DNA of 36,222 bases from Bacilli bacterium. Lineage in GTDB: Bacteria > Bacillota_I > Bacilli_A > RFN20 > CAG-826. The DNA lies in contig JAKSVG010000007.1 of the NCBI GenBank assembly GCA_024408105.1, positions 1-36,222 on the forward strand, written 5' to 3'. Made by a program: the position numbers and the translations under genes. Shown here piece after piece: positions 1-36,222 of this stretch (position 1 is its first letter; every line of letters starts with the position of its first letter). The notes under the pieces were generated by a model. That model was not told the origin of the DNA. It ran no database searches and saw only the letters and a program-made list of their open reading frames with translations.

Positions 1-28
1 CTTTGACCAACTATTCATTGTATCAAAG
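1..28 (-). terminator. possible tRNA-Ala terminator hairpin, cut by window edge
   Basis: Bases 1-6 (CTTTGA) pair with 23-28 (TCAAAG), and an inner CAA/TTG adds three more pairs across a small internal loop. On the minus strand this lies 15 nt past the 3' end of tRNA-Ala. Any U-tract would fall outside the window, so the terminator role is inference. Confidence 0.3.
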
Positions 29-42
29 TTAGAGTGGCATTT

Positions 43-118
43 TGGTGGACCTGACGGGGATCGAACCCGCTACCTCCTCCATGCCATGGAGGCGCTCTCC
101 CAGGTGAGCTACAGGCCC
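43..118 (-). tRNA. tRNA-Ala (anticodon GGC)
   Basis: A 76-nt cloverleaf read on the minus strand. The acceptor stem GGGCCTG pairs with CAGGTCC and contains the G3:U70 wobble that is the alanine identity element. The anticodon stem CCTCC/GGAGG encloses a loop with anticodon GGC, the T-arm carries GGTTCGATCCC, and the 3' CCA is encoded. It is the left boundary of an accessory islet. Confidence 0.95.
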
Positions 119-259
119 ATGAATAAATATAATACAGCATATATTGCTAGATTCAATATATATGTTTAAAATCTTCAATTTATTTCAAAATTCTTGAATT
201 CCCACCACTAAATTAAGAAAGGGGGGATTCCTTAATTAAAAAATAACTGATGTTACATA

Positions 260-514
260 TTAACACTTAGCAGTTATTCGGTTATACCGAACAACTGAAT
301 TTTCATCCAATTCATGCTCTTCTAAAATATGTTTTATATGTTCAGAAATATTGCTTTTACTAGATTGATACAGTTCAGCAATATGATCTTGAGATAGCCA
401 AATGGAATAACACCATTGCTTGCTTTTCATTGATAAACAAATATTCAGTATTCGGATGCAATCCATCAAAAGATGGGCTCGACTGAAATGATACGCCATC
501 AAGAGAATACTCAC
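260..514 (-). pseudogene. RhuM-family N-terminal fragment
   Basis: An 84-codon frame opening with GTG. Only residues about 39-80 look like a real protein: WLSQDHIAELYQSS followed by SEHIKHILEE and ELDENSVVRYNR, which matches my recollection of the DNA-binding-like N-terminal block of RhuM-family proteins (intact members are several hundred residues). The first 38 residues do not resemble the family, and the frame stops right after the conserved block, so both ends appear lost. It lies next to tRNA-Ala and downstream of the acyltransferase on the same strand. RhuM proteins occur on islands and plasmids and their function is poorly known. I read this as a decayed remnant; a short functional DNA-binding protein is less likely. 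Confidence 0.6.
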
Positions 515-519
515 ATCCT

Positions 520-552
520 TTTTTTATGTTTAAAATAATTAAACATAAAAAA
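520..552. repeat. 14-bp perfect inverted repeat
   Basis: 520-533 and 539-552 are perfect reverse complements (14 bp) around a 5-nt AATAA loop, between the acyltransferase stop and the RhuM remnant. The outer six pairs are a T-run/A-run, so the hairpin carries a U-run in whichever strand is transcribed. It may act as an AT-rich terminator, but the U-run is inside the stem rather than after it. Confidence 0.6.
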
Positions 553-559
553 TCTGTCT

Positions 560-1648
560 TTACTTAATATGTATTGCTTTTCTTATATATTTAATTTTAC
601 TTATAAAATAAGTAATTATATACGATAAAACGATGATAATAACGTATATTAACAAAAAATATAACATTGGATGAATGTTTAACTTATCAGGAGTTAACCA
701 CACTCTAGTAAAAATTTCTAAAATGAGCACATGAACCATATAAACTCCAAACGACCCATTTGATAAGAATGAAAGGATTTTAGAATTGTGCGTTTTATCT
801 TTACAAAGACTGGTTATAAGTAGAAACACTGCGCTTCCATAAAGAATTACTGGTAGCGTTAAGTCAGCAGACAAGTAATTTCTAATACTAGGAATATCAT
901 TATAAACTAGTTGAATTGTAACAATCTGGGCAATAAGAGCAAGCAATCCAACAATATATATAACAATTCTATATGGCTTTTTAATTTCAAAATTATCAAA
1001 TAACCAGCCTAATAAGAAATACGCAATATAACCACCTAAACCTTCTAAATGAAATTTACTTACAAAAGTAGTAAATAGAGTTGGGTGATTTTCTGAATTA
1101 ACCACAAATACATTAAGAGTCTTCATTAAAAATGTATATATAATCGCTGCTACAACAATTCCAACGACATATTTAATGTTCTCTTTTTTAACAAAGAGTC
1201 TAAAAATAGGTAGCATCAAATATAATCCGAACACCATAAACATATACCAAAGGTGAGGATAGTCAGATCCTTTGAAGGTCAATACATACTCAATAAAATT
1301 TTTAAATTCGATAGGTTGATGAGTCAGTGCAGGAAGTATCACTGAATAAAACAAAGCATAAAAAGCTAGCCATCCAACAAGTAATAATCCTACCCAAAGT
1401 AAAGATTTCTTATAAAAAGTTTTTACATCAAATGGTTTTTCTTCTTTTAAAAGCAAAGCACCTGAAAGCATCACAAAAAGAGGAATACATGCTCTGCAAA
1501 TTCCATTGGGAATATTGCCCATTTGAAATTCTAGTGTTGATGTATCTGGAAATTGAATTACCAAAAATGCAGATACATGGCACATTAAAACTAGAAAAAT
1601 TGCAACAGTTCGAATAATGTCGTATCTTAGAATTCTTTTCTTTTCCAT
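560..1648 (-). CDS. membrane acyltransferase (acyltransferase-3 family)
   Basis: A 362-residue integral membrane protein of the acyltransferase-3 (OafA/WecH-like) family, which transfers acetyl or other acyl groups to cell-surface sugars. The family hallmark is at the N-terminus: RYDIIRTVAIFLVLMCHVSAF, with Arg13 and His24, the histidine being the expected catalytic residue. About ten hydrophobic segments follow through to residue 350, with an external loop near residues 90-125. I place the start at the ATG at 1648 because similarity begins there; the frame stays open 22 codons further upstream with no family-like sequence. The Shine-Dalgarno is weak (ATAGGT). No glycan biosynthesis genes are adjacent, so the substrate is unknown. 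Neighbours are mobile or decayed genes, which suggests horizontal acquisition (inference). Confidence 0.85.
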   Translation of the reverse strand: MEKKRILRYDIIRTVAIFLVLMCHVSAFLVIQFPDTSTLEFQMGNIPNGICRACIPLFVMLSGALLLKEEKPFDVKTFYKKSLLWVGLLLVGWLAFYALFYSVILPALTHQPIEFKNFIEYVLTFKGSDYPHLWYMFMVFGLYLMLPIFRLFVKKENIKYVVGIVVAAIIYTFLMKTLNVFVVNSENHPTLFTTFVSKFHLEGLGGYIAYFLLGWLFDNFEIKKPYRIVIYIVGLLALIAQIVTIQLVYNDIPSIRNYLSADLTLPVILYGSAVFLLITSLCKDKTHNSKILSFLSNGSFGVYMVHVLILEIFTRVWLTPDKLNIHPMLYFLLIYVIIIVLSYIITYFISKIKYIRKAIHIK

Positions 1649-1738
1649 ACCTATAATTATCAAGTAGTTTTTTGAAAAAATCCATAAGTAAAACATCCTA
1701 TCAAAGATAAGCAAATAAATTTTTCTCTAATTTAAGCA

Positions 1739-2359
1739 CTAATCAGAGATATTTGATGTATAATTTTGCCCTGTTTTTAATAAAGCCCAAACAATTCTAA
1801 GTATCTTTCTAGCAGTATGTGTTAATGCACATATTGCATGTTTGCCCTCATTCTTTTTCTTAGAATAATATTCTGCTAATTCAGTGGAATGAATTCTTGA
1901 TTTTTCAGCTGCTTGAAATAAAGCATATCTTAACAATGGTGATCCTCTTTTCCTAACACCACCTCGTTTTTCCACTGTCCCTGACTGATAAATTCTTACA
2001 TCTAATCCAGCAAACTTAATCAATTTATCAGGAGTAGGAAATTGAGAAATATCACCTATTTCACCTATAAGCAATCCTGCTAAACGATATCCAATTCCTG
2101 GAATAGTTATTAGGTTTGGGTATGTTTCATCTATTAATGGCTCTAATAACGAATTTAATTCATCATCTTTTTGTTTGATTATCCTTAATTCGTTTACTAA
2201 TTGAAAAATAATAGTTTCCGTTTCTTTAAACGCAACACCAATTGATGTTTTAGCTATTTCTCTTAGTAATGTAAGACTTAACTTCTGTCGAGAACTGTAA
2301 AAGAACAGTCTCTTTTGCTTTTGAGAGTGCAACTTTCTGTGCTTCTCCGCCAAAGACAT
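1739..2359 (-). pseudogene. truncated IS110-family transposase
   Basis: 206 codons carrying the C-terminal (transposase_20) part of an IS110-family recombinase: NLITIPGIGYRLAGLLIGEIGDIS at 82-105, FAGLD at 116-120, YQSG at 124-127 and KRGSPLLRYAL at 137-147. These elements normally encode about 300-450 residues, with an N-terminal RuvC-like DEDD domain before this part. That domain is absent: family-like sequence begins only near residue 27, the preceding basic stretch looks out of frame, and a stop lies three codons before the ATG. It cannot be an active recombinase as it stands. Intact IS110 elements recombine with a structured RNA encoded in a non-coding end, so the flanking DNA deserves attention, but no intact ends are visible. 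Confidence 0.85.
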
Positions 2360-2385
2360 TCTTGTTTTTTAAAGCCTCAACACAG

Positions 2386-2430
2386 ATTTGATATGTAGCT
2401 TTAATATAAATAACTTATATTTGATATGTA
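2386..2430. repeat. 12-bp direct repeat pair
   Basis: ATTTGATATGTA occurs at 2386-2397 and 2419-2430, 33 bp apart, just upstream (minus strand) of the transposase remnant. A related ATTTGATGTATA lies near the transposase 3' end, around 1750. These may be leftovers of element ends; no function can be assigned. Confidence 0.5.
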
Positions 2431-2448
2431 TTATTAATCAATCATTCT

Positions 2449-2498
2449 ATAAACCCACAATACCAAATCAATAAACCCGACAAAAACACAATAAACCC
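2449..2498. repeat. three spaced copies of ATAAACCC
   Basis: ATAAACCC at 2449-2456, 2471-2478 and 2491-2498 (GGGTTTAT on the minus strand), roughly two helical turns apart. This spacing suits a protein-binding array or decayed insertion-sequence DNA. No role can be assigned. Confidence 0.45.
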
Positions 2499-2580
2499 TA
2501 TTAAAATTTATGTTCTATTCGATTTACAGTAGTCGCTATTAAACGAAGATTTTTCTAGTTCAAACCTATTAAATATCTGT

Positions 2581-2624
2581 AAAAAAAATAAATAATACAG
2601 CACTGAATTTTGTATCAATGCTGT
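2581..2624 (-). terminator. intrinsic terminator downstream of DUF3800 gene
   Basis: On the minus strand a 10-bp stem (2615-2624 with 2597-2606, one G-U pair) with an 8-nt loop is followed by a U-rich tail including eight consecutive Us. It lies about 140 nt after the DUF3800 stop and is the likely end of that transcript. Confidence 0.75.
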
Positions 2625-2640
2625 TGTTTACTTATGTGTT

Positions 2641-2688
2641 GTAATGAAGATGATAGTTTTTGAAGATGTGTGTAATGAAGATGATAGT
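2641..2688. repeat. two 17-bp direct repeats in the DUF3800 3' region
   Basis: GTAATGAAGATGATAGT occurs at 2641-2657 and 2672-2688, a 31-bp period, each copy preceded by ATGTGT. Both copies lie between the DUF3800 stop and its terminator, so they would be present in the mRNA. Two copies are too few for a CRISPR array. Confidence 0.6.
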
Positions 2689-2766
2689 ATCTTTATTAAT
2701 ATAATATTAATACTTTTTGCAACTTCGCTATTATATCCACCCTTGTGACGTCTCAGAAAAATATAA

Positions 2767-3447
2767 TTAAAATTTCCTAGTTTCAATAAACTTTATATAG
2801 TCCTTATAAATTTTGCGTTTCTTCCCAAAAAATAATTCATCGCTTCTTGTTAAAGTGCCATTACAGGCTCTATACCAAATTAATTCCATAAATCCAAGCA
2901 TATCAGCCGCTTGCATAAATGGTGAATCTTTTTGTTTTGTTGGAAGATATGAACCATTTTTGAAAACAAACTTTATAGAAGCAGAAAGAACTCCGCTTAA
3001 AAACGCTTGTCCACCATCATAATGAACCCTAATTGTAGAAAATTTATCGAAATAATCTTTGTGAGAATTTAATAAAGAAATTATAGAATCGGTTACTCGC
3101 TCACATAGTGATTTATCTTGATAAACTTTTTTATCAATAATTGCATTAAAAAACTGATATTTCGCTTTCATAGAAAAGAAAAACATACATCCAAAAAGAC
3201 TTTGTCTTTCTCCTACAATAAGTTCCTTATATGGACGTTCTTTTCTAACCAAGTTTCCTGTATGTACAAAATGATTACCACCATTTAATTTAGAAAGTTT
3301 CTCATTAAAGTTTTTAATAGCGCCATCATTAAGACTGCATGATTCAACACAAACAAACGAGACGATATAAAGTGGATTATCAGCACTATATACCGATTGA
3401 TCGCCTGTTTCATCAATGTAGATGTCTAATTCTCTTGCTAATTTCAT
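2767..3447 (-). CDS. DUF3800 protein (predicted RNase H-like fold)
   Basis: 226 residues. The N-terminus LDIYIDETGDQSVYS (Asp12, Glu13, Asp16) is the DUF3800 signature, HYDGGQ (Asp144) lies in the middle, and MQAADMLGF (Asp182) near the C-terminus supplies a late acidic residue. DUF3800 is grouped with RNase H-like nucleases, so a metal-dependent nuclease activity is plausible but unproven here. I start it at the ATG at 3447; the frame is open back to 3579 but runs through a structured RNA element and a terminator and lacks family similarity. There is no Shine-Dalgarno: the ATG follows the RNA hairpin's U-rich tail by about 10 nt. It lies in an islet with mobile-element remnants. A defence or selfish role is only a hypothesis. 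Confidence 0.85.
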   Translation of the reverse strand: MKLARELDIYIDETGDQSVYSADNPLYIVSFVCVESCSLNDGAIKNFNEKLSKLNGGNHFVHTGNLVRKERPYKELIVGERQSLFGCMFFFSMKAKYQFFNAIIDKKVYQDKSLCERVTDSIISLLNSHKDYFDKFSTIRVHYDGGQAFLSGVLSASIKFVFKNGSYLPTKQKDSPFMQAADMLGFMELIWYRACNGTLTRSDELFFGKKRKIYKDYIKFIETRKF

Positions 3448-3456
3448 AAGGTAAAT

Positions 3457-3514
3457 AAAAGCGGGAATTCTTCCCGCACTTCGATGGACCACCAGAGATC
3501 CAATCCCTGTGCCC
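3457..3514 (-). ncRNA. candidate ~58-nt structured RNA upstream of DUF3800 gene
   Basis: Read on the minus strand, a TATAAT box (3523-3518) would start transcription near GGGC at 3514-3511. The RNA can fold as: GCAC (3512-3509) with GTGC (3479-3476) closing a multiloop; AGGGAT/ATCTCT (3508-3503 with 3499-3494) with a 3-nt loop; a short UGG/CCA hairpin; then a strong GCGGGAA/TTCCCGC hairpin (3477-3471 with 3467-3461) followed by TTTTATTT. Two bases (3477, 3476) are claimed by both the closing stem and the last hairpin, so the folds compete. Structured RNAs named DUF3800 motifs have been reported near DUF3800 genes; whether this belongs to one was not tested. It may be a separate small RNA or a regulatory leader. 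Confidence 0.6.
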
Positions 3515-3517
3515 AAC

Positions 3518-3523
3518 ATTATA
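3518..3523 (-). promoter_or_regulatory. -10 box for the DUF3800-linked RNA
   Basis: A perfect TATAAT on the minus strand, 4-7 nt before the GGGC at which the candidate RNA begins. No good -35 is seen at 17 bp; TTGCGA lies 20 bp upstream, inside the preceding terminator. Confidence 0.45.
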
Positions 3524-3530
3524 TTAATAT

Positions 3531-3557
3531 AAAAATCCCCTATTCGCAAGAGGATTT
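3531..3557 (-). terminator. terminator of the polC-tRNA transcript
   Basis: On the minus strand AAATCCTCT (3557-3549) pairs with AGGGGATTT (3541-3533), nine pairs with one G-U, a 7-nt loop, and a run of Us. It lies 11 nt after the tRNA-Arg CCA end. Confidence 0.8.
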
Positions 3558-3567
3558 CAAATCTAAG

Positions 3568-3644
3568 TGGCGCGCTCAAGACGATTCGAACGTCCGACCC
3601 TCTCCTTAGGAGGGAGATGCTCTGTCCAGCTGAGCTATGAGCGC
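3568..3644 (-). tRNA. tRNA-Arg (anticodon CCT)
   Basis: A 77-nt cloverleaf on the minus strand: acceptor GCGCTCA/TGAGCGC, anticodon stem TCTCC/GGAGA with loop CTCCTAA (anticodon CCT, reads AGG), T-arm GGACGTTCGAATCGTCT, discriminator G, encoded CCA. It follows tRNA-Pro by 5 nt and is followed by a terminator. Confidence 0.95.
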
Positions 3645-3649
3645 AATAA

Positions 3650-3725
3650 TGGTCGGAGCAGCGGGAATCGAACCCGCCACCTCTTGGTCCCGAACCAAGC
3701 GCACTACCAAATGTGCTATGCCCCG
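3650..3725 (-). tRNA. tRNA-Pro (anticodon CGG)
   Basis: A 76-nt cloverleaf on the minus strand: acceptor CGGGGCA/TGCTCCG with C1:G72, anticodon stem CTTGG/CCAAG with anticodon CGG (reads CCG), T-arm GCGGGTTCGATTCCCGC, discriminator A, encoded CCA. Its first base is one nucleotide past the polC stop codon, so it must be excised from the polC mRNA or driven from within polC. Confidence 0.95.
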
Positions 3726-3726
3726 A

Positions 3727-6700
3727 TTAGTCTTCAAATGACTCTAAACCAAATTCGAATAAAGACATTTGATCTGTTTCACCAAGTCCATCCAAAACTC
3801 CAAGTTTAGCAAGATCTTCAACATTTGTGGAGTTAAGTTTTGTTCTTTTTAATAAATCTTCCTTGGTTGAAAATTTACCTTGTTCACGAGCTTCTACAAC
3901 ACTTATAGCAGCACTATCACCTAATCCATCAAGAACAGTAAATGGAGGTATTAGGCATTTATTCTCTCTATCAACAACAAATTCGGTTGCTTTTGATTTA
4001 TATAAATCAATATTAGAGAATTTATATCCACGTTCGCACATTTCAATAGCGACTTTAAGCATAGAGAATAAATCCTTTTCTTTAGGAGAGATTTTTTCAA
4101 CGCGATTATTCTTTTTACGTTTAATTTCTTCATATCTTTGAATAATCGCATCAAGACCTCCAAGCATAGCATTTATATCATATGCCTTGCATCTAACTGT
4201 AAACCAAACAGCATAGAATTCAAGTGGATAATATACCTTAAAATATCCAACACGAACAGCCATAGTAACATAAGCAACAGCGTGAGCCTTAGGGAACATG
4301 TATTTAATCTTATTACATGAATCAATATACCAATCTGGAATATTATTAGCTCTCATAATTTCTTCGTATTCAGGTTTAAGTTTTTTACCTTTACGCACAT
4401 CTTCCATAATCTTAAACGAGACGTTATTTGGAAGTCCTTTTTTAATTAGATAAGTCATAATATCATCACGGCATCCAATAACTTCGCGAATCGTACATGT
4501 ACCATTTCTAAGTAAATCTTGAGCATTGTGGGCCCAAACATCAGTGCCATGAGCTAGACCAGCAATGATAACTAAATCTGCAAATGATTTTGGCTTAGCA
4601 TCTAAAAGAATATCATTACCTGTTTCAGTACCAAATTCAGGTAAGCCGGCTGCGCCAGTAATTGCTTTTAAATAATTGCCATTTCTATTTAATGCTTTAT
4701 CTGTCGAAAATAAAGAAATAACTTTTGCATCATTTAATGGAATGGTTAAAACGTCAATGCCAGTCATCTCGGACATAAGGCGCAATGCCATTGGATCTAA
4801 GTGACCTAAAAGGTCAAGTTTTAATAACGTTTCATGAAGAGCATTGTAATCTAAATGCGTAGTAAACCATGATGAATTTTTATCTTCAGCAGGATATTGG
4901 ATAGGAGTGAAATCATAGATTGACATTCCCTTAGGCAAAACAACAATGCCTCCAGGATGCTGACCTGTAGTTCTTTTAACATCGACGCAATGAGAAGCCA
5001 TATATGCAATTTGTTGACCAGAAATTTTACTAACAGATGCTTTAGCTTCTTCTTGAGCAGATTTATCAAATCTTCCAAGTTCTCGCATATATTTATCTTC
5101 GTAATAGCCACGAACATAGCCAAATGCTGTCTTATCAGCAACAGTTTCAATTGTTCCTGCTCTAAAGACATTTTCTTCACCAAAAACAACTTTTGTATAA
5201 TCAAAAGCTCTTTGCTGATAATCACGTGGGAAGTTTAAATCAATATCAGGAACTTTTTCTCCATCAAACCCTAAGAATGTTTCAAAAGGAATATTTTGAC
5301 CATCATGAATCATTTTCGTGTGACAATGAGGGCACACTTTCTCTGGCAAATCATAGCCAGATAAAATGTTTGGATCATCAACAAACTCATAATGTTTACA
5401 ATTTGGGCAACGATAATGAGGAGACAAAGGATTAACTTCAGTAATGCCAAATAGATGAGCAGCAAAAGAACTGCCAACAGAACCTCGAGAACCAACCATG
5501 AAACCGTGTGAATTTGCTTCTTCAACAATTCTTCGAGCAATATAATATGTGACAGAATAACCATGACCAATAATACCATTAAGTTCTTTATCGAGTCTTT
5601 CTTTTATAAACTCAGGAATTGGATCGCCAAAATATTCCTTAGCTTTTTGCTCAGTTACATTTCTTAGTATTTCTGGAGATCCTTCAATAACTGGCTGTCT
5701 AAGAACATTGTCTATAGGGATAATTTCATCAATCATATCAGCGATTTTATTTGTGTTAGTGACAACAATTTCAAATGCTTTATCTTTGCCTAAAAATTCA
5801 AATGCATCAAGCATTTCTTTTGTGCTTCTATAATGTTGATCAGGCGAAGGAACATTCATTCTTAAATGAAGAGGGTGAGGTTTTCCACCTACTCCATTTG
5901 CAGAAATATAAACGTCGCGAGTTAGTTTATCACTTGGATCACGATAATGGACATCGCCTGTAGCAACAATAATCTTTCCTTCTTCAGATGCAGCTTCAAT
6001 AATATCTTTTAGATATTTTTTTAATGTATCTTCATTATCTATTGAACCACGATGTATTAAATACGAATAATTTGCAGGAGGTTGAATCTCAATATAATCA
6101 TAGAAGCGGATTGCTTTTTTTAAATCTTCTTTTGAACGAGTTAATGCGGCATCAAAAACGTCGCCATTAAAGCATGCAGATCCAACTAATAAGTTAGAAC
6201 GATTTAATTTAATCTCACTCATAGGTGTTTTTGGAACATCAGCAAGATATTTAATATTTGAATCGGACACTAATTTATATAAATCATGTAATCCGGCTTT
6301 GTTTTTACATAAAACAGTTACGTGAGCAGGCCTGAGATGCTGATACATAGTTGTTGTAACTTTGAATTTAGCTAAATCTGAATGTTTTAGTTCAAAATTA
6401 TCCGAAGTCAATCTATTTAACATCGCAATCCATACATCATTAAGAACTTCCGCGTCAAAGTCTGCACGGTGAGCTTCATCTTCATTATAGATACTTAACC
6501 CCAAATTTCTGGATAATGAACCAAGATTGTGATAACGAGCTTCTGGAAACATATACCTTGACAAAGATAATGTATCGATGGCTGGGTTTTTAATCGGACC
6601 TTGCCCTTCATTTCGCAAAGCTTCATTAAGCATTCCAACATCGAATGTAATATTATGAGAAACAATAATTGAATCACCAAAAAACTCCATAATTTTAGGC

Positions 6701-8220
6701 AAAACCTCGCGAATTGCAGGCTTATCTTTCACCATTTCATCAGTAATATGTGTTTTTTCTTGTATTTTTAAAGGTATGGGCATTTCAGGATTAATCAAGA
6801 TATCTAACCTATCAACAATCTGACCACCTTGGAATTTAACTGCACCAAATTCGGTAATTTTATCATACCTTGTACTCAATCCTGTTGTTTCAAAGTCGAA
6901 CACAACATACTTGGCGTTACGTAAAACAATATCAGCAGGGTTAAGAGCAAACGGCAATTCATCATTAACCATATATAGCTCAGAGCCATACAAAATTTTA
7001 ATTTCATTTTTCTTGCCAGCGATTTGAGCTTCTGGGAATGATTGAGTTACACCGTGATCTGTTACAGCAATGGCTTTATGGCCCATATTTTTAGCTAATT
7101 CAATGTACTGGCTAATGGTAGAACAGCCATCCATTGTAGACATTTTCGTATGTAAGTGAAGTTCAACACGTTTCTCCTCACATTTGTCGGTTCTTAACTC
7201 TGGTGGAGGCAAAAATTCATATCCTCGAGCATTAATAATTAGTTGTCCAGTAAAACGATCAATTTCTGCATAGCCTCTTACACGAACAAATAAACCATTT
7301 TTAAGTTTTTCTATATCTTCAGAAGATAGGTAATCATTTTCCATAAATTTTATGGATAAAGCTTTTCCTTCTCTACCTATTCCACAACTTAAAAACATTT
7401 TATTATTTCTTGTAGTTTTTGGCTTATCAATGCCAAATAATTCGCCGTTTATATCAACATTGCCTGACTCAGCAGTGAGTTCATCAAAATCATCATAATG
7501 TGTATATGGCAAATTGTCTCTCCAAGATGAATTTCCACCACTTTTCTTGTGTTCAGTTTTCATCTTTTTAAGATTTTCTTTCATCTCTTTAATGTATTGT
7601 TCTTCAAAGGATTTTAGTTCCTCCTTTTCGGTTTCCTCTTTAACATCATCTTCATTTTTATAATATGAAGTTTCATTTTCAGAAGAATCTTCTTGGATTG
7701 ATTCATCAGCTACTTTGATTGCCTTTTCTTCTAACTTTTCAAGTTTTTTCTGTGACACAACAGGTCCTTCGCTTTTTTCTTCTTTAACAAGAGCATTAAT
7801 CTCAAATCTATAACCTAAAAATTCAAGAAATTCATTAAATTCATTAATAACGTTTTGATGCTTTTCTTTATCTAGTTCTGAAGTAAATACTGCTTCAATG
7901 ACATCGCCATTTCCGCTTAACGAAAAATCACTTAAATAGCGATAGTGAGAGCGATGCCAATCATCGAATAATTGAATAGCTTCATAGACTGTTGGTTTTT
8001 GACGATAACTAAAAGTTATTTTGTAAGGATATTTAACAGTATTAAGACCTTCTAAAAATTCTTCAAGTAACGAATAATCCCAAGGAGTATTTTTAGCAAT
8101 AAACATATCGATTTGGTCACGAACAAAACTGTTTCTTGTAACCAAATCAAAATCCAAATCAAAGCGTTCAATATCTTTGATATTAATTGATGTAAGGAAG
8201 CGAATCATTTTATTGTTCAT
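3727..8220 (-). CDS. polC: DNA polymerase III PolC (alpha subunit with proofreading)
   Basis: 1497 residues, slightly longer than Bacillus PolC (about 1440). PolC is the replicative polymerase of Bacillota, working with the sliding clamp. Domains in order: N-terminal domain (1-140); a Lys/Glu-rich linker (145-230) that accounts for the extra length; OB fold (about 275-335); first part of the PHP domain (HLHTKMSTMDG at 355, TDHG at 387); inserted DEDD exonuclease (FDFETTG 441-447, SHNITFD 521-527, HRADFDAE 584-591); rest of PHP; polymerase core with VGSRGSVGSSF (909-919), zinc cysteines 938/941/963/966 and catalytic PDIDLNF (991-997). Its ATG shares one base with the rseP stop (TAATG), indicating translational coupling. 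proS, usual between rseP and polC in Bacillus, is missing. Confidence 0.98.
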   Translation of the reverse strand: MNNKMIRFLTSINIKDIERFDLDFDLVTRNSFVRDQIDMFIAKNTPWDYSLLEEFLEGLNTVKYPYKITFSYRQKPTVYEAIQLFDDWHRSHYRYLSDFSLSGNGDVIEAVFTSELDKEKHQNVINEFNEFLEFLGYRFEINALVKEEKSEGPVVSQKKLEKLEEKAIKVADESIQEDSSENETSYYKNEDDVKEETEKEELKSFEEQYIKEMKENLKKMKTEHKKSGGNSSWRDNLPYTHYDDFDELTAESGNVDINGELFGIDKPKTTRNNKMFLSCGIGREGKALSIKFMENDYLSSEDIEKLKNGLFVRVRGYAEIDRFTGQLIINARGYEFLPPPELRTDKCEEKRVELHLHTKMSTMDGCSTISQYIELAKNMGHKAIAVTDHGVTQSFPEAQIAGKKNEIKILYGSELYMVNDELPFALNPADIVLRNAKYVVFDFETTGLSTRYDKITEFGAVKFQGGQIVDRLDILINPEMPIPLKIQEKTHITDEMVKDKPAIREVLPKIMEFFGDSIIVSHNITFDVGMLNEALRNEGQGPIKNPAIDTLSLSRYMFPEARYHNLGSLSRNLGLSIYNEDEAHRADFDAEVLNDVWIAMLNRLTSDNFELKHSDLAKFKVTTTMYQHLRPAHVTVLCKNKAGLHDLYKLVSDSNIKYLADVPKTPMSEIKLNRSNLLVGSACFNGDVFDAALTRSKEDLKKAIRFYDYIEIQPPANYSYLIHRGSIDNEDTLKKYLKDIIEAASEEGKIIVATGDVHYRDPSDKLTRDVYISANGVGGKPHPLHLRMNVPSPDQHYRSTKEMLDAFEFLGKDKAFEIVVTNTNKIADMIDEIIPIDNVLRQPVIEGSPEILRNVTEQKAKEYFGDPIPEFIKERLDKELNGIIGHGYSVTYYIARRIVEEANSHGFMVGSRGSVGSSFAAHLFGITEVNPLSPHYRCPNCKHYEFVDDPNILSGYDLPEKVCPHCHTKMIHDGQNIPFETFLGFDGEKVPDIDLNFPRDYQQRAFDYTKVVFGEENVFRAGTIETVADKTAFGYVRGYYEDKYMRELGRFDKSAQEEAKASVSKISGQQIAYMASHCVDVKRTTGQHPGGIVVLPKGMSIYDFTPIQYPAEDKNSSWFTTHLDYNALHETLLKLDLLGHLDPMALRLMSEMTGIDVLTIPLNDAKVISLFSTDKALNRNGNYLKAITGAAGLPEFGTETGNDILLDAKPKSFADLVIIAGLAHGTDVWAHNAQDLLRNGTCTIREVIGCRDDIMTYLIKKGLPNNVSFKIMEDVRKGKKLKPEYEEIMRANNIPDWYIDSCNKIKYMFPKAHAVAYVTMAVRVGYFKVYYPLEFYAVWFTVRCKAYDINAMLGGLDAIIQRYEEIKRKKNNRVEKISPKEKDLFSMLKVAIEMCERGYKFSNIDLYKSKATEFVVDRENKCLIPPFTVLDGLGDSAAISVVEAREQGKFSTKEDLLKRTKLNSTNVEDLAKLGVLDGLGETDQMSLFEFGLESFED

Positions 8221-9623
8221 TATAATCCACCTGCCAATCTAGCAATATCAACACCTATAATTGCAATCATTAATGCGAATAATAAGGCTATTCCAATAAA
8301 GGAAACAATATTTTTGGCTTTTTTTGGAAATGTCCACGCAACATATAAATCCATTTTGCCTTTTTTTTCATAAATTTTTCTTTTTATTACATTTGGGAAA
8401 AACTCAATCGCAGTAACAAGAAGTTGCCAACCATCTAGTCCAGGGAAAGGTAGCAGATTAAAGATTGCTAAGTTAACTGAAATTAATCCCCAGAAATATA
8501 GATATGTGCTAAAAACATAATTCGTCAAAAATGTTGCCGAACTTTGGAAAATACCAATGATTCCGGACATATTTTTTATTCCAGAGGTAAATAAACTTCC
8601 TATACCTCTAAAAACAGCAATTGAAGCGTTACCAAAATCCACAAATGTTTGTTGTATTCTTGTTCCAAAAGGCAACCACGTATCGACAAGTTTATTTGAA
8701 AGCCCAATATTTTCCCAAGAATAATTCTTACCATCAGTTGAAACACTATTAAAAGTCACATCATGAAGAACGAGTTCTTTATAGATCCCTTTGCCTTCTT
8801 CATCCTTGCCAATATATTCAAAAGAGCCTATTTTTGCAGTGAATTTTGTGTCTGCGTAAGGTTTTAAGCTATCTTGCCTAATATCAGGATAATTAACTAA
8901 TTCAACACCTTTGGAACACCACAAAGAAAATGTTTTTGAATTCTTAATAATTCCATCTTTGTCAGCAGGGAATAATTTAATCGATTCAGATAATTGAGGT
9001 TCAGAATTATTTGTATTTGGAGACCAACATAAAACGTATTTTTCATCTTTAAAGGTAACATCATCATTTAATATATAAAATGATCCGCTGTAATTTTTAT
9101 CGCCAATAGCCTCATTATCAAATAAAACTCTGTCATCATCTTTAGGACCTAAAAAATATAGTTGGTCATTTTCTTTAAAACCAGCATTATAAGCAATTGA
9201 GTTTTCAGCAACGCTAATATTTCTTGAAAGTTGTCGCAACGGGAAACATAAATTACTAACTGCAAATAAAGTTAAAGCCAAGAACGCATTAAGAATAACG
9301 CCAGCAGCAAGAATAATGGCTTTCTTCCAACGTTTTATGCCTTCAATGCTTCTTTCTTTAGGAACATCTACTCCTTCAATTTCCGTTCCTTCGCCATACA
9401 TAGCGACATAACCGCCTAATGGAATACATCTAATTGAAAAATATGTTTCTTTTCCTTTTTTACGTTTATGAAGCAATGCAGGTCCAAAGCCAATTGAAAA
9501 CTCGTGGCAGTAAACATTAAAAAGCTTCGCCATTGAAAAGTGCCCTAATTCATGAATTAAAATGAGGACGCCTAACGAGACAATAAATAGTAGGATTGAT
9601 AATATCCACTGCCCTGCATTCAT
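8220..9623 (-). CDS. rseP: site-2 metalloprotease RseP/RasP
   Basis: 467 residues, a membrane-embedded zinc metalloprotease that cleaves anti-sigma factors and remnant signal peptides within the membrane. HELGH at 24-28 provides the zinc ligands and catalytic Glu, and NLLPFPGLDGWQ at 389-400 carries the third ligand (Asp397). Hydrophobic segments lie at about 5-22, 90-112, 365-390 and 440-462. The PDZ region starts near residue 125 (SIAYNAGFKENDQLYFLG) and is followed by a long soluble insert to about residue 320, making the protein longer than Bacillus RasP (about 420). The start shares one base with the dxr stop and the stop shares one base with polC. Confidence 0.95.
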   Translation of the reverse strand: MNAGQWILSILLFIVSLGVLILIHELGHFSMAKLFNVYCHEFSIGFGPALLHKRKKGKETYFSIRCIPLGGYVAMYGEGTEIEGVDVPKERSIEGIKRWKKAIILAAGVILNAFLALTLFAVSNLCFPLRQLSRNISVAENSIAYNAGFKENDQLYFLGPKDDDRVLFDNEAIGDKNYSGSFYILNDDVTFKDEKYVLCWSPNTNNSEPQLSESIKLFPADKDGIIKNSKTFSLWCSKGVELVNYPDIRQDSLKPYADTKFTAKIGSFEYIGKDEEGKGIYKELVLHDVTFNSVSTDGKNYSWENIGLSNKLVDTWLPFGTRIQQTFVDFGNASIAVFRGIGSLFTSGIKNMSGIIGIFQSSATFLTNYVFSTYLYFWGLISVNLAIFNLLPFPGLDGWQLLVTAIEFFPNVIKRKIYEKKGKMDLYVAWTFPKKAKNIVSFIGIALLFALMIAIIGVDIARLAGGL

Positions 9624-10759
9624 TATTTGTGTGCTTCCTTTCTACTGATTTTGTCAATATGCTTTATCATTGATAAACAAGGATTTTTAACTAATCTAGT
9701 TTTAGAAACTACGTCGTTAACAATTCTATAAATATCAAGATAACCAATCTCATCATTTAAATATCTATTAACTGCAACTTCGTTTGCGGCATTTAATGCA
9801 ATCATCTTTGATGCTCCAAGAGATAAACATTTCTTTGCAAGTTCAGTTAAAGGATATCTATTTGGATCGTATTCTCTAAAATGACATCCTTTAAATTCTT
9901 CAAAAGATTTAACTTCTCTTATTTCAAAATTACATTTGCCCTCAGTTAGTGCATATTCAATAGGATTATGCATATCAGGCTTTCCATAATCTACAAGATA
10001 TGTTCCATCATTTAGTAAAACAGCAGAATGAATCAAAGATTCATCATGCATTTGAATTTTAATTTTGTCAATGTCATAACCAAATAAATAATATGCTTCA
10101 ATAACTTCAAAGCCTTTGTTCATCATAGTGGCACAATCAATAGTGATCTTATTACCCATTTTCCAAGTTGGATGTCTTAATGCATCTCTTGCTTTGCATT
10201 TGGATAAGTCTTTTAAGTCAACATTTCTAAGTGCGCCGCCACTTGCTGTGATAACAAGTTGCTTAACATTTTCAGGTTTAGTTTTAGACAAACACTTTGC
10301 TAAAGCGACATGCTCAGAATCGATAGGATATAATTTCCCTTTTCCTCTAGAAAGAAGCTTATTAATAATTGTTCCGCCACTTACTAATGCTTCCTTGTTT
10401 GCTAAACAAAGAATTTTCTTTCTTTTTAAAGATAATATGGCTGGTTCCATTCCAACAAAACCGACCAAAGCATCAACGCAAATATCGTATTTGGCTCTTT
10501 TAACTAATTTTCGCAAACCATTTTTGCCAAAATAAAAGGTAATGTTTGGGTACTTAAATTGAAATTTAATTGCTTCGTCTTTATTTATAACATAGGCCCA
10601 TTTAATTGAAGAATATTTTCTTATAACTCTTTCAACATTCTCTGTTCTTTTACCGACCGAAAAAGCAACAAGCTCAAGATCATTTGGATATTTATCCAAA
10701 ATATCAAGAGTTTGAGTTCCAATTGATCCAGATGCGCCAAGAAGTAAAACTTTTTTCAT
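9623..10759 (-). CDS. dxr: 1-deoxy-D-xylulose 5-phosphate reductoisomerase
   Basis: 378 residues. It converts DXP to 2-C-methylerythritol 4-phosphate with NADPH, the committed step of the MEP isoprenoid pathway. NADPH loop GASGSIGTQT at 8-17; NKEALV at 121-126; metal-binding DSEH at 147-150; TASGG at 171-175; flexible active-site loop HPTWKMG at 196-202; TMMNKGFEVIEA at 211-222. Length is normal. One-base TAATG overlaps with cdsA upstream and rseP downstream. Together with uppS in the same operon, it feeds the undecaprenyl carrier needed for wall synthesis. It shows the MEP route operates rather than only mevalonate. Confidence 0.98.
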   Translation of the reverse strand: MKKVLLLGASGSIGTQTLDILDKYPNDLELVAFSVGKRTENVERVIRKYSSIKWAYVINKDEAIKFQFKYPNITFYFGKNGLRKLVKRAKYDICVDALVGFVGMEPAILSLKRKKILCLANKEALVSGGTIINKLLSRGKGKLYPIDSEHVALAKCLSKTKPENVKQLVITASGGALRNVDLKDLSKCKARDALRHPTWKMGNKITIDCATMMNKGFEVIEAYYLFGYDIDKIKIQMHDESLIHSAVLLNDGTYLVDYGKPDMHNPIEYALTEGKCNFEIREVKSFEEFKGCHFREYDPNRYPLTELAKKCLSLGASKMIALNAANEVAVNRYLNDEIGYLDIYRIVNDVVSKTRLVKNPCLSMIKHIDKISRKEAHK

Positions 10760-11772
10760 TATTTAAAGAAATCCCATCCGTTATTAATGAAAATAACCAT
10801 AATAGAAACAAAGCCACCAACAAATAAAAGAGAATCTATTCTATCTAATACTCCTCCGTGGCCAGGAAGAAGTTTAGAGAAGTCTTTAATACCAAAACTA
10901 CGTTTAATTGCACTAAAAGTAAAGTCACCAAGATTAGCTATTATAGGCATAACAGCACTAATTAAAAGAACCCAATAAAAATGTTGAACATCCAAGAAAG
11001 GTAATAATGGTAAGCCCACCGCTGACATAATTAATGCAAAGGCAACTGTGAAAGCAAAGGAAATAATCATTCCGCCATAGAATCCTTCCCATGTCTTTTT
11101 AGGAGAAATGCGTGGATTTAATTTATGCTTGCCAAAAAGTATGCCAAAGAAATAAGCACCAATATCATTAAGAATAGTGCCTAAAATAACATAGACAAGA
11201 AGTAATGAACTTTGAAAATATTTAAATAAAGGTGTTGAAACATCAAAGCCATCTAATTTCTCGATGAATATTTTTGTAGGAGCAAATCTAAGATATAAAA
11301 ATGACTGAATGCAAAGTCCAACGATAACAATCATTGAAATTAAGTAGCAAACTTTTGAAGGAGAAAATTCTTCGCAAATAAATGAAATGCCAAAAAATAC
11401 ACCGGCAGTTACCAAGATTAAAACAGTTGAAACTAATAAATTTGAAAATCCTATAGTCAAAACTGTACTAGCAGAAATATCTGAATTGCCAATATTATTC
11501 TTGATAAATATCCAGTAAACAAATGCTAGTAAAATAACAATTGAGGCGATATAAATAATATATTTAAAACGTGTCTTTAAAGATAAGACATGAACCAGTT
11601 CATAAGAAACAAATATCGATATTATGACAGATAAAGCAAAGAAAAACCAACCGCCTAAAAATAGGCATGGAACACATAATGCGGTCAATACCAGGGCAGT
11701 AATTATCCTGGTTTTCATCGAAGCTTTGGCCTCTGGAGTAATTTCGTTGGTTTCGATTAATTTCTTACTCAT
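10759..11772 (-). CDS. cdsA: phosphatidate cytidylyltransferase
   Basis: 337 residues, somewhat longer than the usual 265-310. It makes CDP-diacylglycerol from phosphatidate and CTP for phospholipid synthesis. It is a polytopic membrane protein with about eight or nine hydrophobic segments; the CdsA signature SAIKRSFGIKDFSKLLPGHG continues into GVLDRID near the C-terminus (about 290-316), preceded by KKTWEGFYGG. The N-terminus adds about 20 soluble residues before the first membrane segment. The start overlaps the uppS stop by 8 nt, with GGAGG 7 nt before the ATG inside the uppS coding sequence. Confidence 0.97.
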   Translation of the reverse strand: MSKKLIETNEITPEAKASMKTRIITALVLTALCVPCLFLGGWFFFALSVIISIFVSYELVHVLSLKTRFKYIIYIASIVILLAFVYWIFIKNNIGNSDISASTVLTIGFSNLLVSTVLILVTAGVFFGISFICEEFSPSKVCYLISMIVIVGLCIQSFLYLRFAPTKIFIEKLDGFDVSTPLFKYFQSSLLLVYVILGTILNDIGAYFFGILFGKHKLNPRISPKKTWEGFYGGMIISFAFTVAFALIMSAVGLPLLPFLDVQHFYWVLLISAVMPIIANLGDFTFSAIKRSFGIKDFSKLLPGHGGVLDRIDSLLFVGGFVSIMVIFINNGWDFFK

Positions 11773-12493
11773 TTTTTAATCCTCCAAATCTTCTATTACG
11801 CTTATTAAATTCTTCAAGGCAATCTAAAAATGCATCTTTTTTAAAGTCAGGCCAATGAACTTGAGTAAAAACAAATTCTGCATATGCTAGTTGCCAAGGC
11901 AAATAATTGGATGTTCTTTGCTCACCACTAGTCCTAACTAACAAATCAACATTTGGTAAGCCTTGTGTATATAAATATTTTTCAAATAGCTCTGTTGTAA
12001 CATCACTTAAATTAATTTTGTTTTCTAATAAATCTTGATGAAGCAATAATGAAGCACGAACAATTTCGTCTCTGCCACCATAATTTAGGCAAATGTTAAA
12101 ATAATAATTGGAATTATTTTTTGTTTTTTCGATTGCATTTAAACATACTTTTTGAGTTTTTAGAGGTAGCTTAGTTAAATCTCCAGAAATAATAACCCTA
12201 ACACCATCTTTCATTAGTTTTCCGATTTCTTTTTTAAAGAAAATCTCTAAATAGGTAAACAAATGACTAATTTCTGATTTTGGCCTATTCCAATTTTCGG
12301 TGGAAAATGCATAAAACGACATAACTTTAATATCGTATTCTTTGCAATATTCGAAAACTTCAATAATTCTATCGCATCCTTCTTTATGACCTAAATGTCT
12401 TGGTAGCCCGCGTGATTTAGCCCATCGGCCATTTCCGTCCATTATGAATGCAATATGTTTGATTGGTTTATTTAAAATAACTTTTCTTTCCAT
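11765..12493 (-). CDS. uppS: undecaprenyl diphosphate synthase
   Basis: 242 residues. Cis-prenyltransferase that extends FPP with isopentenyl units to the C55 lipid carrier for peptidoglycan and surface polymers. HIAFIMDGNGRWAKSRG (13-29) holds the catalytic Asp19, FSTENW is at 63-68, and LVRTSGE...SNYLPWQLAYAEF near the end is the family signature. The start is the ATG at 12493; a GTG seven codons upstream would add non-family residues and overlap the -10 box. There is no Shine-Dalgarno, and TATAAT lies 10 nt before the ATG, so the mRNA leader should be about 4 nt. It heads the uppS-cdsA-dxr-rseP-polC-tRNA operon, just downstream of the frr terminator. Confidence 0.97.
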   Translation of the reverse strand: MERKVILNKPIKHIAFIMDGNGRWAKSRGLPRHLGHKEGCDRIIEVFEYCKEYDIKVMSFYAFSTENWNRPKSEISHLFTYLEIFFKKEIGKLMKDGVRVIISGDLTKLPLKTQKVCLNAIEKTKNNSNYYFNICLNYGGRDEIVRASLLLHQDLLENKINLSDVTTELFEKYLYTQGLPNVDLLVRTSGEQRTSNYLPWQLAYAEFVFTQVHWPDFKKDAFLDCLEEFNKRNRRFGGLKNE

Positions 12494-12503
12494 AGTTGAA
12501 AAT

Positions 12504-12509
12504 ATTATA
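12504..12509 (-). promoter_or_regulatory. -10 box of uppS, near-leaderless
   Basis: TATAAT on the minus strand, 10 nt before the uppS ATG. Transcription would start near 12497, leaving about 4 nt of leader. The -35 is poor (TTTTAA at 17 bp). Confidence 0.5.
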
Positions 12510-12560
12510 CACACGAACGTACGAACTTAAAAGCGCATATATGAAAATAATCCAAAAGTT

Positions 12561-12590
12561 CTTAAAAAGAAAGGAGGTATTACCCTCCTA
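12561..12590 (-). terminator. intrinsic terminator after frr
   Basis: On the minus strand AGGAGG (12589-12584) pairs with CCTCCT (12577-12572) around a 6-nt loop, followed by TTCTTTTT. The frr stop codon (12588-12590) is inside the stem. Confidence 0.85.
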
Positions 12591-13133
12591 TATCGCCATA
12601 ATTTCTTTTTCTTTTATTGCTTCTAATGATTCGATTTCATTAATAGCTTCATCAACTACTTTTTGAATATCATCTTGAATTCGCTTTTTGTAATCGTCAG
12701 TAAAGTCATCACTTTCTTTAACTAAGTCGATATAATCACGACGAATATTTCTAATAGCAACCTTTGAATTTTCGCTCATGGCTTTAGCTTTTTTTGCTAA
12801 ATCGCGACGAGTATCCTCGGTTAATGCAGGAATAATCAAACGGATGCAATCACCCTCAACCATTGGATTTAATCCAAGGTTTGCTTGTGAAATGCCTGCA
12901 GCAATAGATTTTATGTCATTTCTATCATAAGGTTTAACAATAAGTTGACGTGGTTCAGGTGATGAAATGGCTGAAATATCTTTGATAAACATCATGTCGC
13001 CATAATATTCACATTGAACTCTATCAAGCATCGCTGCAGATGCACGTCCTGTTCTTAAAGTGGATAATTCACCTTTGAATGATTCAATGGTCTTACCCAT
13101 TTGTTCTTTTGCTTCTAATGCGATTTCTTCCAT
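12588..13133 (-). CDS. frr: ribosome recycling factor
   Basis: 181 residues, near the usual 185. It splits post-termination ribosomes together with EF-G. The family is recognisable throughout: LRTGRASAAMLDRVQCEYYG near 27-46, ISSPEPRQLIVKPYD, LGLNPMVEGDCIRLIIPALTEDTRRDLAKKAK, and the C-terminal helix IQDDIQKVVDEAINEIE. The ATG is 4 nt past the pyrH stop with AAGGA upstream. Last gene of the rpsB-tsf-pyrH-frr operon, an order conserved across bacteria. Confidence 0.98.
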   Translation of the reverse strand: MEEIALEAKEQMGKTIESFKGELSTLRTGRASAAMLDRVQCEYYGDMMFIKDISAISSPEPRQLIVKPYDRNDIKSIAAGISQANLGLNPMVEGDCIRLIIPALTEDTRRDLAKKAKAMSENSKVAIRNIRRDYIDLVKESDDFTDDYKKRIQDDIQKVVDEAINEIESLEAIKEKEIMAI

Positions 13134-13137
13134 TGTT

Positions 13138-13857
13138 TTATCCTTTCAAAATTGTCGTGCCAATATCTTCGCCCTGGACAACCTTCATAAAGTTCTCAGA
13201 GTTTGACATATTAAATACACGAACATCAATATCTTGATTTTTAAGCATCTCAATTGCAGTCAAATCCATAACTTTTAAATTATTTAAAATAATTTCAGAG
13301 CATTTAATGGATTTGTACATTTTTGCGTTTTTATTAGTACGTGGATCATCTGAATAAATACCATCAACTCCATTTTTAGCTACTAATATTGCATCACATT
13401 TAGATTCTATTGCTCTTAATGTAGCACATGTATCAGTTGTAAAAAATGGCTTGCCTGTTCCTCCACCATAAACAACAACATATCCTTCATTTAAATAACT
13501 ATCAGCAAGTTCAGGAGAATATGTTTCGGTAAATTGTTCCATCTTTACAGCAGATAACGTTACAGCTTTTACACCAATTGATTTTAAAGTATCCATCATT
13601 GCGAACGAATTAATAACTGTGCCAAGCATACCCATATAGTCGCCTGTCACCCTATCAATTCCTTTGTTTTGACTCATCATTGAACCACGGCAAATATTTC
13701 CGGCTCCAATAACAACACAAACTTGAACTCCTAGTTTTGAAATACTAGCAATTGCGTTTGCGGTATTTAAAAGAGCCTTGCTATCAAGGATACCATTTGT
13801 TTTTTCTCCGGAGAGAGCTTCTCCAGATAATTTGACTAGAACTCTATGATACTTCAT
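13138..13857 (-). CDS. pyrH: UMP kinase
   Basis: 239 residues. Phosphorylates UMP to UDP; amino-acid-kinase fold. RVLVKLSGEALSG at 5-17 is the phosphate-binding motif, VCVVIGAGNICRG the glycine-rich loop, followed by DYMGMLGTVINS and YVVVYGGGTGKPFFTTDTCA. I choose the ATG at 13857 rather than the one four codons upstream because GGAG sits 6 nt before it and conservation begins at this point. It lies 16 nt after tsf. Confidence 0.97.
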   Translation of the reverse strand: MKYHRVLVKLSGEALSGEKTNGILDSKALLNTANAIASISKLGVQVCVVIGAGNICRGSMMSQNKGIDRVTGDYMGMLGTVINSFAMMDTLKSIGVKAVTLSAVKMEQFTETYSPELADSYLNEGYVVVYGGGTGKPFFTTDTCATLRAIESKCDAILVAKNGVDGIYSDDPRTNKNAKMYKSIKCSEIILNNLKVMDLTAIEMLKNQDIDVRVFNMSNSENFMKVVQGEDIGTTILKG

Positions 13858-13873
13858 GCAAGACTCCATTAAA

Positions 13874-14740
13874 TTATTTGATTTCTTTCATTACTTCTTC
13901 TGCGAAGTTATCGTGGCGTTTTTCAATGCCTTCCCCAACAGAATAACGAATGAATTTGATGACTGAAGCATTAGCTTCTTTTAAGATTTGTCCAACTGTT
14001 TTTTCATCATCAAGAGCATATTCTTGAGCACTTAATGTTGACTCAGAAAGGACTTTTTGAACTTTGCGATCTGCAATTTGAGCAAGCATTTCAGCTGGCT
14101 TACCAGCAAGTTTTGGATCTTGCTTCATAAGTTCAACTTGAATTCCTTTTTCGTGTTCAATTGCATCAGCAGGAATATCTTTTAAATCGATATAAAGAGG
14201 ATTGTTTGCTGCGATATGCATTGCAATACCCTTAGCAAGTTCAGGATCATTTTTGCTTAGTACAAGTAAGACAGCAATCTTACCGCCCATATGAATATAT
14301 GCGCCAAATTCTTGATCCTTAGATTTTGTAAGAATATCGAAACGACGATAATCGAGCTTTTCTCCCATCGAAACTGTTGCATCAGTAAATAAAGATTGTG
14401 TTAATTCTTTTGCTTTGTCGATGCAGCATGGGTTCGATACCATTGTTGCTTTAGCAACATCATCAACCAATTTATGGAATTTTTCGCCTTTTGAGACGAA
14501 GTCGGTTTCGCAGTTAACTTCAACGATAACTGCCTTATCAGATTCCACTAGAACTGATGCTAAACCTTCTGCAGCAATTCTTGTTGCTTTAGCTTGAGCC
14601 TTAGCAATTCCTTTTTGACGTAACCAGTCAATAGATTTTTCGATATCTTGATTATTTGCTTCAAGAGCTTTCTTACAATCCATCATACCTGCACCGGTAC
14701 GGTCGCGTAATTCTTTAATAAGTTCGACTAAGCTGGCCAT
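13874..14740 (-). CDS. tsf: elongation factor Ts
   Basis: 288 residues. Guanine-nucleotide exchange factor for EF-Tu. The N-terminal UBA-like domain contains LIKELRDRTGAGMMDCKKAL, and VNCETDFVSKGEKFHKL is the core signature. The frame stays open 88 codons upstream, but that part is the rpsB 3' end read out of frame and is Lys/Gln-rich; the real start is the ATG at 14740, one nucleotide after the rpsB stop, with AAGAGG upstream. Spacing implies tight coupling to rpsB. Confidence 0.98.
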   Translation of the reverse strand: MASLVELIKELRDRTGAGMMDCKKALEANNQDIEKSIDWLRQKGIAKAQAKATRIAAEGLASVLVESDKAVIVEVNCETDFVSKGEKFHKLVDDVAKATMVSNPCCIDKAKELTQSLFTDATVSMGEKLDYRRFDILTKSKDQEFGAYIHMGGKIAVLLVLSKNDPELAKGIAMHIAANNPLYIDLKDIPADAIEHEKGIQVELMKQDPKLAGKPAEMLAQIADRKVQKVLSESTLSAQEYALDDEKTVGQILKEANASVIKFIRYSVGEGIEKRHDNFAEEVMKEIK

Positions 14741-14741
14741 A

Positions 14742-15827
14742 TTATTTAGCCTCTTCTGCTGCTGGTTTTTTGGCTGCTGGTTTTTTGGCTGCTGGTTTTT
14801 TTGCAGCTGGTTTTTCTTCTTCAGCTTTTGGAGCTTCTTTAACTTCCTCGGCTTTTGGAGCAGCGGCTTTTCCTTCTTCTCTAGCTTTTCTAAATGCTTC
14901 GCGTTGAGCTTGAAGTTTCTCGTATCTTTCTTGTTTTTCTTGACGAGCTTTGCGAATAGCAGCAAGTCTTTCAGCATTTTCTTTATCTGCTTGACGAATA
15001 GCATCCTTCATTGTTACTTCTTCGCCTTCATCTTTTGTATATGCGACTTCTGTAATTCCGCCTTTAGATTCAACAATTGCGTCTGCTAAGACTGTAATAA
15101 TAAGTTTTACTGAGCGTAATGCGTCATCGTTAGCTGGAATAGCATAATCAAGTACATCAGGATCTGAATTTGTATCAGCGATACCGAATACAGGAATGCC
15201 TAATTTGTGAGCTTCGGAAACTGCGTTGTGTTCGATTTGTGGATCGACAACAATAACAGCATTAGGAAGTTTGCGCATTTCTTTAATGCCTTCAAGGTTC
15301 TTAGAAAGTTTATCTTTTTCTTTTTTCAAAAGAGCAACTTCTTTTTTAGGAAGACGTTCGAATGAGCCATCTTCTTCCATTGTCTCTAATTCTCTAAGGC
15401 GGCGAATACGTCCTTGAATTGTCTTGAAGTTTGTTAATGTACCACCTAACCAACGGTTAGTAATGTAAAATGAGCCAGAGCGTAAAGCTTGTTCTTCAAT
15501 AATTTCTTTGCATTGAGGTTTAACTCCAACAAACAATACCTTTCCTGCTTCATCAACAATCTTTTTAAGTGCTAAATATGCTTCTTCAATTTTTTGAGCT
15601 GATTTAGCCAAATCAATGATGTAAATACCATTGCGAGCACCATAGATGTATTTTGACATCTTTGGATTCCATTTTCTTGTGTGATGTCCAAAGTGGACTC
15701 CACCTTCAAGAAGTTTTCTCATAGTAATGATTGGTGCATTTTCATCATGCATAACCATTTCCATGACATTTGTCTCCTCAGTTTCAACTTCGGCTTCTGG
15801 GGTGACGACTTTGTTTTCTTCGTTCAT
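14742..15827 (-). CDS. rpsB: 30S ribosomal protein S2 with N- and C-terminal extensions
   Basis: 361 residues against a usual 230-260. The core (about 34-260) is standard S2: LLEGGVHFGHHTRKWNPKMSKYI, GRNGIYIID-like segment, FYITNRWLGGTLTNF, AVIVVDPQIEHNAVSEA and GIPVFGIADTNSDPD. About 30 acidic residues precede the core, and about 100 residues follow it: a charged, probably helical stretch (275-320), then an Ala/Pro/Lys/Glu tail with three PAAKK repeats (340-354). The start is the ATG at 15827 with GGAGG 8 nt upstream; the frame extends further but through a structured leader. It heads rpsB-tsf-pyrH-frr. S2 binds late to the 30S platform near the mRNA exit, so the extensions probably protrude there (inference). 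Confidence 0.97.
   Translation of the reverse strand: MNEENKVVTPEAEVETEETNVMEMVMHDENAPIITMRKLLEGGVHFGHHTRKWNPKMSKYIYGARNGIYIIDLAKSAQKIEEAYLALKKIVDEAGKVLFVGVKPQCKEIIEEQALRSGSFYITNRWLGGTLTNFKTIQGRIRRLRELETMEEDGSFERLPKKEVALLKKEKDKLSKNLEGIKEMRKLPNAVIVVDPQIEHNAVSEAHKLGIPVFGIADTNSDPDVLDYAIPANDDALRSVKLIITVLADAIVESKGGITEVAYTKDEGEEVTMKDAIRQADKENAERLAAIRKARQEKQERYEKLQAQREAFRKAREEGKAAAPKAEEVKEAPKAEEEKPAAKKPAAKKPAAKKPAAEEAK
14757..14815. repeat. tandem 15-bp repeats encoding PAAKK
   Basis: Near-identical 15-bp units (GCTGGTTTTTTGGCT on the plus strand) repeat about three and a half times in the rpsB 3' end, encoding Pro-Ala-Ala-Lys-Lys. Such exact tandem units can change copy number by slippage without disturbing the S2 core. 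Confidence 0.8.
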
Positions 15828-15949
15828 TTTATGAACCTCCATTTGTTTTTTGCCTCCATCACTTCGAACAACTTCCCCCATACTCGACCCCTTGGTCATG
15901 GGACTAGGACGTTGAATCCATGATGTGCGTAGTCTCTTTAAAAAAGAGC
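15828..15949 (-). promoter_or_regulatory. structured rpsB leader, candidate r-protein autoregulatory element
   Basis: About 122 nt between the predicted start site and the rpsB ATG. Visible helices on the minus strand: CTCTT/AAGAG near the 5' end; GGAT/GTCC; a stronger hairpin in which CCCAT (15902-15898) pairs with ATGGG (15881-15877) and GACC (15897-15894) pairs with GGTC (15889-15886), leaving a one-sided GAGT bulge; and a possible long-range CATCA/TGATG closing helix. A leader of this kind before rpsB fits feedback regulation by S2 or another r-protein, which is inference. Short in-frame ATGs within it lack good ribosome-binding sites. Confidence 0.5.
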
Positions 15950-15955
15950 GTTCCT

Positions 15956-15984
15956 ATAATAGCATAAGAACACTCATTAGACAA
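15956..15984 (-). promoter_or_regulatory. rpsB promoter with extended -10
   Basis: -35 TTGTCT (15984-15979), 17-bp spacer, extended -10 TGC-TATTAT (TATTAT at 15961-15956). Predicted start near 15949. The extended -10 nonamer is identical to that of rplS. Confidence 0.7.
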
Positions 15985-15994
15985 ATAGTTTTTA

Positions 15995-16912
15995 CTATTT
16001 ATTCTTTTTTGCTCTTGGATGAGCAGCCTCGAATTGGTTTTTCATCGACTCTTCAGTTACGTGAGTATAGATTTGAGTAGTATTCAATGATTCATGTCCT
16101 AAAAGTTCCTGGATTACTCTTAAGTCAGCCCCACCTTCAAGTAAATGGGTTGCAAAAGTATGCCGTAGTAAATGCGGATGCAAATCATAATTGCACCCAG
16201 TTTTCTTTTCAATATCTTTCAATATATACTCAACACCACGAGTGGTTAATGGTTTACCATTAGAGTTGCATAATAAATAATCATTTTGAATTGATAATGA
16301 ATAACGAATTAGCAGTTGATCTCGAGAATTATTAACATATTTTTTTATCGCATCTTGAGCGCTCTTATTAAAAGGAACAATTCTCTCTTTTCTGCCTTTG
16401 CCAAGAATACGGATGCTTCTGTTTCTAATATCAATATCTTTTAACTTAATTTTCACAAGTTCACTAACACGAACGCCAGAGGCATAAAGCAATTCTAGTA
16501 TGCATTGATCTCTAAGAGCCAATTCATCATCACGCTCAGAATTTCTTTTTAATAAAGTGTTGATTTGTTCGACATATAAAACTTGAGGATATCTAATTTC
16601 TTTCTTTGGAGATTTAATAAAAATAAAAGGATTATCAGCAACAATTTTATTTTCAACCAAGAAGTCAAAATAATGTCTCAAAGCAGATAACCTTCTACAG
16701 CAAGTTTTTTTAGAAATGCCATTTGCAAGTTGAATAGATAAATAATTACGGATAATAGGCGCATCTACATCATCAATATCAATATTTTCTTGAGTCAAAA
16801 ATTTATCGAAATTTCTTAAATCAAATCCGTAAGAATTAATTGTTAATTGAGAAAAGTTAAGATAATATCTTAAATACTCCAAAAACTGATCTATATATTT
16901 TTCATTATTCAT
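15995..16912 (-). CDS. xerC: tyrosine recombinase XerC (CodV-type)
   Basis: 305 residues. Site-specific recombinase that resolves chromosome dimers at dif with a partner XerD. N-terminal SAM-like DNA-binding domain (1-95), catalytic domain after about 105. Catalytic residues: Arg148 (SGVRVSEL), Lys172 (GKGRKER), His247 and Arg250 (HPHLLRHTFATHLL), His273 (LGHESLNTT) and nucleophile Tyr282 (IYTHV). It overlaps the trmFO stop by 8 nt. The position after topA-trmFO matches codV/xerC in Bacillus, so I assign XerC rather than XerD or a phage integrase. The hslV-hslU-codY genes that follow in Bacillus are absent; the next feature is the rpsB promoter. Confidence 0.92.
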   Translation of the reverse strand: MNNEKYIDQFLEYLRYYLNFSQLTINSYGFDLRNFDKFLTQENIDIDDVDAPIIRNYLSIQLANGISKKTCCRRLSALRHYFDFLVENKIVADNPFIFIKSPKKEIRYPQVLYVEQINTLLKRNSERDDELALRDQCILELLYASGVRVSELVKIKLKDIDIRNRSIRILGKGRKERIVPFNKSAQDAIKKYVNNSRDQLLIRYSLSIQNDYLLCNSNGKPLTTRGVEYILKDIEKKTGCNYDLHPHLLRHTFATHLLEGGADLRVIQELLGHESLNTTQIYTHVTEESMKNQFEAAHPRAKKNK

Positions 16913-18188
16913 TAACTAATAACCACCATTTTTTAATATCATCAAGTGATTTTTTCGCACATTCTTCGCGACTAAACTTACTCGCATTAGGCAGTATGCC
17001 AAAGTTTGCATTCATAGGCGAAAAATCTTTTGGGTTCGCATTGCAAATATAATTATGCAAAGAACCTAGTATCGTTGTGTTTGGAATATCAGGTATTTCT
17101 TTTTCACTAAATAAAAGATGAACATAAATTGCAGCCAATATTCCTATCGCTGATGATTCAACATATCCTTCAACACCAGAAAGTTGCCCGGCCACATAAA
17201 TATTTTTATTGTTTTTTAATGATAAATTTTTGTTTAGAGCAATAGGTGAGCAAATATAACTATTTCTATGCATTAGACCATATCTAATAAATCTAGCATT
17301 TTTCAATCCGGGAATTAGTGAAAAAACACGTTTTTGTTCTGGATAAGTTAAATTTGTTTGAAATCCGACAATGTTATATAAATTTCCGTGTAAATTATCT
17401 TGCCTTAATTGCAAAACAGCATATGCTTTAGGCCTATCCATCATTTGAAGTCCCTTAGGTTTTAATGGTCCATATCTAAGTGTGTCATATCCACGTTTAG
17501 CAATAACTTCAATTGGCATGCATCCTTCGAAATATGCCTTGTCAAAATCGTGAATTTTAGCAAGTTCGGCATGAATCAATTCGTTATAAAACAAATCATA
17601 TTCATCTTTAGAAAAAGGACAATTAATATAGCTATCATCACCTTGATCATAGCGAGCCTTTTTATATGCTATATTCATATCAATAGAATCTTTTTCAATT
17701 ATTGGAGCGCTTGCATCAAAAAAGAACAAATTATCAATCCCGATTATCTTTGATAATAAAGATGCTAGTTTATCACTAGTAAGTGGGCCAGTTGCAACAA
17801 TATTTACTCCATCGGGAAACGATTCAACATCCTCATTATGAATAATTAAATTAGGAAATGATTTGAGCTCTTCTGTTATTCCTTTTGCAAATAAATCTCG
17901 GTCCACACTTAAAGCATTCCCGCTTGGAACCTTGGTTTTTTCAGCAATCTTCATTGTTAAAGAGTCCATCACTCTCATTTCTTCCTTAAGAAGACCACAT
18001 GCATTGTCTAACCTATTAGACTTGAGTGAATTAGAGCAAACAAGCTCTCCGAAAAATGAGGTATGGTGCGCTGGTGTTTGAACTAGAGGTCGCTTTTCGT
18101 ATAGGTGAACTTCATATCCCTTTTTTAGTAAAAAATATGCAGCCTCGCTGCCAGAAAGACCTCCACCAATAATATTGACTCGTTTCAC
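16905..18188 (-). CDS. trmFO: tRNA uracil-54 C5-methyltransferase, folate-dependent
   Basis: 427 residues. FAD- and methylene-tetrahydrofolate-dependent enzyme making ribothymidine at position 54 of tRNAs. FAD Rossmann motif NIIGGGLSGSEAAYFL at the N-terminus; HHTSFFGELVCSNSLKSNRLDNACGLLKEEMR and LRYGPLKPKGLQ are family blocks; the C-terminus has GQLSGVEGYVESSAIGILAA. I start at GTG 18188, where similarity begins. There is no Shine-Dalgarno, and TATAAT ends 8 nt before the GTG, so the mRNA would start at or one base before the start codon. It follows the topA terminator and precedes xerC with an 8-nt overlap. Confidence 0.95.
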   Translation of the reverse strand: MKRVNIIGGGLSGSEAAYFLLKKGYEVHLYEKRPLVQTPAHHTSFFGELVCSNSLKSNRLDNACGLLKEEMRVMDSLTMKIAEKTKVPSGNALSVDRDLFAKGITEELKSFPNLIIHNEDVESFPDGVNIVATGPLTSDKLASLLSKIIGIDNLFFFDASAPIIEKDSIDMNIAYKKARYDQGDDSYINCPFSKDEYDLFYNELIHAELAKIHDFDKAYFEGCMPIEVIAKRGYDTLRYGPLKPKGLQMMDRPKAYAVLQLRQDNLHGNLYNIVGFQTNLTYPEQKRVFSLIPGLKNARFIRYGLMHRNSYICSPIALNKNLSLKNNKNIYVAGQLSGVEGYVESSAIGILAAIYVHLLFSEKEIPDIPNTTILGSLHNYICNANPKDFSPMNANFGILPNASKFSREECAKKSLDDIKKWWLLVNE

Positions 18189-18195
18189 GAAAACT

Positions 18196-18201
18196 ATTAT
18201 A
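18196..18201 (-). promoter_or_regulatory. -10 box of trmFO, leaderless
   Basis: TATAAT followed by AGTTTTC and the GTG start. The stretch TATAATAGTTTT is identical to that before the lipoprotein gene at 36089. No clear -35. Confidence 0.5.
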
Positions 18202-18205
18202 TAAC

Positions 18206-18227
18206 AAAAAAGCAAGCCATGGCTTAC
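18206..18227 (-). terminator. intrinsic terminator after topA
   Basis: On the minus strand GTAAGC (18227-18222) pairs with GCTTGC (18217-18212), one G-U pair, loop CATG, followed by six Us. The stem includes the topA stop codon. Confidence 0.75.
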
Positions 18228-20305
18228 TTCTTTATTGTTTTTTCAATATATGGTTCCATGTGATTGCATTTAGGGAAATTACTGCACCCAAGGAATTTTT
18301 TACCTTTTCTAGTTCTCACAACCAAGTCACCACCACAATCAGGACATTGCTTGACAACCAATTGTTTTGAAGTTTTTTCATCATTTTGAATATAATCACA
18401 ATCAGGATAGCCACTGCAACCGATAAATTTCTTGTGATTTTTAGTATACCTATAAACAAGAGGTTTACCGCATTTTGGGCAAGTTCCAGGTGCATATTCA
18501 ATAACTTTGTCAGTCTTTCGATAATCACATTCAGGGAAATTTGAACAGCCAATAAATTCTCCAAATCTAGACTTTTTATACACTAATGGTGCACCACAAA
18601 TTGGACATTTTTCGCCAGTTTCTACATCACCATCAGAGTACATGATTTTACTTGCTTCATCACATTCTTTAATAAATGGATAATAGAAATCTTTTAATGC
18701 TTTTTCACGAGAAATTTTTCCATCTTGGACTTTGTCCAATTCTTTTTCCATCGTTGCTGTATATTTTGTATCAATTAATTTTGGAAAATATTTATTCAAA
18801 ACAAACGAAGTTTTTCTTCCAATTTCTGTGGAAACAATCAATCCTTTTTCTGATTCGATATAAGAATGATCTTTTAATGTTTTTATTGTTGCTGCATATG
18901 TTGAAGGTCTTCCAATTCCTTTTTCTTCCATTAATTTGACAATTTTTGCTTCATTATAATGAGAAGGTGCTTTAGTAAATTCTTGAGCATTATTAATCTT
19001 AGATACTTGAAATGTATCGCCTATATTTAAACTAGGAACAAAGGCTTTCTTATCTTCATCATCAAAAACATAAATTTTTGAATATCCATCAAATAAAGTT
19101 TTTGCGCCTTCGCATTTAAAAGATAAATCGCCACATTTAAAACTAATAGATGAAACCTCATCAACTTTTCCCTTCATCAAAGACGCTAAAGTTCTTTCGT
19201 AAATAAGTTTATACAACTTATATTCATCAGTTTTAAGATAATTTTTTATTGATTCAGGTGTCCTTGATAATGATGTTGGACGAATAGCTTCATGAGCATT
19301 TTGTGCACCATTTACTTTTGCCACTTTTCGATGACCAACATACTCTTTACCAAATTTTTCTTCGATAAATGTCTTTGCTTTAGAAACAAACGCATTAGAT
19401 AATGCAACATTATCAGTACGAATATATGTAACAAGACCTACGTGTTCACTACCAATGTTTAAACCTTCATAAAGATGCTGAGCAACTCTAGTTGTTGTTG
19501 CAGTAGACATTTTTAAAATATTAAATGCTTCTTGTTGAAGAGTTGATGTAGTGAAAGGTGGTTTAGATTCAGTTGTTCTAATTGTTTTTTTAATATCAAC
19601 AATTTGAGCTGTGCTATCTAATTTTTTAAGAATCTTATCGTTCTGCTCTTTGTTAACAATTTTTTCATCATTAGGATGATTATAATATGCGGTAAGTTTT
19701 GTTTTGCCCTTCAATAATTCTAAAGAAAGAGTCCAATATTCCTCTGGGACAAACGAATCGATTTCCACATCATGATCAGCAATCAACCTTAAGGTTGCTG
19801 ATTGTACTCTTCCAGCAGATCGTGCTTTAATCTTTTTTTGAATAATTCCAGATAGTTTAAACCCAATAATTCTATCTTCTATACGTCTAACTTCTTGAGC
19901 ATATACTAAATTCATATCAATAACTCTTGGATTCTCAATTGCTTCGGTAATTGATTCTCTTGTAATTTCATGAAATTCTAGTCTTTTAGTTTTTAAAGGA
20001 TCTAATTTTAAAATTTGAGTCAAATGCCAAGCAATTGCTTCACCTTCTCGATCAGGGTCGGTTGCAAGTATTACTTCACTAGAATTTTTAGCCGCTTCTT
20101 TTAGAAGATTTACTGTTTTGTATTTAGAATTATCGATTACATACGATGCCTTAAAATCATTTTCAATATCAACCCCAAAACCACCTTTGCCATTAGTGGC
20201 AAGGTCGTTAAGATGACCAATAGAGGCCATAACTTTATAGTTTTCACCAAGGTATTTACCTATGGTTTCACATTTGTGTGGTGACTCAACAATTACTAAC
20301 TTCAT
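18224..20305 (-). CDS. topA: DNA topoisomerase I
   Basis: 693 residues. Type IA topoisomerase that relaxes negative supercoils. TOPRIM domain: KLVIVESPHKCETIGKYLG with Glu7, and ATDPDREGEAIAWHL with Asp83 and Asp85. Nucleophile Tyr294 in GLVTYIRTDNVALS. EEKGIGRPSTYA lies in the central domain. Three C-terminal four-cysteine zinc ribbons follow (CPICG...CSNFPECDY, CPKCG...CSGYPDCDY, CPDCG...CSNFPKCNH). I use the ATG at 20305, where similarity begins, over an upstream TTG. A consensus promoter gives a leader of about 11 nt with no Shine-Dalgarno. Separated from trmFO by a terminator. Confidence 0.98.
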   Translation of the reverse strand: MKLVIVESPHKCETIGKYLGENYKVMASIGHLNDLATNGKGGFGVDIENDFKASYVIDNSKYKTVNLLKEAAKNSSEVILATDPDREGEAIAWHLTQILKLDPLKTKRLEFHEITRESITEAIENPRVIDMNLVYAQEVRRIEDRIIGFKLSGIIQKKIKARSAGRVQSATLRLIADHDVEIDSFVPEEYWTLSLELLKGKTKLTAYYNHPNDEKIVNKEQNDKILKKLDSTAQIVDIKKTIRTTESKPPFTTSTLQQEAFNILKMSTATTTRVAQHLYEGLNIGSEHVGLVTYIRTDNVALSNAFVSKAKTFIEEKFGKEYVGHRKVAKVNGAQNAHEAIRPTSLSRTPESIKNYLKTDEYKLYKLIYERTLASLMKGKVDEVSSISFKCGDLSFKCEGAKTLFDGYSKIYVFDDEDKKAFVPSLNIGDTFQVSKINNAQEFTKAPSHYNEAKIVKLMEEKGIGRPSTYAATIKTLKDHSYIESEKGLIVSTEIGRKTSFVLNKYFPKLIDTKYTATMEKELDKVQDGKISREKALKDFYYPFIKECDEASKIMYSDGDVETGEKCPICGAPLVYKKSRFGEFIGCSNFPECDYRKTDKVIEYAPGTCPKCGKPLVYRYTKNHKKFIGCSGYPDCDYIQNDEKTSKQLVVKQCPDCGGDLVVRTRKGKKFLGCSNFPKCNHMEPYIEKTIKK

Positions 20306-20322
20306 AACGTTTTCGCTATACA

Positions 20323-20351
20323 AATATAAAGACCAATATTGCTAATGTCAA
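20323..20351 (-). promoter_or_regulatory. topA promoter
   Basis: -35 TTGACA (20351-20346), 17-bp spacer, -10 TATATT (20328-20323), minus strand. Predicted start near 20316, about 11 nt before the topA ATG; the leader GCGAAAACGTT has no Shine-Dalgarno. Confidence 0.75.
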
Positions 20352-20395
20352 AGCATAATATTTATAAAAGAATTAATATATTTCTTTTACTTTTT

Positions 20396-21178
20396 TTACT
20401 CCTTAATGACATTTAATTCATAAAGCACATCGTTTCCAGATAAAGCAATTGTTGCACCTTGATAAATTAGTTGGTTGCATAATGAATCTACATCCACTCT
20501 CTCAGGAATACAGCATATTGTTTTCCCCATACCTAAAGTGTGCATTGCTGTAATCGATGTTCCCGATTTCGTTTTTGCTTCGGTAATTAATAAACCCACA
20601 CTTAAAGCAGAAATTATTCTATTTCTTAAAGGAAAACTATCATTAATCATTCCAGAATTAGGTGGATACTCGCTTATTAATAAATGATTTGTTTTTATTT
20701 GGTTATATAAATCAATGTTATCAATTGGGTAGCATTTATTGATTGCTGTGCCAAGAACAGCTATCGTTTTACCACCGTTATTTATAGCAGTTTCATGAGC
20801 TATCGAATCAATTCCTTTTGCTAAACCTGATATAACGACTGCATATTTAGAAATATCCTTTGTAAATTTAATAGTTTGCTCTATTCCATATGAGGAAGGG
20901 TTTCTTGCCCCCACTATTCCTACAATTTTGCTCATATCTTTTGCAAGAGATATATCGCCATAATAATAAATGACAAAAGGTGACTTATAACAACGTTTTA
21001 ATGATTCTGGATAGTCTTCATCAATGATAGTAATCGCATTGCAAGTTAAATCTTTTACTAAATCGTTAACAATTTTAGGATTTGGAAATTCTTCTTTGTT
21101 TTGAATAGATTGATATATCTTGTCCCAGTCTCCATGATATTTCATCGAGTAATAGATTAGTAATTCTCGTGGTTCCAT
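20396..21178 (-). CDS. dprA: DNA processing protein DprA
   Basis: 260 residues. Binds incoming single-stranded DNA in natural transformation and loads RecA. Rossmann-like core: VGIVGARNPSSYG, SGLAKGIDSIAH, GTAINKCYPIDN, FPLRNRIISALS and GTSITAMHTLGMGK. Length is compact, without a C-terminal winged-helix domain. I choose the ATG at 21178 because GGAGG lies 7 nt upstream and conservation starts there. That GGAGG is also the 3' arm of a terminator-like hairpin that follows rnhB. No other competence genes are in the window. Confidence 0.96.
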   Translation of the reverse strand: MEPRELLIYYSMKYHGDWDKIYQSIQNKEEFPNPKIVNDLVKDLTCNAITIIDEDYPESLKRCYKSPFVIYYYGDISLAKDMSKIVGIVGARNPSSYGIEQTIKFTKDISKYAVVISGLAKGIDSIAHETAINNGGKTIAVLGTAINKCYPIDNIDLYNQIKTNHLLISEYPPNSGMINDSFPLRNRIISALSVGLLITEAKTKSGTSITAMHTLGMGKTICCIPERVDVDSLCNQLIYQGATIALSGNDVLYELNVIKE

Positions 21179-21206
21179 AAAAAAGCCTCCAATTATATGT
21201 AGGAGG
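21179..21206 (-). terminator. terminator-like hairpin containing the dprA ribosome-binding site
   Basis: On the minus strand CCTCC (21206-21202) pairs with GGAGG (21190-21186) across an 11-nt loop, then C and six Us, then the dprA ATG. It serves as a terminator for rnhB and would sequester the dprA Shine-Dalgarno. The loop contains TATAAT. Confidence 0.7.
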
Positions 21207-21223
21207 TTTTTGATCATAAAGTG

Positions 21224-21856
21224 TTAGAAATCTTCAAATAAATTCATTTTCCTATAAATAACATCAATAACAGGTTTAAAAGTAAATCGATGGACATGCT
21301 CAATAGGACCAAATTTTTTCAACGCATCCAAATGAACTTTTGTGCCATACCCTTTATGTTTTTCAAAACCATATTGTGGATATTTATTTGCCAATTCATT
21401 CATCAAATGATCTCTAGTGACCTTGGCAATAATGCTTGCGGCAGCGATAGGGAGTGCTTTCGCATCGCCTTTAATAATGTCGATAACAGGCTTACTTAAA
21501 CCGTTAAGCTTCATTGCATCTGTTAAAACCAAATCAAAATTACAATTTAAATTTTTAATAGCCTCTTTCATAGCAACTTTGGTAGCTTCATAAATATTTA
21601 TTTCGTCAATTTTATCAGGGCTAACAATGCCAACGCCTATAGCAATAGCGTCTTTTTGTATTACTTTAAAAAGATATTCACGTTTTTTCTCGGTAAGTTT
21701 CTTAGAATCGTTTATTTCAATATTAATATACGCGCGCGAAAAAATAACAGCTGCGGCAACAACAGGACCAGCCAACGGACCTCGACCGGCCTCATCAACG
21801 CCAACTATTAAATTAATATCATCAGTATAAAATTGCTCTTGGTAATTTAAAGACAT
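21224..21856 (-). CDS. rnhB: ribonuclease HII
   Basis: 210 residues. Removes ribonucleotides and RNA from RNA-DNA hybrids. VGVDEAGRGPLAGPVVAAAV (18-37) holds the catalytic Asp21-Glu22, LVLTDAMKL contributes a further Asp, and AAASIIAKVTRDHLMNELA and YGFEKHKGYGTKVH complete the active site. The start overlaps the rbgA stop by about 10 nt. The order rbgA-rnhB-dprA is as in Bacillus, apart from genes absent here. Confidence 0.97.
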   Translation of the reverse strand: MSLNYQEQFYTDDINLIVGVDEAGRGPLAGPVVAAAVIFSRAYINIEINDSKKLTEKKREYLFKVIQKDAIAIGVGIVSPDKIDEINIYEATKVAMKEAIKNLNCNFDLVLTDAMKLNGLSKPVIDIIKGDAKALPIAAASIIAKVTRDHLMNELANKYPQYGFEKHKGYGTKVHLDALKKFGPIEHVHRFTFKPVIDVIYRKMNLFEDF

Positions 21857-22704
21857 TTTGGCTCTCTTTCAAGACTAATCTTACCAATTTTGCCATTTTT
21901 AAACTCATTTAAGAGTAGTATTTGGGCCTTATTGATATCCGGACCACCTTTAACTAATAAGCCACGTTTAATTGCTATTTCCTCAAGCAAAACATTATTA
22001 GCTACATCAATTGATGATAAGGAATATCTATTTAAAAAAGAATCAGAATAATTTTCTTTTAAATAATTCAGCAATTGATCACATAAAACATCGTTCGGAA
22101 GAATGTTTTCGTTAATTGAACCCACTAATGCTAGATTCGTAGCTTTTAAACTATCATCATAATTTGATTGAAGTATTCCAGGAGTATCAAGAAGTTCAAA
22201 TTTATTAGAAACCTTAATCCATTGTTGCGATTTAGTATGACCAGGTTTGTTTTCTACACTAGCAGCCTTTCTTCCAGCTATTTTATTAATTAAAGTTGAT
22301 TTACCTACATTAGGAATTCCGATAATCATTGAACGGATAGGTTGAGGCTTCATACCTCTAGAAATTTCTTTTTTGTGTTTATCTTCGCCCAATTTCTCGG
22401 CGTTAATGATAATCTTTTGAATGTCCTTGTGGTTATTAATATTAGCAAAAATAGCTGCAAAACCAACCTCTTTAAAATATTTTACCCACTTTGCAGTGAT
22501 TTTATCATCCGCTAAATCAGCCTTTGTTAAAACAACCAAACGTTTTTTATTTTTAGTCAATTCATATAGCTGATTATTTCTACTTGAAAATGGAATTCTT
22601 GCATCAAGAAGTTCAATAACACAGTCAACAATTTTAAGTTTCTCTTCTATTTGGATAGAGGCTTTTTTCATATGACCTGGAAACCAATGTACATCTTTAC
22701 TCAT
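21847..22704 (-). CDS. rbgA: ribosome biogenesis GTPase RbgA (YlqF)
   Basis: 285 residues. Circularly permuted GTPase required for late 50S subunit assembly. The motif order confirms permutation: DAR at 34-36, TKAD (G4) at 60-63, then GIPNVGKST (G1) at 129-137, GHT (G2) at 155-157 and DTPG (G3) at 173-176. The N-terminal HWFPGHMKKA contains the conserved histidine. I use the ATG at 22704, two nucleotides after the lepB stop, with GAGG inside the lepB end; the frame is open seven codons further but without similarity. Confidence 0.97.
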   Translation of the reverse strand: MSKDVHWFPGHMKKASIQIEEKLKIVDCVIELLDARIPFSSRNNQLYELTKNKKRLVVLTKADLADDKITAKWVKYFKEVGFAAIFANINNHKDIQKIIINAEKLGEDKHKKEISRGMKPQPIRSMIIGIPNVGKSTLINKIAGRKAASVENKPGHTKSQQWIKVSNKFELLDTPGILQSNYDDSLKATNLALVGSINENILPNDVLCDQLLNYLKENYSDSFLNRYSLSSIDVANNVLLEEIAIKRGLLVKGGPDINKAQILLLNEFKNGKIGKISLEREPKCL

Positions 22705-22706
22705 AA

Positions 22707-23435
22707 TCACAAAAACCTCGGCCAATGATGACTAACAGAAATTGGGCCAAAAACATTATCAGAATTATATCCTAGTGTCGCTTTACCATTGATTCCTCTA
22801 AAAACACCAAGAATATTTGATTTTACAATAGGACCAACATCGCGAGAATCATGCGAATTTGTTCCAACTCTATTATCTCCACAAACAAAATATTCGTCTT
22901 CATTAAGTGAAAAAACTTCAGAGCCTTTTTTTGTATAATCTCCTCTTAAAACAAAACCACTATCTATAGGTTGACTAACGTATTTAAATTCATTTTGCCC
23001 TTTTTCGCAAACATACAAATCGCCATTATGTTCCTTTCCAGGATTGTTTACAAAGTAAAACTTTTCCCCAGGAAGAGCAATAACTCTTTTTATGTTATAT
23101 GAAGCCTGCTGTGAGGAATATTTGCAGACGATGATGTTGAATCTTTTTATTGAATTTATTGCAAAAGAATTAGTTGCCATAAATCCATAATCAACATCAT
23201 AAGTTCCTTCTTCCTCACCGCGATGTCTAACTTCGCCTATTAAAGTTCCATCTTTATATTTCGCTTCTTTATTTAAGGTAGGATACATACTTTGACCATT
23301 TACCCATATAGGACTATAGTAGAAACGTTGAAACAAGCAAACACCACAAACAGCAATAGATGAAACTAGTAAAATAATCGCAGCAATAACAATTATGCGT
23401 TGCCAAATTGGTTTTTTTCTAGAAAGAGTTTCCAT
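22707..23435 (-). CDS. lepB: type I signal peptidase
   Basis: 242 residues. Removes signal peptides from exported proteins on the outer face of the membrane. One membrane anchor (about 13-35, IIVIAAIILLVSSIAV), catalytic Ser49 in NGQSMYPTL, general-base Lys116 in YNIKRVIALPGE, and the later box CGDNRVGTNSHDSRDVG. The ATG has no Shine-Dalgarno; TATAAT ends 7 nt before it, so transcription is predicted to start on the A of the ATG. It lies between rplS and rbgA, a common Gram-positive arrangement. Confidence 0.96.
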   Translation of the reverse strand: METLSRKKPIWQRIIVIAAIILLVSSIAVCGVCLFQRFYYSPIWVNGQSMYPTLNKEAKYKDGTLIGEVRHRGEEEGTYDVDYGFMATNSFAINSIKRFNIIVCKYSSQQASYNIKRVIALPGEKFYFVNNPGKEHNGDLYVCEKGQNEFKYVSQPIDSGFVLRGDYTKKGSEVFSLNEDEYFVCGDNRVGTNSHDSRDVGPIVKSNILGVFRGINGKATLGYNSDNVFGPISVSHHWPRFL

Positions 23436-23441
23436 GCAATT

Positions 23442-23447
23442 ATTATA
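23442..23447 (-). promoter_or_regulatory. -10 box of lepB, leaderless
   Basis: TATAAT on the minus strand with six nucleotides (AATTGC) before the lepB ATG, placing the expected start site on the ATG itself. The -35 region is only weakly similar to consensus. Confidence 0.5.
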
Positions 23448-23500
23448 ATATAGAATTTATGGAAAACTAAAAGTTTTATGAACTTTCTAATAATACACAT

Positions 23501-23527
23501 AAAAAAAGCCCGCACAAGCGAGCTTTT
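23501..23527 (-). terminator. intrinsic terminator after rplS
   Basis: On the minus strand AGCTCGC (23524-23518) pairs with GCGGGCT (23513-23507), one G-U pair, loop TTGT, followed by six further Us. Confidence 0.9.
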
Positions 23528-23540
23528 AGCTATAAACGTA

Positions 23541-23888
23541 TTAGAGAACTTCTTTAATACGTGCGGCTTTGCCAGAGAGTTTACGTAAGTAGTTAATTCT
23601 ACTACGACGAACTTTACCTTTTCTGAGAACTTCAATCTTAGCAATGACTGGTGAGTTAACAGGGAATGTTCTTTCTACTCCTACACCTGAAGAAATTTTT
23701 CTAACAGTGAAGGTTTCGCTGACGCCGGAGCCGCGGCGTTGCATAACGACGCCTTGGAAGACTTGAATACGTTCTTTCTTATTTTCGATAATTCTGACGC
23801 TAACTTTAATTGTGTCACCAGACTTAAATTCTGGAACATCTTTCTTAAGTTGACGAGCAGTAACTTCGTTAACTATGTTTGTGTTCAT
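23541..23888 (-). CDS. rplS: 50S ribosomal protein L19
   Basis: 115 residues, normal length. L19 sits at the 30S-50S interface. [28 protein letters not shown] and [27 protein letters not shown] are the family blocks; [24 protein letters not shown] ends it. AAGGAGGAGAG before the ATG is the strongest Shine-Dalgarno in the window. Monocistronic, with its own promoter, structured leader and terminator; in Bacillus it ends the rpsP-trmD operon, from which it is here divergent. Confidence 0.98.
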
Positions 23889-23975
23889 TGTCTCTCCTCC
23901 TTTTTTCGATTATTTCTTAAGGCGTTCATATCATGACTTGAAAGCGGAACGTCCGCAACGTAATTGAATTACGCA
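23889..23975 (-). promoter_or_regulatory. structured rplS leader, candidate L19 leader RNA
   Basis: Roughly 87 nt with three hairpins on the minus strand: CGTAAT/ATTACG (23973-23959, 3-nt loop), GCGGA/TCCGC (23956-23944, 3-nt loop) and TCAT/ATGA near 23930-23940. An L19 leader RNA upstream of rplS is described in Firmicutes; this resembles one in position and compact hairpin series, but no model was run. Confidence 0.55.
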
Positions 23976-23981
23976 AGAGAG

Positions 23982-24010
23982 ATAATAGCAAATATATATT
24001 TGAATATCAA
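23982..24010 (-). promoter_or_regulatory. rplS promoter with extended -10
   Basis: -35 TTGATA (24010-24005), 17-bp spacer, extended -10 TGC-TATTAT (TATTAT at 23987-23982). Same nonamer and spacing as the rpsB promoter. Divergent from the rpsP promoter, 29 bp away. Confidence 0.75.
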
Positions 24011-24038
24011 GGAAATATTGTCTGTTAAGTAAAAATAC

Positions 24039-24066
24039 TTGACACATAAAATCATATGTCTATAAT
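24039..24066 (+). promoter_or_regulatory. rpsP operon promoter
   Basis: -35 TTGACA (24039-24044), 16-bp spacer, -10 TATAAT (24061-24066), both perfect. Predicted start near 24073, a 20-nt leader with AAGGAGAAC before the rpsP ATG. Confidence 0.85.
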
Positions 24067-24092
24067 ATAGACGTTAAACAAGGAGAACAAAT

Positions 24093-24368
24093 ATGTCAGT
24101 AAAAATTAGATTGACCAGAATTGGTCGCCACAAAGAATCAATTTATCGTATTGTTGTCGCAGATAGCAGATTTGCACGTGATGCACGCTATATCGAACAA
24201 ATTGGTTATTTTGATCCAGCTAAAGGTGAAGAAAGTGCAGATATCAATGAAGAAGCTGCATTAAAATGGTTATCAAAAGGTGCAACACCATCAGATTCTA
24301 TTCGCGCTTTATTCAACCGCAAAGGCATTATGGAAAAATACGCCAAATCAAAAAAAGGTGCTAAATAA
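24093..24368 (+). CDS. rpsP: 30S ribosomal protein S16
   Basis: 91 residues, normal length. VKIRLTRIGRHKESIYRIVVADSRFARDARYIEQIGYFDP is the S16 signature. Strong AAGGAG 8 nt before the ATG. The stop shares one base with the khpA ATG (TAATG). First gene of the only plus-strand operon in the window. Confidence 0.98.
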   Translation: MSVKIRLTRIGRHKESIYRIVVADSRFARDARYIEQIGYFDPAKGEESADINEEAALKWLSKGATPSDSIRALFNRKGIMEKYAKSKKGAK

Positions 24369-24628
24369 TGGTTTTTGAGAAAATAATTCACACTATCGTT
24401 GATCCAATTTTAATTAATCCTGAAGCATTAATGATTAGAGAAATTCCTGGCACATCAGAAGAGGATATTACAATCCTAATCGTTTCTGAAAGTGAAGATA
24501 CAGCTAGGTTAATCGGCAAAAAAGGTTCTGTCGCAAATGCATTAAGAGAGATTGTTGCTGTCGCTGGCAAAAGCGAAGGAAAACACATTCATTTAAAATT
24601 TGAATCATTTGACGAAGAAAGCAAATAA
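24368..24628 (+). CDS. khpA: KH-domain RNA-binding protein KhpA (YlqC)
   Basis: 86 residues, one KH domain. The GXXG loop is GKKG at 50-53 in ARLIGKKGSVANALREIVAVAG. KhpA forms a dimer with KhpB (Jag/EloR) and binds RNAs affecting cell elongation in streptococci; KhpB is not in this window. One-base overlaps join it to rpsP and rimM, the usual order in Gram-positives. ylqD, which lies next to it in Bacillus, is absent. Confidence 0.93.
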   Translation: MVFEKIIHTIVDPILINPEALMIREIPGTSEEDITILIVSESEDTARLIGKKGSVANALREIVAVAGKSEGKHIHLKFESFDEESK

Positions 24629-25134
24629 TGGAATATCTTTCTATTGGGCAAATTGTTAGAACAGTTGGCTTAAAAGGTGAAGTAAAAGTATATCCCTCAA
24701 CCCATTTTCGTGATTCTCGTTTTAAAAAAGGGAATCACGTTTTTATATTAGATGAAAATAACAATATTGTTCGTGATCTTACGATAAAATCTCATCGTGT
24801 AAATGGAGATTGTGATAATCTCATCTTTGATGAGATTTCAACTATTGAAGATGCTGAGCAAATCATTCACAAATATTTATGTGTTGAAAAGGATAATAAT
24901 TTTCTAAAAAAGGATAGTTATTTCTATTCAGATTTAATAGGCTGTAATGTTTATTTTGATAATGGTGAATTTATCGGGCAAGTCTATAAAGTCGAAGAAT
25001 ATTCGTCGTATTCAACATTAAGAGTCAAAACAAACAAAAAAGATGTTCTCATACCTTTTGTTAAAGCTTACTTAAGAGATGTTTTGATTGATGAAAGAAA
25101 AATTATAATTAATTATATTAAAGGTCTTTTATGA
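24628..25134 (+). CDS. rimM: 16S rRNA processing protein RimM
   Basis: 168 residues. 30S maturation factor that binds S19. The N-terminal RimM domain begins SIGQIVRTVGLKGEVKVYPSTHF, and a C-terminal PRC barrel follows (LIGCNVYFDNGEFIGQVYKVEEYSS, then VLIPFVKAYLRDVLIDERKIII). The stop TGA overlaps the trmD ATG (ATGA). TGA here functions as a stop, evidence against a code-4 organism. Confidence 0.96.
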   Translation: MEYLSIGQIVRTVGLKGEVKVYPSTHFRDSRFKKGNHVFILDENNNIVRDLTIKSHRVNGDCDNLIFDEISTIEDAEQIIHKYLCVEKDNNFLKKDSYFYSDLIGCNVYFDNGEFIGQVYKVEEYSSYSTLRVKTNKKDVLIPFVKAYLRDVLIDERKIIINYIKGLL

Positions 25135-25904
25135 AAATAACTATACTTACTCTTTTTCCTGAAATGTTTAATGGGTTTAAAGAAAACTCTATTATTAAAC
25201 GTGCTTTAAACAAAGGTATTGTAACTATAGATATTATTAATATTAGAGATTACACGAAAGATCGCTACGGAAGAGTTGACACCCCACCAATTGGAGGCGG
25301 AGCCGGCTTAATAATGAAGTGTCAACCTATAGTTGATGCAATAAAAAGTGTTTCATCAAATAAAACTCATAAAATTATTCTTTCACCTAAAGGTGAAAAA
25401 TATTGTCAAAATAAAGCCGTTCAACTATCGAAACTTGAAGATATATTAATCGTTTGTGGTCATTACGAAGGAATCGATGAGAGGGTAAATAATTTTATCG
25501 ATGAATCAATATCAATTGGAGATTATGTTTTAACTGGTGGAGAAATTGCTTCAATGGCTATAGCAGATTCATTAATACGTCTTCTAGATGGAGCAATAAC
25601 CAATTCGTCATTAAGCGAGGAAACATTCGAAAACAATTTATTAGAATATCCTCAATATACAGAGCCAAAAGAATTTGAAGGATATAAAGTTCCAGATATT
25701 CTATACACAGGAAATCACGAAGCAATAGAAAAATATCGAAGAAAAGAAGCATTAAAAATTACTAAAATATATCGTCCTGATATGTTCGAAAAACATGTCC
25801 TTACAAAACAAGATTTAAAACTATTAAAAGAAATAGATAATAAAATTGAAAATCCAAAATGGCTTGAACAAGCTCTTGAAAAGGGTAAGAAATTCACAAA
25901 ATAA
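25131..25904 (+). CDS. trmD: tRNA (guanine-37-N1)-methyltransferase
   Basis: 257 residues, slightly long. SPOUT-class enzyme that methylates G37 using S-adenosylmethionine and prevents frameshifting. GGGAG at 55-59, LIVCGHYEGIDERV at 106-119 and SIGDYVLTGGE at 128-138 form the trefoil-knot cofactor site; LLEYPQYTEP is the conserved later block. Last gene of rpsP-khpA-rimM-trmD; the stop codon is at the base of a strong terminator. Confidence 0.98.
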   Translation: MKITILTLFPEMFNGFKENSIIKRALNKGIVTIDIINIRDYTKDRYGRVDTPPIGGGAGLIMKCQPIVDAIKSVSSNKTHKIILSPKGEKYCQNKAVQLSKLEDILIVCGHYEGIDERVNNFIDESISIGDYVLTGGEIASMAIADSLIRLLDGAITNSSLSEETFENNLLEYPQYTEPKEFEGYKVPDILYTGNHEAIEKYRRKEALKITKIYRPDMFEKHVLTKQDLKLLKEIDNKIENPKWLEQALEKGKKFTK

Positions 25905-25926
25905 GGAGGCTTTGCCTCCTTTTTTT
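25903..25926. terminator. bidirectional terminator between trmD and ffh
   Basis: AAGGAGGC (25903-25910) pairs with GCCTCCTT (25914-25921), loop TTT, followed on the plus strand by Ts to 25926. On the minus strand the same stem is followed by TTATTTTG. It serves convergent trmD and ffh. Confidence 0.92.
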
Positions 25927-27289
25927 ACATCATTCCTCCCATTCCAGGCGGAAGCATTCCTCCCATGCCTGGTGGAACTTTTCCAGATTTTTGATATTGT
26001 TTCATCCTTTTCATCATTTCTTTAGACTGTTCATATTTTTTAATAACACGATTTATATCAGCGTTAGTTTTTCCGGAGCCTTTAGCAATTCTGACTTTAC
26101 GAGAGTTTTTAAGAATTTCAGGATGTCTTCTTTCTTCTGGAGTCATTGAATTAACAATAACTTCAAGATTTTTCATTTCTTTTTCAGCAACAAGTTTTTG
26201 TTCTTCAGTCAATGAAGGCATGCCTGGGATTAATTTCATTAACCCGCCTAAAGATCCAAGTTTTTGAACTTTTTTCATTTGGGCTACCATGTCATCTAAT
26301 GTGAATTCGCCAGACATCATTTTAGCAGCATCTTTTCTAGCTTCTTTTTCATCAATTTCTTCTTGCACTTTTTCAACAAGGGTCATGACATCACCCATTC
26401 CAAGAATACGATCAGCCATTCTATCTGGATGGAAAACATCTAAATCAGTTAATTTTTCACCAACACCAGCAAATTTTATAGGTATACCAGTAAGATATTT
26501 AATAGAAAGAGCAGAACCACCACGAGCATCACCATCAAGTTTTGACATAATGATTCCGCTTATTTTTAAATCAGCATTAAATGCGTTTGCAACATTAATA
26601 GCGTCTTGTCCAGACATTGCATCAACAAGTAATAATGTTTCATCTGGCGTAATATCATTAGTAATATCATTAAGTTCCTTCATTAATGGTTCATCAATTG
26701 CTAATCGACCAGCAGTATCGAGAATTAATACATCGTAATGTTCATTAAAGGCTTTTTCTCTAGCTTTTTCGGCAATCTCAACAGGTGAAACGTCACAACC
26801 TAATGAAAATACATCTACGTCAATTTGTGATCCTATTTGTTTTAGTTGATCAATAGCAGCAGGACGATAAACATCGCCAGCAGCAAGAAGCACTTTTTTA
26901 TTAAGTTTTTTCTTCATTAGCAAAGCTAATTTGCCTGCTGATGTTGTTTTACCAGTTCCTTGCAATCCAACAAGCATAATTACAGTAGGTTTATTTTTTT
27001 GATATATTAACTCTGATGAATCAGAACCTAATAATGATGTTAATTCATCATGGACAATCTTAACAACCATTTGTGATGGATTAAGTTTAAGATAAACTTC
27101 TTCGCCAATAGCTTTTTGCTTAATTGATTCAGTAAATTCCTTAACAACTTTAAAATTAACGTCAGCCTCAAGCAAAGCAATACGCACTTCCTTGAGCATT
27201 TCATCCATGTTAGATTCAGTGAGGCGTGTTTGGCCTTTGACCTTTTTAATAATTTTTTGAAAGCGTTCGCTAAGAGACTCAAATGCCAT
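25925..27289 (-). CDS. ffh: signal recognition particle protein Ffh
   Basis: 454 residues. Binds signal sequences and 4.5S/scRNA and delivers ribosomes to FtsY. N domain (1-95), G domain with GLQGTGKTTS (108-117), DTAGR (191-195) and SKLDGDARGG (about 249-258), then a methionine-rich M domain from about 300 with RRHPEILKNSRKVRIAKGSG (RNA-binding helices). The end is a GMGG/MLPPGMGG repeat typical of Ffh. Overlaps ylxM by 11 nt. Confidence 0.98.
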   Translation of the reverse strand: MAFESLSERFQKIIKKVKGQTRLTESNMDEMLKEVRIALLEADVNFKVVKEFTESIKQKAIGEEVYLKLNPSQMVVKIVHDELTSLLGSDSSELIYQKNKPTVIMLVGLQGTGKTTSAGKLALLMKKKLNKKVLLAAGDVYRPAAIDQLKQIGSQIDVDVFSLGCDVSPVEIAEKAREKAFNEHYDVLILDTAGRLAIDEPLMKELNDITNDITPDETLLLVDAMSGQDAINVANAFNADLKISGIIMSKLDGDARGGSALSIKYLTGIPIKFAGVGEKLTDLDVFHPDRMADRILGMGDVMTLVEKVQEEIDEKEARKDAAKMMSGEFTLDDMVAQMKKVQKLGSLGGLMKLIPGMPSLTEEQKLVAEKEMKNLEVIVNSMTPEERRHPEILKNSRKVRIAKGSGKTNADINRVIKKYEQSKEMMKRMKQYQKSGKVPPGMGGMLPPGMGGMM

Positions 27290-27593
27290 TTTTTATCTTC
27301 TCCTCAATTTCATCAATAATCGCGTTTTTGTTAGTATCATTTTGTAAACGGATATCATCAAAAACCTTGCAAATACCCAATTTTTCTTCGAATTTATCTA
27401 GTTTTTCTTTTGCTTGTTTAATTGCATCACTAACTGCTGTACGAGAAATGGATCGAATCTCAGAAATTTCAGAAAGTGACAAATTGCATTGATAATAATC
27501 ATTCATAATTTCAAGTTGTGAACGAGTTAAAAGATTACCGTAAATGTCGAGAAGGCGATTTATCCTTAATGTTTCATTAATTTCTTTATTCAT
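27279..27593 (-). CDS. ylxM: YlxM-family SRP-associated helix-turn-helix protein
   Basis: 104 residues. Sigma-70 region 4-like fold: LLTRSQLEIMNDYYQCNLSLSEISEIRSISRTAVSDAIKQAKEKLD. YlxM proteins bind the signal recognition particle and modulate it in streptococci; the gene is nearly always next to ffh. The ATG at 27593 has AGGTG upstream; a GTG three codons earlier is less likely. It overlaps the ftsY stop by 8 nt and ffh by 11 nt. Confidence 0.93.
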   Translation of the reverse strand: MNKEINETLRINRLLDIYGNLLTRSQLEIMNDYYQCNLSLSEISEIRSISRTAVSDAIKQAKEKLDKFEEKLGICKVFDDIRLQNDTNKNAIIDEIEEKIKNGI

Positions 27594-28569
27594 ATTTATC
27601 ACCTAAGCATAACCCATATAGATATTTATCTAAGTCAAATTCTTCCAAATCTTCCATTCTCTCACCTAAACCAATAAAACGGACAGGAATTCCTAACATA
27701 TCTCTAATTGCCAGAATAATGCCACCTTTAGATGTTCCATCCATTTTCGTAATAACAATTCCTGTTAATTTTATGCAATCTAGAAATTGCTTAGCTTGAG
27801 ACAACCCATTTTGCCCAGTTGTTGCATCAATCACCAAAAATGCATCATGAGGTGCGTTAGGTATTTCTTTAGAAATAACTCTACATATTTTAGCAAGTTC
27901 ATTCATTAAATTTACTTTATTTTGTAGCCTTCCTGCAGTATCAACAATTAATAAATCAACATGATTTTCTTTTGCTTTACGAGCGCCATCAAATGCAACA
28001 CTCGCAGGATCGCTTTCAGGTTTTCCAACAACAATTTCACAATTTAATCGAGTTGCCCAGACAGTAAGTTGTTCAACAGCGCCTGCTCTGAATGTATCTG
28101 CAGCACAAAGCATAACTTTTTTGCCTTTTTTGATGTAACGATGTGCAAGTTTAGCTATAGTTGTAGTTTTTCCAACACCATTAACGCCTGCAACAAGTAG
28201 AACTGTTGGTCCATTATCAACAAAGTCAATTTCATTATGTATGTTTCCACCTTTTGTTGCATAACCTAGAAACATCTTATCTACAACTAATTCGTTAATA
28301 GTTTTTGGGTCTTTTATTCCTTGGGATTTGCTTTCAGTAAAAGCTTCATCAATGATTTTTAAAGATAATTCAACGCCGACATCGGCCTCAATTAAAATTT
28401 CCTCAAGTTTTTCAAAATATTCTTTATTTACTTCCTTATATAATTTAGATAATTCATCTAATTTACTCGCAAAATTTGAACGAGATTTAGCCATTCCTTC
28501 AACATATGTTGAAGTTTCTTCAACAGGTTTTTTAGAGAATTTTTCTTTTAATAATTTAAATAAGCCCAT
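27586..28569 (-). CDS. ftsY: SRP receptor FtsY
   Basis: 327 residues. GTPase receptor for SRP at the membrane. Short N-terminal region, N domain (about 25-110), G domain with GVNGVGKTTT (128-137), DTAGRL (about 216) and TKMDGTSKGG, ending in GLGERMEDLEEFD. The acidic A domain of proteobacterial FtsY is absent, as usual in Gram-positives. The ATG shares one base with the rnc stop. smc, between rnc and ftsY in Bacillus, is missing. Confidence 0.98.
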   Translation of the reverse strand: MGLFKLLKEKFSKKPVEETSTYVEGMAKSRSNFASKLDELSKLYKEVNKEYFEKLEEILIEADVGVELSLKIIDEAFTESKSQGIKDPKTINELVVDKMFLGYATKGGNIHNEIDFVDNGPTVLLVAGVNGVGKTTTIAKLAHRYIKKGKKVMLCAADTFRAGAVEQLTVWATRLNCEIVVGKPESDPASVAFDGARKAKENHVDLLIVDTAGRLQNKVNLMNELAKICRVISKEIPNAPHDAFLVIDATTGQNGLSQAKQFLDCIKLTGIVITKMDGTSKGGIILAIRDMLGIPVRFIGLGERMEDLEEFDLDKYLYGLCLGDKYE

Positions 28570-29258
28570 TATCTCACCTTATCAACTTTCTTTTCTAAAG
28601 CAGATTTTGCTGCCATTTGTTCGGCTGCTTTTTTTGTACTACCTTCACCAACACCAATTTCTATGCCATCAAATAAAACTCTAGAAACAAAGTGTTTGTT
28701 GTGAGCAGGGCCTGATTCTTTAATAATTTCGTATGTAACAGATTCGCGATGTTCACCTTGCATTGCTTCTTGCAATTTTGATTTATAGTCCTGGAGATCT
28801 TCTAAATGGAATTTTTGAATATCTCTATATAATGTTGAAATTAAAAATTTTCTAGCGTTAACAAAACCTTGATCTAAAAACATTGCTCCAATAAATGCCT
28901 CGAACACGTCTTCAAGAACGTTATCACTCTCACGAATATTTCGAGCGAAGGAGTGACCAACACGAACATATTCATCAAAATGATATTCTCGAGCAAAATC
29001 GGCAAGTGATTTAGTACTTACCAAAGCACTTTTAAGCTTTGTTAAATCACCTTGGTTCATATCAGAACGTGATTTATAAGCAAGTTCAGATACTACACAA
29101 CCAAGAACTGAATCCCCTAAAAATTCCAACCTTTCATAATCGTGGTGCTTTGTTTTTGCGTCTGCGTTAAATGAACTGTGAGTAAAAGCCATTTCATATA
29201 ATGAAATGTCATGATAATTAATATTAAATTGTTTCAATAATTCAACTATGTCTTTCAT
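28569..29258 (-). CDS. rnc: ribonuclease III
   Basis: 229 residues. Double-stranded RNA endonuclease for rRNA and mRNA processing. RLEFLGDSVL (43-52) is the catalytic signature, EDVFEAFIGAMFLDQG supplies the second acidic site, and the dsRNA-binding domain spans about 155-226 (YKSKLQEAMQ, VSRVLFDGIEIGVGEGSTKKAAEQMAA). The start overlaps plsX by four bases (ATGA). fabD, fabG and acpP, between plsX and rnc in Bacillus, are absent. Confidence 0.98.
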   Translation of the reverse strand: MKDIVELLKQFNINYHDISLYEMAFTHSSFNADAKTKHHDYERLEFLGDSVLGCVVSELAYKSRSDMNQGDLTKLKSALVSTKSLADFAREYHFDEYVRVGHSFARNIRESDNVLEDVFEAFIGAMFLDQGFVNARKFLISTLYRDIQKFHLEDLQDYKSKLQEAMQGEHRESVTYEIIKESGPAHNKHFVSRVLFDGIEIGVGEGSTKKAAEQMAAKSALEKKVDKVR

Positions 29259-30223
29259 TTTAAATTCTCTTTAATTTCATTAACAATATTCTTTTTCGCA
29301 AGATTATAAGCGATCATCATTGAATAAAAGAACGATTCGCCAGTTGCGTTACCATGAGCTTTAACTGGTATAGTGTTAACACCAACCAAGAATGCTCCAC
29401 CGACTTTTTTATAGTCCATTTTGTTTTTAAAACCTTTAAAGCCTTTTTTGGCAAATAAATATCCAATTTTTGAACCAAACGAAGAAGTAAATGCATCTTT
29501 AATCATAGATGACATCATCTTGGCTAATCCTTCACACCCTTTTAGAAATACATTGCCTGAAAAGCCGTCAAAAACAACAACATCAGCCTTACCATCTAAA
29601 ACGTAACGTCCTTCAAGATTACCTTTAAAGCCTTTCATATCTTTCATCAATTCATACGCTTCTTTTGTAACAGGCGATCCCTTGCCCTCTTCAGCACCGT
29701 TACTAATTAAATAAACATTGGGATTATCATTATTATATATTGCTTTGCAATATGCTTGGCCCATTTTACCGAATTGCATAAGTTCTAACGGAGTATTTTC
29801 ATTAGATGCCCCAACATCAAGAAGAACAACATATTTACCTTCTATTTTCGTTGGAAAAGGTGTAATAAGTGCTGGCCTGTCAACGCCATCGATTTTCTTT
29901 AATATCAAAGTAGTTAATGATAAAAATGCACCTGTTGAACCTGCTGAGACAACGCCATCAGCTTTTTCACTAATAACAGCATTAACTGCTTTATAAACTG
30001 ATGAATCTTTCATCCTCATAGCTTGCAAAACAGAACATTCCATTGGTACAACAGTTTGTGAAGGAATAATAGTTACTCTACTTTTCAATGATGCAAGTTC
30101 ATTTTCATCACCAACTGCAATAATTTCGCAATCATTTATCTCATTTAAAAATCTATTTACGGCTTCAACTGTGGCTTTTGAACCATTATCTCCACCCATC
30201 ATATCAATAACAAGTTTGACCAT
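29255..30223 (-). CDS. plsX: phosphate acyltransferase PlsX
   Basis: 322 residues. Converts acyl-ACP to acyl-phosphate, the donor for PlsY in phosphatidic acid synthesis. LVIDMMGGDNGSKATVEAV at the N-terminus, VSAGSTGAFL, LLDVGASNENTPLELMQFGKMG and VFDGFSGNVFLK are the family blocks. AGGAGAT precedes the ATG. The stop is TGA. With FakA in the same cluster, exogenous fatty acids can also be turned into acyl-phosphate, so both routes to phosphatidic acid meet here. Confidence 0.97.
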   Translation of the reverse strand: MVKLVIDMMGGDNGSKATVEAVNRFLNEINDCEIIAVGDENELASLKSRVTIIPSQTVVPMECSVLQAMRMKDSSVYKAVNAVISEKADGVVSAGSTGAFLSLTTLILKKIDGVDRPALITPFPTKIEGKYVVLLDVGASNENTPLELMQFGKMGQAYCKAIYNNDNPNVYLISNGAEEGKGSPVTKEAYELMKDMKGFKGNLEGRYVLDGKADVVVFDGFSGNVFLKGCEGLAKMMSSMIKDAFTSSFGSKIGYLFAKKGFKGFKNKMDYKKVGGAFLVGVNTIPVKAHGNATGESFFYSMMIAYNLAKKNIVNEIKENLK

Positions 30224-30243
30224 AATAAAAATCTCCTATGTAA

Positions 30244-30252
30244 TTTTACCAC
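30244..30252 (-). promoter_or_regulatory. possible plsX promoter, extended -10
   Basis: TGG-TAAAAT on the minus strand (TAAAAT at 30249-30244), about 20 nt before the plsX ATG, downstream of an AT-rich hairpin. The -35 is not clear. This would start the plsX-rnc-ftsY-ylxM-ffh transcript. Confidence 0.45.
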
Positions 30253-30273
30253 GCGAAAGTAATATATAACACA

Positions 30274-30292
30274 AAAAACAATTAATTGTTTC
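30274..30292 (-). terminator. AT-rich terminator after recG
   Basis: On the minus strand AAACAA pairs with TTGTTT around TTAA, followed by three more Us. Weak stem, 12 nt past the recG stop. Confidence 0.45.
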
Positions 30293-30303
30293 TTAAAGAA
30301 TAT

Positions 30304-32310
30304 TTACGCATTCGTGAATTTTTTGTTTTCAATTTCAATAGAAGCACGTTTGATAATGTGCCTAAAGCCAGGTTCATTTTTATTTTTTAAAATAAATTTT
30401 GCATCTTCTCTAGATGCTTCAATCATTCTAAAATCATTAATCAAATTTACATAAGTAAAATTAGCAAGACCTGATTGCTTAACTCCACCAAGTTCACCAG
30501 GTCCACGACGTTTTAAATCTTCTTCTGCAATTTTAAATCCATCATTTGAAGATACCATAACATTTAATTTTTCCAACTCTTCTTCATCGTTTCCATCATA
30601 AACTAATACACAATTTGCCATAGAACCATCTCGACCTATGCGCCCTCTGAGTTGATGCAAACTAGCTAAGCCAAAATGAGATGGATCATAAATTATCATT
30701 AAATTTGAGTCAGGAACATCAATTCCAACTTCAATAACACTAGTAGAAATAATAATAGGAGATTTGCCTGAAACGAAGTCTTTTAATGCAAAATCCTTAT
30801 CATCTTGGTCCAAATTTCCGTGCAAAAGTGCAATTTTTCCTGGATATTTGAGCAAGTATTTAGCATATAAATTTTCAACGCTCATCTTCGAAAACGATTC
30901 GCTCATGATAGTTGGAGCAACAATAAAGACATGTCGGCCATCTGATAAAGATCGATTAATTAGGCAATCAATTTTTACATCAGTCGTTTTCGCAATACTA
31001 GTTATAATCTTCCTTCTTGCATGAGGAAATTCACTTAATGTTGAAACATCAAGGTCACCATACAAAGTTAATGCTAATGTTCTTGGTATAGGTGTAGCGC
31101 TCATAAGTAATAAATCGGCATGTTCTCCTTTGTTTGCAAGAAGCATTCTTTGGTTTACGCCAAATTTATGTTGTTCATCAATAATTGCTAAACCTAGGGA
31201 AAGATAATTGATATCTTTCGAAAATAAGATATGCGTTCCAACAATAATATCTATTTCTTTATTGATTAGCGCATTACGAATTAATGATCTTTCTTTGGTT
31301 GAACTTGATCCAACAAGCAAACCTACTTTTATACCTAATGGAGCAAATAATTTTAATAAATTTTTATAATGCTGTTTGGCAAGAGCGTCCGTTGGAACCA
31401 TAAAAGCACCTTGATCACCTCTAAGATAATTAGCATACAATGCTAATTCAGCTACCAATGTTTTTCCTGTGCCAACATCTCCTTGAAGCAAACGATACAT
31501 AAGCTTTGGCTTATTCATATCATCAAGTATTTCATTTATTACGGTGCTTTGATCGTTGGTTAACTTATACTCAAGTTTTGATATAAATTGATCTACTTTA
31601 TTTTTATCAATTTGATATTTTTCAAATACAAAAGATTGGTTATTTAGATCTCTAATTAGCTGAGTCTTTAAAGAAAATAATAAACACTCTTCATATTTTA
31701 AAACTCTTAAGCCTGAATAAATATCTTTAGCATCATTTGGTAAATGAACATTGTATAAAGCAGAATATTTATCCATAAGTTTATATTTCTTCATAAAATA
31801 TGAAGGGACTTCATTCCATAAATCGGTTGGTGATATTTCTTTAAAAGATTTTTGAACTAGTCTTTGAAATTCAAAATTGTCAATGTTTGAGTTCAAAGAA
31901 TAAATAGGCTTCAAATATCTTCCATCATTAATGAAGCCTTTGCTGATATTAATTAAGTTAATAATGTTTTTCTTTATATCGTAACTTCCTATTAATGTAC
32001 AAACATCACCCAAAGAAAAAGATTTACTTAAATATGGTCTGTTCCATGCTTCCACAAAAAAGGTATTTCCTTTTCTGCTAACAAAAGAAAATTTTGATAT
32101 AGAAGATTGTTTAAAACGTTTTTGTGTGATTGTGGATGCAATGCGCCCCACAAAAACTATTCGTTCCTTATCTATCAAGTTATTCTCATGAGTTTCATGA
32201 AGGTCATCATAACGTCTCGGTAAATGAAAAATTACATCACGATATGAAAATATGCTCATATCTTTAAGTGCTTTATTGATTCTATCAGATTTAGATAATT
32301 TAATAATCAT
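30304..32310 (-). CDS. recG: ATP-dependent DNA helicase RecG
   Basis: 668 residues. Branch-migrating helicase that reverses stalled forks. N-terminal wedge domain (about 1-230, with the OB-like part VFVGRIASTITQKRFK), helicase motif I LLQGDVGTGKTLVAELAL, motif II IIDEQHKFGVNQR (DEQH where DEEH/DEQH is usual), motif III LLMSATPIPRTLAL, motif VI HQLRGRIGR, and the C-terminal TRG-like region LKRRGPGELGGVKQSG. I use the ATG at 32310, at the start of similarity. It lies directly after the U-tract of a terminator hairpin and has no Shine-Dalgarno. Confidence 0.97.
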   Translation of the reverse strand: MIIKLSKSDRINKALKDMSIFSYRDVIFHLPRRYDDLHETHENNLIDKERIVFVGRIASTITQKRFKQSSISKFSFVSRKGNTFFVEAWNRPYLSKSFSLGDVCTLIGSYDIKKNIINLINISKGFINDGRYLKPIYSLNSNIDNFEFQRLVQKSFKEISPTDLWNEVPSYFMKKYKLMDKYSALYNVHLPNDAKDIYSGLRVLKYEECLLFSLKTQLIRDLNNQSFVFEKYQIDKNKVDQFISKLEYKLTNDQSTVINEILDDMNKPKLMYRLLQGDVGTGKTLVAELALYANYLRGDQGAFMVPTDALAKQHYKNLLKLFAPLGIKVGLLVGSSSTKERSLIRNALINKEIDIIVGTHILFSKDINYLSLGLAIIDEQHKFGVNQRMLLANKGEHADLLLMSATPIPRTLALTLYGDLDVSTLSEFPHARRKIITSIAKTTDVKIDCLINRSLSDGRHVFIVAPTIMSESFSKMSVENLYAKYLLKYPGKIALLHGNLDQDDKDFALKDFVSGKSPIIISTSVIEVGIDVPDSNLMIIYDPSHFGLASLHQLRGRIGRDGSMANCVLVYDGNDEEELEKLNVMVSSNDGFKIAEEDLKRRGPGELGGVKQSGLANFTYVNLINDFRMIEASREDAKFILKNKNEPGFRHIIKRASIEIENKKFTNA

Positions 32311-32331
32311 AAATAAAAAGGCCAAAGGCCT
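32311..32331 (-). terminator. terminator-like hairpin between fakA and recG
   Basis: On the minus strand AGGCC (32331-32327) pairs with GGCCT (32323-32319), loop TTT, followed by TTTTATTT, then immediately the recG ATG. Short but GC-rich stem. Confidence 0.65.
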
Positions 32332-32334
32332 ATT

Positions 32335-33963
32335 TTATTCAACTCCAATCAAGAAGGAATAAACTGGTTGATCACCACGTCTAATATCAAATTCAACATT
32401 AGGGAATTTCTTAGGTAATTCCTCGCGAACTTTTTCTTCTTCTTTAGTTGAAACATCACTACCAATAAACAATGTAACAAGGAAAGAATCTTCATTAATC
32501 ATTTGATCAAGAAGTTTTAAAAGTGACACAACTTTATTTTTAACACATACAACAATTTTCTTGTCAAATATACCCATAAAGTAATCCTTTGTAACTTCAA
32601 AACCATCGATAACAGTGTCTTTGATAGCATATGTTACAGAGCCAGATTTTAAATTTGCATATGAATTTTTCATTTCATTAACATTATTTTCAACACTAGC
32701 ATCAGGATTAAATGCAGATGCGGCAACAATACCCTGAGGTATTGTCTTAGTGGTAATAACTTTAACATCAATTTCATCAGCTAGTACATCAGCTGCTTGA
32801 AATGCAGCCATAACAATATTTGAATTGTTTGGCAAAACATAAACAACTTTAGCGTGGCATGCGCGAATATTCGAAATAATATCTTCAATTGAAGGATTCA
32901 TTGTTTGACCACCACTTACTATTCTATCAACACCAATTTCTTTGAAATATTCGTCCATTCCTTTTCCTGCTGAAATAGAAACTATTGCGGATTCTTTTAG
33001 CGGTTCATCATTTTTTGCTTCTTCAATAGAGTCAATCAATGAAGTATGTTTTCCTTCTGCAAGATTTTCAATCTTTAACGAAGTAAATTCACCAAAGCTT
33101 TGAGCATAAGTCAATATAGAACCAGGTGTTAATGTGTGAATATGTACTTTTACAGTATCATCATTAGAAATAATTCTAATCGACTTACCATGACTATCAA
33201 GAACACTTGAGAAGCGATTTTGAATAAAAACTTTTTTCTCGTCGGCAGGACCAAGTTTAAGGACAAACTCAACACAATAACCGTTGGTGTCACTTAATGT
33301 TGCGACAGATGTTTTTTTCTCAACACTAGTTACAACATTTTTTTCAATAAATTTGCCATTTAAAGCACTTTCCATACCTTCAAAAATGGTAACTAAACCA
33401 GCACCACCACTATCAACAACGCCAACTTCCTTCAAAACAGGAAGCAATTCAGGTGTTCTTTTTAATGATTCTCTTGCTTGTTCAACAAAATATTTCATTG
33501 CCTTTTCAATAGATACTTCTTTACTAACATAATCACTTAAAGCTTCGCTTGCTTCACGAATAACGGTTAAAATAGTTCCTTCAACTGGTCTCATAACAGC
33601 TTTATAAGCAACTGTAGAACCATTAGCAAAAGCGTCAGCAAAATCAGTGACTTTAATAATTTTTTTATCTTTTAAAGATGATGCAAATCCTCTAAAAATT
33701 TGGCTAGTAATGACGCCTGAATTTCCTCTTGCACCCATTAATAGACCGCGAGAAAACAAATTTGCTATTGAATAAGCATCATCATCATTTCTATTTAAGA
33801 TTTCCTTTGCCCCACTTGTAAGTGTAAGATTCATATTCATACCAGTGTCACCATCAGGGACAGGGAAAACGTTCAAGGCATCTATTTCTGGATAATGATT
33901 ATATAAATTATTAGCCGCAGATAAGAGCATTTGCTTTAAAATTTGACCATCTAACGAACGCAT
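32335..33963 (-). CDS. fakA: fatty acid kinase catalytic subunit FakA (YloV)
   Basis: 542 residues. Phosphorylates fatty acids bound to a FakB (DegV) protein. The N-terminal DhaL-type ATP-binding domain (1-200) has NVFPVPDGDTGMNMNLT and SRGLLMGARGNSGVI, plus VVDSGGAGLV. The C-terminal half (about 310-542) is the YloV domain with VSGGQTMNPSIEDI and YVLPNNSNIVMAA. No fakB/DegV gene is in the window. It lies three nucleotides after yloU, the universal Gram-positive arrangement. Confidence 0.95.
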   Translation of the reverse strand: MRSLDGQILKQMLLSAANNLYNHYPEIDALNVFPVPDGDTGMNMNLTLTSGAKEILNRNDDDAYSIANLFSRGLLMGARGNSGVITSQIFRGFASSLKDKKIIKVTDFADAFANGSTVAYKAVMRPVEGTILTVIREASEALSDYVSKEVSIEKAMKYFVEQARESLKRTPELLPVLKEVGVVDSGGAGLVTIFEGMESALNGKFIEKNVVTSVEKKTSVATLSDTNGYCVEFVLKLGPADEKKVFIQNRFSSVLDSHGKSIRIISNDDTVKVHIHTLTPGSILTYAQSFGEFTSLKIENLAEGKHTSLIDSIEEAKNDEPLKESAIVSISAGKGMDEYFKEIGVDRIVSGGQTMNPSIEDIISNIRACHAKVVYVLPNNSNIVMAAFQAADVLADEIDVKVITTKTIPQGIVAASAFNPDASVENNVNEMKNSYANLKSGSVTYAIKDTVIDGFEVTKDYFMGIFDKKIVVCVKNKVVSLLKLLDQMINEDSFLVTLFIGSDVSTKEEEKVREELPKKFPNVEFDIRRGDQPVYSFLIGVE

Positions 33964-33966
33964 AAA

Positions 33967-34326
33967 TTAACCAACCTTCTTTAAACTATGAGCAAAGACA
34001 TTAGCTTTTTTAACATCAAGAGCAAATGCTTTTTTAGTAATAAATTTAACTCGTTTTTGTACTTCGCGAAGAACTTCTGTAATTTTTACATGATAAGCTA
34101 CAACCAAATAAACATCTATAGTCACAGAATTTTTATCTTGGGACACAATTACTCCTTCACTGAAGTTCCCTTTTTTTAACATATAAACAACTTTATCGTG
34201 AATTGAACTTTTTTTAGCAAGTCCAACAACACCATAGCAAGCTAAAACAGTATCAGCAATTGTTGTTGCAATTGCCTCATTAGAGATATCAATAGACCCA
34301 AATTTAGTTTTAGTTTTTACGCCCAT
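33967..34326 (-). CDS. yloU: Asp23/YloU family protein
   Basis: 119 residues. Small Asp23-family protein: GSIDISNEAIATTIADTVLACYGVVGLA, then VSQDKNSVTIDVYLVVAYHVKITEVLREVQKRVKF. Members attach to membranes through partners or act in envelope stress; the exact role of YloU is unclear, but it is constantly paired with yloV/fakA. It has a good promoter, but the ATG lacks a Shine-Dalgarno and follows an 8-bp AT hairpin (34336-34355) by 9 nt. Confidence 0.92.
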   Translation of the reverse strand: MGVKTKTKFGSIDISNEAIATTIADTVLACYGVVGLAKKSSIHDKVVYMLKKGNFSEGVIVSQDKNSVTIDVYLVVAYHVKITEVLREVQKRVKFITKKAFALDVKKANVFAHSLKKVG

Positions 34327-34335
34327 ATAAAATTC

Positions 34336-34355
34336 TAGATAAAATTATTTATCTA
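34336..34355 (-). promoter_or_regulatory. 8-bp hairpin in the yloU leader
   Basis: TAGATAAA (34355-34348) pairs perfectly with TTTATCTA (34343-34336) around TAAT on the minus strand, in the short leader between the predicted start site and the yloU ATG. It could gate translation or serve as a weak terminator for the upstream pair. Confidence 0.5.
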
Positions 34356-34361
34356 ATTTGT

Positions 34362-34390
34362 AATATATCATATAAAAAGACAATATGCAA
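34362..34390 (-). promoter_or_regulatory. yloU-fakA promoter
   Basis: -35 TTGCAT (34390-34385), 17-bp spacer, extended -10 TGA-TATATT (TATATT at 34367-34362). It overlaps the region just past the stop of the fucose-isomerase-like gene. Confidence 0.65.
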
Positions 34391-34393
34391 AAA

Positions 34394-35587
34394 TTAGGAA
34401 AGTTTACTAGTCAATAATGAGACAAATTTTGAACAATAATTTCCGTAAAAAATGATCAAATGATTGCCGCATGGTGATGACAAAACAGTGTCAATAGGGT
34501 CAATAAAAGAGACCTTAATTTGAGTTCTACATAGATTATTTTTATATAAATTTTCGTTAATTTTCCCTGCAAAAACACTAAATTTTTTCAAATCTGCATT
34601 AATTTTGCAAATTGTAACATTACCAGTTTTAAGCTCACCATGAATACCAACACCAATGTTGCTTTCAAAGTGGGTATTCAAACTAAATGAACTCGTCATC
34701 TTAAGTGGCAAAGTACAATGTGCGAAATATCCATAATTTTGATCAACATTAATATAACTGGGATTACATTGGAAGGAATGCTTGCCAAAATGTTTGAAAA
34801 CAATCATCATTGTTAATAAAGCAGGAATATCACCTTCACACGATGAAATAATACCTTCATCATTTAACATAGCTAGTGCAAGGCAAGATGTTGAATGAAT
34901 TGTGCCAAGTAAATCAAAGCATCGAACAGACAAACCATTTAAAGAATATTTATCTGCAATTCTTTTTAATGCTTTATATATTTTTAAAGCAACAATAATA
35001 TCTTCTTCTTTAATTTTATCTGTTAGATAATTTTTATATTTTCCGATTGAACTAACTTTAGATTTTTCAATTTCATTTTTAAATTCTTCAAATGAAATAT
35101 CAACAATCGAAGCGCCAAAAACATAATTAACTTCTTCGTAATTTACTTTAGAAGCGATAAGCCAATCAGATGGTTCGCCAATGACACCTAATTTAACATT
35201 TTCTAATAGTTTAATTTCAGGATTTAATTCATAGTTAAAATGTATTTTATTTTGATATTGACTATTTAAACTTTCTCTCACATCTTTAGCTTTGCCGTGA
35301 AATAAATAACATTCAAGTTTCTTACTACGTAAGAAAGAAACAATCTCTAAAGATGCTGGAAGTGAATTGTTTGAATCTGTAGCAATCAAATAATATGGAG
35401 GTTTATACTTTTTATAAATTTTAATAAATATTTCTTCTGTACCACCACTTTGGATAAAGAATACTTTATTATTAAATTTAATTGTTTTTAAATCTAATTC
35501 ATTTATGAAATTATCGGTGTCTATTTGAATATTTTTATTTGATTTAGACACACTTGAATTCAAAAATATAAACTGTTCTCTTTTCAT
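34394..35587 (-). CDS. L-fucose/L-arabinose isomerase-like protein
   Basis: 397 residues. It resembles the ketol-isomerase-type FucI/AraA-like superfamily: GVIGEPSDWLIAS (134-146), GLSVRCFDLLGTIHSTSCLALAMLNDEG (218-245), the acidic block SSCEGDIPALLTMMI (248-262) with Glu251 and Asp253, FAHCTLPL (288-295) with His290, and NHLIIFYGNY at 375-384. True fucose isomerases are nearer 590 residues, so this belongs with the shorter, mostly uncharacterised relatives. The substrate is unknown. It starts one nucleotide after the lipoprotein stop, so the two are coupled. No sugar transporter or kinase is nearby. Confidence 0.7.
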   Translation of the reverse strand: MKREQFIFLNSSVSKSNKNIQIDTDNFINELDLKTIKFNNKVFFIQSGGTEEIFIKIYKKYKPPYYLIATDSNNSLPASLEIVSFLRSKKLECYLFHGKAKDVRESLNSQYQNKIHFNYELNPEIKLLENVKLGVIGEPSDWLIASKVNYEEVNYVFGASIVDISFEEFKNEIEKSKVSSIGKYKNYLTDKIKEEDIIVALKIYKALKRIADKYSLNGLSVRCFDLLGTIHSTSCLALAMLNDEGIISSCEGDIPALLTMMIVFKHFGKHSFQCNPSYINVDQNYGYFAHCTLPLKMTSSFSLNTHFESNIGVGIHGELKTGNVTICKINADLKKFSVFAGKINENLYKNNLCRTQIKVSFIDPIDTVLSSPCGNHLIIFYGNYCSKFVSLLTSKLS

Positions 35588-35588
35588 T

Positions 35589-36089
35589 TTATTCCTTAAC
35601 TGTGTTTAATAAACGAAGATCATATTTTGCATAACTAACAGCAGTATTATATTTAATTTTTGCTTCCATTTTAATCATAATTTCTTCGCCGTAATTAGGA
35701 TATTTGGTAAATGTTACAGTTGCATGAGGAAGTTTTTCACTTTTAGGTGGAATCATATTAATATATTCTTCCTTATCAAAAGACCATTCTAAAGTGGCTT
35801 TGTTTGATGAATTTTCTTCAAGTTCAAACCAAACCGACAATAAAAGTGAAGAAGTATAAATAGTCTTCTCGTCACTACCACGAGGTGGATTATAAGGTTT
35901 ATATATGTCATTTACATCTTCGTTAGATGTAAACATAACTTGCACACCATCACGACCTCTTGATAACTGAGCAATAGCAGCACAATGAGATATTTCATCA
36001 GCAATTCTTTGATCTTCTTCGTGATTTGAACAACTTGAAATACCTATTGTAATAGGCAATAAGAATAAAAGACTAAATATTTTCTTCAT
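35589..36089 (-). CDS. predicted lipoprotein of unknown function
   Basis: 166 residues. MKKIFSLLFLLPITIGISSC is a type II signal peptide with lipobox ISSC, Cys20 being the lipidated residue, so the mature protein is anchored on the outer membrane face. The rest is soluble, without motifs I recognise; ATLEWSFDKEEYINMIPP and HATVTFTKYPNYGEEI suggest beta strands. Start at ATG 36089: TATAAT ends 7 nt before it and there is no Shine-Dalgarno, predicting a leaderless mRNA. It precedes the isomerase-like gene by one nucleotide and follows the 5S rRNA gene on the same strand. Confidence 0.8.
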   Translation of the reverse strand: MKKIFSLLFLLPITIGISSCSNHEEDQRIADEISHCAAIAQLSRGRDGVQVMFTSNEDVNDIYKPYNPPRGSDEKTIYTSSLLLSVWFELEENSSNKATLEWSFDKEEYINMIPPKSEKLPHATVTFTKYPNYGEEIMIKMEAKIKYNTAVSYAKYDLRLLNTVKE

Positions 36090-36095
36090 AAAACT

Positions 36096-36101
36096 ATTAT
36101 A
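36096..36101 (-). promoter_or_regulatory. -10 box of the lipoprotein gene, leaderless
   Basis: TATAAT followed by AGTTTT and ATG, minus strand. The same TATAATAGTTTT precedes trmFO. The box also lies in a 7-bp inverted repeat (AACTATT/AATAGTT, loop GTAT). No good -35. Confidence 0.5.
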
Positions 36102-36136
36102 CAATAGTTATTATTTTATATAAACAAAAAGAAAAA

Positions 36137-36222
36137 GCCCGGCGGCTCGCTATTCTTCCCAGTAAACTGGATACCTTCGCCACTACGGTGCTTAACTTCT
36201 GTGTTCGGGATGGGAACAGGTG
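36137..36222 (-). rRNA. rrf: 5S rRNA, 3' part (cut by window end)
   Basis: On the minus strand the sequence reads CCTGTTCCCATCCCGAACAC, then AGAAGTTAAGC, the universally conserved 5S loop B/C region, through GAAGGTATCC to the 3' end GCCGCCGGGC. About 86 nt are present; the 5' part is beyond the window. Directly followed by TTTTTC, which with AGCC/GGCT may act as a terminator. Marks the 3' end of an rRNA operon. Confidence 0.95.

Follow-up and report, generated by a model that had tools for sequence, protein, structure and literature searches.

The founding paper on the structured RNAs associated with DUF3800 genes is reportedly that of Weinberg et al. from 2017, and we know of no function assigned to any of the DUF3800 RNA families. 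Among the closest described systems are two RNA-protein modules. In C. difficile AbiF-RCd22, a promoter and a structured RNA are followed by an intrinsic terminator and a protein gene that lacks its own promoter, and RCd22 lowers abiF expression in cis by termination and neutralizes AbiF in trans by direct binding (PMC12373285). In the type III toxin-antitoxin system ToxIN, the order is promoter, RNA, terminator hairpin and nuclease gene (PMC8860590). On the protein side, an RNase H fold was reported earlier for DUF3800 (PMC10910872; PMC12669027), and a survey of the RNase H superfamily does not name the family.

Here we analyze a locus of similar layout in a 36,222-nt stretch of DNA (hereafter the window; contig JAKSVG010000007.1) from a gut bacterium of the Bacilli. 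Its features are as follows:

3568..3644, minus strand: tRNA-Arg (cct), flanking the islet upstream (ARAGORN; position conserved in genus-mates)
3518..3523, minus strand: TATAAT, the -10 promoter box of the RNA gene (at most one mismatch in 49 of 51 copies)
3461..3515, minus strand: structured RNA body of 55 nt, assigned to DUF3800-XI as a divergent copy (fold, covariation, weak match to RF02975)
3515-3511/3489-3485, minus strand: helix P1 (UGGGC/GUCCA), enclosing P2
3509-3503/3499-3493, minus strand: helix P2, 7 bp, inside P1
3477-3471/3467-3461, minus strand: helix P3 (GCGGGAA/UUCCCGC), the hairpin of the intrinsic terminator
3453..3477, minus strand: intrinsic terminator, P3 plus the U-tract TTTTATTT (U-tract at 3460-3453)
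2767..3447, minus strand: DUF3800 gene, 226 aa (PF12686, 33.5 bits)
DUF3800 protein, residues D12, E13, D144 and D182: catalytic candidates, invariant in 14 homologues
1739..2359, minus strand: IS110-family transposase fragment (Transposase_20 domain only; sole such match in the genome)
43..118, minus strand: tRNA-Ala (ggc), bounding the 3.45-kb islet at its other end (ARAGORN; genus-mate comparison)

The RNA gene sits between tRNA-Arg (3644-3568) and the DUF3800 gene (3447-2767). Behind the -10 box, P1 and P2 form two stacked hairpins that are followed by the terminator hairpin, and five bases separate the U-tract from the DUF3800 ATG (3447). The order of parts is identical to that of AbiF-RCd22 (abiF RNA motif, RF03085). 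In contrast to the window module, AbiF-RCd22 has an unrelated protein fold, an RNA with two copies of the motif, a ribosome-binding site before abiF and a prophage location; its RNA-protein binding and toxicity are proven, whereas the window module is known from sequence. The succession of promoter, RNA, terminator and protein gene is also that of ToxIN, which differs in combining a tandem-repeat RNA with the endoribonuclease ToxN, where the window module has a single RNA unit and an RNase-HII-like protein. Tandem Repeats Finder detected no tandem repeats in 3400-3570, and a toxin of the ToxN family was not found, Pfam giving DUF3800 only and the closest fold being RNase HII.

The fold of the window RNA by itself modestly beats those of shuffled sequences (z -1.5 to -2.1), and the proof of structure was therefore taken from comparison. 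Most DUF3800 homologues in related genomes have the same RNA directly upstream. Of 279 genomes of the order, 51 had matches at E<=0.01 to a covariance model (R1) built from ten copies including that of the window, with up to five per genome and the weakest doubtful. In a phylum-wide sample, matches at E<=1e-4 were obtained in just 6 of 392 genomes, four belonging to the bacterium's own family and two to other parts of the class (one of the latter clearly a copy). Among 53 confident copies, 90.3% of pair cells hold standard pairs, and both sides of a pair have changed in 66 cells compared to 24.0 in shuffles, a value reached by 0 of 500 shuffles, although these counts lean towards the model with which the copies were aligned. 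P1, P2 and P3 all covary, the signal is lost once the pairing partner is slid, and RNAalifold recovers P1 and P3 unaided from the same alignment. Furthermore, the -10 box occurs with at most one mismatch in 49 of 51 copies, compared to 6% at random positions, while the -35 box is weakly conserved, and at least six T in the eight nucleotides after P3 are present in 49 of the 53 copies. The initial annotation had proposed a self-contained structured RNA gene paired with the DUF3800 gene, with a -10 box and a terminator-like hairpin followed by a U-tract, and had set covariation among homologues beforehand as its test; covariation, promoter box and terminator all bear this proposal out.

The same annotation had envisaged a two-state switch, in which GCAC (3512-3509) would pair with GTGC (3479-3476), two bases of this stem being common to P3. 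This complementarity is present in the window sequence but lacks conservation. Across the 53 copies the stem pairs in 67.3% of cases against 66.9% for shuffled columns, with covariation below that of shuffles, and the copies revealed no other conserved covarying run that competes with P1-P3 as an antiterminator. A riboswitch or two-state switch was rejected because no conserved alternative helix competes with the terminator.

By score, the window copy falls outside the Rfam family DUF3800-XI (17.1 bits with RF02975, below the curated cut-off of 37.8 bits). It is nonetheless, on the evidence of its features and relatives, a divergent member of this known family: we file it there because relatives found by R1 pass the cut-off (L071 with 43.6 bits; L066/L058, one locus, and L078 with 40.6 bits each) and because another copy from the genome of the window (G000:C15, 1-75, L002) aligns with the full RF02975 model at 30.7 bits. 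The kinship to published DUF3800 RNA motifs that had been suggested for this locus is thus borne by these relatives rather than by the window copy's own score. Like RF02975, whose consensus is UGGGC-hairpin-GGUCCACCGAAAGGCGGGGA..UCCCC with a GAAA-capped inner hairpin, the window RNA has P1 (UGGGC/GUCCA) around a hairpin, the conserved GCGGGA..UCCC tail and a position directly upstream of a DUF3800 gene; many of its relatives are orphans. In contrast to RF02975, P2 is longer (7 bp) in the window copy, and P3, unpaired in the Rfam model, covaries here and is the terminator. Orphan copies are described here for DUF3800-XI. The DUF3800-XI-like RNA of G000:C15 is cut by the contig end exactly where a DUF3800 gene would start.

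Some other DUF3800 genes are preceded by different structures. A second structured RNA lies before DUF3800 paralogues at L012:2155-2300(-), L013, L017, L033 and L042, and comprises a GUCAAAAGGGAAACCUCUUGAU hairpin, a GGG-GCC/GGUCCC stem and a GCGAGA/UCUCGC terminator. It has no Rfam match at E<=1 and is possibly an unlisted DUF3800 RNA motif; two such RNAs appear to stand in tandem at L017. A distant DUF3800 homologue of Collinsella (NZ_OY725717.1, L089:1424-1500) has a hairpin and a terminator-like hairpin directly before its start, for which no Rfam match was found.

With 13 nt between P3 and the ATG, a separate promoter would not fit, and DUF3800 mRNA is expected to arise mainly by read-through of P3. 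The start codon just after the terminator had been noted to lack a Shine-Dalgarno sequence, and this holds for the homologues: none of 12 DUF3800 starts has one, compared to 11 of 19 ATG genes in the window. P3 and the U-tract occupy the ribosome-binding position. GGGG-like stretches precede a later ATG in some copies of one genus, and the missing Shine-Dalgarno is therefore not universal. Given read-through of P3 and an occupied ribosome-binding position, the RNA is expected to be made in large excess over the DUF3800 protein.

The DUF3800 protein matches the PF12686 profile with 33.5 bits (curated cut-off 21), and H62 and R68 are invariant in the 14 homologues alongside the four acidic residues. 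An AlphaFold2 model computed with seven sequences (pLDDT 90.2) has RNase HII/H2 as its best structural neighbours (Z 9.6 over 166 residues, rmsd 3.7, for 1eke_B), and PIWI proteins are also among its neighbours. Residue 6 of the model aligns with residue 1 of 1eke_B; if the alignment is gapless, D12-E13 falls in register with what we take to be the catalytic Asp-Glu pair of RNase HII. Besides this shared fold and N-terminal pair, there are differences from RNase HII/H2: identity is 13%, the invariant motif with H62 and R68 is specific to DUF3800, and an RNA gene adjoins. The acidic, RNase H-like motifs recognized at the outset thus find a counterpart in the profile match, the model and the invariant residues, and we regard the protein as an RNase-HII-like candidate nuclease with an acidic tetrad, a shared fold not being equivalent to activity. 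The components of the module (structured RNA, promoter box, terminator, start without Shine-Dalgarno and acidic tetrad) are established at the level of sequence.

PADLOC and NCBIfam gave no meaningful match for the DUF3800 protein, nor did a sequence search for solved relatives, and a search of the genome contigs with a closer set of DUF3800 proteins returned six loci. An origin as a phage gene was rejected, the protein being without a match in phage records, viral contigs or PHROGs; the RNA pattern likewise had no match in viral contigs. The plasmid search yielded one distant Collinsella record and nothing else.

As first annotated, the module lies in an islet with mobile-element remnants. 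In eight genus-mates tRNA-Ala follows tRNA-Arg by 56-75 nt, that is, the site is empty, whereas 3.45 kb lie between them in the window and hold the module, an acyltransferase, a RhuM-like fragment and the IS110-family transposase fragment. The window protein shares 79% identity with a homologue from a genus other than its own, for which the identity of PolC is 53%, while DUF3800 homologues of the same genus are 37-41% identical and their PolC 62-67%; this reversal is clear evidence, at the sequence level, that the module was horizontally acquired. Distances among the RNAs are correlated with those among the proteins (r 0.63, 0 of 5000 permutations), indicating that the pair travels together. 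A same-strand tRNA or tmRNA gene stands at most 300 nt upstream of approximately 16 copies, a position in which we estimate that roughly 1% would be expected by chance. Cross-species similarity blocks begin at the promoter and end shortly after the DUF3800 stop, orphan copies often stop right after the terminator, and tandem copies occur at L062, L065, L066 and L067.

In two genus-mates (L112, L123) the same tRNA site, 3' of tRNA-Pro/tRNA-Arg, is occupied by other genes, among them RelB/DinJ-like antitoxin genes recognized by eye, which suggests a hotspot of insertion. Inspection by eye also showed that genes or gene fragments of the RhuM type (COG3943) recur near the RNAs (window 260-514(-), L044:2603-2713(-), L058/L066, L052 and L141), although Pfam gave no match for the window fragment. 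L044 in addition carries the COG3943 structured RNA RF02941 (95 bits), and such islands may collect several RNA-associated genes.

A DUF3800 frame or a long piece of one, in some cases broken, accompanies 28 of the 53 RNA copies; beside 8 there is a truncated gene or short remnant, a contig end interrupts one, and the other 16 are without a DUF3800 gene of their own. At L062, one orphan RNA stands directly before a complete module. In three nearly complete genomes, G055 (99% complete), G073 (91%) and G232 (94%), the RNA scores 63-76 bits and PF12686 detects no DUF3800 gene, with the proviso that these are drafts in which a copy could be missed. Another family of the class likewise has a consensus-like orphan, located behind a RhuM-like gene (G494, L141). 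The 16 gene-less copies retain P1 and P2, and pairs of P1 and P3 are present at 93.8% in orphans compared to 97.0% in linked copies. In four pairs of loci of which one is gene-less or holds a remnant, 2 of 207 sites differ in the RNA body, compared to 56 of 782 in the upstream flank (Fisher p 2e-4). These orphans may be recent gene losses, and the slow change of the RNA may predate the loss. Taken together, the comparisons establish that RNA and protein are inherited together, that the module has passed between genera and that RNAs persist where the gene is absent.

The orphan RNAs argue for an RNA that acts in trans. Among the options raised by the initial annotation, an antitoxin RNA fits best by analogy, and we give a probability of about 0.45 to an RNA that binds the nuclease in trans and restrains its activity, in the manner of AbiF-RCd22 and type III systems. 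The locus would then be a mobile two-part module made of a promoter-driven, terminator-ended RNA and a nuclease gene expressed by terminator read-through only. The RNA would accumulate in excess, bind the DUF3800 protein in trans and block its nuclease activity, while the terminator and the missing ribosome site would keep the nuclease scarce; orphan RNAs would be leftover inhibitors, possibly kept because they neutralize incoming copies. Such a module would resemble AbiF-RCd22 or a type III toxin-antitoxin system, except that its nuclease is unrelated and its RNA consists of one unit. Co-inheritance alone, however, accounts for the correlated RNA and protein distances, and the RNA does not show the tandem repeats of classical type III antitoxins. 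A broader version, in which DUF3800 RNAs at large are antitoxin-like inhibitors of RNase-HII-like nucleases, forming a widespread mobile class with tRNA-side sites and orphans as immunity, is offered more tentatively still.

We consider it unlikely that the RNA is instead a required cofactor through which the DUF3800 nuclease is guided to, or scaffolded on, nucleic-acid targets, like an OMEGA-type RNA-guided effector. Such a role would be in keeping with the joint travel of RNA and nuclease, with the PIWI proteins among the structural neighbours and with the several orphan RNAs per genome, which could serve one protein; moreover, there are DUF3800 proteins encoded next to Cas12, for which a role in interference or crRNA processing has been proposed (PMC10910872). 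However, the RNA has no variable unpaired segment, its variable P2 being a covarying and often GAAA-capped hairpin and its linkers being conserved, and a guide role, another of the options first raised, is therefore disfavoured. The RNA also occurs in three nearly complete genomes without any detected DUF3800 gene.

Similarly improbable is an RNA that acts as a cis leader only, that is, as an attenuator, possibly autoregulatory, which sets the level of DUF3800 mRNA. The terminator directly before a gene with neither a separate promoter nor a Shine-Dalgarno sequence is what such a leader would look like, and RCd22 does act in cis by termination (PMC12373285). In contrast, no conserved antiterminator is found, the helices are kept in gene-less copies, and the orphan L066/L058 passes the RF02975 cut-off, so that the autoregulatory leader of the initial annotation, in its purely cis version, fits poorly.

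Least probable of all is a cassette that is itself a small mobile element, with DUF3800 driving movement or homing, the RNA as part of the mobile unit and the orphans as non-autonomous copies: the block boundaries, tRNA-side and tandem copies, transfer between genera and the transposases and integrases among RNase H folds would suit it, but no terminal repeats or target-site duplication were identified, the data are also accounted for by transfer of larger islands, given the islet's other genes, and an exact junction of an empty site was not obtained, the genus-mates being too diverged for base-exact comparison at the tRNA-Arg/tRNA-Ala site and the presumed empty relative (G170) of the tRNA-Trp locus of G148 being rearranged upstream.

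To the DUF3800 RNAs this work adds order-wide covariation including P3, orphan RNAs, horizontal transfer, tRNA-side location and an RNase-HII-like protein model, observations that together make the function of these RNAs directly testable. With paired, broken and orphan copies and a nuclease with an identifiable active site, the lineage provides a natural test set, and the layout matches that of AbiF-RCd22, whose RNA neutralizes its protein. If the RNA restrains the nuclease here as well, a likely function could be assigned to several Rfam families in one step, a new type of nuclease would join the RNA-controlled modules, and the DUF3800 proteins that stand beside Cas12 and type VI loci would become easier to interpret.
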